Of a DNA stretch of 64,000 bases, positions 1 to 64,000 are shown piece by piece. The notes under the pieces are model-generated. The model ran no database searches, was not told the DNA's origin, and saw only the letters and a program-made list of their open reading frames with translations. Each line of letters begins with the position of its first letter. Positions within the stretch are counted from its first letter, which is position 1. The position numbers were made by a program, and so were the translations under genes. This stretch comes from Oceanobacillus luteolus (GTDB lineage: Bacteria > Bacillota > Bacilli > Bacillales > Amphibacillaceae), in the NCBI RefSeq assembly GCF_023715655.1, contig NZ_JAMBON010000004.1:1-64000 (forward strand), given 5' to 3'.

Positions 1-20
1 GTAATATTTATTTGGGTCAT
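1..20 (-). CDS. Start of an unidentified gene running off the left edge
   Basis: An ATG on the minus strand at 18-20 is preceded by GGAGG (complement of 30-34) at a good distance of about 9 nt. Only six codons (Met-Thr-Gln-Ile-Asn-Ile) lie inside the window. In B. subtilis the gene after hemY is the TetR-type regulator yhgD, so that is one candidate, but the residues seen cannot confirm it. The strong Shine-Dalgarno is the only direct evidence. Confidence 0.4.
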
Positions 21-190
21 CTTTTCCTACCTCCATGTGTTGTTTTCTTGGTCGAAAATATTTTAACATGGGTCTGGAAGATGACCTATTTTTTTATACC
101 TTTTTACACAATTATAAGGACGTTATCCACAAAGATACAATAGATCCGTTCTCTATGCACAAAACAGCCACCACCCGCAAATATACAAAA

Positions 191-214
191 GGAGGCTATC
201 TATAGATAGCCTCC
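191..214 (-). terminator. Intrinsic terminator of the haem operon
   Basis: A perfect 24-nt palindrome lies directly after the hemY stop codon. On the minus strand it is followed by TTTTGTATATTT. Its position and U-rich tail fit a Rho-independent terminator closing hemE-hemH-hemY. Confidence 0.8.
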
Positions 215-1621
215 TTACTTATCATCTAAAAAGCTTAAAGCCTCCATGGCTGCATTCTTCCCGTGGGTTACACAATCTGGAATACCAGCACCGTCATATG
301 AACTGCCGACAATCTGTATACCCGGCAATTCTGTGCTAAGCTGATTGCGAATACGATCAACAAGTGCTCGGTGACCAACGTTGTATTGAGGTCTTGCATC
401 CTTCCAACGAGTCACGACAACAAATTCAGGATCTGCCTTTATTGTCATTACTTTTCTCAGTTCTGTTAATACTGCATCTGCCAGCTCTTCATCTGTCTTC
501 TGCATAAATTCTTGCTTATCAGGCAGACCAACATAGACACGAAGCAACACTTTTCCTTCAGGTGTTGTTGTTGGCCACTTTTTGTTTGTCCACGTACAAG
601 CTGTGATTTCGATATCCCCTTCTCGGGCCACCTGAAAGCCTGTGCCATCCAAATCGTTTACAATATCAGAATCATTAAATGCCATGACGACATTCGCCGT
701 AGAAATGGCAGGTATATGATTGAGTTCACTTACAAATTGATAATCGGAAAGCATTGCCGGTACTGCATTATGCTGTGAAGCAATAATAACAGCAGCTGCT
801 TCTAGATTCTCTCCCGAATCCAGTTGAACGGTATACTCAGATCCATTCTTCACAATCTGCTCTACCTTTGTCTCCAGCATCACGCTGCCTTCATCTAATT
901 TTTCATGAAGTCGAGTAACCAAAGTCTCCAAACCATCTTCAAACGAGAAAAATATTCCGGATGTCGTTTTCTTTGAAGGAGGAGCACTTGGCATACTCTC
1001 CTGCAAGCCTTTCATGACACTGCCGTACTTCTGCTCCAAGTGATAAAAATTCGGATAGGTGGCCATGAGACTCATCGCATCAATATCGCCAGAATGAATT
1101 CCAGCAAGCATCGGTGCAATCAAGCGGTTTACCGCCTCATCACCAAAACGACGGCGCATAAAGGCACCAAGCGACTGATCTTCCGCTGCCTCACCTTTCT
1201 CTATCTCCATTTCAGCTAATGATCGCTTTTTTCCTTCTTCCGTAAAAATATCGGTATCCAAAATCGCCTGCTCTTCTTTAGGCACTCCCATAAATGTACC
1301 AGCTGGAATCGGGTGTAATTTGCCATCTACAAAAATATAGGAGCCACCTGTTTGATTGAAAATCATTCCCTCTTCCAATCCGAGCTCTTTCACAAGTTCA
1401 ATAATAGCAGGCTTTCTAGAAAGTAATGAATCAGGACCTTGTTCAATCAGAAATCCGTCCCGCTTCAGCGTTTTTATCTTTCCACCAAGGCGATCGGTTG
1501 CCTCAATCAGTTTGACATTGTACGGTAAGTTTCTGGATTTGATTTCCTGCTGTATGTAAAAGGCGGCAGATAAACCTGTTATACCGCCGCCTACAATTAT
1601 AATATTATGCACGTGCATCAC
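215..1621 (-). CDS. hemY: Coproporphyrinogen III oxidase (HemY/CgoX)
   Basis: FAD-dependent oxidase that converts coproporphyrinogen III to coproporphyrin III in the Gram-positive coproporphyrin-dependent haem pathway (historically called protoporphyrinogen oxidase). The N-terminus carries the dinucleotide-binding glycine motif [11 protein letters not shown] at about residues 10-20, and the C-terminus has the second FAD contact GAGIPDCV. At 468 aa it has normal family length. The start is GTG at 1621 or the ATG directly after it; both lie inside the end of hemH, a 17-nt overlap that suggests translational coupling. Last gene of hemE-hemH-hemY. Confidence 0.95.
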
Positions 1622-2549
1622 GTTTCTCTTGTTTTAATACAACCTCTGCCAACGTTTCAATGAATAGTGGGTGAACGTTCGGCATTTCTGGTCGATAATA
1701 TTTTGCTCCCAATTCATCACAAACAACTTTACATTCATAGTCGTTATCATACAGTACTTCCAAATGATCCGCTACGAATCCAACTGGAGCGTAGATAAAT
1801 GAACGGTAGCCTTTTTCATGGTATAAAATACGTGTCAAATCTTGCACGTCTGGTCCAAGCCAAGGTTCTGGAGTGTTTCCTTCACTTTGCCAACCTACAT
1901 CGTAATTCGTAATGCCAGTTGCATCAGAAATCAGCTGAGCTGTTTCTTCCAATTGTTGTGGATATGGATCACCTGCATCCAAAATCTTTTCAGGTAAACT
2001 ATGAGCAGAAACAATAACAACCGTCTCATCTTGTTCATCAGCAGACATGTTATCATAGATTTCTTTGATGCCGTCCGCCCAGAATTTAATGTAGCCAGGT
2101 TCTTTATACCAATCCACTACAGAAGTGAGTGTTATGCCATGTTTTTCAGCTTCTTTTCCAGCACGTTCATTGTAGGATTTGATGCTGAATGTGGAGTAAT
2201 GTGGTGCCAACACGATTGATACTGCTTCTGTTATGCCATCTTTCTCCATTTGTTCTATAGCATCTTCAATGAATGGACTGATATGTTTTAAACCTATATA
2301 AACTTTATATTCCACTTCATCTTGTAACTCATTTAATTTATCACATAAGCTTTTCGCCTGGTCCTCAGTGATTTTCGCAAGCGGTGAAACCCCGCCGATT
2401 GCTTCGTAACGATCCTTTAAATCTTGAAGGGCTTCTGGCTCTGGTTTTCTACCGTGACGAATATGTGTGTAATAAGGCTCAATTTCCTCTTCACTTGTTG
2501 GAGTCCCATAAGCCATTACTAATAATCCTTTTACTTTCTTTGACATCAT
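1605..2549 (-). CDS. hemH: Coproporphyrin ferrochelatase (HemH/CpfC)
   Basis: Inserts Fe2+ into coproporphyrin III to give coprohaem, the step after HemY. The 314-aa length is typical of the monomeric Bacillus enzyme. The metal-site histidine sits in [10 protein letters not shown] (about residue 182) and the conserved glutamate in ADHLEVLYD (about 264). Two tandem ATGs follow GAGGTG; the second (2546) has the better 7-nt spacing, so the protein may be one residue shorter. Middle gene of the haem operon, overlapping hemY by 17 nt. Confidence 0.95.
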
Positions 2550-2586
2550 TATACACCTCGAGTTGTTAAATTTTCAGTTGAATATT

Positions 2587-3621
2587 TTAGCGTTTGCTGT
2601 ATTCGTGGATAAGTGTAGTCAATTTCTTCAACATTTCCGGTTGAATTTCCGGTGTGACTCCATGCCCTAGATTAAAGACATGCTTACCTTGTTCCATACC
2701 CTCATCCAAGATACCTTTTGCACGCTTTTCAATGTTTTCCCATTCTGTCAATAAAATAACCGGATCTAGGTTACCTTGCAGAACTTTTGTTACACCCATT
2801 TCTCTAGCCTCTGTAATCGAAGTTCTCCAATCCAATCCGATAACGTCCACTGGCAAGTCATTCCATTCCAGGAGCAAGTGGCGAGCACCTATTCCGAATA
2901 GAATCAATGGTACATCGTGCTTCCGCAATTCGGAAAAGATCCTTGTCATTACTGGTTTAATGAATATACGGTAATCAGGAGCATTTAAAGAGCCTACCCA
3001 AGAATCGAAAATTTGAATGGCTTTCGCCCCAGCTTCCACCTGAGCATCCACATAAGTAATAATCATTTCTTCCAATTTATCCATGAGCAGGAACCAAGTC
3101 TCTGGTTCACGGTACATTAGCTGTTTCGTTTTATGGTAATTTTTAGATGGGCCACCTTCAATCATGTAGCTCGCTAGCGTAAATGGTGCACCACTGAATC
3201 CAATCAACGGAACTTCCAATTGTTCCTCCGTCAATAAACGAATTGTATCAAGTATGTATGGAATATCAGCCTTTGGATTAATCTTCCCAAGCGCCTCTAC
3301 ATCTTGGATGTTTCGGATTGGATTTTCAATAACAGGTCCAATTCCCGCCTTGATGTCGACATCGACTCCCATAGCTGGAAGTGGTGTCATAATATCCTTG
3401 TAAAGAATTGCGGCATCCACTCCATAATTCTCAACAGGAAGTCTTGTAACATAAGCACTAAGCTCCGGCTGATGTGTAATTTCAAATAGCGAATACTTCT
3501 TTTTAATTTCCCTGTATTCCGGCTGAGAACGCCCTGCCTGACGCATAAACCATGCCGGCGTATAATCCGTTTGTTCTCCACGGTAAGCCTTTAAAATCGT
3601 ATCATTCATTTTCTTTGTCAA
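2587..3621 (-). CDS. hemE: Uroporphyrinogen decarboxylase (HemE)
   Basis: Decarboxylates the four acetate side chains of uroporphyrinogen III to give coproporphyrinogen III, feeding HemY and HemH encoded next to it. Signatures: [16 protein letters not shown] near the N-terminus and [17 protein letters not shown]. An open frame extends 37 codons further up to 3732, almost to the end of pbpF. Homologues begin near the KAxRGE segment, and a TTG at 3619-3621 is preceded by AAAGGGTGA at about 7 nt, so TTG is taken as the start (344 aa). The internal ATG (MNDTIL) four codons later is the other option. Confidence 0.93.
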
Positions 3622-3728
3622 TTGTTTCACCCTTTTGTCATAATCACTGTCACTAAACCTTAATATATCGATTTTCTCGACCGCTGTACATGAAAGCGAT
3701 GGGAATGTCATCAATTTGTCTAAATTGG

Positions 3729-5885
3729 TCAATCAATTTCTACTGTTTCAGACTTTAGACTCTCCTGTTTTGTAAGAGGATCATAAGCTACGACATAATA
3801 CTTATTATGCTTAAATAGTGCATGATTAATGATAAATTCATTCTCCCCTTCCACTTCACCGACCCGACGATCAACGCCTTCCCTATCTTCATATACCCGA
3901 TAAACGACCCGATTATCCTCCAAACGTTCCCAAGTTATTCGGGCTCTGACTATTGATAATCCGCCAAATTCATAATTGGCTTTCACATTCGTAACGGGGG
4001 CAATTCGGACCGGCTCCTCCAATTCATTAATATCATTTGGCTTTTCAAAAGAATGTGAAAGAGGTTTGAGACTGTCAATTTTCGACAAAATATCCTCAGT
4101 CAACCGCTTCGGATACATGCTTCCACCAGTTAAAAAGTGCTCTTCATCCGACTTATCGTATCCTGTCCAAGTAGCAAATACATAGTCAGGTGTATAACCA
4201 ACAAACCAAGCATCCTTGGCTTTACCTTCCACAAGCGGATGTTGCGTAGTGCCGGTTTTTCCAGCCATTGCCTTGGAGAAGGTTCCCGCTTCACCAGCTG
4301 TTGAATCGGCTGCCTTAGAGAGCATTTCAGTCATCATCCAAGCAACTTGAGGTGTGAATACTTCTCTTTCTTCTGTTTCCTTTTTATAAATTAACTTGTG
4401 GTTTTTATCGTAAATCTCTTCAATGGTATAGGCTTTTGCTAACTTCCCATCAGAAGCAAACGTTCGATAACCTTCAATTAAATTAAGAGGAGTAACACCT
4501 TCACTAAGACCGCCAAGCGCGATGGCCAGTCCTTCATCGTCAATATGCATGTCCATCTTTTCTAAAAATCCCTTTGCATAATCGATACCAATTTGATTAA
4601 ACAGCCAAACGGCAGGCACATTTTTCGAAGTGACTAGACTATCATATAGACTGACAACTTTCTGATAGGATTGGTCCACATTTGCAACAAGATAATTTCT
4701 GTTCACAGATTGTTCATCAGGGAGCAAGCTATATGGTGTGTAATGATCATCATGCATCAAAGCCGGCCCGTATACAGCAAGCGGCTTAAATGCAGAACCA
4801 GGTTGGCGTTTGACGGTAACTCGATTCAAATCGCCCAAACGGTAACTTCTTCCACCAACTGCAGAAACTACCTTCCCGGTTTCCTCTTCCATCATCACAA
4901 ATGCACCTTCTACACCATCTGTATTTCCGGGGAAATATTCATCTTCTTGGAACTTGTCATAGACGATTCGTTGAACATCATCATCAATACCTACTACAAT
5001 TCGAAAACCTCCCCTTTTCAGGTAATCAATGGACAAATCTTGTATATCATGAGCTTCTTTAATGACAAGATCAACATAACTATCTGTCCAAGGGGTGGTT
5101 TCTTTTTCCATAATTTGTAAACCTAATGTTTTGCCTTGTTCCAATTGCTTTATTTCAGTGGAGATAAATCCAGCATCTGCCATCGATGCAAGTACGAGGT
5201 TTCTTCTTTCTATGGCCTTTTCAGGGTGGTTGATCGGTGAATAACCATTAGGTGCTTTAGCAAGACCTGCCAAGAGTGCACCTTCCGCAACTGAAAGGTC
5301 TTTCGTACGTTTTGAGAAATAAAAGTTTGCGGCCGTTTCGATCCCATAGACTCCGTGTCCAAAATATATCTCATTCAAGTAAAGCTCAAGGATTTCATCT
5401 TTTGAAAATTTTCTTTCCATATAAAGAGCCGCCATCACTTCTTTCGCTTTCCGGGTCCATGTTTTGTCATTATATAAGAATAGATTCTTGGCCAATTGTT
5501 GGGTAATTGTACTTGCCCCTTCCACCTTACTCATCGCTATTACGTCTTTGTAAACCGCCCGGATAACCGATTTCATATCAATACCGGCATGTTCATAAAA
5601 TCGTCGATCCTCAATTGCGATATAGGCATCCTTGACATGACTAGGTATCTCTTCCATTTGGACATATTTCCGGTTCTCTTCATAAAGTTCAGCAATGACT
5701 TCCCCCTCAGACGTTTCAATGGTTGTCGTCTCTGCTAGAAGAAAAGCATCATCATTCACAATCTGACTTCCGAGGTAGATAATTAGCGCATAACCAAACA
5801 AAGCTAAACCGATAATAGAAGCTAGGATAATCAGAATCCATTTAAGTAGTTTATTTTGTTTGATTAATTCTAGTTGTTTTCCCAT
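3729..5885 (-). CDS. pbpF: Class A penicillin-binding protein (PbpF/PBP2C type)
   Basis: Bifunctional peptidoglycan glycosyltransferase/transpeptidase, 718 aa. One N-terminal membrane anchor (about residues 15-37) is followed by a GT51 domain (about 60-235) with the catalytic glutamate in [13 protein letters not shown]. The transpeptidase domain (about 325-590) carries the active-site serine in GSAFKP (SxxK), the SKN motif in LVTSKNVPA, and KTG in [10 protein letters not shown]. The C-terminal ~90 residues look like a fibronectin type III-like tail. Directly upstream of hemE, as in B. subtilis pbpF-hemEHY, about 107 nt from the hemE TTG. The reading frame is complete and all motifs are intact. 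Confidence 0.93.
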
Positions 5886-6049
5886 TATTCCACCTCTACC
5901 TTTGCATTATACGACAACATTCGTCATGCATAAAGTTTGAGGAACTCTGTTCAAATAATTTTCGTATTTACCGAATAAATATTAAATAGCGTACATCCAG
6001 ATTTTTTCGGGTACAATATGATTAAAGACTATTAGAAAGGGGAATTCGC

Positions 6050-6556
6050 TTGAAAGCTCATATGACAAAAGGAACAATTGATTTTTTACAGAAACTAGCA
6101 GAAAAAAATCCTGACCAGAACATCAAACTGATGCAAAGCAATGAAGGTGGTTTAGCTTACTATGAACATAACCCAAAAAAGCTTTTCCAATCCGGAAGAA
6201 CCTTTGAAATATTGGAAGAGACCGGCGTTATTCTGCAAAATGGCTATGTAGTGATGAACAATATTCCAGTTGCAGAGGAAAGCCAACCGATTTTTGAAGA
6301 TCGTTTTAAAAAACGAAAGCAAGCTGTGGAAAATATGCCTGGATTTCAAGCGTTTCGTTTGCTGCGGCCAGAAAAAGGAGAAATCTATGTCGTTTTAACA
6401 CAATGGGCTACAAAAAAACACTTTGAAGACTGGAAAGCTTCGGATGTATTCAGTGAAGCACATAAAAATGAAGCGGTAAAATCATCCTCTTATTTATTTA
6501 AGAATGCCTATGTTGCGGATTATATGATGTACGAAGAGGAAGAAGATCAGGCATAA
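6050..6556 (+). CDS. hmoB: HmoB-like haem-degrading monooxygenase (TRAP/YhgC family)
   Basis: Member of the antibiotic-biosynthesis-monooxygenase (ABM) dimeric alpha/beta-barrel family, matching YhgC/HmoB of B. subtilis, which degrades haem and releases iron; staphylococcal homologues are called TRAP. The 168-aa length equals the family. The ABM half is about residues 70-160 (GFQAFRLLRPEKG, then VLTQWATKKHFEDW). The start is TTG at 6050, chosen because AAAGGGG lies 7 nt upstream and the N-terminus then aligns with YhgC. Divergent from the haem biosynthesis genes, the same arrangement as in B. subtilis, which links haem synthesis and turnover. Confidence 0.85.
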   Translation: MKAHMTKGTIDFLQKLAEKNPDQNIKLMQSNEGGLAYYEHNPKKLFQSGRTFEILEETGVILQNGYVVMNNIPVAEESQPIFEDRFKKRKQAVENMPGFQAFRLLRPEKGEIYVVLTQWATKKHFEDWKASDVFSEAHKNEAVKSSSYLFKNAYVADYMMYEEEEDQA

Positions 6557-6561
6557 AACAA

Positions 6562-6597
6562 TGGGTCAATCAAGAAGTCAGCTTCCTGATTGACCCA
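6562..6597. terminator. Shared hairpin between converging hmoB and thioredoxin-like gene
   Basis: An 11-bp inverted repeat (TGGGTCAATCA with its complement) is extended by an inner GAAG/CTTC stem. It sits between two converging stop codons. The downstream tails are not strongly U-rich, so efficiency is uncertain. Confidence 0.65.
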
Positions 6598-6606
6598 GCG
6601 GCCTGT

Positions 6607-7083
6607 TTATTTGATTACAAACTCATTGAAGAACTTTTCATAATCTTCTTCAGCGTATTGCCCTTCCAGTCTTGCAACTTCTTTTCCATCTTCATAATGA
6701 ACTAAAGTTGGGGTAGAACGGATACCAAATGGAGCAGCTTCGTTACCAAATTCCAGTAGATTTAATTTTTTCATGTCCACATCCATCTCTTCCGTCAGTG
6801 GCACAAGATAAGGAGTTGTGTTCTGACAATAGACACACTCTGGGCTGTAGAAGTACACGGTAGTAGGTTCGCCGCTTTCCACTCGCTCCACTAAATCATC
6901 CGGCAAAATTTGATTTCCGTATAAGGGATCATCCAATTGATCGATGGTCGATTGCTCAAGATCAGTCGTTCCATATGGATTGTCGCCTTCAAGGGCTTTA
7001 TTGTTTTTATAATTGAGCGCGAAGTAAAGCGCACCGAATAGTACAACAATAACCAAAATAATGATCGTTAATTTCTTTCCCAT
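6607..7083 (-). CDS. Membrane-anchored thioredoxin-like thiol-disulfide oxidoreductase
   Basis: 158 aa: an N-terminal transmembrane anchor (about residues 4-24), an acidic linker, then a thioredoxin fold outside the membrane. The active site is PECVYC (about residues 80-85) and the cis-proline loop is STPTLV. It starts 3 nt after bdbC with GAGGAGG upstream, so the two are one operon. Adjacency to BdbC suggests it is the extracytoplasmic thiol partner that BdbC reoxidises. This role is inferred: it is thioredoxin-like and lacks the DsbA-type helical insert of classical BdbD. Confidence 0.85.
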   Translation of the reverse strand: MGKKLTIIILVIVVLFGALYFALNYKNNKALEGDNPYGTTDLEQSTIDQLDDPLYGNQILPDDLVERVESGEPTTVYFYSPECVYCQNTTPYLVPLTEEMDVDMKKLNLLEFGNEAAPFGIRSTPTLVHYEDGKEVARLEGQYAEEDYEKFFNEFVIK

Positions 7084-7086
7084 TCG

Positions 7087-7521
7087 TTATTTCCTCCTCA
7101 TTTCTTTCAGCAGAAACAGATGTAAAACAAAGATAACAATAAAAGCAACGCCCGCCATAAATGGAATCGTGATGAATCCAAAATAGTTCACATAGATGGC
7201 GTTACAGGGAACTGGTCCACCACATGAACCTCCCATTTCATGAAAGGCAGGAACTTTTTGAAGTAAATAATGATAAGAGGAAACAAACATGCCTATTCCA
7301 CTTAAAATTAATCCCGCTAGACTCATCTTCACATCTTTTTTCCACATCGCTACACCATATATTACAACGAGCGGATACATCAAGATTCGTTGGTACCAGC
7401 ATAATTCACACGGAACATACCCCACTACTTCCGAGTAGAATAAGCTTCCTGCAGTTGCTACAAATGCTTGTACCCAGATGATGAGCAAGAGATTTTCTGC
7501 TTTTTTCGTTAAGGTTTGCAT
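7087..7521 (-). CDS. bdbC: BdbC-type thiol-disulfide oxidoreductase (DsbB family)
   Basis: Four-helix membrane protein of 144 aa that passes electrons from an extracytoplasmic thiol oxidase to the quinone pool. The first redox pair is in CELCWYQR (about residues 38-41) and the second in SCGGPVPC (about 98-104), both facing outward as in DsbB/BdbC. Hydrophobic segments are near residues 10-30, 43-60, 67-87 and 112-138. First gene of a two-gene operon with the downstream thioredoxin-like protein, with a SigA-type promoter just upstream. Confidence 0.9.
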   Translation of the reverse strand: MQTLTKKAENLLLIIWVQAFVATAGSLFYSEVVGYVPCELCWYQRILMYPLVVIYGVAMWKKDVKMSLAGLILSGIGMFVSSYHYLLQKVPAFHEMGGSCGGPVPCNAIYVNYFGFITIPFMAGVAFIVIFVLHLFLLKEMRRK

Positions 7522-7554
7522 AGACTAATTCCCTTCTGCATCATTTCCTTTTTC

Positions 7555-7583
7555 ATTATACGAATGAGATTTTAAAAATACAA
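7555..7583 (-). promoter_or_regulatory. SigA-type promoter of the bdbC operon
   Basis: On the minus strand TTGTAT (7578-7583) is separated by 17 nt from a perfect TATAAT (7555-7560). It lies 34 nt upstream of the bdbC start codon. Confidence 0.65.
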
Positions 7584-7620
7584 TTTCTTTGCTTTTAAAT
7601 ATGTTGCAAATTCACGACTA

Positions 7621-8247
7621 TTACAGTAATTGATTACGGTGGACATACACAGCAGCTTGTGTCCGATCTTTCACACCAAGTTTTGCAAGGATGTTGCTAA
7701 CATGCGTTTTTACGGTTTTGATTCCAATAAATAAGTGCTCACTAATTTCCTGATTCGTCATCCCATTACCTATACATAACAGCACTTCCAGTTCCCGTTC
7801 CGTCAGTTCTTCATGGGGCTTCTTTTCTGCTTTTCGAAAGTTTGTCAGCATTTTCCCAGCCACTTTCGGTTCAATCACGTTCTCCCCTTCTGCAGCTTTT
7901 AAAATAGCTTGAACAATTTCTGTAGCCGATGAAGTTTTCAATATATAACTGAATGCCCCTGCTTCCAATGCAGGAAACACCTGCTCATCATCATAAAAGC
8001 TTGTCAAAATGATTACTTTGCAATTTGGAAGCGACTTCACGACTTTCTTCGTCGCTTCAATTCCATTGCCATCCTCCATCATTAAATCCATTAATACGAC
8101 ATCAGGTTTTTCTTTTTCAATAATCGGTATACTTGCGTTCCCACTGCTTGCCTGTCCGACGACTTCTATTCTTGGCTCTGTTTTTAAATAGGCTATAATC
8201 CCTTTTCGTACGACTTCATGATCGTCCACTACAACAACTTTCACCAT
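7621..8247 (-). CDS. liaR: Response regulator LiaR (NarL/LuxR family)
   Basis: 208-aa response regulator: receiver domain (about 1-120) with acidic pocket VVDDHE, phospho-acceptor Asp54 in VLMDLMME and switch residues ILTSFYDD; LuxR-type helix-turn-helix (about 145-205) in LTERELEVL and TVKTHVSNILAKL. Very close in pattern to B. subtilis LiaR/VraR, which responds to lipid II-cycle antibiotics. Third gene of liaF-liaS-liaR, 12 nt after liaS. No liaIH-like target genes lie next to it. Confidence 0.92.
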   Translation of the reverse strand: MVKVVVVDDHEVVRKGIIAYLKTEPRIEVVGQASSGNASIPIIEKEKPDVVLMDLMMEDGNGIEATKKVVKSLPNCKVIILTSFYDDEQVFPALEAGAFSYILKTSSATEIVQAILKAAEGENVIEPKVAGKMLTNFRKAEKKPHEELTERELEVLLCIGNGMTNQEISEHLFIGIKTVKTHVSNILAKLGVKDRTQAAVYVHRNQLL

Positions 8248-8259
8248 GTAATATCCCCC

Positions 8260-9297
8260 TTAGCATGGAATTCTTATATCGATATAAGTGCCTTCCCCTT
8301 GTTTCGAACGGACTCGGAACGTACCCCCTAGTTCTTCACTGCGTTCCCGCATCGTTCTAAGCCCGTAAGAAGTTTTCTTTCTGCTGTCTTCTGTCATATC
8401 AAAACCTTTTCCATCGTCACGGATATGGACGAATAATTCTTTACGCAAATTTCTGATATTTAAATGAACAACAGTGGCATCTGCATGTCGAAGTATATTT
8501 GATAGTGCTTCTTGGATAATACGAAAAACATGCTCTTCTGTTGTTTCCGTCAAAACGAGGTTCTCCTCAACCTCGACTTGAAAATCGATGGTACTGCGAA
8601 CTTGCAGTTCTTCCACTAGTTTTCTAATTCCTTTATGTAATGGGTCACCTGATAAATGGACCGGACGGAGATGCAACAGTAATGCCCGCATTTCAGTTTG
8701 AGCTTGTAACGCCATGCTAGCTACTTCTGTCATCTGTTCCTTTGATACTGCAGGATTCGTCTCCAATTGTTTCACCGCTGCTTCGGACATCATAGTCAAC
8801 GCAAATAGCTGTTGGCTGACTGCATCATGTAAATCCCTCGCCAATCGTTGGCGTTCTTCAATCACGGCTGATTTATGAGCAGATTTTGCAAGTTCCGCTT
8901 TTTCATCTGCCATCCTCTGCAAGGATTTCACTTGGTCCATCAATTTTTTCCCTAATTCATTCAACTCATTGCCTATCCGTGTAACTTCATCTTTCTCCTC
9001 AAAATGCACACTCGATTGGTAATTCCCATTTGCAAACTGTGTGATCAGAACAGACAATGAATCCAATCTAGATTTTAAATTCCCGCTTGCTGTAAACCCC
9101 GTATAGAGTGCAATTATTAGTCCTATAACAAGATATGCTCCAATAAAAAGGAATATCGATAGGGCAGAAAGCCATTCCGGTTCGACAATGACATAGATGG
9201 ATAGGAAAACTGCAAGGAGCGATACGGTTGTCATTACCAATCCCGACAGATGGGAATGAATAAAAATATAACGAATGCTCGATAATCTATTTTTCAT
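8260..9297 (-). CDS. liaS: Sensor histidine kinase LiaS (VraS family)
   Basis: 345-aa HisKA_3-type kinase. Two transmembrane helices (about residues 18-36 and 45-68) enclose only a very short extracytoplasmic loop, the hallmark of intramembrane-sensing kinases. A HAMP-like segment (about 70-125) leads to the phospho-acceptor His157 in RLARDLHDAVSQQ, and the ATPase domain has HIRDDGKGF and YGLRTMRERSEELGG. Between liaF and liaR; the three form one operon. Confidence 0.92.
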   Translation of the reverse strand: MKNRLSSIRYIFIHSHLSGLVMTTVSLLAVFLSIYVIVEPEWLSALSIFLFIGAYLVIGLIIALYTGFTASGNLKSRLDSLSVLITQFANGNYQSSVHFEEKDEVTRIGNELNELGKKLMDQVKSLQRMADEKAELAKSAHKSAVIEERQRLARDLHDAVSQQLFALTMMSEAAVKQLETNPAVSKEQMTEVASMALQAQTEMRALLLHLRPVHLSGDPLHKGIRKLVEELQVRSTIDFQVEVEENLVLTETTEEHVFRIIQEALSNILRHADATVVHLNIRNLRKELFVHIRDDGKGFDMTEDSRKKTSYGLRTMRERSEELGGTFRVRSKQGEGTYIDIRIPC

Positions 9298-9308
9298 CCT
9301 GTAACCCC

Positions 9309-10070
9309 CTATACATGATCAACACGAATGCTCCCTGCCTTTAATTTGATAAATAAATCTATTTTACTTACGGCTGCTTCATAACCTTCCGTCTCATATT
9401 TATAGGAACGGTTCACTCCTGCCCAGTCATTGCCAAGAATATCAATTTCCCCGGCTTTCACATGAGCTTCGATACGAAACTCCACATTTTCCGGCATGAG
9501 AATATGAACATCACCAGCTAATGAACGAATGGAGATTGGCGTCTCCTTCTCTGGAATAAATGCCTTAGTAAAATCAAGGTAAAAATCCCCTGCAAATGTG
9601 TTTATATTCATCGGTTCCACTTTCCAATTCGGTTGGCTATAATCTTGGCTCCCAACCGTGAAATTTTGTTTTTTCACATATTGGCTTTTTTTCTCGTCAT
9701 CATCTTCAAAAGTAAAAACAAAGTTGCCGTTCTGACCTCTTTCAATTCCGATTAATAGAAAACCAAAGTAAATAATAAGCAATGGCCAAAGTTTGAAGAT
9801 ATCCTTAAAATAAAAAGTGAGCACTTCAAAGCGATCCAGTATTAACAAACCGCCGAAAACAATAAAGAATAAACCTAAAAACCAATGTGTTCCCCATTTA
9901 CGTAGATAATCGTATAACCATTTGATCCCAATAGCTAAAATCAAAACAGGATATAGATGATGCCAAATTGTTCCAAATCCAAAATCAACAAAGCCGAAAT
10001 TAGCTAGAACGAGCATAACTCCTACCCCGATTAAAAACACCGCTATAAAGTAACGAATGAGATTGCTCAT
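9309..10070 (-). CDS. liaF: LiaF-type inhibitor of the Lia envelope-stress response
   Basis: Membrane protein with several N-terminal helices (TM pattern up to about residue 105) and a soluble beta-rich C-terminal domain (about 130-253, containing SIRSLAGDVHILMPENV). LiaF keeps LiaS off in the absence of cell-wall damage. An in-frame GTG at 10094 and ATG at 10082 would give a longer protein, but the ATG at 10070 (MSNLIRYF) begins at the first helix and follows an AGAAGGATGG ribosome site, so it is preferred (253 aa). First gene of liaFSR. Confidence 0.88.
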   Translation of the reverse strand: MSNLIRYFIAVFLIGVGVMLVLANFGFVDFGFGTIWHHLYPVLILAIGIKWLYDYLRKWGTHWFLGLFFIVFGGLLILDRFEVLTFYFKDIFKLWPLLIIYFGFLLIGIERGQNGNFVFTFEDDDEKKSQYVKKQNFTVGSQDYSQPNWKVEPMNINTFAGDFYLDFTKAFIPEKETPISIRSLAGDVHILMPENVEFRIEAHVKAGEIDILGNDWAGVNRSYKYETEGYEAAVSKIDLFIKLKAGSIRVDHV

Positions 10071-10175
10071 CCAGATCACCATCCTTCTATACACGCAAGA
10101 AAACAGGCTCCCTTGTCTATTTATATTTTATATGTTGTCTAACTGTACGTGAACCATCTACAGCACGCTCTCATC

Positions 10176-10820
10176 TCAGCCTTTAGACGGATATCTTTTC
10201 TTTATTATAAATTCGTACAGATAGATAGAGCCGATTAATAAAAGGAACCCAAAGAAAAAACCTGCAAGCACGTCTGTTAAGTAATGTACGTTGATAATGT
10301 ATCTGCTGATTCCAATCAGGAAAATCAGTATGGTAAATGAAATTTGCACAGTGAGGATAGCCCGTTTGGATTTCAATTTCTTTGTAATAAAGTACGCTAG
10401 CAGTCCGTAACAAAAAATGGACACCATCGCATGCCCAGATGGGAAGCTGTATCCTTCTGCATTTAGGCTGACGGAAATGCTTGGACGCTCCCTTTCAACT
10501 AAATGTTTAATAAAAACATTAACTTTATGGGTAAGGTACGTACCACCACCGAAAAATAGTGCCGGTAGCCAGTGCCGAAACCAAATGAATAACAAGATGG
10601 TGACGACGACTACAAAGGGATATAAAAAGAAACTTGAACCGAGATTTGTTATTAATGAAAAAGGTTCATAAAAATAAGAGTTTACAAGCCATGGAACCAG
10701 TAGGATTGTTCCTTTATCCACATAGGGAAGATTACCTTGCAGCAGCTGAAAGATCCAAATGCCCATTACCACCAATACGATAATGGAAAGACTGATAAGA
10801 ATTCTCTTTTGTTGTTTCAT
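10176..10820 (-). CDS. PAP2-family membrane phosphatase
   Basis: 214-aa type 2 phosphatidic acid phosphatase superfamily protein with about six membrane helices. The three-part active site is visible: KHLVERERPS (motif 1, KxxxxxxRP), PSGHAMVS (motif 2, PSGH) and SRYIINVHYLTDVLAG (motif 3, SRxxxxxHxxxD). Possible substrates are phosphatidylglycerol phosphate or undecaprenyl diphosphate; sequence alone does not decide. The ATG at 10820 is chosen because GGAGG lies about 6 nt upstream; a longer frame to 10856 has none. It lies between ecsAB and liaFSR. Confidence 0.88.
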   Translation of the reverse strand: MKQQKRILISLSIIVLVVMGIWIFQLLQGNLPYVDKGTILLVPWLVNSYFYEPFSLITNLGSSFFLYPFVVVVTILLFIWFRHWLPALFFGGGTYLTHKVNVFIKHLVERERPSISVSLNAEGYSFPSGHAMVSIFCYGLLAYFITKKLKSKRAILTVQISFTILIFLIGISRYIINVHYLTDVLAGFFFGFLLLIGSIYLYEFIIKKRYPSKG

Positions 10821-10885
10821 CATCAACCTCCAACTGAGAAATAAACATGATTTCATTATACTAAATAATTTGATATTTCTTAGTG

Positions 10886-10921
10886 TAAAAAAGCATTCCG
10901 CATAACTGACAGAATGCTTTT
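10886..10921 (-). terminator. Intrinsic terminator of ecsAB
   Basis: An inverted repeat with arms AAAGCATTC/GAATGCTTT, followed on the minus strand by TTTTTT, begins at the ecsB stop codon. Confidence 0.8.
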
Positions 10922-12134
10922 AAACTAATTTCTTTTTTACATAGCCGTTGATAAATAAATAGGTAAAACCAATCCCTGCAACTAGCGCGAGAAGGAAACC
11001 TGTATACTCTTGTAAAAATATAAACAATAAAGCAAACAAGATGGTTTGGACAATACTTAGCTGATAAATGATTTTCACTAAAGCACGTTTTCTATCCATT
11101 TTTTCCAACGGATAGATATCGAGCCACATAATTGTACGATGATGCTGGTATAGGGCCATCATTTGAAAACTGCTTAAATAGAGAAACAAAACAACAAATA
11201 TCAGTTTTACCCATACATTCGGAATAAGAAAGATGAACAATCCGCCAATGATAATTAAACGAGTGTACATCCCAACGTAGTCTCCACTTCGGACAAATGT
11301 TACGCGGAACAAATAATCAAAAGAAAAACGTTTTTCAAAAGGAATATTCCGAGTTACAAGTGAAACGAGCCATTGACGCTTTTTCACACGATTTTTAATA
11401 TGGGGTACGTCACTAAACATATTGGCGACACGATAAAATGCCTGCATACTATTTTGATCTTTTTCCAATAACAAGTCCCATACAATTGCCCCTTGCTTCT
11501 TGGATAATGCATAATTATAAAGAAACAATGCAGCAAATAATACTGTTACTATACCAGCTGCAACCATATTCCCTGCTACAACAAAATAAAACACAAGAAT
11601 ATTCATCACCGTTCTTACGATTAACTCCAATCTGCGATGATTACTATCCCGCACTTTATACATCCACCAATTAGCAAGTAGATTAGCGATCTTATAGATG
11701 AGTAAAACGAGAATGGTCAATAAATAGAGCTTCCCTTCTCGTGCCGGGAAACTTGTTGTATATAACGGCCCTAAAGCGGCGGAAACAAGAAATAGAACAT
11801 AAAGTTGAGTAACGAAACTATAGATGATCGAATTTCGAAAATATGGCTTCATCTTCATTTCAGCAGGAAGCAGAAATACTAAGTCCGGCTCTTGCAGCAA
11901 CGTCCGGACTGGACTATAAGTTACAACCAAACCAAAGGCAATTCCGATAATAATCGCTGTAGGGAAGTTTTCGGGCAGCTGGGCTAACCAGGCTTGATAG
12001 TAATAAGCGACTGCTGCGATAAAGAAGAAAAGCACAATAGCAATATGCCCATTGAAAATATATCTCGTATACCGTCCCAACTCTTTTATATGAGAAGAAA
12101 GACGTTTTTTATAAAAGGCATGCGCATCAAACAT
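10920..12134 (-). CDS. ecsB: ABC transporter membrane protein EcsB
   Basis: 404-aa permease of the Ecs ABC transporter, which in B. subtilis is needed for normal competence, protein secretion and RasP-dependent intramembrane proteolysis. Hydrophobic segments are spread along the chain, and EcsB-typical cytoplasmic stretches such as FYRVANMFSDVPHIKNRVKKR are present. The ATG at 12134 overlaps the end of ecsA by 8 nt. The ecsC gene that follows in B. subtilis is missing; a terminator sits at the stop codon instead. Confidence 0.93.
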   Translation of the reverse strand: MFDAHAFYKKRLSSHIKELGRYTRYIFNGHIAIVLFFFIAAVAYYYQAWLAQLPENFPTAIIIGIAFGLVVTYSPVRTLLQEPDLVFLLPAEMKMKPYFRNSIIYSFVTQLYVLFLVSAALGPLYTTSFPAREGKLYLLTILVLLIYKIANLLANWWMYKVRDSNHRRLELIVRTVMNILVFYFVVAGNMVAAGIVTVLFAALFLYNYALSKKQGAIVWDLLLEKDQNSMQAFYRVANMFSDVPHIKNRVKKRQWLVSLVTRNIPFEKRFSFDYLFRVTFVRSGDYVGMYTRLIIIGGLFIFLIPNVWVKLIFVVLFLYLSSFQMMALYQHHRTIMWLDIYPLEKMDRKRALVKIIYQLSIVQTILFALLFIFLQEYTGFLLALVAGIGFTYLFINGYVKKKLV

Positions 12135-12870
12135 GGCTATCTTCCTTTGTTAACTGTAAATATAAATCATCCAATGTCGCATCAGGCATCTCAAAGCTTT
12201 TTTGCAGATCATTTAAGGTGCCATAAGCCCGGATTTCACCCTCATGTAAAATAATAAATCGGTCACAATAGCGTTCCGCCGTTGCAAGAATGTGCGTGGA
12301 CATCAAAACTCCAGAACCCTTCTGCTTCATATCATCCATGAGTTGTAGATAAGATGAAATACCAAGCGGATCAAGCCCAACAAAAGGCTCGTCTACAATA
12401 TATAGTGGTGGTTCAATTAAGAAAGCACACATAATCATTACCTTTTGCCGCATCCCTTTAGAAAAGTGTACGGGAAACCAGTTCAACTTTTTCTCCATGC
12501 GGAACTCTTTTAGTAAAGGGGGAAGCCTTTTTTCGAATACATCTTCAGGTAAACCATATGTCATTGCCGTAAGTTTCAAGTGTTCATGTAAAGTCAATTC
12601 ATCGTACAGGATAGGCATTTCAGGGATGTAAGCTATTTTGTTACGATAGCCAGTCGGATCTTCTTGAAATGTCTTGCCATTTACTACAATTTTTCCTTTT
12701 TTCGGCTGCATCAGCCCAATGATATGTTTAATTGCTGTACTTTTTCCTGCACCGTTCAATCCAATCAGTCCTACAATTTCACCTGGATACACGTCAAAGG
12801 AAATACCATGTAAAACGTTTTTATGCGTATATCCACCATGTAGTTCATCGATATGCAACAAAGATTCCAC
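12127..12870 (-). CDS. ecsA: ABC transporter ATP-binding protein EcsA
   Basis: 247-aa ATPase, the same length as B. subtilis EcsA. Walker A GLNGAGKST, signature region FSKGMRQKVMIMCAFL (degenerate LSGGQ, as usual for EcsA), Walker B LYIVDEPFVGLDP and the switch histidine in MSTHILATAERYCD. The GTG at 12868-12870 is chosen because AAGGAGGTAGG lies 5 nt upstream; an in-frame extension to 12933 has no ribosome site. Translationally coupled to ecsB. Confidence 0.95.
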   Translation of the reverse strand: MESLLHIDELHGGYTHKNVLHGISFDVYPGEIVGLIGLNGAGKSTAIKHIIGLMQPKKGKIVVNGKTFQEDPTGYRNKIAYIPEMPILYDELTLHEHLKLTAMTYGLPEDVFEKRLPPLLKEFRMEKKLNWFPVHFSKGMRQKVMIMCAFLIEPPLYIVDEPFVGLDPLGISSYLQLMDDMKQKGSGVLMSTHILATAERYCDRFIILHEGEIRAYGTLNDLQKSFEMPDATLDDLYLQLTKEDSHV

Positions 12871-12997
12871 AAAGCCTACCTCCTTCATACTTCTTTTTAT
12901 TTTACCACAGTTTAACTGGCCATAATACTTCAAGCTCTGGTTGAAAGACCTGATGTATGGTCGAAAATTCCATTTTCGCCGATCTCCGTATTACCAA

Positions 12998-13003
12998 ATT
13001 ATA
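12998..13003 (-). promoter_or_regulatory. Possible -10 element for ecsA
   Basis: TATAAT on the minus strand, about 128 nt upstream of the ecsA GTG. No good -35 hexamer is visible, so this is a weak call. Confidence 0.3.
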
Positions 13004-13082
13004 CCTGTAACCTAAATTAATTATATGTATAAACATCTCGGTTCTGAACAAAATATAATCGAAGGCGGCAAAGTGCAATCAG

Positions 13083-13206
13083 AAATTTGATGACAAACAC
13101 AAATGAGGTGTTGAGGATGCCAGGTTCGGTGTTGAGCTCAAATTATTAATTTGATGTCTGACACAAGAAGAGGTGTTTATAATGCCCGGAAAGTGTTAAG
13201 TTCAAA
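13083..13206. repeat. Two imperfect ~60-bp direct repeats between ecsA and hit
   Basis: A segment starting AATTTGATG at 13084 and ending GCTCAAAT is repeated 64 bp later (from 13148) with scattered changes and one small indel. Both copies carry ACACAA, GAGGTGTT and AGTTCAAAT-like blocks in the same order. No ORF spans them. They form part of a 690-nt gap between divergent ecsA and hit. Confidence 0.6.
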
Positions 13207-13239
13207 TAAAACTGCTTGCAGAAACAGCTTGTTTCTCTC

Positions 13240-13282
13240 ATTCTTTCTTGAGCATTAATCCCGTTAATTCTCGAGAAAGAAT
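13240..13282. other. Long inverted repeat of unknown role
   Basis: ATTCTTTCTTGAG (13240-13252) pairs with CTCGAGAAAGAAT (13270-13282) with one mismatch across a 17-nt loop. No U-tract follows on either side, so it is not an obvious terminator. A weaker inverted repeat with AGGCTGGT and ACCAGTCCT lies at about 13375-13401. Confidence 0.45.
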
Positions 13283-13498
13283 CTCTGTAAACGAGACATT
13301 TTCACTCCAGGTTTCGTTTACCTTCCCCACTAGTAAGCTGCTGCACGTCGCATTTTGTTGCCTTCTTAAAGCAGGCTGGTTCTCCCCCTTGGACCAGTCC
13401 TGTTTCTGTGTTTAGATCTATTCATGTACATACACCTCTTTGGTTAAAACAACCATTCAATTCCGACATCTGATATCTCTTCTCCCCCACTCTATTTT

Positions 13499-13527
13499 TT
13501 GAATTTTCATGACCCAAAGAGTACAAT
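13499..13527 (+). promoter_or_regulatory. SigA-type promoter of hit
   Basis: TTGAAT (13499-13504) and TACAAT (13522-13527) are 17 nt apart, 34 nt upstream of the hit start codon. Confidence 0.65.
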
Positions 13528-13561
13528 GAGAGTACCATTACATACAAGGAGTGAAGTTAGA

Positions 13562-13993
13562 ATGAGTCATGAGGATTGTATTTTCTGTAAAATTATCGCG
13601 GGAGAAATTCCTTCCGCCAAGGTTTATGAAGATGACCATGTGTATGCATTCCTGGACATCAGCCAAGTAACAAAAGGGCATACACTAGTAATTCCAAAAA
13701 CACATACGAAAAACATTTATGAAACACCACCAGAGGTTGCCAAAGAATTGTTCGAGCGTGTTCCAAAAATAGCGAATGCAATTAAAGAAGCATATCAACC
13801 AAAAGGAATGAACTTGCTTAATAATAATGAAGCTGCTGCTGAGCAATCCGTATTCCATTTACATCTTCACCTGATTCCACGCTATGGTGAAGGAGATGGA
13901 TACAAACTTGGATGGACAACTCATAATGAAGACTATTCAGGTGAAGACTTACAGCAAATCGCCAGTGATATCAGTAGTAAAATAACTGAATAA
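13562..13993 (+). CDS. hit: HIT-family nucleotide-binding protein
   Basis: 143-aa histidine-triad protein of the HINT branch, a nucleoside phosphoramidase/AMP hydrolase type enzyme. The triad is in QSVFHLHLHLIPR, and zinc-type cysteines appear in CIFCKI at the N-terminus. The ATG at 13562 follows AAGGAGTG and gives the family length; an open frame to 13499 has no ribosome site. Divergent from ecsAB, as in B. subtilis, but without the serC gene that lies near it there. Confidence 0.93.
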   Translation: MSHEDCIFCKIIAGEIPSAKVYEDDHVYAFLDISQVTKGHTLVIPKTHTKNIYETPPEVAKELFERVPKIANAIKEAYQPKGMNLLNNNEAAAEQSVFHLHLHLIPRYGEGDGYKLGWTTHNEDYSGEDLQQIASDISSKITE

Positions 13994-14003
13994 TACTTTA
14001 TGT

Positions 14004-14040
14004 ACAGCTTCACCTTGGACAAGAAGGTGAAGCTGTTTAA
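14004..14040 (+). terminator. Intrinsic terminator of hit
   Basis: A perfect 13-bp inverted repeat, ACAGCTTCACCTT with its complement (14004-14016/14024-14036), followed by TTTAATTTAT. Confidence 0.8.
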
Positions 14041-14098
14041 TTTATCAAAAATTTCTAAAAACTTTTTTTAATTATATCTACACATTTTTATGATGTTC

Positions 14099-14107
14099 TG
14101 TTATAAT
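14099..14107 (+). promoter_or_regulatory. Extended -10 promoter of trpP
   Basis: TG-T-TATAAT is a perfect extended -10 element. No clear -35 hexamer is seen, which extended -10 promoters tolerate. Transcription would start near 14114, about 70 nt before the trpP ATG. Confidence 0.65.
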
Positions 14108-14133
14108 GGGACTAATATTTCGCAGCTGACAAT

Positions 14134-14197
14134 GAGTGTACAGTTGGAGATAAATTAGATGAGAAGAGAATAGGAGAGATTAGAATGAAAGTTAGAG
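14134..14197 (+). promoter_or_regulatory. TRAP (MtrB) RNA-binding site over the trpP ribosome-binding site
   Basis: Six (G/U)AG triplets follow one another with exactly two spacer bases: TAG 14156, GAG 14161, GAG 14166, TAG 14171, GAG 14176, TAG 14181. Flanking triplets are GAG at 14134 and 14147 before them and TAG/GAG at 14193/14195 inside the coding region. TRAP, the tryptophan-activated RNA-binding protein, recognises such repeats. The array covers the TAGGAGAG ribosome site, so bound TRAP would block translation directly, as known for B. subtilis trpP. Pattern seen directly; the regulator is inferred. Confidence 0.85.
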
Positions 14198-14706
14198 TTC
14201 TAATTATTTTATCGTTACTTGTTGGAATTGGTGCGGTGTTGCATGCAATTGTACCTCCAATATTTTTTGGAGTAAAACCAGATATGCTGTTGTCGATGAT
14301 GTTTTTGGGAATCTTCTTATTTCCAAAACCGAAATACGTTCTATTGCTGTCTTTAGCAACTGGGATCATGTCGGCATTAACAACAGGTGCTCCTGGTGGC
14401 CAAATTGCCAATATGATCGATAAACCGATAACTGCATTTATCATCCTTGGAATTTTCCTTGCAGTAAAGAATCGCTTAAACGGAAATGTTACTGCACCTA
14501 TATTAGCTGGAGTTGGAACTTTAATCAGTGGCTCTATTTTCCTTGCAGTCATTTCGATTATTGCAGGAATTCCAGAAGGCGGATTAGTTTCTTTATTCCT
14601 GCTTGTTGTCCTACCGGCAATGGCAGTAAACGCAGTGATTATGTTAATCGTTTATCCAATTGTACAAGGAATCTTCAAAAGAACAAATCCCGTATCAATT
14701 TCATAA
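14185..14706 (+). CDS. trpP: Tryptophan transporter TrpP
   Basis: 173-aa integral membrane protein matching TrpP (YhaG) of B. subtilis in length and motifs: VPPIFFGVKPDMLLSMMF, TTGAPGGQIANMIDKP and the C-terminal AVNAVIMLIVYPIVQ. About five to six hydrophobic segments. Probable tryptophan importer of the plasma membrane. The TRAP-type repeat over its start supports a role in tryptophan supply. Monocistronic between a SigA extended -10 promoter and a strong terminator. Confidence 0.92.
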   Translation: MKVRVLIILSLLVGIGAVLHAIVPPIFFGVKPDMLLSMMFLGIFLFPKPKYVLLLSLATGIMSALTTGAPGGQIANMIDKPITAFIILGIFLAVKNRLNGNVTAPILAGVGTLISGSIFLAVISIIAGIPEGGLVSLFLLVVLPAMAVNAVIMLIVYPIVQGIFKRTNPVSIS

Positions 14707-14716
14707 TGTACACCTT

Positions 14717-14749
14717 AAAAACCTCTGACACAGCTCAGAGGTTTTTTTT
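14717..14749 (+). terminator. Intrinsic terminator of trpP
   Basis: CCTCTGA (14722-14728) pairs with TCAGAGG (14735-14741), flanked by AAAA before and eight T after. Confidence 0.9.
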
Positions 14750-14859
14750 GAGCTATTAAAATAAAAACTTCACTTGAACTTAACTTTAGCAAGCGACTTT
14801 CCTTTTCGGTTCATTCGTATCCAATTTTATGCTTTATATTTAGCACCTGGTCTTAAATC

Positions 14860-14868
14860 TGTTATAAT
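14860..14868 (+). promoter_or_regulatory. Extended -10 promoter of yhaH
   Basis: TG-T-TATAAT, again a full extended -10 element, 88 nt before the yhaH start. A weak -35 (TTTAGC) lies about 18 nt upstream. Confidence 0.6.
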
Positions 14869-14955
14869 AGAATTATGATATCCTCTTCCCAGTCATGTTT
14901 TGGAGTTCTGGGAATGGTGAAATAGAGCAGTAAATGAAGAAGGGAGCAAATCCGT

Positions 14956-15291
14956 ATGTCAAGTAAATCATTATTTCTTGGACTCCTTGTTGGAGGCGCA
15001 ATTGGCGCATCTGCGGCACTGTTAAGTACACCAGAGTCGGGTCGTGATGTCAGAAACCGAATTAAAGATCAGCTTGTGGAAATGAAAAATCTGATTAATA
15101 ATTTAAAAGATCAGCTTCGGGAAACTTCAAAAGAAGGTGTGGTTATCGTCAAGGAGCTGACAGAAGAGATGAAAAAATCTGTAGAGGAATGGAAAGAAAC
15201 AGTTGAACCTCATCAAGAAGGTATATATCAGTATCTGGAACAGATTGAAGCTAGCTTGAGAGACCTTGAAAATAAAGTGAAAACTATTTAG
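14956..15291 (+). CDS. yhaH: YtxH-domain protein YhaH
   Basis: 111-aa protein of the YtxH/YhaH family: a glycine-rich N-terminal hydrophobic segment (LFLGLLVGGAIGASAALL, residues 6-23), then TPESGRDVR and a long charged helical region likely to form a coiled coil (about 35-108). The family is membrane-associated and stress-linked in Bacillus; its molecular role is not established. GGGAG lies 9 nt upstream of the ATG. Same location as in B. subtilis next to trpP, but hpr (scoC) is missing beside it. Confidence 0.85.
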   Translation: MSSKSLFLGLLVGGAIGASAALLSTPESGRDVRNRIKDQLVEMKNLINNLKDQLRETSKEGVVIVKELTEEMKKSVEEWKETVEPHQEGIYQYLEQIEASLRDLENKVKTI

Positions 15292-15305
15292 GTATATAGT
15301 TCATA

Positions 15306-15338
15306 AAAACACTCCTAGCTGCATCTAGGAGTGTTTTT
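15306..15338. terminator. Bidirectional terminator between yhaH and yhaI
   Basis: AAAACACTCCTAG (15306-15318) pairs with CTAGGAGTGTTTT across a 6-nt loop. A-rich on the left and T-rich on the right, it can serve both converging genes. Confidence 0.85.
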
Positions 15339-15675
15339 ATGTCTCATTTTTGAGAATCTTGATATACTCATCCATCAACTCGGGAAAATAATTCTCTGCC
15401 CTTAGCGCAAGTATCGTTTCTGTCGGATTAAGCTTTTCATTTAAGCAACCAGCAAACTCAATCAAAAGTGAACTGAAGTCAAGCAATCCTTCTTCTTTTT
15501 GTTCTTCATATGTAGCTTGCTGCCGCTCGAGAAGATCAAAAAGTTCTCTATATTCATCCTCACTGATATGATGCTCAATAATTAATTTAATAAAAGGGTA
15601 TTGATCCATGTCAATGATTCTGGATAATAATTGTATTTGAAAAGAAGTTATTTTATGTCTATCTTCCTTCAACAC
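15337..15675 (-). CDS. yhaI: YhaI family protein (DUF1878)
   Basis: 112-aa, mainly alpha-helical, acidic soluble protein matching YhaI of B. subtilis in length and context. Function unknown. The GTG at 15673-15675 is chosen because GGAGGGGG lies 5 nt upstream; a TTG follows directly and is the other option. The open frame extends to 15717 without a ribosome site. Convergent with yhaH. Confidence 0.8.
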   Translation of the reverse strand: MLKEDRHKITSFQIQLLSRIIDMDQYPFIKLIIEHHISEDEYRELFDLLERQQATYEEQKEEGLLDFSSLLIEFAGCLNEKLNPTETILALRAENYFPELMDEYIKILKNET

Positions 15676-15879
15676 GAAATCCCCCTCCGCAACCAGCATC
15701 ATAATAAAATAATACATCTAGTATGTAAATAATACCATATATTACATGCGCTTAGAAGTAAGAAAGTTTACAAAATTTAGATTGAAGAGTGTCATAATTC
15801 AATTTAAACTGTTCAGGAAGTCCAATTTTTGATAGAGTAAAGAATATAGATTTGGAAAGAGATTCAGGGGGTTTTTGTT

Positions 15880-16068
15880 TTGATAATTATTTTCTATGGT
15901 GTATTTGCATTTATTGTATTATCAATATTTAATACAATGACACATAGTTTCTGTCAAAGGATGGAATTAAATGAAATGCGAACGAAGAAAGTTTATAAAG
16001 TGATTAACATGATTATGGTAACGATGTTGGTTTGCTCTTATCTCCGTATATTAAATGTGGCAGTTTAA
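15880..16068 (+). CDS. Small two-helix membrane protein, unidentified
   Basis: 62 aa starting at TTG (15880) with AGGGGG about 8 nt upstream. Hydrophobic segments at residues 1-19 and about 41-58 enclose a short polar loop (QRMELNEMRTKK), so both termini probably lie on the same side. I do not recognise the family. It lies alone between yhaI and prsA, in the same direction as prsA and about 110 nt upstream of it. Coding status rests on the ribosome site and the membrane-protein pattern. Confidence 0.6.
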   Translation: MIIIFYGVFAFIVLSIFNTMTHSFCQRMELNEMRTKKVYKVINMIMVTMLVCSYLRILNVAV

Positions 16069-16178
16069 AGGTATTTTTATGTTATTCTTGGATTTCCTAT
16101 TTATTTCATCTTAAAGTATGATATATTTAACATTATGAAAAAAATGTAAAAGACCATATGGTTAGGAGTGTTGATGAG

Positions 16179-17120
16179 ATGAAGAAATTAGCTACCTTAG
16201 CAATTGCTACAGCAAGTGCTCTTACACTGGCTGCGTGCAGCTCAGGTGATTCTGAGACTGTTGTGGAAACGAGCGCAGGTAATATCACAAAAGAAGAGTT
16301 CTACGAGGAATTAAAAGATCGTTACGGTGAAGAAGTTTTATCAGAGCTAGTTACCGTAAAGGTTTTAGAGGATAAATATGAAGTGACGGATGATATGGTA
16401 CAAGCTGAAATTGATAAAGCAAAAGAACAATTCGGCGAAAACTTTGATATGGTTCTAATGCAAAGTGGATTTGAATCAGAAGAAGACTATGCAGATGTAC
16501 TTTATATCAGCCTTTTACAGGAACAAGCATTATCCGAAGATATTGAAATAACTGAGGAAGAAATTAAAGAACATTATGAGCGTACTAAATATGAAATCGA
16601 TGCTCAGCATATCCTTGTTGAAGACGAAGAAACAGCGCTTGAAGTAAAAGAAAAACTTGATGACGGTGAAGACTTTGGTGAGTTGGCTGCCGAGTACTCC
16701 ATGGATGGAACAGCGCAAGATGAAGGTAACTTAGGATACTTCTCCACTGGCCAAATGGTACCTGAGTTTGAAGAAGCAGCATACAACATGGAAGTCGGCG
16801 AAATCAGTGACCCGGTACAAACAACATACGGTTACCATATCATTAAAGTAAATGATATTCGTGAATTGGAAGATGTGGAAGAGTTTGAAGATGTAAAAGA
16901 CGATATCCGCAGAGAACTACAAATCTCCAAAATGGATATGTCTCAAGCAGCTAGTAAAATTGACAGCATCATCCAAGAAGCTGATGTAGATGTAAAAATC
17001 AAAGAATTCGAAGACCTCTTCACTCCAGCCGAACAAGAAGAACAAACTGGAGAAGAGGGATCTGGTGAAGAAACCGGTGACGAAGATTCTGAAGAAAAGG
17101 ATGAAGAAGCAAAAGGTTAA
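16179..17120 (+). CDS. prsA: Foldase lipoprotein PrsA (parvulin PPIase)
   Basis: 313-aa lipoprotein that folds secreted proteins on the outer face of the membrane. The signal peptide ends in the lipobox LAAC with lipidated Cys20. A central parvulin domain (about 130-225) contains QHILVEDEETA and GYHIIKVND, flanked by helical chaperone regions. The C-terminal 30 residues are a highly acidic Glu/Gly/Asp tail, unusual compared with the Lys-rich C-terminus of B. subtilis PrsA. The ATG at 16179 follows TTAGGAGTG; an upstream in-frame ATG (16158) would place residues before the signal peptide. Confidence 0.95.
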   Translation: MKKLATLAIATASALTLAACSSGDSETVVETSAGNITKEEFYEELKDRYGEEVLSELVTVKVLEDKYEVTDDMVQAEIDKAKEQFGENFDMVLMQSGFESEEDYADVLYISLLQEQALSEDIEITEEEIKEHYERTKYEIDAQHILVEDEETALEVKEKLDDGEDFGELAAEYSMDGTAQDEGNLGYFSTGQMVPEFEEAAYNMEVGEISDPVQTTYGYHIIKVNDIRELEDVEEFEDVKDDIRRELQISKMDMSQAASKIDSIIQEADVDVKIKEFEDLFTPAEQEEQTGEEGSGEETGDEDSEEKDEEAKG

Positions 17121-17207
17121 TTTATGATGAAAGAGTCCTGCATAACGAATTTGGCTCTTATACATTAATCTTCTGTGTAGAAAGTTGCACAGCGCCTTTC
17201 AAACCTT

Positions 17208-17245
17208 ATAAAAGCTGCCCCCACAGGAGGCAGCTTTTATTTTTG
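17208..17245 (+). terminator. Intrinsic terminator of prsA
   Basis: A 12-bp stem, ATAAAAGCTGCC with its complement (17208-17219/17229-17240), followed by TTTTTG. Confidence 0.85.
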
Positions 17246-17264
17246 TATAAGGTATATCGTTATG

Positions 17265-17462
17265 TTATGACCCTTGACGGTCTCTATTTGCCTTCTTTTC
17301 CTTTTCCTCTCTAATCCGATCGATATATATTTGGCCTTCCCTTTCGATAAACTGCTCGTCTAATTTTCTTTCTGCATGCATTGCTCGAAATGCCATATAT
17401 CCACTAAAGAAGATAAGCAAAATTACAATAAATACCCATAAAGGAACGCCACCAATCATCAT
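17265..17462 (-). CDS. yhaL: Sporulation protein YhaL
   Basis: 65-aa single-pass membrane protein: N-terminal helix (LWVFIVILLIFFSGYMAF, residues 8-25), then a charged cytoplasmic tail with EREGQIYIDRIREEKEKK. This matches SpoYhaL, the sporulation protein found next to prsA in Bacillus. A strong AAGGAGGGATAAGGA precedes two tandem ATGs. Convergent with prsA. Confidence 0.88.
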   Translation of the reverse strand: MMIGGVPLWVFIVILLIFFSGYMAFRAMHAERKLDEQFIEREGQIYIDRIREEKEKKANRDRQGS

Positions 17463-17670
17463 TCCTTATCCCTCCTTGTCCAAGTTCTTCCTGTTTAACT
17501 ATATGAACTGGAAGAGTTAAACATTCCTCATAACATTTAAATGAATCTATAAAAGCTGGAACAACGATGAACCTACTTAGAGCTATGGAAAACATGCCAT
17601 TCTACCATGAGTAGTCATCTAGTCAGCAAAACCTCTACTATATTGCCATATTTATCAGCTGTCAGCCCAA

Positions 17671-17698
17671 TAAAAAAGCCCTCTCATCCGAGAGGACT
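17671..17698 (-). terminator. Intrinsic terminator of the yhaMNO-side genes
   Basis: CCTCTC pairs with GAGAGG across a 4-nt loop; on the minus strand GC and TTTTTTATT follow. It begins 7 nt after the stop of the YhaM-like gene. Confidence 0.8.
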
Positions 17699-17704
17699 AG
17701 ACAT

Positions 17705-18931
17705 CTATTTTACCGCTTCTGTATTTTCATATCTACTATCCAGATAGTCTACAATATGGATAATAAATCCCTCCATTGTCTGAGGCCTGACACTTGCCCC
17801 CCACTCCGGCAATCCGTGATGACATAAAATGCAATGAGAGATAAGATGAATTTCTTCAAGTGGAAGAGCAATTCCTTCCTGCTCTACGATTTTAGTCAGG
17901 ATGAGGGCTCCATATGGAATATGCCCGACCATCATACCTAATTCATCCATTGTTATACCAGTTTGCTTCCTTCCCTGCAAACTTGTTTGGATAGCAGTTG
18001 GATATAGAAAGTCAAAACCGGTGTATCCTTTACCAGCAAAGTCGTATTCTAAAATTTTACCGATATCGTGTAATAGAATACTTGTCAAAAGAGCATCATA
18101 GTTTACTTGTTCTTCTTTATGCTCCATCATACCGGTTAACATCTGGTAGAGATGATCAATTGTATCCTTCCAAACAAGCTTCTCACCTTTGCCATCATTT
18201 TTGAGGTGTGACCACAACTCTTTTTTATAGGCTTTTTCTACAATTTGAATCAGCTTCATTACCGCTTGAAAAGGATCCGCTTCTTGTTTTAATACGAATC
18301 TAGCAATGCGCATCAGTCCAATAGTATGCTTTAATAACCCGCCCAAATAATTATGGTGGAATCCTTTCGCTGCTGGACTGATGGAAAACTCATTCCAAAA
18401 TCGATTCATCAAAGCAATGGATAGCTCATGATACGGTGTTGATAATTCATTGAGATAGGTGAAAAGCTCCACCGTAAAATCTTCCATATTTTGTTTCGTA
18501 TATGGTAAAAACGAAAATGGATTAATTTCTTCTTCACAAGGTTCCAGTCTGTAGATCGTGATTGATTTAAACCCACGGAATTCATCAACGACCCCTTCAA
18601 TATCAAATATAGAGTAGTTTTCCAACAAAGGTAAGTGTCGTTCTACAGCGCCTTGGTTGTCCCACATTTTCGCCTGTATCGTACCGGCATTATTACTGAA
18701 CGTCATTTTTAAAAATTGATTATTCGTTTTTGTCGTCTGCACATTCATGTCATTCAGCAGCACCCGAATGGAAACCGTAGCTCCTTTTTCTTGTTGTTCG
18801 AGACTGAAATTTTGATCTTCATCAGGCAATACAGGAACTGGGAAATCCCGTAAAATCTGCTCCCTTTCCGTAGGGGTCGCCTCCACCTCAATTGGGATTA
18901 AGCCATAAAAATAATGCTGTTTCTCCGACAT
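17705..18931 (-). CDS. YhaM-like OB/HD-domain 3'-5' exoribonuclease, enlarged form
   Basis: 408-aa protein in the yhaM position. An OB-fold nucleic-acid domain (about 40-140, FLKMTFSNNAGTIQAKMWD) precedes a metal-dependent HD domain with HHNYLGGLLKHTIG, LLHDIGKILEYDF and CHHGLPEWGASVRP, the same motif order as YhaM. B. subtilis YhaM is about 314 aa; here a 35-40 residue N-terminal extension and an insert of about 50 residues between the first histidine pair and the HD motif account for much of the difference. Metal ligands are intact, so activity is expected. The ATG at 18931 has TTGGAGTG upstream. Confidence 0.8.
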   Translation of the reverse strand: MSEKQHYFYGLIPIEVEATPTEREQILRDFPVPVLPDEDQNFSLEQQEKGATVSIRVLLNDMNVQTTKTNNQFLKMTFSNNAGTIQAKMWDNQGAVERHLPLLENYSIFDIEGVVDEFRGFKSITIYRLEPCEEEINPFSFLPYTKQNMEDFTVELFTYLNELSTPYHELSIALMNRFWNEFSISPAAKGFHHNYLGGLLKHTIGLMRIARFVLKQEADPFQAVMKLIQIVEKAYKKELWSHLKNDGKGEKLVWKDTIDHLYQMLTGMMEHKEEQVNYDALLTSILLHDIGKILEYDFAGKGYTGFDFLYPTAIQTSLQGRKQTGITMDELGMMVGHIPYGALILTKIVEQEGIALPLEEIHLISHCILCHHGLPEWGASVRPQTMEGFIIHIVDYLDSRYENTEAVK

Positions 18932-19026
18932 ATCAATCACTCCAAAACTCACTGTCTATTATTTTATTCTATTTTACCATTCGTTTTTACCACACGAAAC
19001 ACTAAAATAAATAGTCTTTTATTCTA

Positions 19027-22000
19027 TCATTCACTTATCGCAAAATGAGTGTTTTTCACAGTCTCTGTTTCTCCAGTCAAACGAAAGATTGAAATCCCCA
19101 GTTCTTCACAAGCTTTTACTACATCGGATTTACAAGAGAACATAATCATTTGTTGTTCTATTGCAATTTTTTGTAAAACATCCATCATTCTTTTTACGCG
19201 GAGTTCATCAAAATGAACAAAAGCATCATCTAAAATAAATGGCAACTGATGGTTCTCTGCAATCACTTTACTGATTGCAAGTCTCAGCGAAACATATAAT
19301 TGATTCATCGTTCCATGTGACAATTCATCCACACGATAACGCACTCCATCATGGGACATCACTTGAAATGGTTGTTTGCCTTGTGGTGATAAAACCGTTG
19401 TATAGCGGCCAGCTGTAATGATGCTGAAAAAGCCAGTTGTTTCTTCGAGCACTTTGGATAAGTACTTTGTTTGGTATCGCTGTTTCGTTTCGACCAGTAC
19501 TTCTTTTTCCATTTTAATAATTGCCCATTCTTTTGCCAGTTGATTCAGTTTTTCTTTTTCCAATTCGAATTGGTGCATTTTTTGCGAATAAGCTTCTGAT
19601 CCTTCTAAACGATTAAGTTCTGCGTTTACTTCTGCAAGCAGAGCGCGCGTCCGTTCAATTTCTTTATGGTTCTGATGCTGGTTATTCTCCAACTCTTTTT
19701 GTCGCTCGCTCAATTCTAGCTCGTCCAACTGTTCATGGATGATACTCTCCCATCTATTGTCAGGAAAAATCACTTCGAGTTGCCTTTGATTAGTCTCTAC
19801 ATCTTTTTCAAATTGCGCTTTATCCGCTACATATATTGCATTTTCGTAAAATTCTTCTTCTGTCTGAGCATGTCCTGCCTGCAAGAGTTCTGCGACTTCT
19901 CTTTTATGAACATTCATTCTCTCTACAATTTCTAAACGTTTCTCTTCTATTTCTTTCATAAGCTCCATGTAATGAGATTGACGTTGTTTCAATTCCATCT
20001 CATTTTCTAATCGTTTTTCAATATAAACAAAAGCCTCAATGGCAGCTGAAATGGAATGATCAGAATCAAGCTTGGTGACAAAGAATATGATGGAAGCCTC
20101 CAATTGGTTTAACTCTACCCCAATTTCATTAAGTTTGCGCAAATGCTGCTCGTATTCGTGATGTGTAGCAAGCAGCTTCCTTAAACGATGATAATAATCC
20201 AGCCAATAACTACTGTTGATATTTTTAAGAAATGGGTATGAAGTATATTGCTCTTCAAATTGTTGCCTAAGTCGTGCTTCTTTTTCTAACAGACTCCGCT
20301 CTCTTTCTTCCAATTGCATAAACTTAACTTGCTGGCGTTGTATATCCGACTGAATTTGCTTCATTTCATTTCTTATTTGTTCCACATCATCCAACTGTTG
20401 CTCTAACTTCAATACTTCTTCTTCAGATAATGTTGTATTACTTTCAAATTCCAATGGAGTATTTAATACTCTCTCCATCTCTTTTACATTTTGCTTGATG
20501 AATATATTTTGACCAGCACTGAGTAGAAAGATGATGGCAGCAAGTCCAAAAAGAAAAGTTTGTTCTAAAACAATCGCTGAAACAGAAACAAGTAAAGCTA
20601 TTACTATCCCTGTAATTAGGTACAAATTTGTTTGTTTGATCTTTTTATTTTTTTCTAATGCGTAACTCTTCTTACGTTGTGTATTCGCTTCGTAAATAGC
20701 CTCAAGCTGAATAGATTCCTTTCCTTGCTTTAATCTTTGCTTGATTTTAGTAATTTCTGTTTCAGGTAAGAGGGCTGCATTTTTCTCTTCTAGTTGCTCG
20801 TAGTTGTATTTCTCTTCTTCTATTAAAGAACGTTTTTCCGCTTCTAGCCTAATTGTTTCTTGAGCGAGCCTTTCTTTATCTTCTTTCAACTGTTTCCAGG
20901 TCTCTTCAATATAGAAAGGCAGAGATACTTCTGATAGCTCTTCTTGAGTAAGATCGATGTGTAATTCATCTAGCTCTCTCGAAATTTCCCGTTTCAATTC
21001 TGCCGTGACTTCTTGTAATTCTTGTTGTTTATCTATTAACTTGGCATATACTTGTTTTTGCTCTAGCTTCGTCCTTAATTCATCAATAAGTTCTTGATTC
21101 AATCTTTGATCGTCGATCTCAGCAAGATTTCTTCGATAACTATCCTCATTTTTTCTTAGAATTGCATATTCACTTTCCAGCGGACGAAGAGAATCTTTTA
21201 ACTTCTCCAGTCGTTCCACACCATGGATGGGAAAATCGATGCTTTTTTGAAACGCCTGTCGCTTACTCATTAAGTGTTTATATTCTTGAAGAAACGGAAA
21301 GGCCGTACGCATCTTTGTGAGCAGCTTATTTTCCTTTTCCAATTCCTGCTGTTGATTTTTCAATGTTTCCAATTTATCTTTTAGAGACTGTGATTCAATC
21401 GTTTTCTCACGGTACGTAGCTTCTTCTTGTTGAATGGCAGCTAGTTCCTTCTTCAGTTGTTGAAGAAGCTGAAGCTGTTGGTTGATGGTCGGATTTTTAC
21501 CATTAGGCTTAAACAATTCTCCTAGTCGTGTCTCCAATTGTTTTTCAACCCGATAAACATTACTTGAGCCAGTTAGTCCTATACTTAAGAGAACGTCACT
21601 AAGCTCTTCTTCATGCATATCTTTTATTCCATTCAAATCCAATGCAGAAAAGGAGAATATCGAGTCAAAGGTGTCCTTATTCATTCCTTGAAGCCTTTCC
21701 CTTAACCAGTCTTCCCCATAGACCTCCCCTGTAGCTGTCATACATGTAGCCTCACCGTTTTTTACATGATCGAAGCGTTCAATGGTGAATTCCCCAATTT
21801 CAGAATCCGACATGACTAGGTGTCCACCCATTTTACTGCTCGTTTTTGGTTGGTACCATTTACGTTGCTTCGGTGGCATACCAAATAACATGAAGAGGAT
21901 AAACTGATGAAAGGTGGATTTCCCAGATTCATTTTCACCAAAAATAATGAATGGACCTTCACTTGGGAATTCAATTTCCATATCCACCCATTTTCCAAAT

Positions 22001-22029
22001 CCAAATATTTTGGCCCTTACAATCTTCAT
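19027..22029 (-). CDS. yhaN: SbcC/Rad50-like AAA ATPase YhaN
   Basis: 1000-aa SMC-like ATPase. Walker A GENESGKST (about residues 31-39) is followed by FHQFILFMLFGMPP. Long coiled-coil arms occupy about 170-430 and 490-880, interrupted by two hydrophobic helices near 465-510 (LITGIVIALLVSVSAIV and FLFGLAAIIFLLSAG), unusual for Rad50 proteins. The C-terminal half-site has ELSHGTMNQLYVSLRLA (signature) and LPFILDDAFVHFDE (Walker B). It overlaps yhaO by 4 nt, so the nuclease and ATPase are co-translated. Likely handles DNA ends with YhaO; substrate unproven. Confidence 0.88.
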   Translation of the reverse strand: MKIVRAKIFGFGKWVDMEIEFPSEGPFIIFGENESGKSTFHQFILFMLFGMPPKQRKWYQPKTSSKMGGHLVMSDSEIGEFTIERFDHVKNGEATCMTATGEVYGEDWLRERLQGMNKDTFDSIFSFSALDLNGIKDMHEEELSDVLLSIGLTGSSNVYRVEKQLETRLGELFKPNGKNPTINQQLQLLQQLKKELAAIQQEEATYREKTIESQSLKDKLETLKNQQQELEKENKLLTKMRTAFPFLQEYKHLMSKRQAFQKSIDFPIHGVERLEKLKDSLRPLESEYAILRKNEDSYRRNLAEIDDQRLNQELIDELRTKLEQKQVYAKLIDKQQELQEVTAELKREISRELDELHIDLTQEELSEVSLPFYIEETWKQLKEDKERLAQETIRLEAEKRSLIEEEKYNYEQLEEKNAALLPETEITKIKQRLKQGKESIQLEAIYEANTQRKKSYALEKNKKIKQTNLYLITGIVIALLVSVSAIVLEQTFLFGLAAIIFLLSAGQNIFIKQNVKEMERVLNTPLEFESNTTLSEEEVLKLEQQLDDVEQIRNEMKQIQSDIQRQQVKFMQLEERERSLLEKEARLRQQFEEQYTSYPFLKNINSSYWLDYYHRLRKLLATHHEYEQHLRKLNEIGVELNQLEASIIFFVTKLDSDHSISAAIEAFVYIEKRLENEMELKQRQSHYMELMKEIEEKRLEIVERMNVHKREVAELLQAGHAQTEEEFYENAIYVADKAQFEKDVETNQRQLEVIFPDNRWESIIHEQLDELELSERQKELENNQHQNHKEIERTRALLAEVNAELNRLEGSEAYSQKMHQFELEKEKLNQLAKEWAIIKMEKEVLVETKQRYQTKYLSKVLEETTGFFSIITAGRYTTVLSPQGKQPFQVMSHDGVRYRVDELSHGTMNQLYVSLRLAISKVIAENHQLPFILDDAFVHFDELRVKRMMDVLQKIAIEQQMIMFSCKSDVVKACEELGISIFRLTGETETVKNTHFAISE

Positions 22030-23261
22030 CGGCTAGCCCCTTTCAGCAATTCATCAAATAAACGATTCCCAGCTTCTTGCTTCCATACTTTTTCTTCAGT
22101 CCTTGTAGGTAAATCAAGATACTTTCTAGCTTGACGATGTTGATACAATTCTTGAAGATGAGAAAGTCCATCCGTGTTCTCGATAATCTGCTTGAGTTCC
22201 CCGAAGAAATGTTCACCGTAACTTGTTTCATCGATGGCAAGTCTCTCCTCCATGGATACTGCAACGTTAAAAATATACCTCCATGGAATTTGGTTCGATA
22301 ATGACTCATTGATAATGTCAATCAGTTCATCCAGCTGTCCATTTATTTTCCATTTCTTCAGCTCACTATTCTGTCCAGGCAGATTGATGTCAATGAGCCG
22401 TGGAGTACCTCCCTCGAGTTGCTTTATATTCTCCAGAACCATTGCCTCCAAGTCGAATATCTCCTTTAGAGAGGATACATCTACGCTTAAATTGGTGAAT
22501 TCAATCTCTTGTAGGGGTATAAATGTAACATCTGTTTTATGTGATGCCAGCTGAACGTAATAGCACCCTTTCTCTCCTGTTTCTTTACGATGCCGTCCTT
22601 GAGTGTTTCCGGGATAAACAATATATGGTTCTTCCTTTAATACCGCTCGTTTATGGATATGACCCAGTGCCCAATAATCAAAGCCCTTCATAGCGAGATC
22701 TGAAATTTGAAACGGGGCATAAGGATCATGCTCCTCATCTCCTTGTACACTACCATGTAGCATAGCAATATGGAATGGAATGTCTCGATTTTCGACCTCA
22801 TATTCCTTCGATTTATTTTCAGTGACTGCTCGATTCACGTAACTGAAGCCATACACTCTTGCAAGAGGCTCACCATTTTTTTCATACACGAAGGACCGTA
22901 CCTGTTCATCAGGAAAAATATGTACATTATCTGGATACGTTACTTGATGAATATTTCCATTAATAAAATCATGGTTGCCATAGCTAATGTAAACAGAAAT
23001 AAGGTGCTTCTGCAGCCGTTCGAAAGCCTTCCTCAAATGAATTTGAGCTTTAAGACTTTGTTTTTCATTATCAAAAAGATCCCCAGTAATCAAAACGAAA
23101 TCAACCTCGTATTCAATTGCAGCTTCCACGAGATGGGTCAATGCTTGAAATGTACTGTCCTTTATTTCTTGAAATAAATGGCCCGGTAAATTGGTCAACC
23201 CTTTAAATGGACTATCGAGATGCAGATCAGCTGCATGGATAAATGTAATATTCCGCTCCAT
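22026..23261 (-). CDS. yhaO: SbcD/Mre11-like metallophosphoesterase YhaO
   Basis: 411-aa calcineurin-like phosphoesterase. Metal-binding motifs: HAADLHLDS (motif I), ITGDLFDN (II), SYGNHDF (III), LHGSVQGDEEHD (IV) and ALGHIHKR (V). The C-terminal ~130 residues form the capping/dimer region. First gene of yhaO-yhaN with ATGA overlap. Partner nuclease of YhaN, by analogy with SbcCD/Mre11-Rad50. Confidence 0.9.
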   Translation of the reverse strand: MERNITFIHAADLHLDSPFKGLTNLPGHLFQEIKDSTFQALTHLVEAAIEYEVDFVLITGDLFDNEKQSLKAQIHLRKAFERLQKHLISVYISYGNHDFINGNIHQVTYPDNVHIFPDEQVRSFVYEKNGEPLARVYGFSYVNRAVTENKSKEYEVENRDIPFHIAMLHGSVQGDEEHDPYAPFQISDLAMKGFDYWALGHIHKRAVLKEEPYIVYPGNTQGRHRKETGEKGCYYVQLASHKTDVTFIPLQEIEFTNLSVDVSSLKEIFDLEAMVLENIKQLEGGTPRLIDINLPGQNSELKKWKINGQLDELIDIINESLSNQIPWRYIFNVAVSMEERLAIDETSYGEHFFGELKQIIENTDGLSHLQELYQHRQARKYLDLPTRTEEKVWKQEAGNRLFDELLKGASR

Positions 23262-23340
23262 TTTATTGCCTCCGAATTTATGATTAGTTTCATTTTAACA
23301 GATTAAGAATGGGAATGCACGTTCTGCTAGGGAGAAAAAG

Positions 23341-23371
23341 AAAAACCGGGACAAGAAGATATCCCAGTTTT
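23341..23371 (-). terminator. Intrinsic terminator of yhaQP
   Basis: AAAACTGGGA and TCCCGGTTTT (one mismatch) form a stem on the minus strand with a T-rich tail. It starts at the yhaP stop codon. Confidence 0.75.
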
Positions 23372-24626
23372 ACTTTTCTTTTTTGGATAAACGTATCGCT
23401 TTCGTGAAATCTTTTAGTGAGCCTGATTTACCATACATAAGTACTCCGCCCTTATAAACTCTTGCCCCAATCAATCCCATGATCATTATAGTTAAAATCA
23501 AGATACCAATAGATAATCCAATTTCCCAAAGCGGAAGATTAAGCATACCAATCCGCAATATCATTACCATCGGTGCAAAAAACGGGATGAAAGAAGAAAT
23601 CGTTACAAGTGTAGATTCCGGTGCTCCCAATCCAAACATAGCAACTAAAAACGCAATGACAATCAGAATAATCATTGGTGTGATCAGTTGGTTCACATCT
23701 TCTGCTCTGCTTACCAATGAACCGAGCATGGCTGCAAGCGTGGCATACAATGTGTAGCCTAGTAAGAAGAAGATAATCGCATAAATGATCAAATCCATTG
23801 GAATATTAACTAATCCAAATGAATCAAGCATACCGCCGACAAGCTCATCCTTCTTACTGTTGATCAACACCAACCCAACGCCGACTAACAGGAGGATTTG
23901 TGTCAAACCAACAAGTGCAACTCCGAAGATTTTAGCGAACATATGGGAAACTGGTGAGGCACTTGATATTAAAATTTCCATAACACGGGATGATTTCTCA
24001 TTTGCCACATCTTGAGCAATCATCTGACCATATAAAATAACAACAATATACATGAAAAATACCATAACATAGACGATTCCTTGTGCCTGGAACATTTCTT
24101 CCATTGTTTTCGCATCGTCATCAAGCGCAACGGTATCAAAAGAAATAGGTGCATAGATTTCCTGAATAGTCGCTTCATCCACACCAGTCTGTTCAATCGA
24201 AATAGCTACTTTAAGATTTTGCAGTTGTTCCTGTAACGTAGTCTGTGTGGAAGAATCGGTGATGTTATTTGCAAAATAGGTTGCTTCCGGCAGATTCTCT
24301 TGATTCAGCTCTACGACAACAAGTGAATCGTACTCTTCATCTTGAACAGCCGATTTTGCATCTTCTTCTGTTCCTGTGAATTCCACAAGTTCTAGTTCTT
24401 CATCTAGTGTTTCAACACTTTGTTTATAAGGTTCAAATATAAATCCAGTTTCATCAATGATTGCGATTTGATCTTTGCCATCATCATCACCGAAGAAGTC
24501 CATGATTGATTGAAAATTAACCGCAGCAACGACAGATAACAACAGGAGTGCCGTCATAATAATAAATGTTTTAGATTTTATCTTTTCCAAGTACGTATGT
24601 TCAAGGATAACCCAAAATTTATTCAT
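23370..24626 (-). CDS. yhaP: ABC transporter permease YhaP (NatB-like)
   Basis: 418-aa ABC-2 type membrane protein: a signal-anchor helix (about residues 18-38), a large acidic extracytoplasmic domain (about 40-180) and five to six C-terminal helices starting at YVMVFFMYIVVILYGQM. The pattern matches NatB/YhaP exporters for sodium or other small substrates; the cargo is unknown. The ATG at 24626 overlaps the end of yhaQ by 8 nt; an in-frame GTG three codons upstream lies too close to the AGGTAGG ribosome site. Confidence 0.88.
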   Translation of the reverse strand: MNKFWVILEHTYLEKIKSKTFIIMTALLLLSVVAAVNFQSIMDFFGDDDGKDQIAIIDETGFIFEPYKQSVETLDEELELVEFTGTEEDAKSAVQDEEYDSLVVVELNQENLPEATYFANNITDSSTQTTLQEQLQNLKVAISIEQTGVDEATIQEIYAPISFDTVALDDDAKTMEEMFQAQGIVYVMVFFMYIVVILYGQMIAQDVANEKSSRVMEILISSASPVSHMFAKIFGVALVGLTQILLLVGVGLVLINSKKDELVGGMLDSFGLVNIPMDLIIYAIIFFLLGYTLYATLAAMLGSLVSRAEDVNQLITPMIILIVIAFLVAMFGLGAPESTLVTISSFIPFFAPMVMILRIGMLNLPLWEIGLSIGILILTIMIMGLIGARVYKGGVLMYGKSGSLKDFTKAIRLSKKEK

Positions 24627-25518
24627 AGGAAGCACCTACCTTTTCAATAAAGATATCGTTCAATGAAGGTTCTTCCAAGTCAAATTTTCTTATAAAACCT
24701 TTATTCTGTAATGCCTGGAAAATATCTTGGGAGACATTCTCATTTAAAATTTGAAGTTCGCAGCCTTCATTATTTCTCCGATATTTTACTACACCAGGAA
24801 ATTCTTTTAAAAACTCCAATGAAAAATCGGCATGAATGCGTAAGTTCTTCTTTCCGAAAGATCGTTTTATTTCCCTTAACGCACCTTGTACTACTGGTCT
24901 CCCCTTTTGCAAAATACAGAGGTTCTCACACAATTCTTCCACCACTGCCATTTGGTGGGAAGAAAATACAATTGTAGTCCCCTGCTCTTTTAAATCAAGG
25001 ACAGCTTCCTTCAACATCTCCACATTTACCGGATCAAGTCCTGAAAAAGGTTCATCCAAGATAAGCAATTCTGGTTTATGAATTACCGCAGAAATGAATT
25101 GGATTTTTTGTTGATTCCCTTTGGAGAGTTCTTCCACCTTTTTATTCATATATTCCGGTACTTTAAAACGTTCCAACCATTTTTCGAGTTCAGGTAAAAT
25201 ATCCGGTTTTGCCATTCCACGTAGTTTTGCTAAATATGTAATCTGGTTCTTTACGGTAAGTTTCGGATACAATCCCCTTTCCTCTGGTAAATAGCCAATC
25301 AAATGATTCTTATCATAGCTGATTGAATCATTATTCCAAGTAATTTCACCTTCTGTTTTATCCAATAAACCTAACAACATGCGGAATGTCGTCGTCTTCC
25401 CTGCTCCGTTTCCCCCTAAAAATCCAAACATCTCATTTTTAGGAATGGTCAAATTCAAATTATCTACTGCAGTAAAGTCGCCAAACCGTTTTGTTACATT
25501 ATTTATTAATAATGTCAT
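24619..25518 (-). CDS. yhaQ: ABC transporter ATP-binding protein YhaQ (NatA-like)
   Basis: 299-aa ATPase: Walker A GGNGAGKTT, signature LSKGNQQKIQF, Walker B LLILDEPFSGLDP and switch histidine FSSHQMAVVEELC, with the DUF4162-type C-terminal region (about 215-299) common in NatA-like ATPases. The ATG at 25518 follows AAAGGAG; an upstream extension to 25596 lacks a ribosome site. Pairs with yhaP. Confidence 0.9.
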   Translation of the reverse strand: MTLLINNVTKRFGDFTAVDNLNLTIPKNEMFGFLGGNGAGKTTTFRMLLGLLDKTEGEITWNNDSISYDKNHLIGYLPEERGLYPKLTVKNQITYLAKLRGMAKPDILPELEKWLERFKVPEYMNKKVEELSKGNQQKIQFISAVIHKPELLILDEPFSGLDPVNVEMLKEAVLDLKEQGTTIVFSSHQMAVVEELCENLCILQKGRPVVQGALREIKRSFGKKNLRIHADFSLEFLKEFPGVVKYRRNNEGCELQILNENVSQDIFQALQNKGFIRKFDLEEPSLNDIFIEKVGASYE

Positions 25519-25649
25519 AGTCCTATCTCCTTTCCATTTTGTATTACGGACTAATGAATCAAATGGTTTCGTTTGATTCAACTTTATTTTTCGCATTATC
25601 TCTTATAATGAATTATAATAAAATTAAAAAAATAGGGAGGAACGATACA

Positions 25650-25835
25650 TTGAGAAATTATGCACTAACAGTCTTCAATCCGGACGGGGAAAAACTATTG
25701 GATGAATCATTCACTGCCGAAAACGATGACGCAGCAAAGAAAATCGGACAAGATAAATTAGCCGAAAAAGGCTACTCCGAACACACACACCGCTGCGTAA
25801 ACCCAGAAGCCAAACTAATATTATTTCATAGGTAA
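25650..25835 (+). CDS. yhzD: YhzD-like small protein
   Basis: 61-aa soluble protein matching the YhzD family in length and in the segments LTVFNPDGEKLLDESF, GYSEHTHRC and LILFHR. It starts at TTG (25650-25652) with GGGAGG 9 nt upstream; a longer frame begins inside the yhaQ leader and lacks a ribosome site. Divergent from yhaQP. Function unknown. Confidence 0.8.
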   Translation: MRNYALTVFNPDGEKLLDESFTAENDDAAKKIGQDKLAEKGYSEHTHRCVNPEAKLILFHR

Positions 25836-25839
25836 ACTC

Positions 25840-25990
25840 AAAAGCGGAAGCGACCGGTTAGGGACAGTCGAACTGGAATGCGGCGCAGGGAGATAAAGGA
25901 AACACGGTGAGGTCACGAACCGATGTTGACTTATCGACTGAAGGCGCATGAAGTTCGAACAGTCCCTGGTCGCTGTAGCTAGACGACAAC
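25840..25990. repeat. ~150-bp dispersed repeat, copy 1
   Basis: Begins AAAAGCGGAAGCG and ends GCTAGACGACAAC. Internal inverted repeats are visible: GCGACCGGTTAGGGAC near the start against GTCCCTGGTCGC near the end, with GATAAAGGAAACACGG and GATGTTGACTTATCG between. The unit could fold into a long imperfect hairpin. I recognise this type as a repeat seen in many Bacillaceae genomes; the name is not certain. Confidence 0.75.
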
Positions 25991-26140
25991 AAAAGCGGAA
26001 GCGTGCGGTTAGGGACGTACAAACTGGAGTACTCCGAAATGAGATAAAGGAAACACGGCGACCGAAGAGAGCCGATGTTGACTTATCGATTGGAGGAGTA
26101 CGAAGTTTGCGAGTCCCTGCACTCTGAGCTAGACGACAAC
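25991..26140. repeat. ~150-bp dispersed repeat, copy 2
   Basis: Direct repeat of copy 1 with the same start and end. The outer arms have changed together: GCGTGCGGTTAGGGAC now faces GAGTCCCTGCACTC, so pairing is largely kept. Compensatory change points to selection on, or spread through, a folded form. Confidence 0.75.
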
Positions 26141-26171
26141 AAAAGCGGAAGCGACCGGTTAGGGACGGTCA
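26141..26171. repeat. Truncated third copy of the ~150-bp repeat
   Basis: Only the first ~31 bp (AAAAGCGGAAGCGACCGGTT and a few more) are present, nearly identical to copy 1. Identity stops where the IS200-type right end begins. The missing part is not found on the other side of the IS. Confidence 0.65.
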
Positions 26172-26915
26172 ACAATCAAAACCACCAATGTGAACTGGTG
26201 GTTTGCTCTGCGGCTGAAAGCCTCTATTACCGGCCTCGGCCTAAAAGGCCCACTGAATGGGTTTCCCTTCTGCACCACACTTACTCACTGATTCTAAAAG
26301 AATCTCTTATCTTTTTTGATTTTTCTCTCCTGTAAATGGATCAAATTCCTCAAATAACGTTAATTGATCGCTCATATAGTCATCTTTAAGCTGATTTCTT
26401 ATATATTCTTGAATTTGATTTTTATTTCGGCCCACTGTATCTACAAAGTAACCTCGACACCAGAATTTGCGGTTACCATATCTATACTTTAAATTCGCGT
26501 GACGATCAAAAATCATTAAACTACTTTTTCCTTTTAGATAACCCATGAATTGAGACACACTTAATTTAGGTGGAATACTTACCAGCATATGAATATGGTC
26601 TTTACATGCATTTGCCTCGTGTATCTCAACCCCCTTCCTTTCACAGAGCTCTCTTATAATTTGTCCGATACTTCTTTTATACTTACCGTAGATAATTTGT
26701 CTCCTGTATTTTGGTGCAAAAACAATGTGATACTTACATCTCCACTGCGTATGTGCTAAACTATTCTTGTCCTGCATGGGACGCGCCTCCTTCTTTGGTG
26801 AGATCTGGTGGTCGGGAAACCAACCATATTTTACCATGAAGGAGGCCTTTTTTGACCCCACGCTAGAAGCTCTACGGAACCCCCGGCGTAGCCGAGGGTT
26901 TTCGAAGACCATAAC
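26172..26915 (-). mobile_element. IS200-type insertion sequence (tnpA only)
   Basis: About 0.74 kb, with a single tnpA on the minus strand and no terminal inverted repeats. Each end has a short hairpin, as expected for single-strand transposition: AACCACCA/TGGTGGTT at 26180-26203 (right end) and AACCCCCGGC/GCCGAGGGTT at 26878-26900 (left end). Outer limits are approximate, because IS200 ends leave no target duplication. It sits just downstream of the yheA terminator and against the repeat cluster. tnpA is intact, so it may be active. Confidence 0.85.
26307..26777 (-). CDS. tnpA: IS200-family HUH transposase TnpA
   Basis: 156-aa Y1 transposase of normal length. The HUH motif is His61-Ile-His63 in KDHIHMLVS and the catalytic tyrosine is Tyr125 in IQEYIRNQL. 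The ATG at 26777 is chosen by the GAAGGAGG ribosome site; the open frame runs further upstream through the IS end but has no ribosome site. That ribosome site (26786-26793) is complementary to CCTCCTTC in its own leader (complement of 26838-26845), so the mRNA can hide it in a stem, as known for IS200 elements. No tnpB is present. Confidence 0.92.
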   Translation of the reverse strand: MQDKNSLAHTQWRCKYHIVFAPKYRRQIIYGKYKRSIGQIIRELCERKGVEIHEANACKDHIHMLVSIPPKLSVSQFMGYLKGKSSLMIFDRHANLKYRYGNRKFWCRGYFVDTVGRNKNQIQEYIRNQLKDDYMSDQLTLFEEFDPFTGEKNQKR

Positions 26916-26918
26916 AAT

Positions 26919-26951
26919 AAAACTCACAGAGAAGTATTCTCTGTGAGTTTT
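26919..26951 (-). terminator. Intrinsic terminator of yheA
   Basis: A perfect 15-bp stem, AAAACTCACAGAGAA with its complement, and a 3-nt loop. It directly follows yheA and abuts the IS left end. Confidence 0.85.
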
Positions 26952-26954
26952 TGA

Positions 26955-27308
26955 TTAATCTTCTTGGCTGAATCCGTAAACTTCTTCTAAAGGTTTTGTA
27001 ATAATTGAACTGATATCACCAATAATAACATTTAACTGTTGTTCTTCTTCCATCAGCTTTGCAATTGTTTCGTTGCCTTGCACCAATTCAACTACATTTC
27101 GGGCTTTTTCCACTTCTTCTTCCGTAATTTCTAGACCCTGCATCTGTTTCTCTTGCAAGTTTAGCTGTGTGTCTCGGAAGCTTTCAAACATTTGTTTTGA
27201 CTCTGGGTCATTCATTACTGCTTCATATGCTGTTTTTAGTCGTTGAAACTCTGAGCTTTCACGAATCGCTTTTTCTAAGTTATAGGCATGATCATAAATA
27301 TTGGACAT
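26955..27308 (-). CDS. yheA: YheA family protein (YlbF/YmcA superfamily, DUF964)
   Basis: 117-aa helical protein of the Com_YlbF family, closest in pattern to YheA: the N-terminal IYDHAYNLEKAIRES, then FESFRDTQLNLQEKQMQG and the C-terminal ITKPLEEVYGF. YlbF and YmcA form a complex that affects RNase Y activity and sporulation; YheA itself has no settled function. GGAGG lies upstream of the ATG. Confidence 0.87.
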   Translation of the reverse strand: MSNIYDHAYNLEKAIRESSEFQRLKTAYEAVMNDPESKQMFESFRDTQLNLQEKQMQGLEITEEEVEKARNVVELVQGNETIAKLMEEEQQLNVIIGDISSIITKPLEEVYGFSQED

Positions 27309-27504
27309 TCTTTATCCTCCCAAAATATAAGTTAGACCTACTATAACAAATGAGAGTCAGAATGTATACCGTGAACCTTTACTTATATCCCATACCATTT
27401 CCATATTAATTTGGAAAAATGCAATATAATAAGGATAATGACAAACAGATAATTGATAATTAAAATCTTAATATGTATTTTGTAATTCTATTCTTATAAT
27501 ATAA

Positions 27505-27532
27505 AGTGGGCAAGCAATACTGCCCGCCCACT
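27505..27532 (-). terminator. Hairpin after the SASP gene
   Basis: AGTGGGC pairs with GCCCACT (27505-27511/27526-27532). The following minus-strand tail TTTATATTA is only moderately U-rich. Confidence 0.6.
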
Positions 27533-27547
27533 ATTTATTAACTTTTG

Positions 27548-27751
27548 TTATTGTCCGCCACCACTAAGCTGTTGCTGTGCAGTACGAACTAAACGTTTTG
27601 TAATTTCTCCACCAACAGAACCGTTAGCACGAGAAGTTGTATCAGCTCCTAGGTTAACACCAAACTCTGAAGCAATTTCATATTTCATTTGATCCAGCGC
27701 TTGTTGTACTCCAGGAACTAGTAATTGGTTTGAGTTGTTGTTGTTAGCCAT
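27548..27751 (-). CDS. Alpha/beta-type small acid-soluble spore protein
   Basis: 67-aa SASP that coats spore DNA in the forespore. Family signatures: [17 protein letters not shown] (containing the GPR protease cleavage region) and [16 protein letters not shown] short Asn-rich N-terminus and a Gln/Gly C-terminus are typical. AAAGGAGGTG precedes the ATG. Expected to be transcribed by SigG, but I could not find a convincing SigG promoter. Confidence 0.95.
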
Positions 27752-27963
27752 TGGACTTCACCTCCTTTGTAATCATATTGTCCGCAAATCCTCAAAATCT
27801 TATTACATGAATTCACTGGTAAAATGTAGATACTATTCCAATTCGGAGGTGTAAATTGGAAAATAACAGGATTTAGCGAAAAAAATCATAAACTTATCGT
27901 GAATATAAGTGATATTATAAAAGTCTTTCATCTCTTCTTATTTAATCTACTCTAGAATTTTAA

Positions 27964-28001
27964 AAACGGCTTTGCTCCATAAGTAGGAAGCAAAGCCGTT
28001 T
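27964..28001 (-). terminator. Intrinsic terminator of fumC
   Basis: A 13-bp stem, AAACGGCTTTGCT with its complement, then TTTTTA on the minus strand. Confidence 0.85.
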
Positions 28002-28010
28002 CATCTTATA

Positions 28011-29396
28011 TTATTTTGGATGTGTCATTTCTTCTGGTACAACATATTCGTTAAATTCTTCTTCAGTCAACAGTCCCAATTTTACAGCTGTTTCTTTTAA
28101 AGTTGAATTCTCTTCAAACGCGGTTTTTGCAATTTTTGCTGCGTTTTCATAACCGATATGTGGGTTCAACGCTGTAACAAGCATGAGAGATTCATTTAAA
28201 TGTCTTTCAATCGTTTCATGATTTGGCTCGATTCCAACCGCACAACGATCGTTAAAGGACAGAATACTGTCAGCAAGTATTTGAGCAGATTGTAAGAAAT
28301 TATATGCAATCACTGGCTTGAATACATTCAGTTCAAAGTTTCCTTGGCTTGCAGCAAAACCGATTGTTGCATCGTTACCCATCACTTGTGCAGCTACCAT
28401 CGTAACTGCTTCACTTTGGGTCGGATTTACTTTACCTGGCATAATGGAGCTGCCCGGTTCGTTTGATGGAATCGTAATTTCACCAAGGCCAGAACGTGGA
28501 CCACTTGCCAACCAGCGCACGTCATTCGCGATTTTCATCATATCTGCCGCAAGTGCTTTTAAAGCACCATGTGCAAATACAGTTTCGTCATAGCTTGTTA
28601 ATGAGTGAAATTTATTTTTAGCAGTCACAAAAGCTTTTCCTGTATATTCGCTAATTTGTTTTGCAACACGTTCTGCGAATTCAGGATGGGCATTTAGACC
28701 AGTACCTACTGCAGTACCGCCAAGTGCCAATTCTTTAAGTTCTGGAATGCTTAGTTTAATCATGGATTCTGTTTTTTCTAGCATACGATGCCAACCACTG
28801 ATTTCCTGCCCGAGTGTAAGTGGTGTTGCATCTTGTAAATGGGTACGGCCAATCTTTACAATATCTGTAAATGCATCGGCTTTTTCCTTTAACGTTTTCT
28901 TTAACACTTCAACTGCGGGTAATACATGATCCTCTAACTTTAAAACAAAAGCAATATGCATAGCTGTCGGATATGTATCATTTGAACTTTGTGATTTGTT
29001 TACATCATCATTCGGATGAAGACGTAATTCGCTTCCTTGTTCCTCTAGCCACTTGTTTCCGATAAAGCTAAGCACTTCATTTACGTTCATATTCGATTGG
29101 GTACCACTTCCAGTTTGCCATACTACTAATGGAAAATGCTCATCCACACGCCCTGCAATAACCTCATCTGCTGCGTATTCGATTGCTTCAGCTTTTTTTG
29201 CTTCAAGTAAACCTAAATCACTGTTTACTTTCGCAGCACTCTTCTTTAGTACAGCAAAAGCTTTAATGATTTCCTTTGGCATTTTTTCGTTGCCGATTGG
29301 AAAGTTTTGCTTACTTCTTTGCGTTTGCGCTCCCCAGAATTTATCTGCAGGAACTTTAATTTCCCCTAGTGTATCTTTCTCCAAACGATAGTCCAA
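28011..29396 (-). CDS. fumC: Class II fumarate hydratase
   Basis: Converts fumarate to malate in the TCA cycle. 461 aa, the length of B. subtilis CitG. The superfamily signature [11 protein letters not shown] is present, with the catalytic serine in the same loop; further motifs are [14 protein letters not shown] and [16 protein letters not shown]. The TTG at 29394-29396 is chosen because GGGAGGA lies about 7 nt upstream and the protein then begins like homologues ([18 protein letters not shown]); the frame open to 29477 has no ribosome site. Monocistronic. Confidence 0.95.
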
Positions 29397-29609
29397 ATGT
29401 AGTTCCTCCCTGTGTTTTATGATACCGTATACATTGTACCAAATTTCTTGATGCTTAGGAAATGAAAAACCATACACGATAGGACTCCATCGCTGGAATC
29501 AAATATATTCAATAACTCGAACCACCTCTTACATATTCTAAATCCACTTTTCCATATGTAATATCAGTTTTAATGAAAATAACCCTACTATTCAGCTAAG
29601 ATTTATCAA

Positions 29610-29628
29610 TTGACACAAATTTGTGCCA
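29610..29628. promoter_or_regulatory. Near-perfect palindrome upstream of the phospholipase-like gene
   Basis: CACAAATTTGTG (29615-29626) is a perfect 12-bp palindrome, extended to TGACACAAATTTGTGCCA with one mismatched pair. It lies about 33 bp upstream of a TATAAT at 29659-29664 in the 311-nt fumC/phospholipase gap. It looks like an operator; the regulator is unknown. The rest of the gap shows only a weak TTACATAT/ATATGTAA inverted repeat. Confidence 0.4.
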
Positions 29629-29708
29629 CAACAACAGTGAAAAATACGAATTTTACTATATAATATACAAAGATGGATTTTTGACAATAAAGAAAGGAGG
29701 AAATTACA

Positions 29709-30623
29709 ATGCCTAATATCTGGACTCATATTCTTTTCTGCGAGTCGGTCGTGGATGCTGTTGGCAAGAATCATTCATTCTCCCAATATGAGAATTATAT
29801 GAGGCTCGGTGCACAGGGACCAGATCCGTTTTTCTATTATAATTTTTGGCCATGGATTAAAGAAGAACCGGTCCATAATATAGGCACGGCGTTACATACA
29901 AGTCAGTGTGGAACCTTCCTCCTTGATATGATTAAAGCTGCCAAAGACAATAGCAATGAAGTTCAAGCATTTGTCGTCGGTTTTGTCACGCATCATGTAC
30001 TTGACCGTAACACCCATCCTTATATCCATTATCGTGCTGGATATGATGGAAACAATCATCAACGATTAGAGATACAGATTGATACATTGATGATGGAGAA
30101 GTACCACAATCTAAAAACTTGGAAAACACCGGTTTACAAGGAAATTGATGTAGGAAGGAAGCTCGATCATCGTCTCGTCTCGCTATTATTTCATTTAATT
30201 AATACCAATTATCCTGATTTCACCAGAAACGATGACACCTACATTAAGAAAGCTTATAAGGATATGCTGCTTGCATTAAAAATTTTAGCGGATCCGACCG
30301 GAATCAAAAATAGGTTGCTTGGCCGTTTAATATCCGCATATTCACATCAGCCAATCAAAGATGAAGTGGACTATTTGAACTTACAAAAAACAACTTGGTA
30401 TCATCCGGCAACAAATGAACCATGTGATAAAAGTTTCATCGAACTGTACAGTGAAAGCCGTGTAGAGGGAATTGATATCATAACCGAATTATTTCATTAC
30501 TGGGATAGCGGTTCATCTTACTCATTGGAGAAACTTGAAGATTTAATCGGAGATATTTCCTACGATACAGGTAAACCACTAAATTTGAGGCTGGAACTTC
30601 AATACAGTGATCCTATTGTATAG
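29709..30623 (+). CDS. Zinc-dependent phospholipase C-like protein
   Basis: 304-aa protein of the zinc phospholipase C/S1-P1 nuclease superfamily. Likely zinc ligands: N-terminal NIWTHILFCESV, the aspartate in GAQGPDPFFYY, and the central THHVLDRNTHPYIHYR. No signal peptide is visible, so unlike secreted bacterial PLCs it probably stays in the cytoplasm. The ligand-rich N-terminus directly at residue 2 fits this group of intracellular family members. AAAGGAGG precedes the ATG. Substrate unknown. Confidence 0.82.
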   Translation: MPNIWTHILFCESVVDAVGKNHSFSQYENYMRLGAQGPDPFFYYNFWPWIKEEPVHNIGTALHTSQCGTFLLDMIKAAKDNSNEVQAFVVGFVTHHVLDRNTHPYIHYRAGYDGNNHQRLEIQIDTLMMEKYHNLKTWKTPVYKEIDVGRKLDHRLVSLLFHLINTNYPDFTRNDDTYIKKAYKDMLLALKILADPTGIKNRLLGRLISAYSHQPIKDEVDYLNLQKTTWYHPATNEPCDKSFIELYSESRVEGIDIITELFHYWDSGSSYSLEKLEDLIGDISYDTGKPLNLRLELQYSDPIV

Positions 30624-30654
30624 CGAACAGAACACAATATAATAAAATGAAACT

Positions 30655-30694
30655 AGGTCAATCAAGAATACATTTTCTCGATTGACCTCTTTTT
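30655..30694 (+). terminator. Intrinsic terminator of the phospholipase-like gene
   Basis: AGGTCAATCAAGAA pairs with TTCTCGATTGACCT with one mismatch, followed by TTTTTT. It can also serve the converging MFS gene. Confidence 0.8.
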
Positions 30695-30723
30695 TATTTT
30701 GGCTTCACTTCCACACTTCCAAA

Positions 30724-31998
30724 TCATCCTGATTGCCGCTGAGCTTCCTCTATCCCTTTTTCTACATCGACGAATCTTAAAATGATCAAACCTGCTATAA
30801 AGAAGAAAATAAGAGAAATGATTCCGAATCTGCTATTACCAGTAATTTGTCCGATAAAGGCAAACAGGAAAGGTCCGAACATCGCAGCAAACTTGGACGA
30901 AATACCGTAGAAACCAAAGAATTCCGCATGCTTATTTTCAGGAATCATACGCCCAAAAATAGACCGACTTAGTGACTGGGCACCACCTTGTACCATTCCC
31001 ACTGCAATGGCTAATACATAAAAATGGATAGCGGATGTCATGAAGTATCCGAGAATCGTAATGACCATATATGTCAGTAATGTAATGGACAACGCCCGCT
31101 TGGCTGTTATTTTAGAGGCTAGCCAGCCAAAGAAGAAAGTGAACGGAATACCGACAAACTGGGTGATCAACAGCGCAACAATCAAATCATTGCCCGCAAT
31201 TCCAATTTCCGCTCCATAAATCGTTGCCATCCGCATGATTGTAGAAATCCCATCATTATACAACCAAAATGCAAGTAGAAAAATCAATGCTTGTTTATAC
31301 TGTTTTATTTCACGAAAGGTGTTCCCTACCCGAGAGAAACCGATGGCAATATAAGATTTATCCCTTTTAATTTCAACTTTTTTCTCTTCCTTTATATTTT
31401 TTAATAAAGGTATAGAAAAGACGAGCCACCAGATACCGACTGTTGCAAATGATAACTGTGTTGCCGCTACTGTATTTGGCAAGCCGAACCATTGAGGATT
31501 CAAAATCATTAAGATATTTATCGTTAAGAGGATTCCTCCTCCGATATAACCATAAGCATAGCCACCGGAAGAGACTCTATCCATCTCGTCCTTATCAGCA
31601 ACTTCAGGCAAGAATCCATCATAAAATATATTTCCACCCGAGAAACCTATAGAACCGACGATAAATAATATAGAGGCTAATATATAATCGCCTTCACCGA
31701 CAAAAGCTAATAATATACTCGCAATAATACCCATGAACGCAAAAAATTGCAGGAATTTCTTTTTAGCTGCAGAAAAGTCGCTGATTGCTCCTAGGATCGG
31801 CGCGAGAATAGCAATAAGTAATACTGATATGGATTGAGAGTAGCCCCAATAACTTGTTGCCAGACCTTCTTCCAATCCACTTGCTGCAACGTTTGCATAG
31901 TAGACTGGGAGGACTGCAGCCATGATGGTCGTTGCAAAAGCGGAATTACCAAAGTCATACATCATCCAGCTTCTTTGTAACTTTTTCTTATTTTCCAA
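30724..31998 (-). CDS. MFS transporter of the UMF1 family (YxiO-like)
   Basis: 424-aa integral membrane protein with about 12 helices. The N-terminus RSWMMYDFGNSAFATTIMAAVLP is typical of the UMF1/Atg22-like branch, as is the large cytoplasmic loop near residues 195-225. Members export small solutes; substrates are poorly known. Alone between two unrelated genes. Confidence 0.88.
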   Translation of the reverse strand: MENKKKLQRSWMMYDFGNSAFATTIMAAVLPVYYANVAASGLEEGLATSYWGYSQSISVLLIAILAPILGAISDFSAAKKKFLQFFAFMGIIASILLAFVGEGDYILASILFIVGSIGFSGGNIFYDGFLPEVADKDEMDRVSSGGYAYGYIGGGILLTINILMILNPQWFGLPNTVAATQLSFATVGIWWLVFSIPLLKNIKEEKKVEIKRDKSYIAIGFSRVGNTFREIKQYKQALIFLLAFWLYNDGISTIMRMATIYGAEIGIAGNDLIVALLITQFVGIPFTFFFGWLASKITAKRALSITLLTYMVITILGYFMTSAIHFYVLAIAVGMVQGGAQSLSRSIFGRMIPENKHAEFFGFYGISSKFAAMFGPFLFAFIGQITGNSRFGIISLIFFFIAGLIILRFVDVEKGIEEAQRQSG

Positions 31999-32071
31999 TA
32001 TCTCTCCCCCTTCTAAAGCAAGCTTACCAAATATACGAGGTACTCGGTAAATTCCAGCAAAAGATTTACAG

Positions 32072-33547
32072 TTATTTTACATGGTTATAGCTAGAATCCT
32101 CTAGACTTGCTGCCGTCTTATTTGTTTGTTCAATAATCGACAACATACCGTCCATCTGTCCGCTTGCTGTATCAACAAGGGAAACGAGATCTATCGTTGT
32201 TGCATTCGTTTCTTCAATATGTGCCGCTAATTGCATGACAGCCTGATCGATGACTTCAGTGGACTTTCTAATTTCTTTTCCTTGCCGCTCCAAGTACTCC
32301 AAGTAATGGATATAGGAAATTATTTGTTCCGTAATTTCAATAAAGTTCTGTTTGGCTGTTTCTGTTTTTGACGTGTTTTCCATTAGTTCTTTTTTATTTT
32401 TATGTAATTCTTCTTGTGTTACAAGAGCATGTTCCTCTACTTCAACCAGATTATTGGATATGCTGCTCGCTGCCTTTTCAGAGACTTCCGCAAGCTTGCG
32501 CACTTCAGCGGCCACAACTGCAAAACCTGCTCCCGCCTCTCCTGCACGAGCTGCTTCAATACTGGCATTCAATGCCAAAAGATTTGTCTGGGCTGCAATA
32601 TCTTTTATTGTTTTCGTATATTGATTATTGTCTTGAATATCCTTGACCAGGTTTCCCATTTTTTCAATAAGCCGGTCAAATGATTGCTGGAAACTTCCCA
32701 TCAGCTCAGCTAAACCTTCCACCTGGACTTGTCCTTTTAATGACAAATCCTTTAACCCCTCGCCATCTTGCTTACTCCGCTCGAAAGATTGAAGCATCTT
32801 TTCAATAAGTTGATGATTCTTTTCTTGCGTCACAGTTATACTTTGGGCAGCTTCCGATTGAGCTTCTGTCGCCAGATGAATATCATTAAAAGCTTCAAGC
32901 ATCCGGTGAATGCTTTTTCTATTTTCATCACCGGTCTCCTTCGCTTCATCTGTTTGCTGGTTGACCATCTTCACCTTATTCTGGATAATTTGCTGCTGAT
33001 TTTTTAATTGATCTGACGTCATTTCACTCTGCTGCAGAGATTCTTCCAAATGAGTTAATAATCTGCGGGTATTTCTTACGATAATAAACAGAACGAAGAA
33101 TACCAACGTAAAAAACACCAGGGTAATTGCCGTCGCTCTGGCATCCAGCCCAATTGCCTGCCCTTTCGTATATACAAAGAAAGTTAGTAAAAAAATACCC
33201 AATACTCCACTTGTAATAAGGACAGTTCGTGACAATGCCATCGCTGCTACAACTAGTAAATAAAAGACGAATAAAATATTTGTTACATAGCTCGAACTTA
33301 ACATGACAACAAGTGCAATCCCACTGACAGCAATGATTGCAATATATGGTATCAGCTGGATGTATTGTTGCCGGTAATGCAGTATGGCAATGGTAGAAAT
33401 CCCAACAACTCCACCTGTCATCATTGCCAAAATGTTTCCTATTGGCGCACCTACTATCCATTCAGCACCCAACCCTAGGACTAGAGAAAAAATTAATAAG
33501 TACAATAACACTTGGTGCTGCATTTTAATGAAGATTTCTTTATTCAT
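32072..33547 (-). CDS. Methyl-accepting chemotaxis protein with multi-pass membrane sensor
   Basis: 491-aa chemoreceptor. Six closely spaced hydrophobic segments occupy about residues 10-165, with no extracytoplasmic ligand domain. After the last helix a coiled coil starts at once ([15 protein letters not shown]); no HAMP domain is recognisable. The signalling tip is [20 protein letters not shown], with [14 protein letters not shown] after it. Intact, with AGGTAATT-type ribosome site upstream. It probably senses something inside or within the membrane. No che genes lie nearby. Confidence 0.9.
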
Positions 33548-33622
33548 AATTACCTCCCCGCAAGATCATTGCAAAGATAATGTAAATATTTTTCATAGGT
33601 ATGGGGGGAGAATCCGCACGTC

Positions 33623-33653
33623 AACTATCGGACCAATCATCGGCCCGATAGTT
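33623..33653. other. Hairpin between the chemoreceptor and IDEAL-domain genes
   Basis: AACTATCGG (33623-33631) pairs with CCGATAGTT (33645-33653), and the loop contains CCAATCATCGG that can pair further. No U-tract follows on either strand, so this may be an operator or RNA structure rather than a terminator. Confidence 0.45.
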
Positions 33654-33689
33654 ATATCGCATAATCAAGAGAATGAAGGAAAACCTCCA

Positions 33690-33923
33690 TTACTTCCAAA
33701 TATATTCTTTATACTGCTCACTAATTCTACGAAACGATTCTTTGTCTTTCTTTTGCAGAGATTCGTTGATGGCTTCTTCTAATTTACACCGGTTGTACTT
33801 GAAGCAGATGACATCCAATTGTAAACGTGCCAACATACTCATCTCAAAAGGAATCTCTTTTTTTGCATGGATCGGCTTTCCAGTATATCGAAAAAATATG
33901 AGAGAGACTTTCTCTTTCTTCAT
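33690..33923 (-). CDS. Small IDEAL-domain-like protein
   Basis: 77 aa. The C-terminal half, CKLEEAINESLQKKDKESF and the residues after it, fits the IDEAL domain (named for its Ile-Asp-Glu-Ala-Leu motif), a short helical domain common in Bacillales. The N-terminus is basic (MKKEKVSLIFFRYTGKP). The ATG at 33923 has AAAGGGGG 8 nt upstream; a longer frame to 33983 does not. Function unknown. Confidence 0.65.
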   Translation of the reverse strand: MKKEKVSLIFFRYTGKPIHAKKEIPFEMSMLARLQLDVICFKYNRCKLEEAINESLQKKDKESFRRISEQYKEYIWK

Positions 33924-34164
33924 TGGAATTGCCCCCTTTACCCTTTTTATCATTATCCTAAATTTTCCGAATAAAAGCAACACATTATTTTTAGGAACCT
34001 TTCACTTCCCCAGTTCTGGAAAAGAGCTTTCCTTATTTGTTTACTTGACGAAACATCCTTCACAACGGCCAAGACTGATTACTATGAGCGTATCTTTTTC
34101 TCTGGACCCACACGATTAGCTTTTGATAAACTATGGAAACCGAAAGAAATATGGAGGATATGAA

Positions 34165-35037
34165 ATGAATCATGCAGACAATTTACGCTTAGCTGAGAAA
34201 GGTGCCTGGTTAAGCATTTTCACCTATCTGAGCTTAGCAATTATAAAAATAATCATAGCAAACTGGGGCAATTCACTTGCATTACAGGCAGATGGGTTAA
34301 ACAATACAACAGACGTCATCGCCTCGATTGCAGTATTGGTTGGTTTACGAATTTCCCAAAAACCAGCAGATGAGAATCACCGGTACGGACATTATCGGGC
34401 AGAAACAATTGCATCATTATTCGCTGCTTTTATAATGATGTTTATTGGAATTCAAGTCATTTATGACACAATTAGAAATATTATTTACTTTGAAACGGCT
34501 GAACCAAATATATTAACCGCCTGGACAGCACTTGGTTCTGCTGGAGTGATGCTCCTCGTATACCTCTATAACAAAAGACTATCCCAAAAATTAAATAGCC
34601 AAGCTTTGTTTGCGGTAGCTCAAGACAATCGTTCCGATGCTTTAGTCAGTGGCGGAGCTTTTATCGGTATTATCGGAGCACAGTTCGGATTATATTGGCT
34701 CGATCCCTTGACTGGAACGATTGTCGGCATCATCATTTGTAAAACAGCCTTTGACATTTTCCGTGATGCCACCTTAACACTTACCGATGCATTTGATGAA
34801 GAAGAATTATCTTTAATTAAAGAAAGTGTTGAAGAAGTTTCTGGAGTGGAGGAAGTCGTTGATTTGAAAGGGAGAGTACATGGTAGTCAAGCATTACTAG
34901 AACTTACCATTCTTGTCGATGCTGAATTGACCGTTGAAGACAGCCATCGAATTACAGAATGGATTGAAAAAGAGATAGGAAAAAAGCATGGTGTTACCCA
35001 TGCTCATATCCATATCGAACCTTATTTTAGATCGTAA
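34165..35037 (+). CDS. Cation diffusion facilitator family transporter
   Basis: 290-aa CDF metal/proton antiporter. Six helices: the metal site includes NSLALQADGLNNTTD in helix 2 and DNRSDALVSGG in helix 5. The cytoplasmic C-terminal domain (about 205-290) has SGVEEVVDLKGRVHGSQALLE and ends HGVTHAHIHIEPYF. Likely exports Zn2+, Fe2+ or Mn2+; the metal cannot be read safely. The ATG at 34165 follows ATGGAGGATATGAA. Its last 11 nt overlap the end of azlD on the other strand. Confidence 0.9.
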   Translation: MNHADNLRLAEKGAWLSIFTYLSLAIIKIIIANWGNSLALQADGLNNTTDVIASIAVLVGLRISQKPADENHRYGHYRAETIASLFAAFIMMFIGIQVIYDTIRNIIYFETAEPNILTAWTALGSAGVMLLVYLYNKRLSQKLNSQALFAVAQDNRSDALVSGGAFIGIIGAQFGLYWLDPLTGTIVGIIICKTAFDIFRDATLTLTDAFDEEELSLIKESVEEVSGVEEVVDLKGRVHGSQALLELTILVDAELTVEDSHRITEWIEKEIGKKHGVTHAHIHIEPYFRS

Positions 35038-35320
35038 GTAAAAATACAGCCAAAATGGAACCCAATACAACAAGTACGACATTAAGACCAAAATAAGCCA
35101 GTACAATTGCAACTAGACCGCCTATTATTCCAATAAACGGTTGCTCAGGAATGACGGATAATATTCCCGGAAAAATCAATGCACCTAATGCTGCATAAGG
35201 AATCGCGTTCAGCCAGCGATTAACCCACGGCCTGAACTGAAGTTTATCCACGAGGAATCCTGGAATAATTCGCGGGATCATAGTTGCAAGGGACATACCA
35301 ATAATCGTCAGTATAATCAT
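35027..35320 (-). CDS. azlD: Branched-chain amino acid exporter small subunit AzlD
   Basis: 97-aa protein with three to four helices; motifs ATMIPRIIPGFLVDKL, WLNAIPYAALGALIFPGIL and a hydrophobic C-terminus, the size of AzlD. Partner of AzlC in LIV-E type export of branched-chain amino acids. The ATG at 35320 overlaps azlC (ATGA). Its end overlaps the converging CDF gene by 11 nt. Confidence 0.88.
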   Translation of the reverse strand: MIILTIIGMSLATMIPRIIPGFLVDKLQFRPWVNRWLNAIPYAALGALIFPGILSVIPEQPFIGIIGGLVAIVLAYFGLNVVLVVLGSILAVFLLTI

Positions 35321-36045
35321 TCCACTTCCTCCTTCAATAAAAAGATCCCCGCTGCGCCTCCTAAAATCGTACCTACAACGATGGCCCAACCCGAACTCAT
35401 ACCGATTTCAACACAAGCAAAGTTGATCAACATTGCGATGACAGCAATTAATCCTACTCTTAGATTCTTTTTAACAGAAGGAACCAGCAAACCGATAAAC
35501 ATCGCATAAAGGGCAATCCCCATACTTTGGCTTAAATTAGCAGGAATGACATCCCCCAACACTCCACCAAGCAATGAACCTGATACCCAGGAGAAATAGG
35601 CCATCACAAAAATACCCAAGTAAAAATATGCACCATTTTTTTGATTTGCTTCTTTAGGGTGGAAAGCTGATACAGCAAATGATTCATCCGTCAACCCTAA
35701 AGACAACGGCAGCTTCCACTTCCGCTCCACATTCCTTAAACGATTCATAAAGGACAAACTCATTACAAAATGCCTGAAGTTCAACACAAATGTTGCAATG
35801 ATGATCTCCATCGCACTTGCACTGACAGCAATCATATTGACAGCCATAAATTGACTCGCCCCCGCATAAACCAAACCGCTCATCATCGTCAATTCGACGA
35901 GAGACAATCCTGTTTGCCTTGCTAACACTCCGTATGTAAGGGCAATTGGCAAGTAACCAAGCATAATTGGAAAGCCAGTCGCCAAACCTTTTCTCAACAT
36001 ATGTATTGCTTGAGACTCTTTCTCCCTAGAAACAGCCTGATCCAT
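35317..36045 (-). CDS. azlC: Branched-chain amino acid exporter large subunit AzlC
   Basis: 242-aa membrane protein of the AzlC family: GLATGFPIMLGYLPIALTYG, then MSGLVYAGASQFMAVN and FRHFVMSLSF, which are family hallmarks. First gene of azlCD. B. subtilis azlB (Lrp-like regulator) is not present. The 355-nt gap upstream (36046-36400) shows a TATAAT and a 7-bp inverted repeat (AGGAAGG/CCTTCCT) but no gene. Confidence 0.9.
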   Translation of the reverse strand: MDQAVSREKESQAIHMLRKGLATGFPIMLGYLPIALTYGVLARQTGLSLVELTMMSGLVYAGASQFMAVNMIAVSASAMEIIIATFVLNFRHFVMSLSFMNRLRNVERKWKLPLSLGLTDESFAVSAFHPKEANQKNGAYFYLGIFVMAYFSWVSGSLLGGVLGDVIPANLSQSMGIALYAMFIGLLVPSVKKNLRVGLIAVIAMLINFACVEIGMSSGWAIVVGTILGGAAGIFLLKEEVE

Positions 36046-36351
36046 CTCATTCCCCCCGATTCAAACTAAAATTGTACTTATTATATACTATTTAGTGAAA
36101 ATTAGGAAGGTAGTCGGCTATTAATTATAGATGTAGTTCAGGCCTTCCTACTTCTATCTGTTTTATTTGACTGATTTCGGATTTGCAGCATTTATCCGGG
36201 ATATTAAGCAGCTGTATATTTAACCGAAGCCAGGGGCACAACACGCGGTCAGGAAACACCTTTTATTGGACCAAAACCACTCCGACACCATGCCTTAAGG
36301 GAAAGTATACAACTCAAATTTTCCAAATATGTAACTAATCCTAATCCAGAA

Positions 36352-36386
36352 ATAAAAAAACTGCCTGCTTTTAACAAGCTGGCAGT
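36352..36386 (-). terminator. Intrinsic terminator of the methionine aminopeptidase gene
   Basis: ACTGCC-A-GCTT pairs with AAGC-A-GGCAGT (one internal mismatch) on the minus strand, followed by seven T. Confidence 0.85.
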
Positions 36387-36400
36387 CCTATTAGTTATTA

Positions 36401-37156
36401 TTACTCTTTATCTTGATCCGTCAGTATAAGTGGGCCATCTTTTGTAATTACGATTTGGTGTTCATATTGCGCTGAACGGCTTTTATCGATTGTACGTGCT
36501 GTCCAATTATTTGTATCCATCTGGCTCTCCCACGTACCTTCGTTGATCATGGGTTCGATTGTGATAACCATACCCTCTTTCAAGCGTAACCCTTTGTTTG
36601 GTAAACCGAAGTGAGGAACATGTGGATCCTCATGGATAGTTGGACCAATTCCGTGGCCGGTAAAATCGCGGACAACTGAGAAGCCTTCTCCTTCAGCATA
36701 CGTCTGAATTGCATGTCCAATATCACCAATACGATTTCCAACCTGAGCCTGTTCGATTCCCTTATATAATGATTTTTTTGTCACTTCCATTAAACGTAAA
36801 CCAGCTTCATCAACATTACCAACTGCATAAGTCCAAGCTGAGTCCGCAAGTCCTCCGTTTAAATTAACAACCATATCAATTGTTACAATGTCACCATCTT
36901 TTAATTGCTCATCTCTAGGAAAACCATGGCAAATCTCATCGTTAATGGAAGCACAAGTAGCATATGGATAACCATTATATCCCTTTTGCTCAGGAGTTGC
37001 TCCATGCTTTCTCATAAACTCCTCTGCAAAAGCATCTATCTCCATTGTTGTAATTCCTGGTTTTATCATTTTTGCAATTTCCTTATGGCATGCAACTAAC
37101 ACATCAGCAGCTGCTTGCATTTGTGCTATTTCACGATCACTCTTTCTTGTTATCAT
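36401..37156 (-). CDS. Type I methionine aminopeptidase (MapB/YflG-like)
   Basis: 251-aa cytoplasmic enzyme removing N-terminal methionine. Metal ligands are present: the two aspartates in IDMVVNLNGGLADSAWT, His in FTGHGIGPTIHEDP, Glu in ITIEPMIN and Glu in QYEHQIVI. Not in a ribosomal-protein cluster (no secY or infA nearby), so it is probably the second paralogue (YflG type) rather than the housekeeping map. Own terminator. Confidence 0.9.
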   Translation of the reverse strand: MITRKSDREIAQMQAAADVLVACHKEIAKMIKPGITTMEIDAFAEEFMRKHGATPEQKGYNGYPYATCASINDEICHGFPRDEQLKDGDIVTIDMVVNLNGGLADSAWTYAVGNVDEAGLRLMEVTKKSLYKGIEQAQVGNRIGDIGHAIQTYAEGEGFSVVRDFTGHGIGPTIHEDPHVPHFGLPNKGLRLKEGMVITIEPMINEGTWESQMDTNNWTARTIDKSRSAQYEHQIVITKDGPLILTDQDKE

Positions 37157-37298
37157 TAAAAAGCCTACCTTTCGTTTTTTACTATATATATTTGAAACGA
37201 TTGTTAATGATGTTGGGTACCATTCTATAGTTTATCATAAATTGGCATCTGTTTCAGTTGTAACACCACTTGGAATAATCTATGCACAAAAAAAAGAA

Positions 37299-37324
37299 AA
37301 ACCATATGAAACTTCACATGGTTT
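37299..37324 (-). terminator. Intrinsic terminator of the YjcZ-family gene
   Basis: AAACCAT-G-TGAA pairs with TTCA-T-ATGGTTT on the minus strand, followed by TTCTTTTTT. Confidence 0.75.
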
Positions 37325-37352
37325 CTCGTCTTATGAATTTTGTTTAACTTTA

Positions 37353-37478
37353 TTAATAGTATCCATATCCTCCACCATAGTTGTTTCCGTATGCTGTTCC
37401 TATGATGATTAACAAGATAAAAAGTACTACTAGGAGTGCAAAGCCTCCTCCGAATCTTCCTTCATTTCCTTTGCTCAT
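37353..37478 (-). CDS. YjcZ-family small sporulation membrane protein
   Basis: 41-aa protein: a polar Gly-rich N-terminus (MSKGNEGRFGGGF), one membrane helix (ALLVVLFILLIIIGTAYG, residues 14-31), then NNYGGGYGYY. This is the typical layout of the YjcZ/sporulation microprotein family that is often present in many copies in spore formers. GGAGGG lies 7 nt upstream of the ATG. Monocistronic with its own terminator. Confidence 0.85.
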   Translation of the reverse strand: MSKGNEGRFGGGFALLVVLFILLIIIGTAYGNNYGGGYGYY

Positions 37479-37558
37479 AGCATTCCCTCCCTATTTTCAA
37501 GACTACAATAATGTATGCAGGCTTATCGAAAATGGGAGGGCGAATGCCTGATAATTTT

Positions 37559-38332
37559 TTACCCTATATAGTTATTTACATAGTAGATTTTTCCATTTTT
37601 CACATCTTCATCTGTGATGATATCAATGAGTACACCAGCAACGATATCGGTATTCCTCAATGAATCATTCGTTTTGTAATCTTTGAACGTTTCAACCTCG
37701 GCAAATTGCTCTTTTGAAGAAGAGCGTATTTCATTTTGCATTTGGGTATCCATAATACCTGGGCTGAATGCGATAATTTTATTCTCCGTACCGAGTTGTT
37801 CTTGTTCCAATGCCACTGTTTTAGAGTACATATTCAAGCTTGCTTTCGTTGAACAATAGGCGCTCCAGCCGTAAATTGCCCTTTCAGCAGCTCCAGAACT
37901 TACATTAGCCACAATGACAGGAATCCCATGTTTTTCTTGTTGTTTTAAAAACTGACCAGTCAACACCATAGGAGCAATCGTATTGATTGTTACATGGTTG
38001 ATCAGCTCTTCGCTCTTGATATGATGTGCTTGATGAATAGGATTCACTACCCCAGCATTATTCAACAGATAAATGACTTCAATTTCTTGTTCCTCGTGGA
38101 GTGCTTTGATTTCGTCATGAATAGTGGTAATTGTTTTTTCCAACTCTGGAATATTTGATAAATCACAAGAAAAATGTTTATAAAACTGATTGTTTTCTGC
38201 TGCGAGCGTAGTTAATTGCTTATTATCTCTTCGTGAAATTCCAATGACATCTATACCGGATTCTAATAGAAGCTTTGCCAGTGATGCACCAAGCCCCCTC
38301 GAAACCCCAGTTATCACTGCAAGGTTCGCCAA
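37559..38332 (-). CDS. Short-chain dehydrogenase, YueD-type (S)-benzoin-forming benzil reductase
   Basis: 257-aa SDR: NADP-binding TGVSRGLGASL at residues 8-18, LLNNAGVV, and the catalytic Ser-Tyr-Lys in NVSSGAAE and YCSTKAS. The length and the sequence around AIYGWSAYCSTK fit YueD-type reductases, known in Bacillus to reduce benzil to (S)-benzoin; the physiological substrate is unknown. Downstream of the M20 dipeptidase by 22 nt, so probably one operon. Confidence 0.85.
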   Translation of the reverse strand: MANLAVITGVSRGLGASLAKLLLESGIDVIGISRRDNKQLTTLAAENNQFYKHFSCDLSNIPELEKTITTIHDEIKALHEEQEIEVIYLLNNAGVVNPIHQAHHIKSEELINHVTINTIAPMVLTGQFLKQQEKHGIPVIVANVSSGAAERAIYGWSAYCSTKASLNMYSKTVALEQEQLGTENKIIAFSPGIMDTQMQNEIRSSSKEQFAEVETFKDYKTNDSLRNTDIVAGVLIDIITDEDVKNGKIYYVNNYIG

Positions 38333-38354
38333 GCTACATTCCCCCTAACAATAG

Positions 38355-39731
38355 TTAAACCTGTTTAACCATATCCCAATAGTAAACAAGAGTTTCCATT
38401 CCTTTATCAAAGCTGTCTAGTGGAAAGCTTTCATTTGGTGAATGGAGACGATCTTCCGGTGTTCCAAAGCCCAGTAAAACAATTGGCATATCATAGATAG
38501 AATCAATCCATTCCACTACAGGGATTGATCCACCCATGCGGACAAAAACCGTTTCCTTGCCAAAACTTTTCGTATAGCTTTCGGCTGCTTTTTGAATAAG
38601 CGGATGATTTGGCTCTACTTTATAGGCCTTCGCTGAAAGTTTCTCTTTTTTCACTTTCACAGAAACACCACTCGGAGCATGTTTGTTGACATGGTCCTCC
38701 AGTAATTGCTGGATTTTCTCAGGGTCTTGACCTGGAACTAGACGACATGTGATTTTAGCAGTTGCTTCAGAAGGTATAATTGTTTTCGTACCTTCTCCTT
38801 GATAGCCTCCATACATTCCATTTACCTCGAACGTTGGACGGCCCATTGTATGTTCTGCTGGTGTATAGCCTTTTTCCGAAACGGTTTCTGTAATACCAGT
38901 AGATTGGACATAATCTTCACTAGGAGCCTTCTTGATTAATTTTCGTTCTGCATCCGTAATCGGCTCCACATCATCATAAAAACCATCTACTGTAATGACT
39001 TCATCATTATCTTTCATTGATGATAGTATATGACTGAGTGCCATAATTGGGTTCCGAACTGCACCACCATACATACCGGAGTGAAGGTCATGGTCCGGAC
39101 CAGTCACTGTAATCTCAATTCCCGTAAAGCCCTTCAAGCCGTATAAGATAGTCGGTTGATTTTTAGCAACCATACCTGAATCGGAAATGACGGCAAAGTC
39201 AGCTTGGAACTTTTCTTTTTGTTGAAGCAGGATATCATATAAATTTTCACTCCCAATTTCCTCTTCACCTTCTATACAAACCTTCACATTAATCGGGAGT
39301 TTTCCTTCGGTCTTCAAGTATGCTTCAAATACAGCAAGATGCATGAATACTTGTCCTTTATCATCACTTGCTCCACGGGCATAAAGCCTTCCATTACGTA
39401 CTTCCGGCTTAAATGGATCACTTTCCCACTGATCGATTGGATCGACTGGTTGTACATCATAATGACCATAAAATAGCACAGTCGGAGCATCCTCGCCTGC
39501 ACCATTGTATTCAGCATAAACTAACGGGTGACCAGCTGTTTCTTGTTTGGTAACCTTTTCAAAGGATAGTTCCTGCAAATAAGTAACAAGAAAATCCGCT
39601 GCCTTCTCAACATCTTGTTTATATGTAGAGTCCGTGCTGATACTTGGTATAGATAAAAATTCATTCAACTTCTCAAGTAATTCGTCTCTATTTTCTTTTA
39701 AATAGTCGATCGCCTTTTCGCTCAATGTCAT
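38355..39731 (-). CDS. M20-family dipeptidase/metallopeptidase
   Basis: 458-aa zinc peptidase of the M20 CNDP/dipeptidase group. Metal and catalytic residues: YGHYDVQP (His, Asp), RGASDDKGQ, CIEGEEEIGSEN (catalytic and metal Glu), AVISDSG and the terminal FGTPEDRLHSPNE. The lid/dimer domain is about 190-350. Followed closely by the SDR gene. Likely a cytoplasmic peptidase or deacylase. Confidence 0.9.
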   Translation of the reverse strand: MTLSEKAIDYLKENRDELLEKLNEFLSIPSISTDSTYKQDVEKAADFLVTYLQELSFEKVTKQETAGHPLVYAEYNGAGEDAPTVLFYGHYDVQPVDPIDQWESDPFKPEVRNGRLYARGASDDKGQVFMHLAVFEAYLKTEGKLPINVKVCIEGEEEIGSENLYDILLQQKEKFQADFAVISDSGMVAKNQPTILYGLKGFTGIEITVTGPDHDLHSGMYGGAVRNPIMALSHILSSMKDNDEVITVDGFYDDVEPITDAERKLIKKAPSEDYVQSTGITETVSEKGYTPAEHTMGRPTFEVNGMYGGYQGEGTKTIIPSEATAKITCRLVPGQDPEKIQQLLEDHVNKHAPSGVSVKVKKEKLSAKAYKVEPNHPLIQKAAESYTKSFGKETVFVRMGGSIPVVEWIDSIYDMPIVLLGFGTPEDRLHSPNESFPLDSFDKGMETLVYYWDMVKQV

Positions 39732-39777
39732 TCCTCCTTAAAAAGTGGGACGGGGCCATATGCTCCGTCCCTGTACT

Positions 39778-39825
39778 TCTTTATATCTTTATATCTTTAT
39801 TAAGTATTTCTTTATATCATTATTA
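39778..39825. repeat. Short AT-rich tandem repeats before luxS end
   Basis: The unit CTTTATAT occurs three times with a fourth diverged copy, with TCTTTATTAAG between, in the 91 nt between luxS and the M20 dipeptidase gene. No function evident. Confidence 0.5.
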
Positions 39826-40290
39826 AAATACTTCGTGCCATTCATCACGTTTTGCCAGCATATCCTTAGCGATTTCTTTAGCACCTTCTAAACTATGGTT
39901 AGCCGCCCAGCCACATTGGACTTCATTACAAGCTGGTACTTCATCTGCCTCTAAAACATCTTGTAATGTCTTCTCCATAATATCCATTACTTTTTCTTCA
40001 GTTGTTTCATTAATTATGGAAAGGTAGAAGCCTGTTTGGCATCCCATCGGACTGAGATCAAGCACATTCTTTTCATGGTTACGGATATTTTCTGCCATAA
40101 GGTGTTCAATTGAATGAAGTGCATCCATTTTCATATGCTCTTTATTCGGTTGCTTAAAACGAATATCATATTTATAAACCTTGTCGCCTTTCTCTCCCTC
40201 AGAAACACTTGCAAGGCGAATATACGGAGCTTTTACTTTCGTATGATCGAGATTAAAACTTTCGACATTCATTTTTTTTGTCACATTCAT
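39823..40290 (-). CDS. luxS: S-ribosylhomocysteine lyase LuxS
   Basis: 155-aa enzyme that splits S-ribosylhomocysteine to homocysteine and the AI-2 precursor DPD. The iron site is His59-x-x-Glu62-His63 in LHSIEHL plus Cys126 in NEVQCGWA; the catalytic Cys84 is in PMGCQTGFY. Full length. Monocistronic, upstream of the M20 dipeptidase gene. Confidence 0.97.
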
Positions 40291-40375
40291 CTCTCCCTTT
40301 TCAAACTCATCTTTACCCTAAATCATACACTATTTTTGTAATCTCCTCCAACCATCCAGCATGAAAAATAAAAAT

Positions 40376-40403
40376 AGCATGCTGATATTGCTATCAGCAT
40401 GCT
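40376..40403 (-). terminator. Intrinsic terminator of the YhcN/YlaJ-type gene
   Basis: A perfect 12-bp stem, AGCATGCTGATA with its complement, and a 4-nt loop, then TTTTTATTTTT on the minus strand. Confidence 0.85.
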
Positions 40404-40412
40404 TAGAAAACT

Positions 40413-41063
40413 TTATCTACCTGCGTTCTCCGGAAATATTCTTTCAATCATAATCTCAAATTGATCAAAAAATCCAGCTATTGGCCGCCCATCTTCTGCT
40501 TCATCTGCATAATTATCGAACAAACCAACGAAATCTGGGTTTGTGGATACATATACATTTTCAATATCATTATCGACAGAACGGACAACTTCGGCAATGC
40601 GTTCTTTTAATTCATTAGAAATTTCGTCATCACCAAAATGGTTATTTCCGTTATTGGTATCTCTGTTATTTGTTTGGTTTCCTTGTTCGTTACGATTCGT
40701 GTCGTCATCCAATTCGGCAGCGACATAGGCATTATTTTCTGTCGTTACAACATATGCGTTATCGATTTCATCTATTTCTTCCTCAATTCTGTCTGCAGCC
40801 TCTTCGCCTATTGAATAACGGGAATTTACGTTGTCACCGTTGCGATTTTGATTCATATGGTTGTCACGACCATATCCACGGTCGTTCGCATCTCGCCCGA
40901 TCATATAATCCTGGTCATTATTAAAAATACCATCACCTGTATTACGATTTGTCGTCGGGTCAATGTTAGGATTATTCGTACCTCTTTGTGCATCATCATT
41001 TCCTTGACAGGCCATTAAAGTAATCAAAAGTACAGCTAAAATGCTCAATAACTTAACTCTCAT
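40413..41063 (-). CDS. YhcN/YlaJ-family spore lipoprotein
   Basis: 216-aa lipoprotein: signal peptide with lipobox LMAC (Cys19), then a low-complexity Asn/Asp/Arg/Gly-rich linker (about 22-140), then a compact domain (about 145-200, IAEVVRSVDNDIENVYVSTN) typical of the YhcN/YlaJ group. Members are spore membrane or coat proteins affecting germination. GGAGGTTATTT-type ribosome site upstream. Confidence 0.85.
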   Translation of the reverse strand: MRVKLLSILAVLLITLMACQGNDDAQRGTNNPNIDPTTNRNTGDGIFNNDQDYMIGRDANDRGYGRDNHMNQNRNGDNVNSRYSIGEEAADRIEEEIDEIDNAYVVTTENNAYVAAELDDDTNRNEQGNQTNNRDTNNGNNHFGDDEISNELKERIAEVVRSVDNDIENVYVSTNPDFVGLFDNYADEAEDGRPIAGFFDQFEIMIERIFPENAGR

Positions 41064-41229
41064 CCGTAAATAACCTCCTTAACTATTTGCCTTTATTATG
41101 TTACTCACGGATGAGAATATGCTTTTTGAATGTAATCCTTTTTTTGGAATAGAGACCATATTTGTAAGCGGGAGGGAATTGATGAACTGGGAACAATACA
41201 AATAACGGTTTCTAGTTAGGAGGAGAAAA

Positions 41230-41463
41230 ATGATTCCTGATTATGACAAGGCACTTTATTATACGCTATGGGGACAATGGGATGAATTATTGATATTAAT
41301 GGTGCGAACAAATGATGATTTATTATCGAAGAGGATTGAAAAGTTCTTAAATGCCTACCATTACTCTTTGGATGAGGATAAAATTATGAAGTCACATGAT
41401 CAACTGCTTTATTATATAGATCATGCGATGCAGCAAGACAACATAACCACAATGGAAGTATAA
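41230..41463 (+). CDS. yhdB: YhdB-like protein
   Basis: 77-aa soluble helical protein matching the YhdB family (about 80 aa in B. subtilis): DYDKALYYTLWGQWDELLILM and YIDHAMQQDN. Strong AGGAGGAG ribosome site. Function unknown. Convergent with rsgI. Confidence 0.82.
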   Translation: MIPDYDKALYYTLWGQWDELLILMVRTNDDLLSKRIEKFLNAYHYSLDEDKIMKSHDQLLYYIDHAMQQDNITTMEV

Positions 41464-41465
41464 AT

Positions 41466-41500
41466 AATGCCTGGCACCCCTATAAGTGCCAGGCATTTAA
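41466..41500. terminator. Bidirectional terminator between yhdB and rsgI
   Basis: A perfect 12-bp stem, AATGCCTGGCAC with its complement, flanked by A/T-rich tails on both sides. Confidence 0.85.
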
Positions 41501-42255
41501 TTTATATCAACTTCTATGATCATTTCTTTAGGCTTTGTAGTTGTATCGTAAAAAGCGTGAATCATTTCCCTTTTCTCTTCATCAATCCCGATATTTTCCA
41601 GGATTTTTTCATCACCTGATTGAATGATTGATGCAAATTGCTTGTTCATGGATGTTCTATTCTCCACGGCCTGTTCTCTCACTTCACCGGGTACTCGGAA
41701 TGTCACGACTTGCCAATCCGTATTATATGATTGGAAATACTCCTTAATACTGTTCGTTATTCCGCCTTCTTGATGGTCCGCATAACTTACACCAATCAAG
41801 GCCCGTTTACCTTGCTTTATCATCTCTTCGCTTTCACAGCTACTGATAATATCATTCAACATTTCCTTTAATGTTTTTTCTGATTGATTCAGCTCTCGAG
41901 CCAATGGTTCAGCTTCTTTATTTAATGCAGTTACTTCATGAACTTCCAAATCCCGGTTGACTTTGATCTCAAAACTTGGGTTGATTTCAACATTTACATA
42001 AGCGTACGTCTCAGTGTCTTCGATTAAGTTTATGGTGGTAACTATAAAGAAAGCCAACACAGTGGCAATCACGAGGAACTTAGCTTGAATTGAAAATTTG
42101 GAGGGAAATTGGGGTCTGGAAACATACGGTTCGTATCGAACTTCTTTGCCTATAGTAGCATCATGATCAGCAACAACTGCTTTTTCAAAGGAGCCATCTG
42201 CAGTAAGCACGATGACATACTTGGACCGTACTTCCATTATGATACCCTTTTTCAC
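41497..42255 (-). CDS. rsgI: Anti-sigma factor RsgI
   Basis: 252-aa single-pass membrane protein that holds SigI inactive. The N-terminal cytoplasmic RsgI domain (about 1-55, GIIMEVRSKYVIVLTADG) precedes a transmembrane helix (about 58-80), then an extracytoplasmic domain starting AYVNVEINPSFEIKVNRDLEV, a conserved RsgI feature. No carbohydrate-binding module follows, unlike clostridial RsgI proteins. The GTG start shares one base with the sigI stop (TAGTG), indicating tight coupling. Confidence 0.9.
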   Translation of the reverse strand: MKKGIIMEVRSKYVIVLTADGSFEKAVVADHDATIGKEVRYEPYVSRPQFPSKFSIQAKFLVIATVLAFFIVTTINLIEDTETYAYVNVEINPSFEIKVNRDLEVHEVTALNKEAEPLARELNQSEKTLKEMLNDIISSCESEEMIKQGKRALIGVSYADHQEGGITNSIKEYFQSYNTDWQVVTFRVPGEVREQAVENRTSMNKQFASIIQSGDEKILENIGIDEEKREMIHAFYDTTTKPKEMIIEVDIN

Positions 42256-42992
42256 TAACCCACCTCCTTCAAATATTCCTTAAGATATGTAAAGTTCCCT
42301 TGCAAAACAATAAACATGGCTAATATATATTTTCTATTTCTTTCAATTGTTTTTTTACTGACTGATACTCGTTTTTCTAATTTTTTAATTGGTAATTTTT
42401 TCTTTGCGAGTACATATTGTTTTAATTCATCATCCTCGTTCAACATCCTTGCGATACGCACTGCGGTCTCTCGAGAATCGCGATGTTTAGGAGCGACTTC
42501 AGTAAGTTCCAGAAGAGATAAATTAAACTCTTTAAGTTTTTTGCGATATTCCAACGTTTCTTCCCGTCGATTGATTGCATCTTGCTCATCTTGATATTGT
42601 TCAATGACTGCTGAAACTTCAGCAGGATTCTCCATCGTTTCTTCGTCGTAAAACGTATCAAACGACAAGTCATTTTGCCTTTTTGAATTATAACGAATAT
42701 AATCAATGACTTTTCTGCTGACAATCAACTTAGCAAAAGAAAGAAAAGAACAACCTTTTGTTGGGCAATACAAAAATATTGCATCGTTAAACGCAGATAG
42801 TCCGATACTGAACTCATCATCCTGTCTGGGATCAATATAACGTTTGCAAACCTGGGAAATAACACTAATCATAAATGGTTGGTATGAAGTCAGCAAATAG
42901 TCATGCTTCTCTTCATCCCCCTGTTGAACTTGTAATACGAGCTCTTCGATAGGGGTTTGCTCCAGCTGGTTATACACTTTCATGTGTAACAC
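42255..42992 (-). CDS. sigI: RNA polymerase sigma factor SigI
   Basis: 245-aa group of SigI: DDEFSIGLSAFNDAIFLY and FLSFAKLIVSRKVIDYIRYN form region 2, and the C-terminal VSVSKKTIERNRKYILAMFI is the helix-turn-helix specific to SigI. Heat- and envelope-stress sigma factor in Bacillus, controlling mreBH and lytE. Followed directly by its anti-sigma factor. GGAGGTG upstream. Confidence 0.93.
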   Translation of the reverse strand: MLHMKVYNQLEQTPIEELVLQVQQGDEEKHDYLLTSYQPFMISVISQVCKRYIDPRQDDEFSIGLSAFNDAIFLYCPTKGCSFLSFAKLIVSRKVIDYIRYNSKRQNDLSFDTFYDEETMENPAEVSAVIEQYQDEQDAINRREETLEYRKKLKEFNLSLLELTEVAPKHRDSRETAVRIARMLNEDDELKQYVLAKKKLPIKKLEKRVSVSKKTIERNRKYILAMFIVLQGNFTYLKEYLKEVG

Positions 42993-43009
42993 CTCCAGCT
43001 ACTATAATT

Positions 43010-43038
43010 TTCGATTTTATATCCTTTTTTATGGGTGT
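43010..43038 (-). promoter_or_regulatory. Possible SigI-dependent autoregulatory promoter of sigI
   Basis: On the minus strand ACACCC (43033-43038) is followed after 19 nt by CGAA (43010-43013), about 18 nt before the sigI start. SigI promoters in B. subtilis are described with ACCCCC-like -35 and CGAA-like -10 elements. The -35 match is incomplete and the spacing uncertain. Confidence 0.3.
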
Positions 43039-43214
43039 ATGTATAAATTGTTTGGTACTTATCTTTATATGTCTCATCCATTCCCCATCCTTTTTCTCTG
43101 TTATCGGCAATTTTCTATTTATACTCCTCTTATCTTAACGTTTAACTATCTCACGCGGTTTACATTAAGATTAAAAGTATATTACCAATCAAATGTTCCG
43201 CTCCCGCAACAAAT

Positions 43215-43250
43215 AAAAACACAGGAACCCGGATAGGTTCCTGTGTTTTA
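43215..43250 (-). terminator. Intrinsic terminator of the PRC-barrel gene
   Basis: A perfect 14-bp stem, AAAACACAGGAACC with its complement (43216-43229/43236-43249), with T-rich tail on the minus strand. Confidence 0.85.
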
Positions 43251-43988
43251 TGAATGAAAATTCACTAATATATCTTCTTTCGTAGAGAAAGCGAGCTTAC
43301 TTTCAAAATTGATGAGCGTTTCATCAAGGTAAACATCACCTTCATACCAATCAATCGAGGTGATTTGCCGCATTGGATAAAAATAAAAATCTTTCTTCGT
43401 CAATTCTAGACTTGTTACAACGATAAACTTCACATTCCAGTCTTCATCATGGACAAAATCAACTACTTTACCAAGCTTGCCATCCTTACCATGTACCCGC
43501 GCATTCATGATTTCCTCATGGCTTCGCAGGCTACTACCATGTTGATGGAGCAATATTTCCCGCTCCTCTTCGATTTCATTAGGAATTTGCTCTCTGCGTT
43601 GGGGATCTTGCTCATCATGGAATACCCCTAATGCCCGATGCTCATTGCCCACCAATACATCATTCGGCCAATAACGCGTCCAACCGAAATAGTTCATAAG
43701 CTGATTTTCATGTTCCCTCGTCAAATCTGTATTTTCAGGAACAGCAGGACTATTTTTAATGGTGTTTTTATCATACTCCACTTCAATGGTTTCATTCTCT
43801 GGATTAATTCCTTTAAAAGCACTCGGTGGAAGAAGTACCTTGCGCTCCGGCAACCACTTTCTTGTATCCACAATAGCATAACGGATTTTCCACGCATGAT
43901 CATCCATATACAAGTCCTTCACTTTACCCATTTCTCCATCTGTCGCATCGATGTTATAAGTAAGCAACTGAGATGTAAAATAATACAT
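43248..43988 (-). CDS. Protein with two PRC-barrel domains
   Basis: 246-aa protein with two PRC-barrel modules: about 1-75 (TDGEMGKVKDLYMDDHAWKI, then RYAIVDTRKWLP) and about 155-245 (HGKDGKLGKVVDFVHDEDW, then KFIVVTSLELTKKDFYF). A linker rich in Glu/Arg lies between. Such proteins are common stress-related proteins in Bacillales with unproved function. The ATG at 43988 has TGGAGGTGG upstream. Confidence 0.83.
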   Translation of the reverse strand: MYYFTSQLLTYNIDATDGEMGKVKDLYMDDHAWKIRYAIVDTRKWLPERKVLLPPSAFKGINPENETIEVEYDKNTIKNSPAVPENTDLTREHENQLMNYFGWTRYWPNDVLVGNEHRALGVFHDEQDPQRREQIPNEIEEEREILLHQHGSSLRSHEEIMNARVHGKDGKLGKVVDFVHDEDWNVKFIVVTSLELTKKDFYFYPMRQITSIDWYEGDVYLDETLINFESKLAFSTKEDILVNFHS

Positions 43989-44062
43989 CGATTCCACCTC
44001 CATAAAGTTCCCTAGGCATGTTTGTTTTACAGATTCCATACCCCCTATGGAAAGCGGATAAA

Positions 44063-44884
44063 CTAATCGTTGTATTCGAAAAAGTAGTCAATCGGAACGA
44101 ATAGACCCACTTTTCCATGTATATCATGATTCAACGTGGCGAAAATGACACCAATCACTTTACCATCTTTATTAATAATTGGACTTCCGCTGTTTCCTCG
44201 GTAAACAGGCGCTTGAATCATTAAAACCGGCTTCTTCCAACTTGATAATTCGGTATAGCCAATAATTGTCCCTTCGTTGGCTATACCATTAAAACGAAGC
44301 GGATTACCGATAAAATTAATTTTTTCATCCTCTGTAAAATCACTTGTTTCTGCTAACGTCAAGTATGGCAAGTTTTCACCATTTGTTTCAACAATTGCCA
44401 AATCAATATCGGGATATTCTGCGACTACCTTCCCTTGATAAAGTCCTTCTTCGGGAAATGCAACCGTTACACTTTCCTCCCCTTTGATAACATGGTGATT
44501 CGTAATAATCGTTCCGTCCTCATGGATCGAGAAGCCTGTTCCTTTACTGTCACCTGTTTCAATAACTACTACCGCTTCTTTATACTCTTGTATTTCTTCT
44601 TGCTGAGATAATCGAGTCGACGTAATTAAAAAATCAATTGCTGGAATTGAAAAGGTTTGTGGAAGTAAGGCAATTACATTAAACAACATCGCAAATGCAA
44701 TCACCCAAAAAATCCACTTAGGAAACGGACGCTTCGTCGTCGCCTCTTTTCTTTCTTTCGCACGCTGAATTGCTTTTTGACGCTCTTCCTCTACTAATTC
44801 ATATAGTTCTTCTTCATCAATTTCTTCATATAAATCTTCATCAATGACATCAGTCTTTTTTTCATTCTTTTCTTTATTCTCCAT
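44063..44884 (-). CDS. Membrane-anchored trypsin-like serine protease (S1C, no PDZ)
   Basis: 273 aa: an acidic N-terminal cytoplasmic stretch with a Glu-rich helix, one transmembrane helix (about 53-75), then a trypsin-like domain with the triad His in TNHHVIKG, Asp in DIDLAIVE and Ser in RGNSGSPI. HtrA/DegP-like fold, but the chain ends after the protease domain, so there is no PDZ module. The ATG at 44884 (or GTG two codons before) starts 11 nt after the ABC exporter gene bmrD, so it is probably in the same antibiotic-responsive operon. Confidence 0.87.
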   Translation of the reverse strand: MENKEKNEKKTDVIDEDLYEEIDEEELYELVEEERQKAIQRAKERKEATTKRPFPKWIFWVIAFAMLFNVIALLPQTFSIPAIDFLITSTRLSQQEEIQEYKEAVVVIETGDSKGTGFSIHEDGTIITNHHVIKGEESVTVAFPEEGLYQGKVVAEYPDIDLAIVETNGENLPYLTLAETSDFTEDEKINFIGNPLRFNGIANEGTIIGYTELSSWKKPVLMIQAPVYRGNSGSPIINKDGKVIGVIFATLNHDIHGKVGLFVPIDYFFEYND

Positions 44885-44895
44885 ACGCACCCCGC

Positions 44896-46932
44896 CTATG
44901 AGACACTTGCCCGAACTCTACCTTGTTGCATCTGATACATTTGATAATACAAACCTTTTTCTTCAATTAGTGTATCATGATTACCGCGTTCTTTGATAGT
45001 TCCACGTTCAAGTACAATAATGCGATCTGCGTCTTGAATCGTTGATAGACGATGGGCAATGACCAGCGTAGTACGGTTTTTTTGGAGCACCTCCAGTGCA
45101 TGCTGAATCACACTTTCCGTTTCTGTGTCCATATTCGCTGTCGCTTCATCTAATATTAAGATTGCCGGATCGAATGCAAGGGCTCGAGCAAAAGAAATCA
45201 ACTGCCTTTCACCCAGTGAAAATGTGCTCCCACCCTCGGTGACGATTTCATCATAACCCTTAGGCAATCTTTTAATAAATCCTGTTGCACCAACGGCTTC
45301 TAAAGCTTTAATCGCTCTTTCTCTGGAAATGGCTGGGTCATTCATCGTGACATTCGAGAGTATCGTTCCCGTAAATAAAAACGGATCTTGAAGTACTATT
45401 CCCATATGGCTTCGTACTTGCTGTCTGGATAATTCTTTTGTGGAATAGCCATCAATGGTGATGTTACCTTTTTGTGGGTCGTAAAATCGGAACAGCAGGT
45501 TCATGATTGAACTTTTCCCTGAGCCTGTATGGCCGACAAAGGCTGCAGTTTCACCAGGTTTCACTTCAAATGAAATATCCTTCAACACATCATCTTCACC
45601 GTTATAAGAAAACGTCACCTGATCAAAAACCACGTGTCCACGATATCGGTTGATTTTACTGTTCTGGATAGCTTCTCCTTTATGATTCATCAGTTCAAAT
45701 ACACGGTGGCCTGCCACACGTGCCTGTTCAATAAGCGGCAACTGATTAACAATATCTGTTACAGGTTCAAATAGACGGGTAATATAATCCACAAAAGCGT
45801 AAAGCATCCCGATGGAAATTATACTCGTCAGATTGAGTGAACCCGAACCAAAATACCAAATGAAACCAACAAAGGTAATATTCCTTAACACTGTTACTAA
45901 ATTATAAGAAGTTAATGCGCTCAAACGAACTAGCTTCCTTTGATACGTAAAATGCCGCTCATTGAGCTCTTCGAATTCATCTTGTGTACTTTTTTCTCGA
46001 TTGAAAGCCTGGATAATTGGCATGCCTTGAATTGCTTCATTGATCTTCCCATTAATATCACTGATTGTTGCACGAATGACAGTGTTATATTTCGTTCCAA
46101 AATATTGATAACCTTTCATCCATAAAAAGATGACAGGTATTAAAATTAAACACATTGCTGCAAGTCGAGCATCCAAAATGAACAAAGCGATGAAAATCCC
46201 TGTCATATACACTATACTCGATACAATTATCGATAATACACGTTCATACAGGTCACGAATTGCTTCTGTATCATTCGTTATCCGGGAAACAATCGTTCCA
46301 GCTGGCCTATCAATGAAGTAATTGATCGGAATACGTTGGGTTTGTGCAAACAAATCCATACGCATCTTTTTAATGATTTGATTGGAGGCTTGCTGCAAGA
46401 GATACGTCTCAAAAAATTTAAACACACCGGCTATAAGCAGAAGTACCATATATAATACTAAGAGCAGGATGATGGGGCGTTGTTCCGGTTCAAAAAACGC
46501 ATACATTTCTTGAAGGTTTAATTTTATTGCATCGTAAGTAAGAACATCCTCACCGAATTCAATACTGATCTGGCTATCCCCCACTTCCCTAACACCAGAG
46601 AGCGGCGCTTGATCATCAATCATGTAATAGGATGTACCAACTTGCATTAAGGTGTGTGGTTCTCCAACCACTTCATCTGTTTGCAACAAACGGTCGACTC
46701 GTTTATAATACTTGTCATCATAAGCAATCGTATAACGATCGTTATCCTCCACTACTTCCTGCCAGTAGCCCTCCACGCCCAAAATATGATCATCAATTAC
46801 TGTTTTAGCTATAAATGGGCCAGCAAGCTCTAACGTTACGGCAATTGCTAAACAAATCAATCCTATAAAAATCCCTTTTTTATAATGAAGCGCGTATTGA
46901 AATAGTCTTCTTTCTGTTGATTTCTTTTTCAT
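44896..46932 (-). CDS. bmrD: Heterodimeric multidrug ABC exporter subunit, BmrD/YheH-like
   Basis: 678-aa half-transporter: six-helix membrane domain with a large extracytoplasmic insert between the first two helices (about residues 45-150), typical of YheH; then an ATPase with Walker A GHTGSGKSS, signature FSLGERQLISF and Walker B ILILDEATANMD (catalytic Glu present). Its start overlaps bmrC by 4 nt (ATGA). With BmrC it should form one active and one degenerate ATP site. Substrates are probably lipophilic drugs and ribosome-targeting antibiotics, by analogy with B. subtilis BmrCD. Confidence 0.9.
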   Translation of the reverse strand: MKKKSTERRLFQYALHYKKGIFIGLICLAIAVTLELAGPFIAKTVIDDHILGVEGYWQEVVEDNDRYTIAYDDKYYKRVDRLLQTDEVVGEPHTLMQVGTSYYMIDDQAPLSGVREVGDSQISIEFGEDVLTYDAIKLNLQEMYAFFEPEQRPIILLLVLYMVLLLIAGVFKFFETYLLQQASNQIIKKMRMDLFAQTQRIPINYFIDRPAGTIVSRITNDTEAIRDLYERVLSIIVSSIVYMTGIFIALFILDARLAAMCLILIPVIFLWMKGYQYFGTKYNTVIRATISDINGKINEAIQGMPIIQAFNREKSTQDEFEELNERHFTYQRKLVRLSALTSYNLVTVLRNITFVGFIWYFGSGSLNLTSIISIGMLYAFVDYITRLFEPVTDIVNQLPLIEQARVAGHRVFELMNHKGEAIQNSKINRYRGHVVFDQVTFSYNGEDDVLKDISFEVKPGETAAFVGHTGSGKSSIMNLLFRFYDPQKGNITIDGYSTKELSRQQVRSHMGIVLQDPFLFTGTILSNVTMNDPAISRERAIKALEAVGATGFIKRLPKGYDEIVTEGGSTFSLGERQLISFARALAFDPAILILDEATANMDTETESVIQHALEVLQKNRTTLVIAHRLSTIQDADRIIVLERGTIKERGNHDTLIEEKGLYYQMYQMQQGRVRASVS

Positions 46933-48680
46933 GCTCCGCTATCCCCCAGTCGCTCCAACTGCTGCTGTTCATATTGTTCCTTGTACCAGCCATTTTGTTT
47001 TAACAGCTCTTCATGGGTTCCTTGCTCGGTTATTTTTCCATTGTCAAGGACAATAATTTGATCAGCATGTGTTACCGCTGATAACCGATGAGCTGCAATA
47101 AACGTCGTTTTATTTTTTCTTTCTTTCCGCAAATGTTGGATGATCATGGCTTCCGTCTTTCCATCTACAGCGGATAAGGAGTCATCCAGAATTAATATTT
47201 CGGGATCCTTAATAAAAGCCCGCGCCAATGCTACCCGCTGCTTCTGACCACCCGACAATGTAATTCCACTTTCACCAACTTGGGTATCCAACCCGTCGGG
47301 AAGTTGTTTTATATCATCAAGAAAATGGGCTAAATCTAATATGCGATAAATCTCCTCATCCGTCGCATCTTCTTTCCCATATTGGATATTTTCACGAATC
47401 GTTTTTGAAAACATCATCTGATCCTGCGGGACATAACCAATCCAATTGCGAAGCTCCGCTAACTCCAGCTGCTCTATAGGAATACCAGAAAAAATGATAC
47501 TGCCCTTCATTCCTGAATATTGTCTCAACATCAATTTAAATAAAGTTGTTTTTCCTGCTCCTGTTTTTCCAACAACACCAATCGTTTCTCCCTTTTTCAC
47601 ATGCAATTCTATAGATTTCAACTGATTGTACTCTGTCCCCGGATAGGAAAACGTCACTTGATTGAAATCAATCGCATCCACACCGCGCAGCTGTTTCCCC
47701 TGTTCAGGATTCTGGACATCCGCTTTATAACTCATCGTGTCCTCAATCCGATCAAGTGAGGCATTCCCACGCTGTAGTATATTAATCAGTTCACCAACAG
47801 CGAACATTGGCCAGATCAACATTCCTAAGTAAACATTAAATGTAACCAAGTCACCTAACGTCATCTTGTTCTCAAAAACGAGAAAAGCTCCATATCCTAA
47901 TCCAATCGTATAAGAAAGCCCAACGAGGATTTTAATCGTCGGTTCAAATAAAGCATCAATTTTTGTCACTTCCATATTTTTGAGATAAACGTCTTCTGTC
48001 ATCTTGTCAAACCGATTCAATTCTTGCTCCTCTTGAACAAACGCCCGGATGACACGTACACCGCGAATAGATTCAAGCACTTCATTATTCATATTTCCAA
48101 ACGCGTCTTGAGCCTTCATGAACCGAGAATGAATGGCAGAGCCGTATTTATTCATGACAACCGCCATGATAGGCAATGGCAGAAGAGCGGCCAATGTCAA
48201 TTGCCAACTAATCGTAAAGCCCATCATACCGATAATCATAATCATGAAAATACTGGAATCAACGAGAGTCAGAACCCCAAATCCAGCTGTTTGACTAATT
48301 GCTTTTAAATCGTTGGTTGCCCTTGCCATCAAGTCACCAGTTCGATACTTACCGAAAAAAGTTGGAGTCATTTTAAGAAAATGCGTCATTAACTTTGTAC
48401 GCAACCATTTCTCCAAAATGACCGCACCACCGAATAACGTATAATCCCATAAATATGAAATCGTATAATGGATGACGATAAGTGCTAAATATAGAAGGAT
48501 GATGAATTGTAAACTCTCCCAAGTTAATGTTTCGTATTGAATCTGGTCAATCGTATAACCTATTATCTTTGGAGGAATTAAACCGATCGCACTCGCTGTA
48601 CAGAGCGCAATAATTGCAAACATATAACGTTTCCAATAAAACTTGAAAAACCAATCCAGTTTCTTAAATACTTGAAACAT
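46929..48680 (-). CDS. bmrC: Heterodimeric multidrug ABC exporter subunit, BmrC/YheI-like
   Basis: 583-aa half-transporter with six N-terminal helices and an ATPase: Walker A GKTGAGKTT, signature LSGGQKQRVALARA and Walker B ILILDDSLSAVD. The catalytic glutamate after Walker B is aspartate (DDS), so this subunit supplies the degenerate site, exactly the asymmetry known for BmrC. The ATG at 48680 follows GTGGGTGG. Preceded by a leader ORF and terminator, so expression is likely controlled by attenuation. Family length matches YheI (about 585 aa). Confidence 0.9.
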   Translation of the reverse strand: MFQVFKKLDWFFKFYWKRYMFAIIALCTASAIGLIPPKIIGYTIDQIQYETLTWESLQFIILLYLALIVIHYTISYLWDYTLFGGAVILEKWLRTKLMTHFLKMTPTFFGKYRTGDLMARATNDLKAISQTAGFGVLTLVDSSIFMIMIIGMMGFTISWQLTLAALLPLPIMAVVMNKYGSAIHSRFMKAQDAFGNMNNEVLESIRGVRVIRAFVQEEQELNRFDKMTEDVYLKNMEVTKIDALFEPTIKILVGLSYTIGLGYGAFLVFENKMTLGDLVTFNVYLGMLIWPMFAVGELINILQRGNASLDRIEDTMSYKADVQNPEQGKQLRGVDAIDFNQVTFSYPGTEYNQLKSIELHVKKGETIGVVGKTGAGKTTLFKLMLRQYSGMKGSIIFSGIPIEQLELAELRNWIGYVPQDQMMFSKTIRENIQYGKEDATDEEIYRILDLAHFLDDIKQLPDGLDTQVGESGITLSGGQKQRVALARAFIKDPEILILDDSLSAVDGKTEAMIIQHLRKERKNKTTFIAAHRLSAVTHADQIIVLDNGKITEQGTHEELLKQNGWYKEQYEQQQLERLGDSGA

Positions 48681-48710
48681 CTTTCCACCCACTCTCTAAA
48701 TTCCCCGAAT

Positions 48711-48741
48711 AAAAAACACACGTGTCTATCGACTCGTGTGT
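48711..48741 (-). terminator. Leader (attenuator) terminator of the bmrCD-like operon
   Basis: On the minus strand ACACACG-A-GTC, a GATA loop and GAC-A-CGTGTGT form a stable stem, followed by TTTTTTATT. It lies between the leader peptide and bmrC, so it must be bypassed for bmrCD expression. Its 5' arm CACACG (48735-48740) can instead pair with CGUGUG at 48775-48780, a possible 6-bp antiterminator. Confidence 0.85.
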
Positions 48742-48785
48742 CAGAAATCAATAATATACATAAAAAAATACGGCCACACGTCTTT

Positions 48786-48822
48786 AGAGTGACCTTCACT
48801 CTATGCTACAAATAAAGGTCAC
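48786..48822 (-). promoter_or_regulatory. Mutually exclusive hairpins at the end of the leader ORF
   Basis: Two alternative stems share bases: GTGACCTT (48815-48822) with AAGGTCAC (48789-48796), and AGAGTGA with TCACTCT across a 3-nt loop (48786-48802). The leader stop codon TGA lies inside both. A ribosome stalled on, or waiting at, the end of the leader ORF would decide which stem forms. Confidence 0.65.
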
Positions 48823-48870
48823 ATTTGATATTTTATTTAATGAATATACAACTAATGAATTCATCTTCAT
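48796..48870 (-). CDS. 24-aa leader peptide of the bmrCD-like operon (BmrB-like role)
   Basis: ATG-AAG-ATG start, 24 codons, product MKMNSLVVYSL followed by NKISNVTFICSIE. Very strong ribosome site GGAGGAGG directly upstream (48873-48880), so efficient translation is expected. The ORF ends inside a hairpin and is followed by an intrinsic terminator before bmrC. B. subtilis bmrC is preceded by the leader gene bmrB, which controls it by ribosome-mediated transcription attenuation. I see no clear resemblance in peptide sequence, and BmrB is longer, so the role is inferred from layout. Confidence 0.75.
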   Translation of the reverse strand: MKMNSLVVYSLNKISNVTFICSIE

Positions 48871-48906
48871 GACCTCCTCCTGAACGAAAATTAAGATACC
48901 TTAATA

Positions 48907-48934
48907 ATTATAGTATTTTGAATATATTTGTCAA
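48907..48934 (-). promoter_or_regulatory. Consensus SigA promoter of the bmrCD-like operon
   Basis: TTGACA (48929-48934) and TATAAT (48907-48912), both perfect, 16 nt apart. The transcript would start near 48899, giving a ~30-nt leader before the peptide ORF. Confidence 0.85.
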
Positions 48935-48952
48935 TCACTTTTATATTTTTCA

Positions 48953-48986
48953 CACAAAAAAAGAATAGCTCATATGAACTATTCTT
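48953..48986 (-). terminator. Intrinsic terminator of the YvyF-like gene
   Basis: AAGAATAG (48961-48968) pairs with CTATTCTT (48979-48986), with an inner TCATATGA, followed on the minus strand by seven T. Confidence 0.8.
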
Positions 48987-49001
48987 CATGGAATATTATT
49001 T

Positions 49002-49253
49002 TTAACTGGAGTTCGATTTATTTTCAATTGTTGAACGCTGATTCCGTTTATTACCATAATTAATCATCCGTTCTACTTTCAAATATTCAATTCTAGTAGC
49101 TACAACAATATCATGAACAGATACAAAAGGGTTTTTCCTGATGAAATTCCATACTTGTTCGCTATCATGCAAGCATGTCGCACATAACATAAAGGGACTA
49201 TCAACCAATAAATCCTGACACAATCGACAATTTCGAACAATTCTACTCTTCAT
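49002..49253 (-). CDS. YvyF-like zinc-ribbon protein
   Basis: 83 aa with two CxxC pairs, CRLC (about residue 9) and CATC (about 24), probably a zinc ribbon, followed by a helix-turn-helix-like stretch NPFVSVHDIVVATRIEYLKVERMI. The layout resembles YvyF, a small protein normally in the flgM flagellar cluster. No flagellar genes lie here, so it may be a paralogue with another job. The ATG at 49253 has GGGGTGAG upstream; a longer frame exists to 49313. Confidence 0.7.
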   Translation of the reverse strand: MKSRIVRNCRLCQDLLVDSPFMLCATCLHDSEQVWNFIRKNPFVSVHDIVVATRIEYLKVERMINYGNKRNQRSTIENKSNSS

Positions 49254-49416
49254 CTTCTCACCCCTTATTTTCTTTCCCCTATCATACAGTACTCCGTATA
49301 GTAATACAAGCACTTATTTTAAATTTTTAGAAAAGTTGACCTATACTTTCTTACTTCTTTAGCTAATACTTTTTGGCATATTTTCTCTTATATCGTCGAA
49401 ATATAATAAAGAAGCA

Positions 49417-49445
49417 GGATATTTTTTCATGTCTAATCCATACTA
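49417..49445 (+). promoter_or_regulatory. SigG-type promoter of the germination operon
   Basis: CATACTA (49439-49445) is a perfect SigG -10 element, with GGATA (49417-49421) 17 nt upstream as a near-consensus -35. It lies 30 nt before the first gene. Germinant receptor operons are known to be transcribed in the forespore by SigG. Confidence 0.6.
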
Positions 49446-49475
49446 TGAAATATACAAACCTTAGGTGGGGTAATT

Positions 49476-50978
49476 ATGCGACCAGCAAAGAAAAATAATG
49501 GAAAGTCTGCACTTCCTATGAGTGTAGATCAACTAAAAAACAAAGTGGAATCCCTCGTTATCAACAGCCAAGACTTGAATTACACTACATATCAGCAGAA
49601 TGAAAAACAAATTGCGGTATTTTATATCCCATTTCTCATTGATCACACAAAACTAGAAGAAAGTCTCTTAAATCCGTTACTATCCATGGAGTCCGATTGG
49701 TCAACTGATACCATATTAAGTGGAATACCACTTGCATCAGGTAAAACGACTACAAAATTGGAAGATACAGTTAATGGTTTAAATAAGGGTGAAGTTTTTT
49801 TATATTTAGAACAAGATAAACAGCTCATCACTTATAAACTGTCAAAAAGTGAAAAACGTGCCCTCGAAAGGGCTGAAACAGAAGCGATTGTCATAGGTCC
49901 CCAGCTAGCCTTTACAGAATCAATGCAAAGCAATTTAAACGTAATCAGCTGGCGATTAAACACTCCGGATCTAGCACGGGAAAAAATAATGGTAGGCGAA
50001 CGGAATCCGAAAGAAGCGAGGATTATTTATCTAAAATCAGTTGCAAACGAAACAGATGTCAATACCATGCGGCAACGCCTGAATGACCTTAAAGTGGATA
50101 TGATTGAAGATATTCATATGTTAAAACAATATATTCTCGATAACTCCACTTCCGTCTTTCCTCAATACGTTGCAACTGAATTGGTCGACCGAGCGACCTA
50201 CGCCGTAAAGGAAGGAAAAATTATTGTACTTGTTGAGGGTAGTCCACTGGCTATGGTTGCCCCTTCTACTTTTTTTAGTTTTTTCGAATCGACGGAGGAT
50301 CGCTATTTTCATTGGAATCTGAGCAGCTTTATTCTTTCTCTACGATTTCTTGCTGCATTCGTTACCTTGATGTTGACGCCGATGTATGTCGCTGCAACTA
50401 CTTTTCATTATGAACTGATTCCATCACAACTTCTCATGTCCATCGGTCAATCGCGGGCAGCGGTTCCTTTTCCACCAATTCTTGAAGTAATCATTATTGA
50501 ATTGGTCATCGAACTCCTCCGGGAAGCGGGAGCGAGACTGCCTACTAAAGTAGGTCAAACAATTGGTATTGTTGGTGGTGTTGTTGTCGGTACAGCAGCT
50601 GTTCAAGCCGGAATCACCAGTAATATTCTGATTATCTTAGTTACACTAAGTGCCTTGGCGTCCTTCTCGACACCCAATTATGTTATGGGGAATACACTCC
50701 GATTTGTCCGATTTCCATTGATTATATTTGCTAGTATGTATGGGATAATCGGAATCATGTTTGGTATATGCTTATTAGTCATTCACCTTGTTCGTTTAGA
50801 ATCACTTGGCAGACCATATCTAACTCCATTATATCCATTGAGGTTAGCTGATTTTAATAAAGTATTTTTCCGTCTGCCGGAGCAGAAACAAGGTAGACGC
50901 TTTTTATCCTACAGACTTAAGGATAAACATACTTACGGGAAAAATAAAGCAACGGTGAAAAAAGATAATGAAAAGTAG
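49476..50978 (+). CDS. Spore germinant receptor A subunit (GerA/GerKA family)
   Basis: 500-aa A subunit. The hydrophilic N-terminal domain (about 1-275) contains NLNVISWRLNTPDLAREKIMVG and GERNPKEARIIYLKSV, both conserved in GerAA-type proteins. The C-terminal half has about five helices (LSSFILSLRFLAAFVTLMLTP and following) with PTKVGQTIGIVGGVVVGTAAVQAG. Part of an A-B-C receptor in the spore inner membrane. Which germinant it senses cannot be told. Weak GGTGGGG ribosome site. Confidence 0.9.
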   Translation: MRPAKKNNGKSALPMSVDQLKNKVESLVINSQDLNYTTYQQNEKQIAVFYIPFLIDHTKLEESLLNPLLSMESDWSTDTILSGIPLASGKTTTKLEDTVNGLNKGEVFLYLEQDKQLITYKLSKSEKRALERAETEAIVIGPQLAFTESMQSNLNVISWRLNTPDLAREKIMVGERNPKEARIIYLKSVANETDVNTMRQRLNDLKVDMIEDIHMLKQYILDNSTSVFPQYVATELVDRATYAVKEGKIIVLVEGSPLAMVAPSTFFSFFESTEDRYFHWNLSSFILSLRFLAAFVTLMLTPMYVAATTFHYELIPSQLLMSIGQSRAAVPFPPILEVIIIELVIELLREAGARLPTKVGQTIGIVGGVVVGTAAVQAGITSNILIILVTLSALASFSTPNYVMGNTLRFVRFPLIIFASMYGIIGIMFGICLLVIHLVRLESLGRPYLTPLYPLRLADFNKVFFRLPEQKQGRRFLSYRLKDKHTYGKNKATVKKDNEK

Positions 50979-50986
50979 GGGATCGA

Positions 50987-52114
50987 ATGAAAGTAAACCT
51001 TGATATTCCAAAGAATAAACAATTTCAATCCTTCTATCTTTTTGCCATCCTCGTCTCTGTAACAACAGGTGTTGAAATGATTGGTACACCCCGGATTATT
51101 TTTTTAGAAGCAGGGCACGACGCATGGATATCAGTCATAATTAGCTATTTATTGATTGTCCTGCTTCTATTTATTATGTTGTATATTCTCAAACAATATG
51201 AAAACGCAGATATATTAGGAATACATGCCGACCTTTTTGGTAATTTTATAGCAAAACTAGTTGGAACGCTGTATTTCTTTCATTTTAGTACTGAATTATT
51301 CGCAGCACTATTGATTTATATTGAAATTATTAAAGTATTCATTTTCCCTGACAGTAATAACTTTATTCTTGGCTTGATGCTGATTAGCTTAATTATATAC
51401 ACTGTGCTTGGTGGTCTACGTGTCGTAATCGGCGTATGCTTTATTTTCATGATTTGTTCGTATTGGTTAGTATTCCTATTAATTGACCCGTTACGGCAAA
51501 TGGAATTAATTAACTTTCTTCCAATTATGGATAGGAGTATAACGGATGTTGCGATTAATGGGGTATTAGCCACCAGTTACACATTCACTGGTTTTGAAGT
51601 TTTATTCTTTATTTATCCCTTCATCCAAAATAAAGAAAGAGTGAAAAAACCGCTTTTCCTAGGTATTTCATGGGTAGCTTTCGTTGTCCTTCTAACCACC
51701 ATCATCTCTATAGGATTTTTAAACCCAGCTCAACTAGAACGGAGAATTTGGGTCGTATTAACTTTATTTAAAATCCAAACCTCACCTATCGTTGAAAGAC
51801 TCGATTACGTTGTTGTCGCAGAATGGATGATGATCACGATACCTCGCGCGGTTATTCTAATGTGGTGTATTATCTACATTCTAAAAAGAATATATAACAT
51901 CCCAAAGAAGATAAGTCTTTATACTACTTTGGGTATTGTTATGGCTCTTATTCCTTTTATCCGCCAATATTATGATATTCAGACAATAATTGAAATCTCC
52001 AAGTATTTCGATATGGGAATTGTATATATTTATCCGTTAATTCTTCTACCCATTGTGATTATCAAACAAAAGATCAAAAAAAAGCGAGGAGGAAAACAGC
52101 ATGCGGAAAGTTAA
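50987..52114 (+). CDS. Spore germinant receptor B subunit (GerB/GerKB family)
   Basis: 375-aa APC-superfamily-like membrane protein with about ten helices, the B subunit thought to bind germinant. Signatures: QSFYLFAILVSVTTGVEMIG at the start, then RIIFLEAGHDAWISVIISY and FLPIMDRSI. It begins 8 nt after the A subunit gene and overlaps the C subunit gene by 14 nt. Confidence 0.9.
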   Translation: MKVNLDIPKNKQFQSFYLFAILVSVTTGVEMIGTPRIIFLEAGHDAWISVIISYLLIVLLLFIMLYILKQYENADILGIHADLFGNFIAKLVGTLYFFHFSTELFAALLIYIEIIKVFIFPDSNNFILGLMLISLIIYTVLGGLRVVIGVCFIFMICSYWLVFLLIDPLRQMELINFLPIMDRSITDVAINGVLATSYTFTGFEVLFFIYPFIQNKERVKKPLFLGISWVAFVVLLTTIISIGFLNPAQLERRIWVVLTLFKIQTSPIVERLDYVVVAEWMMITIPRAVILMWCIIYILKRIYNIPKKISLYTTLGIVMALIPFIRQYYDIQTIIEISKYFDMGIVYIYPLILLPIVIIKQKIKKKRGGKQHAES

Positions 52115-53243
52115 CTTTCTATTACTATTAATTTTGGTTATTCTTCTGCAAGCCTGCTTAGCTCCTACTCAGATAGAGGAAACAGCTATTGTTAATACAC
52201 GAGGTGTAGATTTAATTGAAGAGAATCAAGAACGAATGCTTGAAACGGTTATCGTTCCTTATATTTTTGATCCAGTAGTACAAGAAACTACGAGTTTACT
52301 TACCGGGAGAGGAAAAACCCTAAAAGAAGCCAGAGAAGATGCGGGAAAAGAATCCAGTTATTTGTTGTCGCCTGGTAAAATAACCTTGGAGTTATACGGA
52401 AAAGAAGCGGCAGAACAAGGTATCCTGCCATTTGTCAGTGCGCTAGTCCGTGACGCCCGGGTTTCAGAAAAAATGCTGTTAGCTGTAACGAATCAAACAG
52501 CAAGAGAAATCATTGAACTGACCTACGAACAAATCACGATCAACAAATCGGAATTCTTTAAAGACTTAATCAACAAGGAAACAAGACAAAATAAGTTACC
52601 AATCAGCGAATTAGTTAATGTCGACCGTTATATTGAGGAACCTGGTATTGACCCGCTTCTTCCGATAATCGATGATGTGGAAGGCCGACCGACTCTTGTT
52701 GGTGCAGCTGTCTTCCACGATGATCGCTATGTATTAGAAATATCTTTAGAAGATTCATTCTTAGTTAATCAAATGAGAAGAAATGTTAGTAAAACTCTTT
52801 TAAATGCGAGTGTTCCATTAGAGAATTATCGAGATCATTTAATAGGAGAGATTCCTGCCGATACAGAAGAATTACAAATTTCTATGCATCTCAGTAAAGG
52901 AAATGGAAAACTTAAAATTATTGATCAAGATTCATTAGCCTTTGAGGCAAAAATTAAAATGAGACTTGAGGTGCTGGAAACTTCCATACCATTGGAGATC
53001 AACACTAAAAAGATTTCTGATCAGTTAAAGAACGACATAGAATCCTATTACAAGCAAAAATATGAAGAATTGTTAACAAAATTACAGGATGTGAAGTCAG
53101 ATGCATTTGGTATTGGCAGAAAGTACATCGCTACGAGAAAAGGGAGCAAAACTACCGGGAAAGAGTGGGATGAAAAGTATCGGGATGTTTCAGTGGAGTT
53201 CTCTGTTGATGTGGAAATCATTAATACCGGTGCTTTTGGATAG
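52101..53243 (+). CDS. Spore germinant receptor C subunit, Ger(x)C lipoprotein
   Basis: 380-aa lipoprotein: signal peptide with lipobox LQAC (Cys near residue 15), then the GerC domain, ending DVSVEFSVDVEIINTGAF. Motifs LTGRGKTLKEAREDA and SALVRDARVSEKMLLAV fit the family. Its ATG lies inside the end of the B subunit gene with AGGAGGA upstream. Third gene of the receptor operon, closed by a strong terminator. Confidence 0.92.
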   Translation: MRKVNFLLLLILVILLQACLAPTQIEETAIVNTRGVDLIEENQERMLETVIVPYIFDPVVQETTSLLTGRGKTLKEAREDAGKESSYLLSPGKITLELYGKEAAEQGILPFVSALVRDARVSEKMLLAVTNQTAREIIELTYEQITINKSEFFKDLINKETRQNKLPISELVNVDRYIEEPGIDPLLPIIDDVEGRPTLVGAAVFHDDRYVLEISLEDSFLVNQMRRNVSKTLLNASVPLENYRDHLIGEIPADTEELQISMHLSKGNGKLKIIDQDSLAFEAKIKMRLEVLETSIPLEINTKKISDQLKNDIESYYKQKYEELLTKLQDVKSDAFGIGRKYIATRKGSKTTGKEWDEKYRDVSVEFSVDVEIINTGAFG

Positions 53244-53273
53244 ACTCAGAAATTCTTGCACATATAAGACATC

Positions 53274-53307
53274 GAGCAGCAGAAAACTGATTTTCTGCTG
53301 CTCTTTT
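53274..53307. terminator. Bidirectional terminator between the germination operon and murG
   Basis: A perfect 13-bp stem, GAGCAGCAGAAAA with its complement, a 4-nt loop and TTTT after it. Confidence 0.85.
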
Positions 53308-53309
53308 AA

Positions 53310-54386
53310 TTATCTTTTCATAGCCTGTTCAATAATCTTAACAACCCTGTCTCGACTGGCTTGAGGTTCAAATTGTTTCATTTTATCCCGGATTACAGGT
53401 GAACTAGTCATGAGGTGTTGCAATTCCTCGACAAGTTTTTTCTCGGATAGCTCTTCTTCTTCAAGTACACGAGCATAACCTTTTTCTTTAAATGATCTGG
53501 CATTTACAATTTGGTCTCCTCTGCTCGCTTCCAAAGATAAAGGAATAAGCAGCATCGGAATCCGTAATGCCAAGAATTCGAATATGGCATTAGAGCCTGC
53601 TCTGGAAAGTACATAATCGGTAGCAGCAAAAATATCCTTCAATTCTTCATTAACATATTCAAATTGAATATATCCATGTTGATCAAACTCCCGGTTGACT
53701 TTTCCATGTCCACAAATATGGATGATTTCAAATTGCTTCAGTAATTGTGGCAGGCTTCTTCTTACCGTCTCATTTATCTTCTCCGAACCTCCACTTCCAC
53801 CCATGATGAGTAGAACTGGTTTATCACCTTTCAGCTGAGCAAACGTAAGCCCCTTTTCACGTGATCCTGTGAACAGTTCTTCACGGATTACTGCACCGAC
53901 ATGCTCTCTTTTTTGCTCAGGTAGAAATTCTAAAGTTTCTTCAAAGGTTGCAAGTACCTTCTTGGCGAATGGAATCGATAGTTTATTCGCCAGCCCTGGC
54001 GTATAATCCGATTCATGAATAACCGTAGGTACACCACGAAGCTTAGCCGCAATTACAACGGGCACAGAAACAAAACCGCCTTTTGAAAAAATGGCAGCTG
54101 GTTTTTTCTTTCCAATAATCCGATAAGCTTGCAATGTCCCTTTTAGTACTTTAAAAGGGTCCTTAAAATTCTCAACAGACATATAACGTCTTAACTTACC
54201 TGTAGAAATCGGGTGATATGTCACCCCTTCTAATGGTTCAATCAGGTTACGTTCAATTCCATCATACGAACCGATGTAATCTATTTCCCAGCCGGCATTT
54301 TGGTATACCGGAATCAGTGCTAAATTTACAATGACATGACCAGCAGTGCCTCCGCCGGTAAAAAGAATGCGTTTCTTACTATTCAT
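53310..54386 (-). CDS. murG: MurG-type UDP-GlcNAc:lipid I N-acetylglucosaminyltransferase
   Basis: 358-aa GT-B glycosyltransferase that makes lipid II from lipid I on the inner membrane face. N-terminal GGGTAGHVIVNLAL glycine loop, IFSKGGFVSVPVVIAAKLRG, HESDYTPGLAN, and the UDP-GlcNAc site MGGSGGSEKINE and SRAGSNAIFEFLAL. It is isolated, not in the mur/fts cluster, so a second MurG-like copy (as in some Bacillaceae) is possible. Confidence 0.88.
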   Translation of the reverse strand: MNSKKRILFTGGGTAGHVIVNLALIPVYQNAGWEIDYIGSYDGIERNLIEPLEGVTYHPISTGKLRRYMSVENFKDPFKVLKGTLQAYRIIGKKKPAAIFSKGGFVSVPVVIAAKLRGVPTVIHESDYTPGLANKLSIPFAKKVLATFEETLEFLPEQKREHVGAVIREELFTGSREKGLTFAQLKGDKPVLLIMGGSGGSEKINETVRRSLPQLLKQFEIIHICGHGKVNREFDQHGYIQFEYVNEELKDIFAATDYVLSRAGSNAIFEFLALRIPMLLIPLSLEASRGDQIVNARSFKEKGYARVLEEEELSEKKLVEELQHLMTSSPVIRDKMKQFEPQASRDRVVKIIEQAMKR

Positions 54387-54516
54387 CTAACGTTCTCCCT
54401 CTCTATATTGCTAATAACAGAATCTTTCCTATAAGTATAACGTATACATGGTATAATCTAAATTGCTGTTTCAATTATCTAGTGTAATCGAAATATGATT
54501 AAAAAGGAAGAATAAC

Positions 54517-55887
54517 ATGTATACTACATCGAGTCTTAAATCTAAAATAAAATTATTTATTTATATTCTTATCCCTGTGCTTGTCACACAGGTTTCCATG
54601 AATTTAATGAGCTTCTTCGATACGCTTATGAGTGGTCAAGCAGGGGCAGTCGACTTGGCAGGGGTTGCTATTGGATCCAATCTATGGATACCAGTGTTTA
54701 CCGGGATAAATGGTATTATTCTAGCGATTACTCCAATTATTTCCCACCTTCATGGTGGAAAACAAAATCAACTGATTGCTAACAAAGTTTACCAAGGTAT
54801 CTATCTTTCCATAGTTCTAGCCATCGCAGTTATTATATTAGGAGCGATATTAATCAATCCGGTACTTGCGTTGATGGATTTGGAGGATAGTGTTAAGCAT
54901 ATTGCGAAATACTATCTTATTACTCTCGCAATAGGGATTATTCCTTTATTTATCTTCAATACACTTCGAAGCTTTATCGATGCTCTTGGACAAACTCGAT
55001 TATCTATGTTTATTATGCTGATTGCTTTACCTATAAATGTTTTCTTGAATTATATATTTATTTTTGGGAAATTCGGAATTCCTCCATTAGGGGGCATAGG
55101 AGCTGGAATTGCAACTGCGTTAACCTATTAGTTGATATGCGGCATTGCTATCATTATATGTGTACGATGGCATGTTTTTCGTCCTTTTGATTTATTTTCA
55201 AGCTTCAGTAAACCAAAAATTGATGACTGGTTGGAACAGTTAAAAATCGGTGTTCCAATTGGTTTTGCAATATTTTTCGAAACGAGTATATTTTCTGCAG
55301 TGACTTTACTGATGAGCGTATACAGTACATACACTATTGCTGCCCACCAAGCTGCAATGAACTTTGCCACTTTATTATATATGATTCCACTTAGTGTTGG
55401 AATCGCACTTACCATTGCAGTTGGTTATGAAGTGGGTGCAAAACGGTTAGATCATGCCAAAACTTATACAAAAATAGGAATTTCTAGTGGGTTATTTGTC
55501 GCTTTATTTACCGGTTTCGTACTATTTGTATTTAGAGATCCTGTAGCAGCATTGTATAATTCAACCCCTGAGGTTATTGATTTGACGAGACAATTTATCA
55601 TATTCGCTGTTTTTTACCAGTTGGCTGATGCTATCGGCGCTCCAATTCAAGGTGCGCTTCGCGGCTACAAAGATGTGAATATTACTCTAGTCATTGCGCT
55701 TGTATCTTATTGGGTAATTGGACTGCCGACTGGTTGGATCCTAGCAAACTATACGAAACTTGAGCCTTTTGGTTATTGGGTAGGTATTATTGTTGGTCTT
55801 AGTTCGGGGGCTATAGCATTATTCATCCGATTAAAAGTCGTTCAAAGAAAAATTGCCAAATCAGAAAAGAGCTCCGCAGCTATTTAG
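54517..55887 (+). pseudogene. MATE-family multidrug efflux gene interrupted by an in-frame TAG
   Basis: One reading frame of 456 codons covers a complete MATE transporter except for a TAG at 55129-55131. The first part (204 codons, from ATG 54517) ends GIGAGIATALTY, and the second begins LICGIAIIICVRWHV. A tryptophan (TGG) is common at this place, so one G-to-A change would explain it. No ribosome site precedes the second part. Helices 1-6 lie in the first part and 7-12 in the second. Either a recent nonsense mutation, a sequencing error, or read-through. Confidence 0.8.
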
Positions 55888-55907
55888 CATAGTTGTGGAG
55901 CTCTTTT
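55865..55907. terminator. Bidirectional terminator between the MATE gene and odhB
   Basis: AAAAGAGCTCC pairs perfectly with GGAGCTCTTTT; the inner stem CAGCTA/TAGTTG has one mismatch. It overlaps the last codons of the MATE frame. Confidence 0.8.
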
Positions 55908-55918
55908 AACATTATATA

Positions 55919-57196
55919 TTAACCTTCTAATAATAAATCATATGGGTCTTCAAGCATTTGCTTAATACGAACTAAGAATTGTACCGCATCTTTACCATCG
56001 ACGATTCGGTGGTCATATGATAGTGCCAAGTACATCATAGGTCGAACCTCAATACTATCATCCGGCATGACGACTGCACGTTTGACGATGTTATGCATAC
56101 CTAAGATCCCTACCTGTGGAGCATTCAAGATAGGAGTCGATAACATCGAACCAAAGATTCCTCCGTTAGTAATCGAGAAAGTTCCGCCTTGCAAGTCTGA
56201 TAGAGCAAGTTTATTTTCTCTTGCCTTGAGGCCAAGGTTCATAATTTCTTTTTCTACTCCAGCGAAATCTAGGCGATCGGCGTCACGTACAACCGGAACG
56301 ACAAGTCCCTCCTCTGTCGAAACCGCAATACCAATATCATAGAATTTCTTGATGACTAATTCATTACCTTGAATTTCAGCATTCAGTAGCGGGAATTCTT
56401 TCAATGCACCAACGACAGCCTTTGTAAAGAAGGACATGAATCCAAGTTTCACACCATGTTTCTCTTGGAACTTATCCTTGCGTTCTGCACGTAGCTTCAT
56501 GACAGCAGACATATCAACCTCATTGAAAGTTGTCAACATGGCAGCTTCGTGTTGAACATTTACAAGATTCTTCGCAATCGTTTGACGACGACGTGTCATC
56601 TTCACTCGTTCTACTGGTTTTGTAAATTCAGTTGTTTCTTGTTGTTTTGGTGCCTCTTGTTTCGGTTGTTTTGCAGATTCTACAAGTTGAGCGGCAGCTC
56701 TTTCTACATCTTCTGGACGTACACGGCCAAGAGGATCAACAGGTGAAACCGTACTTAAATCAATATTGAGTTCACGGGCACGTTTTCTAGCTGCAGGTGA
56801 TGCAATCACTTCTGACTTCTCAGCAGCTGCTTGCTGTTCCTCTGCTTTAGGTGTTTCACTTTGTGCTGATGGTGTCTCTTCCTTAGCTGGAGCCTCTTCC
56901 TTAGCAGGAGCTTCCGCTTTCTTCGGCTCTTCAGCTGGAGCAGACGCTGCCACGGCTTCTCCATTTTCATCCAGTTTTCCAACTACATCACCAACAGTTA
57001 CATCTTCCCCTTCAGCAACTGCGATTTCTGTAATTACCCCGGAAAACTCCGAATTCACTTCTACGTTTACTTTATCCGTTTCAAGCTCAATCAAAGGGTC
57101 CCCTTTTTCAACTTTGTCCCCTTCTTTGACTAACCATTCAGCGATTGTTCCTTCAGTAATAGATTCAGCTAATTCTGGTATTTTGATGTCTTGCAC
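55919..57196 (-). CDS. odhB: Dihydrolipoyllysine succinyltransferase, E2 of 2-oxoglutarate dehydrogenase
   Basis: 425-aa E2 core. The lipoyl domain (about 1-78) carries the lipoylated Lys42 in [11 protein letters not shown]. An Ala/Glu/Pro/Lys-rich hinge (about 85-125) precedes the E3-binding domain (about 130-168, [16 protein letters not shown], then [15 protein letters not shown]). The acyltransferase core (about 195-425) has the active-site [13 protein letters not shown]. Starts 13 nt after odhA; the pair forms the TCA-cycle complex with the shared E3. Confidence 0.95.
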
Positions 57197-57209
57197 CAGT
57201 AACTCCCCC

Positions 57210-60053
57210 TTAGTTTTTTGTTAATGCCTGATTGATGATACTGCTCTGTGCTGCTTTATGGAAGATTGGAACTCCTCCTGCTGGTGCAGCTCGTCTCGGC
57301 CTGCTAATAACACTTAATGTTTGATCATCCTTCTTCAGATCTCTTAAATAATCACTTACAAAATCCCATGGCCCCATATTTTTCGGTTCTTCTTGTACCC
57401 AAACAATCTCCTTAACATTCGGCAACTTGTCTAATTCAGCTTTCAGTTCCTTCTCAGGGAACGGATAAAGCTGTTCGACACGCACGATTTGCAGCCAATC
57501 GTAATTTTCATCTGACTTGGACATCTCTTCTTCAATATTAACCATTACTTTACCGCTTCCTATCAAGAGGCGTGTAGCTTTCTCCCGGTTCGGCTCGAAG
57601 TTTGGTTGCTGTCTGAGCGGCATAAATTTGCCCTCGGAAAATTCTTTGGCTGTTGCACCCATTAACGGATTTCGAATCATACTGCTCTTTGGTGTCATCA
57701 TCACTAGAGGCCTTGCTTCATCACGTCCTCTTAGCGCAGCCTGTCTCCGTAAAATATGGAAGAGCTGTGCAGATGATGTGACATTGGCAATAATCCAGTT
57801 ATTTTCTGCTGCACCTTGTAAGAACCTTTCTAATCTGGCATTAGAGTGTTCTGGACCTGCACCTTCATAACCATGCGGTAAAAGAAGAACCATATTGGAC
57901 TTCTCTCCCCACTTGGCCCGTGCTGATGAGATGAATTGATCAAAAACAACTTGAGCAACGTTGGCAAAATCGCCAAACTGAGCTTCCCAGATTACAAGTG
58001 TATTAGGTGATTGAACACTATAACCATATTCAAATCCTAGTACAGCCACTTCAGAAAGCGGGCTGTTCCTCACATCAAATGATGCTTTCGCCTCTGATAA
58101 TCCATGCATAGGACTGTATTTCTCATTCGTTTCCACATCACGGAGGACGATATGTCGGTGAGCGAAAGTACCACGCTCGGTATCCTGTCCAGTAATTCGA
58201 ATTGGAATACCATCTCGCAGAATTGAAGCAAATGCCAATGCTTCACCTGCACCCCAATCCACTATATTGCCTTCATCCAGCATTTTAGCCCGACGTCCGA
58301 GGATACGCTCTGTTTTCTTAAAAGCATTGAAACCTTCCGGACGGTTCAGAAGCTCTTGATTTAATTTTTTAAGTACATCCAAATCTACTTTTGTTTCGAA
58401 CTTCTCTAATCCATTCAAGAGATATTTTGGCATTTTCGGCAGTTCTGGTTTGCCGATTTTCTGCTCGTTCATATTGCTGTAAATACCATGCAATTTATTA
58501 TAGATTTCTTCTTGAAGTTTTTCATAGTCACCAGATTTAATTGTTCCTCTCTCTACAAGACGATCAGCAAATAATTTTGCTACTGGTGGATGATTATCAA
58601 TTTCCTTGTACAATGTCGGCTGTGTTGTACGTGGTTCATCCATTTCGTTATGTCCATGGCGACGATAACCTACTAAATCAATGAGGAAATCTTTTTTAAA
58701 CTTCTTACGATATTCCCAAGCAATTTTCACTGCAGAGATACATGAAATCGGATCATCTGCGTTCACGCGGATGATTGGAATTTCAAAGCCCTTCGCCAAA
58801 TCACTTGCATAACGAGTAGATCGCCCATCTTCCCTATCCGTCGTATACCCTAATAAGTTGTTGGCGATAATATGTATGCTTCCTCCAGTATTATAGCCAG
58901 GCAAATTGGATAGGTTAAGTGTCTCTGCAACAACCCCTTCACCGATGAATGCCGCATCACCGTGGATTAATAGAGCGACCGCTTTATTTTCATCACGCTT
59001 CGGATAACCTTTTTCTTTCCGTTCATCCTGTGCAGCTCGTGCAAAACCTTCCACCACCGGATTGACAAACTCTAGGTGGGAAGGATTGTGTGCTAAAGTA
59101 ATTCTTGTCTTCGCTTCTTTATCACTTGGATAAGCTTTTGTTCCCCCATAGTGATATTTAACGTCGTCTGTCCACCCATAGCTGATTGCCTGTGAACCTT
59201 CAGATGGCATAAGTTCCTTATCCGAAGTATAGTTAAACTCTGAGAAAATCTTATCATAAGGCTTCCCTAATACATTTGCTAAAACAGCAAGTCTTCCCCG
59301 GTGTGCCATACCCATCATGACATTTTTCGTGTTGTCTTGAATCGCATGATTGATGACCTCATCAATCATTGGCACCATCGACTCCAACCCTTCGATGGAG
59401 AAGCGCTTTTGCCCAACAAAAGTTCTCGCCAGGAAGCTTTCGAATCCTTCAACATCTACTAATCTCTGCAATAGATTTTTTCTTTCTTCATCTGTCGGCT
59501 CTACTCGCGCGTTTCCAGATTCTATAAAATCAATGAACCATTCTCGTTCTTCATGATTATTTACATGTTCATATTCAAATGTCATCGTACCCGTATAGTA
59601 TTTCTTCAAACGATTAATGACATCCAGACCATTTTCCACATCTGCAGGTGCTTTATCCCATAGCCACTTTGCAGGAATTTCTTTTAAGTCTTCATCCGTT
59701 AATCCGTACGTACTCGAATCCAGGTAAGTAGTATTTTCTCCCTTATAACCACCTACTGGATATATGTCCGCTTCGGTGTGTCCGTAACGTCGAATAGCCT
59801 CAACATATTTCAAAGCTGAGGTGATTTTTTCCATATTTACATCTGCAAAACCTTGAGATGGCGCTGCTGCAGTATCATTTTCTCTCTCTTCCAGCCAAGC
59901 TGGCTCTCCATATGTATCAAAGATTTCTTTTAAGGAAGCTTCTACTGCTTCGCTATTTTCTTTATACAATTCATACTGCTCTTCGATATACCCCCTGTTT
60001 GGTCCATAAATCTGACGCCAAAACTGTTGTACAGATTCCCCATTCTGTATCAC
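57210..60053 (-). CDS. odhA: 2-oxoglutarate dehydrogenase E1 component
   Basis: Thiamine-diphosphate-dependent E1, 947 aa from the GTG at 60053. The ThDP site is [27 protein letters not shown], with preceding [17 protein letters not shown]; the transketolase-like domain has [14 protein letters not shown]-type sequence ([15 protein letters not shown]). The GTG is preferred because GGGGGT lies 8 nt upstream; the ATG at 60068 overlaps that ribosome site and has none of its own. First gene of odhAB. The 350-nt gap upstream holds no other gene on this strand. Confidence 0.93.
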
Positions 60054-60333
60054 TTTTGATACCCCCATTGAAGTATTATTGCCGTCTTGTAAACGGTTAA
60101 ATATTTATTGTAAGGACGGAAGTCGCATCCACATATAAATATACATCAAATTAATGTTTGTTACAATGATTCCATCTCGGAAAAATGGCCGCAAAATTTA
60201 TGATAACCCTTACATTTATCCAAAATCAATAAAACTTTGTTCAAACCTCTATATTATTTATCCAAATTCGAGATATATAAAACATTTAAAAATACGACAA
60301 AAGGCGACATTTTTTGAATGTCTTGGTTTTCGG

Positions 60334-60362
60334 TTCACAATTCAAGTTGAATTCGTTATAAT
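60334..60362 (+). promoter_or_regulatory. SigA-type promoter of the 33-aa peptide gene
   Basis: TTCACA (60334-60339) and TATAAT (60357-60362) are 17 nt apart, 52 nt upstream of the start codon. Confidence 0.6.
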
Positions 60363-60414
60363 AAATCCATATAATAAATTTTGTGTTGGTTTTATAGTTG
60401 AAGGAGGACTTTTC

Positions 60415-60516
60415 ATGAAGCTAGCTTTAATTCTAGGAGTTTGTGTCACTTTCATCATTTCCATGTTTACATCAGGGTATGAGGCTAAGCCGGGAGTACC
60501 AAAGAATAATCAGTAA
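60415..60516 (+). CDS. 33-aa membrane-anchored or secreted peptide, unidentified
   Basis: ATG with a strong AAGGAGG (60401-60407) 7 nt upstream and its own promoter. The product is a hydrophobic helix (MKLALILGVCVTFIISMF, residues 1-18) followed by a short polar tail rich in Gly, Lys and Pro (TSGYEAKPGVPKNNQ). Could be a single-pass membrane microprotein or a cleaved peptide. I do not recognise the family. A bidirectional terminator follows at 60556. Confidence 0.7.
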   Translation: MKLALILGVCVTFIISMFTSGYEAKPGVPKNNQ

Positions 60517-60555
60517 TTTGTAACTGTATATCAGCAATAGTTTACAAAACATAAA

Positions 60556-60592
60556 TAAACCGTCATCTTTTGCAGATGACGGTTTATTTTTT
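60556..60592. terminator. Bidirectional terminator between the small peptide gene and trmL
   Basis: A perfect 13-bp stem, TAAACCGTCATCT with its complement (60556-60568/60574-60586), with TTTTTT on the plus side. Confidence 0.85.
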
Positions 60593-60601
60593 CGATTCCA
60601 A

Positions 60602-61075
60602 TTAGACCAGACCACGGAAACCTTGCTGTCTTAACGCTTCATATATGATGATTGCTGCGGTATTGGATAAATTCAGCGAACGGACTTTGTCGTTCATATG
60701 AATTCTGAGGCAGTGATCTTCTTTTCCTTCTATTATTTCTTTGGGTATTCCTGAAGATTCTTTACCAAAAACAAAGAAATAATCTTTATCTGACTTACTG
60801 AAATCATAGTCGGTATAATGCTTTGTTCCGAAGTTTTCAATATAATAGAACTCCGCTTCTGGGTATGCTTCATATAACTCATCTATGGATTGATGCTCAA
60901 CGACATCCAAATGTTGCCAATAATCTAGACCAGCGCGGCGTAACATCTTATCTTCAGTTGAAAACCCTAGCGGGTGAATAAGATGGAGTGTCGTATCAGT
61001 AGCTAAACAAGTTCTTCCAATATTACCTGTGTTTGCAGGAATTTCTGGTTGATATAGTACTACATGTAAACTCAC
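60602..61075 (-). CDS. trmL: tRNA (cytidine(34)-2'-O)-methyltransferase TrmL (CspR)
   Basis: 157-aa SPOUT-class methyltransferase modifying the wobble base of leucine tRNAs. N-terminal VVLYQPEIPANTGNIGRTCL (conserved Asn/Arg), then HPLGFSTEDKMLRRAGLDYW, the knot motifs FVFGKESSGIP and IHMNDKVRSLNLSNTAAIIIYE. In the order queG-yhbB-trmL as in B. subtilis yhbA-yhbB-cspR. Confidence 0.95.
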   Translation of the reverse strand: MSLHVVLYQPEIPANTGNIGRTCLATDTTLHLIHPLGFSTEDKMLRRAGLDYWQHLDVVEHQSIDELYEAYPEAEFYYIENFGTKHYTDYDFSKSDKDYFFVFGKESSGIPKEIIEGKEDHCLRIHMNDKVRSLNLSNTAAIIIYEALRQQGFRGLV

Positions 61076-61123
61076 TTTTTTAATCTCCTTAAATATACAA
61101 ATTAACTTTAATATTATAGCACG

Positions 61124-61969
61124 TTATTCACCAATGCGGAAAAATTTATATTGGATGTTAGGTGTCCAAGCAGCGGAATCTTCGTATGTCCAGTAGCGAT
61201 TTCTGCTATTATTTGTATGTGCATTGACAAGCGGCATCCCATAAAAGTCTTTATTAACAACAATCGTGTTATGGTCCCACCTGCCATCACCTTCAAAATC
61301 ATAACAAATTACGTCACCTAACATGAGATCTTGAGGATTTTCCAGTTCCCTTCCTCTTAACCCCACTGTCGAACCACTTAAATACCAACGTAGTGAATGG
61401 GCGACCGACCAACTGTAACTCCAATTATTGCCTTGGTACCACCAGCCTCGATCCCGCTGTGGAGCCCCACGCATCGGTGCACCGCCAGCATATAAACATT
61501 GGGAGATATAATTCGTGCAATCATCATCGAACACCCGAAATGCAGGATTATAACTATTCCACCATCGTTCGGCATAACGGACGGCTTCTCTGCGATCATA
61601 AACGAAGTCCTGTCTTCCACTTTCTTCGGCCTCTTTCACTTGAATGGAAGGTGTTTTACGGTTCGGAATTTCCGGTAAAATTTCTTTATAATTAATTATT
61701 TCCCCGTTTTTCCTCTCCAACCGATAATGCAAGACTTGCTCTTCTAAATGGTAACGACCTTCTTGTTTAATTAAAAAACGCAGATGAAGTAAATGATCTT
61801 CGTTTGTTTTGTCGTCATACCTTATATTTTGGAAAGGTTCTCCCCTGCCTTCCACTTTAACAATACTCCCTTTTTCCCTTTCCCATAATTCCTGCTTCCG
61901 CTCCCACCAAATGGGCTGTTCCTTTTCATCTGATAAAAGTTTTGTCCAGTATTCGCTCATCTCCATCAT
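61124..61969 (-). CDS. yhbB: YhbB-like amidase-domain protein
   Basis: 281-aa protein with a C-terminal amidase domain of the Amidase_6 type (about 125-281): probable catalytic Cys in FDDDCTNYISQCLYAGGAP and His in GRWDHNTIVVN. The N-terminal part is a charged domain without signal peptide, so the protein appears cytoplasmic or sporulation-specific. The ATG at 61969 (tandem ATGs) has GGAGGCG upstream. Between queG and trmL, same as in B. subtilis. Confidence 0.85.
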   Translation of the reverse strand: MMEMSEYWTKLLSDEKEQPIWWERKQELWEREKGSIVKVEGRGEPFQNIRYDDKTNEDHLLHLRFLIKQEGRYHLEEQVLHYRLERKNGEIINYKEILPEIPNRKTPSIQVKEAEESGRQDFVYDRREAVRYAERWWNSYNPAFRVFDDDCTNYISQCLYAGGAPMRGAPQRDRGWWYQGNNWSYSWSVAHSLRWYLSGSTVGLRGRELENPQDLMLGDVICYDFEGDGRWDHNTIVVNKDFYGMPLVNAHTNNSRNRYWTYEDSAAWTPNIQYKFFRIGE

Positions 61970-62022
61970 AAAAATCGCCTCCATTAAAGTATATGGAGGC
62001 AAGCTTGTATCATTTTCTTTTT

Positions 62023-63159
62023 TTATGGTTGTAATTCGAATTTCAATCCTTTTTCCATTTCAAAGAGAACATGTTCGTCTTTTTCAAACTTCATGGCATC
62101 TCGAATTGCGTCAAAAGCCTCAGACGTACCAATCTTACCTAAAGACCAAGCAGCCGTACCACGAATCATCGGTCGCGGATCTTCTTTCATAACAGTCGTT
62201 ATTTCTTCTACAGCAGTTTGATCCTTGTAATGAGCAAGCGCAAGCAACGCATTTCGTTGCAATGGCTTCTTACCGCGCCAAGCTCCAGATAAATGACCGA
62301 ATTTTTCCTTGAATTCCCGATTCGACATCCGGAGCATCGGCTTCAGCTTAGGTTTAGCAATTTCCGGATCTGGTTCAAATTCTGGATGCAAATGGAAGTC
62401 CACCCCTTTATTATATGGGCATACTTGCTGACATGTATCACAGCCATAAATCCGATTACCGATTTTCGAACGGAACTCTTCAGGCAGAAAATCTTTTGTT
62501 TGCGTCAGAAAAGCGATACAGCGTTGTGCGTTCAGTTGTCCGCCCTGTACAAGCGCTCCTGTAGGACAGGCGTCGAGACATTTACGGCAGTCGCCACAGC
62601 TGTCCGTAACTGGATCATCGGGAATGAATGGCAAGTTTGTAATCAATTCCCCAAGATAAACAAAAGAACCAAATTCCTTTGTAATAATCGATGTATTTTT
62701 TCCACTGAAACCAATACCGGCTCGTTCAGCAACAGCCCGATCAGATAATTCTCCAGTATCAACCATCACTTTATTCACCGCATCAGGGTATTTTTCTTTT
62801 ATAAAATTAGAGAGCTTTTCCAATCGGTCACGTAAGACGACATGGTAGTCGATTCCCCATGAAGCTCGGGCAAATATTCCTCGCCTTTCTTCTTTTGTAC
62901 TGCGGATTTGATTTTTTATTCGTGAAGGGTAGGCGATGGCAATGGAGATGATTGACTGGGCTTCAGGCAATAATCTTGCCGGCTCTGTACGTTCTTCAAT
63001 GGTGCCTTTTTCAAATCCTGATTGATAATTCAACTCTTGCTGTCGGCGTAATCTTTCCCGCAGTTCACTGAATACATCAGCTGAAGCAAAGCCAATTTTA
63101 TCTATACCGATTTCTTTACTATAATCGATTATTTCCTGTTTCAACTCATCAATCCTCAT
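62023..63159 (-). CDS. queG: Epoxyqueuosine reductase QueG
   Basis: 378-aa cobalamin-dependent enzyme making queuosine in tRNA from epoxyqueuosine. Two 4Fe-4S clusters: SCGDCRKCLDACPTGAL and GCDTCQQVCPYNK. The C-terminal HEAT-like repeats (about 300-375, EDPRPMIRGTAAWSLGKIG) contact tRNA. The ATG at 63159 has AAGGAGGTGG upstream; a TTG directly before it is also in frame. Upstream of yhbB and trmL, so a tRNA-modification cluster. Confidence 0.94.
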   Translation of the reverse strand: MRIDELKQEIIDYSKEIGIDKIGFASADVFSELRERLRRQQELNYQSGFEKGTIEERTEPARLLPEAQSIISIAIAYPSRIKNQIRSTKEERRGIFARASWGIDYHVVLRDRLEKLSNFIKEKYPDAVNKVMVDTGELSDRAVAERAGIGFSGKNTSIITKEFGSFVYLGELITNLPFIPDDPVTDSCGDCRKCLDACPTGALVQGGQLNAQRCIAFLTQTKDFLPEEFRSKIGNRIYGCDTCQQVCPYNKGVDFHLHPEFEPDPEIAKPKLKPMLRMSNREFKEKFGHLSGAWRGKKPLQRNALLALAHYKDQTAVEEITTVMKEDPRPMIRGTAAWSLGKIGTSEAFDAIRDAMKFEKDEHVLFEMEKGLKFELQP

Positions 63160-63273
63160 CAACGCCCACCTCCTTACTTTTCTATTAATTTAACATTAAT
63201 GATTAAACAGTTTCAATTCCATTTTATACAAATTGCTGAACAAAATACTACTATCTGAGGTCCACAGTCCAAA

Positions 63274-63360
63274 TACCTCTCGCTTTCCGCGGGCGGCCGA
63301 TGAGCCTCCCACGGAAAGCGAAGGTGTATCGGGAGCTGCGAGCCTACGGAAGAAAGTATC
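63274..63360. repeat. REP-like GC-rich repeat
   Basis: A GC-rich island in AT-rich surroundings: CGCTTTCCG-C-GGG (63281-63293) pairs with CCC-A-CGGAAAGCG (63308-63320) around GGCCGATGAGCCT. This kind of element (CGCTTTCCGCGGGC followed by GATGAGCCTC) is widely dispersed in Bacillaceae intergenic regions, from general knowledge. Most of the 312-nt queG/tRNA gap is this element plus the tRNA terminator. Confidence 0.65.
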
Positions 63361-63412
63361 CCCCAGTCTATCAGCACTCTATTAATAATATTATGAAATA
63401 TGTGCTGGAATA

Positions 63413-63458
63413 TAAAAAACGCAACGCCTCGTAACCTTCATTTACGAGACACTGCGTT
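63413..63458 (-). terminator. Intrinsic terminator of tRNA-Gly
   Basis: AACGCA...TGCGTT outer and CTCGTAA/TTACGAG inner arms form a long hairpin; on the minus strand TTTTTT follows. Confidence 0.8.
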
Positions 63459-63471
63459 AAACACATATGTA

Positions 63472-63545
63472 TGGAGCGGGTGAAGGGAATCGAACCCTCA
63501 TCATCAGCTTGGAAGGCTGAGGTTTTACCACTAAACTACACCCGC
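63472..63545 (-). tRNA. tRNA-Gly (anticodon TCC)
   Basis: Complete cloverleaf on the minus strand: acceptor GCGGGTG/CACCCGC, D-arm GTTTAGTGGTAAAAC, anticodon stem TCAGC/GCTGA with loop CTTCCAA (anticodon TCC), T-arm AGGGTTCGATTCCCT, discriminator T and encoded CCA (63472-63474). The 74-nt length is normal. Followed by a terminator; the 324-nt stretch 63546-63869 on the other side shows no further gene. Confidence 0.97.
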
Positions 63546-63869
63546 AAACAAATTAGTTTATTTAATGACAAAACCAATTATAGCAACTACGTAAAAATAA
63601 ATCAAGGAAAATTTTAAAATAAATTAATAAATAATGAAAGAGCCCTCTCTAACCCACATATTCCTAAGCTGTTTGTTCCTGAATCATACTCAAATTCATC
63701 GACAAATTATTACATCAGTTCACGATAACGATATCTTTTCATAAAATAATTATATGCAAAACATTTAAATTGTGACTATTGTAAAATTTTTTAATCAAAA
63801 GATTTACATTCCAAAGTAAAACCGATAGACTAGGATTAAATTTGTAATACAGAAGGGTGAGTTGAGATA

Positions 63870-64000
63870 ATGTCAGTCTTTCCAATTGTCTTTGCGCAAG
63901 GATCATTTATGCATAAAGACAAACTAAAGTATCCTTTTGAAGAACGGGGATTGCAATTCGGAGATGGAGTTTATGAAGTAATACGAATTTATCGGGGGAA
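63870..64000 (+). CDS. dat: D-amino-acid aminotransferase (Dat), 5' part
   Basis: The first 43 codons of a fold-type IV PLP aminotransferase: LKYPFEERGLQFGDGVYEVI and RIYRG are the Dat signature near the N-terminus. It makes D-glutamate/D-alanine for the cell wall. The ATG at 63870 follows AGAAGGGTGAG. Cut by the window end. Confidence 0.9.
   Translation, partial: MSVFPIVFAQGSFMHKDKLKYPFEERGLQFGDGVYEVIRIYRG

Follow-up and report, generated by a model that had tools for sequence, protein, structure and literature searches.

The stretch of DNA under study (the window, 64,000 nucleotides of Oceanobacillus luteolus) carries bmrC and bmrD, the genes for the two halves of an exporter, and raises the question of how the short leader upstream of bmrC governs their transcription. 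A comparable leader is known from Bacillus subtilis, where lincomycin, chloramphenicol, and erythromycin raise the expression of bmrCD and lincomycin acts through the bmrB leader (PMC4191407). Its authors describe bmrBCD as the first multidrug ABC exporter under this type of ribosome-mediated control, without settling what the anti-antiterminator does (PMC4191407; Reilman et al. 2014). The leader of the window is quite likely a ribosome-mediated transcription attenuator of the bmrB kind, composed of a chain of mutually exclusive helices.

The Locus and Its Exporter Genes

In accordance with the original prediction, a promoter, a ribosome site, an ORF of 24 codons, the hairpins, a terminator, and the complementarity of CGTGTG (48780-48775) to CACACG (48740-48735) are all present on the minus strand (table 1). 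The promoter (TTGACA 48934-48929, spacer of 16, TATAAT 48912-48907) is the sole site within 48500-49500 that matches the consensus in 12 of 12 positions. The terminator-like site preceding it is predicted to close the upstream gene, parting it from the leader promoter. Further upstream, a small ORF on the minus strand (49002-49313) shows paired Cys motifs (CRLCQ...CATC) and its product looks like a zinc-ribbon-like protein; a similar ORF is located upstream in locus L044.

By sequence, the closest solved structures to the two exporter halves are B. subtilis YheI and YheH, that is, BmrC and BmrD, and the proposal that a transcription attenuator with a leader ORF precedes the genes of a BmrC/BmrD exporter is supported. 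Among the named BmrC proteins, the one from O. alkalisoli is closest (84% identity). As the start of bmrC, ATG 48680 is more likely than GTG 48692, since most orthologues displayed start at the equivalent of the former.

Table 1. Features of the bmrC leader and its surroundings, in coordinates of the window
Feature	Coordinates	Strand	Evidence or properties
Terminator-like site of upstream gene	48960..48987	-	12-pair stem and T run, -13.1 kcal/mol
Promoter, sigma-A type, TTGACA-16-TATAAT	48907..48934	-	12/12 consensus matches
Shine-Dalgarno (SD) GGAGGAGG of leader ORF	48873..48880	-	Sequence
Leader ORF, 24 codons and TGA, peptide MKMNSLVVYSLNKISNVTFICSIE	48796..48870	-	ATG 48870 to TGA 48796
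Segment 1, overlaps SD and start codon, pairs with segment 2	48869..48877	-	Duplex -12.0 kcal/mol; A1 covariation
Segment 2, within ORF	48810..48822	-	Partner: segment 1 (via 48822-48814) or segment 3
Segment 3	48789..48801	-	Partner: segment 2 (13 bp) or, via 48794-48789, segment 4
Segment 4 as used in helix 4:5 (includes 48775-48780)	48775..48787	-	Duplex with 48738-48726, -11.5 kcal/mol; 4:5 covariation in relatives
Segment 4 core GTGGCC; hairpin 3:4 is predicted terminator 1	48772..48777	-	Fold -8.5 kcal/mol; covariation
U tract (T7) of terminator 1	48762..48768	-	Sequence
Segment 5 (inner 5' arm, loop, and first 3'-arm base of terminator 2)	48726..48738	-	Pairing with segment 4
Terminator 2 hairpin (5:6)	48717..48740	-	Fold -11.9 kcal/mol; covariation in relatives
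U tract (T6) of terminator 2, predicted 3' end of attenuated leader RNA	48711..48716	-	Sequence
bmrC, exporter half	46929..48692	-	Top PDB hit by sequence: B. subtilis YheI (E 2.9e-236)
bmrD, other exporter half	44896..46932	-	Top PDB hit by sequence: B. subtilis YheH (E 7.6e-226)

Six Segments and Five Helices

The leader contains six segments on the minus strand, and neighbours can pair in five ways (1:2, 2:3, 3:4, 4:5, and 5:6). The SD region GGAGGTCAT (48877-48869) is complementary to GTGACCTTT (48822-48814) within the leader ORF. Hairpin 2:3 (GTGACCTTTATTT/GAGTGAAGGTCAC) has 13 bp, -16.2 kcal/mol, and a loop of 8 bases. Downstream, GGTCAC (48794-48789) faces GTGGCC (48777-48772), followed by T7 (48768-48762). 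This terminator-like hairpin had been overlooked in the original prediction, where a single terminator was described; the latter (48740-48711) is indeed present. Judged from the letters, two terminator-like hairpins with U tracts precede bmrC, and termination is predicted at them.

The competing hairpins of the proposed switch are likewise there, but they belong to a five-helix chain in which the SD of the leader itself is hidden by one helix, and this had gone unrecognized. The antiterminator of 6 bp turns out to be the window's form of a conserved helix, 4:5, whose best pairing in the window is interrupted and amounts to 10 bp (48787-48775 with 48738-48726, -11.5 kcal/mol). An early idea that the 6-bp antiterminator is not conserved was dropped after helix 4:5 had been recognized.

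Two mutually exclusive hairpins had been placed at the end of the ORF, and both exist, but the second one (AGAGTGA/TCACTCT, 48802-48786, 7 bp, -6.9 kcal/mol), which competes with 2:3 for segment 3, is not conserved. A local hairpin at this position (at least 6 pairs, loop of 3-6, using segment 3) occurs in only 4 of 105 leaders, the other three having different, A+T-rich stems, and the exact letters of the window's hairpin were found in no relative fetched.

Conservation among Relatives

Of the 159 genomes of the family, 116 encode a BmrC at E <= 1e-200. From the 190 collected regions upstream of bmrC, 49 were repeats of leaders already in the set. The automatic parser recovered a leader in 122 loci and none within 1 kb in 19; at least one of these 19 negatives (L010/L116) does have a leader, 808 nt upstream, which the parser missed, and L020 is masked by N. 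In total 121 leaders were aligned, and 105 of them, with 34 genus labels (the database's genus codes or, for some loci, NCBI genus names), were kept for the tests. The 16 dropped leaders were gapped in core columns (10) or judged misparsed or without segment 2 (6). Alignments A1 and A2 comprise 41 and 62 of the 105; no genus label contributes more than four leaders, and limits were set on length.

The consensus of the leaders reads AAAGGAGGTCAC - ATG - ORF with GTGACCTTC near its end - GGTCAC - TCTGTGGCCTTTTTGT - GCATACGTCA..GACGTATGC-TTTTTT. The GGAGG of the SD is invariant in all 41 leaders of A1, and the leader peptide has a median length of 25 aa (range 14-36 among the 105). A promoter-like TTGAC...TANNWT pair lies at most 90 nt before the SD in 72 leaders, and a U tract follows segment 4 in 92, being absent from 13. 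Lack of the ORF and hairpins in relatives had been named as an outcome that would speak against the switch; both are conserved in relatives, and the switch passes this part of the check.

Searches with model R1, in which the window sequence is included, matched at E <= 0.001 in 106 of the 159 family genomes and at E <= 0.01 in 16 of the 28 genomes of the window's genus. A covariance model built from 37 leaders outside that genus hit the window at 48878-48765 with 47.6 bits (E 2.1e-7), the runner-up in the 64 kb reaching 16.0 bits (E 0.51); "outside" refers here to the database's genus, at least two of the 37 (L004, O. manasiensis, and L033, O. limi) being named Oceanobacillus at NCBI. The element of the window belongs with the leaders of its relatives, beyond a chance match.

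Seven of the dropped leaders (L014, L019, and L021-L025) were examined apart. Pairing 1:2 beats shuffles in 7/7 and pairing of segment 2 with downstream RNA in 6/7, and the downstream RNA pairs with terminator 2 better by at least 1.5 kcal/mol in only 3/7. Some Oceanobacillus leaders (L018, L019, and L021-L025) encode peptides very rich in Gln and Asn, for instance MNNLQRQINQMNQSNQTKQNMILWPPKTKGCSFF of L019, and have no U tract behind segment 4.

In the own-partner test, a segment should fit the partner from its own leader better than a partner from another genus. Among the 105 leaders, the own duplex was the better one for 1:2 in 29 of the 34 labels (Wilcoxon p 1.2e-5), for 2:3 in 32 (p 5.1e-9), for 3:4 in 31 (p 3.7e-7), and for 4:5 in 30 (p 1e-7). 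Six nonneighbouring pairs, taken as controls, showed no such advantage (13-20 of 34 labels, p 0.06 to 0.88). One of them, 1:4, reaches on average the stability of a real helix (-11.1 kcal/mol, against -6.1 in shuffles), segment 1 resembling segment 3, and yet the own-partner advantage is absent (17/34).

The alignments point the same way. On A1, helices 1:2 and 3:4 together have 93.4% of cells paired and 23 double-change cells (5.0 shuffled, 0/500). Helix 2:3 is weaker, with 86.3% paired and 13 double-change cells (7.5 shuffled, 5/500), and its covariation score was equalled in 29/500 shuffles. On A2, 85.3% of cells are paired in 4:5, with 45 double-change cells (11.4 shuffled, 0/500), and 98.4% in 5:6, the best-paired helix, with 60 (14.1 shuffled, 0/500). 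When the partner columns were shifted by 1-3, the share of paired cells dropped to 13-64% in 5:6 and to 26-52% in the three other counts. Because kinship alone can lift such counts above shuffles and the helices share segments, the counts are read jointly with the own-partner test, as support for the whole chain. The overlapping helices would thus form a mutually exclusive antiterminator and anti-antiterminator which co-vary in the relatives, and related bacteria appear to share this set of competing hairpins despite differences in sequence.

Proposed Mechanism and Folding

With no ribosome on the leader, segment 1 (the SD) would pair with segment 2 (in the ORF), hence 3:4 would form and the polymerase would halt at terminator 1; polymerases escaping it would halt at terminator 2 (5:6). 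A ribosome translating quickly to the stop codon would cover segment 2, with termination as in the ribosome-free case. A ribosome stalled in the first codons would cover segment 1 and free segment 2, which would pair with 3 before 4 is transcribed and thereby block terminator 1. The freed segment 4 would pair with 5, terminator 2 would be disturbed, and bmrCD would be transcribed. The stall may be triggered by drugs acting on the large subunit, a signal suggested by the case of B. subtilis. We infer termination at either site, the kinetics, the ribosome stalling, and the antibiotic signal from this arrangement.

Predicted folds of the RNA up to segment 3 depend on the position of the ribosome. 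With a ribosome covering the start, 2:3 reaches at least 4 expected pairs in 101/105 leaders; in the free RNA it does so in 29/105, 1:2 forming in 79, and with a ribosome on the stop codon in 14/105. On these counts, a ribosome held early would commit the RNA to 2:3, whereas an absent or finishing one mostly would not. Equilibrium folding with terminator 1 complete favoured 3:4 in 71/105 leaders even with a ribosome on the start, and therefore antitermination would have to be kinetic, depending on the order in time. Equilibrium folding as the only test of the switch was rejected, as the states were not separated, and the folding of the RNA up to segment 3 was used instead. A pause signal would help the ribosome to catch up with the polymerase; the NusG pause motif TTNTTT is present in the loop between segments 2 and 3 in 36/105 leaders against 28.7 in shuffles (sd 3.7), which is no clear enrichment.

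Deviations of the Window and Alternative Readings

In the window, the stop codon directly adjoins segment 3, which would therefore also be masked by a ribosome at the stop, and the free RNA is predicted to fold into 2:3 and 1:4. The resting state of the window may be leakier than in the relatives, because of the strong 2:3, the position of the stop codon, the extra 7-bp hairpin, the interrupted 4:5, and the fold of the free RNA. In the nearest named relative, O. alkalisoli (L111), promoter and terminator 2 are kept and the leader ORF and terminator 1 have apparently been lost (by eye), apparently a natural partial loss of the switch.

The same features could be taken further, with a switch that is drifting in the window and kept partly on at all times by the 13-bp stem of 2:3, its 8-nt loop, and the stop codon beside segment 3. 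The free fold into 2:3, the state of the O. alkalisoli leader, and the better scores of 90 of the 108 family-search matches listed are in line with this. All segments, the promoter, the SD, the ORF, and both U tracts are nevertheless intact in the window, and such drift is considered unlikely.

A simpler two-state switch, as originally drawn, would consist of one terminator (48740-48711) and one antiterminator of 6 bp (48780-48775 with 48740-48735); the ribosome would be sensed by the hairpins at the end of the ORF, and the T7 would play no part. It would suit the standing of terminator 2 as the best-paired helix (98.4% of cells) and the U tract missing behind segment 4 in 13/105 leaders, as well as in six leaders of Oceanobacillus judged by eye (L019 and L021-L025). 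However, 3:4 shows covariation and has a U tract behind it in 92/105, the second sensor hairpin (48802-48786) exists in its form only in the window, and helix 4:5 extends beyond 6 bp, which makes the two-state switch decidedly unlikely.

Tandem intrinsic terminators without ribosome control, damping a strong promoter, or control by an unknown protein, are a very improbable explanation: the promoter is perfect, the terminators are two, and no known RNA family was found in the Rfam scan of 48500-49400 (three matches at E <= 5, the best with 19.9 bits against a gathering score of 45), but the conserved ORF co-varies with the SD and there is the experimental precedent of B. subtilis. An amino-acid attenuator of the trp kind, stalled by shortage of a charged tRNA at runs of one codon, shares the logic of 1:2, 2:3, and 3:4, and the leader peptides are rich in Asn and Ile (10.4 and 10.3%), but it is rejected as scarcely credible, as no run of a signal residue is seen (longest identical run 1-2 in 88/105 leaders, 3 in 15, longer in 2), the peptides diverge freely in sequence, and the controlled gene is an exporter. 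The chain of exclusive helices read by a translating ribosome remains the preferred reading.

The Reading Frame of bmrB in B. subtilis

In genome G566, BmrC matches the YheI chain of B. subtilis in the PDB with 100% identity, and at its bmrC locus (L267) a GTG ORF of 162 bp ends exactly 119 bp upstream of bmrC and is the annotated bmrB, by the geometry given in the original description (PMC4191407). An ATG behind AAGGAGGG, 16 bases before the annotated GTG and in another frame, opens an ORF of 23 codons. Around it the elements follow in the same order as in the other leaders, with SD:ORF -15.8, 2:3 -16.9, 3:4 -10.8, 4:5 -12.7, and the terminator -20.5, and no U tract is located behind 3:4.

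The ATG frame is the one that is found again in relatives. All 25 Bacillus leaders have such an ORF of 23-32 codons with an SD, and in all 25 the SD:ORF pairing exceeds shuffles; seven more distant Bacillus loci have it as well (23-35 codons, 7/7, a total of 32/32). Among the 11 leaders closest to B. subtilis, the annotated GTG is kept in 7, and the annotated frame reaches about the annotated stop in 4, runs past it in 1, and is closed early in 6. By this comparison the annotated frame of 53 codons does not appear to be conserved, and the leader gene annotated as bmrB in B. subtilis probably represents the wrong reading frame. The idea that the window holds a shorter version of bmrB probably fails as well, the conserved B. 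subtilis ORF itself having 23 codons.

Published experiments bear on the question from two sides. In the mutant of bmrB without induction, the 5' UTR carries four changes as well, by which other starts or ribosome sites are lost (PMC4191407), and therefore it cannot discriminate between the frames. Against the 23-codon reading, an in-frame GFP fusion to the annotated frame fluoresced from an overexpression plasmid, though not from the chromosome (PMC4191407).

A wider proposal is about evenly balanced between right and wrong. It holds that the Bacillales leaders of bmrC are one undescribed RNA class, in which the leader's own SD starts a domino of five exclusive helices coupling two terminators to one ribosome; that B. 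subtilis bmrB is a member, its real leader being the 23-codon ATG ORF (MPRNLRVYQTVSYWRGKPFVLFS) and not the 53-codon frame; and that a control step is added, except in the Oceanobacillus/Virgibacillus clade, by a second mini-ORF that closes with (Gly/Ser/Asp)-Gly-stop just before bmrC.

Mini-ORFs, Orphan Leaders, and Other Observations near bmrC

The second mini-ORF lies just upstream of bmrC in B. subtilis (L267) and in 106 of 179 unique bmrC loci and is absent from the window. It was searched for as an ORF of 12-45 codons whose last residue is Gly and whose end lies 8-70 nt ahead of bmrC; the displayed cases have, for example, 17-27 codons. The last two residues of 108 mini-ORFs are GG in 50, SG in 42, and DG in 10. 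Any ORF in the 8-70 nt zone is found in 120/179 loci, and in a control stretch 90-152 nt upstream of bmrC 34 loci have an ORF, 3 of them ending in Gly. The mini-ORF occurs in 42/42 loci of g88 (Bacillus and other loci), 14/14 of Halobacillus, 8/8 of g61 (Terribacillus), and 0/22 of the window's genus. Possibly, it serves as a second leader peptide or as a coupling ORF.

The family search also gave matches without bmrC. Twelve were fetched; 10 have a leader with an ORF, and 2 (L245 and L246) are unconvincing. In nine of the 10 (L236-L244), the fetched stretch contains no bmrC ORF, and the leader precedes the protease gene found behind bmrD in the window, so they offer no clear case of the switch serving another exporter. 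The protease ORF downstream of these nine resembles window 44063-44890. The orphan leaders L235 and L202 likewise have the ORF and hairpins without a bmrC ORF in the fetched stretch behind, and in L202 a stretch resembling the start of bmrC persists (by eye). In L237, L238, L239, L080, and L082, an ORF of 45-48 aa behind the leader resembles the first residues of BmrC (by eye), for instance MFNAFRKLDWFVNQYIKRYKVVFIIILNFERNSPLIDKAVLVVSKSEM in L237; it precedes a bmrC in L080 and L082, and in the other three the fetched stretch holds no bmrC. In L002, L010, L039, L052, and L058, GC-rich stretches with common wording between leader and bmrC (by eye) look like copies of a short interspersed repeat.

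Comparison with Known Systems

The trp attenuator of E. coli, also described in PMC4191407, works by the logic of 1:2, 2:3, and 3:4, as the window is predicted to do. The window differs from it in having no signal codons, in a chain that extends to 4:5 and 5:6, and in a segment 1 that is its own SD; the codon run for a sensed amino acid that marks the trp type was not found in the leader.

The nearest system is bmrB itself, which precedes orthologous exporter genes and has a leader ORF and a terminator with antiterminator and anti-antiterminator (PMC4191407). Further marks of the bmrB kind are a promoter controlled by AbrB and read-through that requires translation of the leader and rises with lincomycin, erythromycin, and chloramphenicol. 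The window has a second, upstream terminator, predicted from the U tract behind 3:4, which is lacking in B. subtilis, and model R2 does not find the B. subtilis leader (L267) at E <= 1, the sequences being too distant. The annotated bmrB is a GTG ORF of 53 codons containing the terminator, whereas the ORF of the window has 24 codons and ends (48796) before both terminators, so that no terminator lies inside it. As the annotated Bacillus frame is not conserved, the terminator inside the ORF is doubted as a defining feature. The leader of the window is regarded as a variant that probably works like bmrB rather than as a plain member.

In the vmlR leader of B. subtilis, a tiny uORF lies within the anti-antiterminator stem, and a lincomycin-stalled initiating ribosome breaks the stem and frees the antiterminator (PMC9226507). 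It differs in that the uORF has three codons and an SD that is said to be single-stranded, in having one terminator and an additional hairpin covering the vmlR SD, and in the gene controlled (PMC9226507); in the window the SD is a stem arm and the ORF has 24 codons. The tlrB (yxjB) leader of B. subtilis is alike in its leader peptide, drug-stalled ribosome, and intrinsic terminator, but the ribosome stalled by tylosin at an RYR motif occupies bases of the terminator stem directly and NusG pausing is required (PMC6851288), a motif for which is not clearly enriched in the bmrC leaders. In the tandem attenuators of Salmonella mgtCBR there is also more than one attenuation step per leader, but two ORFs answer two signals independently (PMC3641672); in the window, one ORF is present and the two predicted terminators are linked by shared segments.

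Among the matches listed from open-licence literature, no title or beginning of an abstract dealt with such leaders beyond B. subtilis, with a double terminator, or with the alternative frame. Switches of this kind have been described before; what looks new is a chain that includes two terminators and begins with the SD as its first strand, and the class seems wider than the one known case. The comparison gives the role of the anti-antiterminator a testable form, in which 1:2 would hide the leader's own ribosome site and set the resting state, and it indicates how one ribosome could disarm two successive terminators. It also predicts the translated frame of B. subtilis bmrB and supplies more than 100 natural variants of the switch, comparable by structure where sequence comparison fails.
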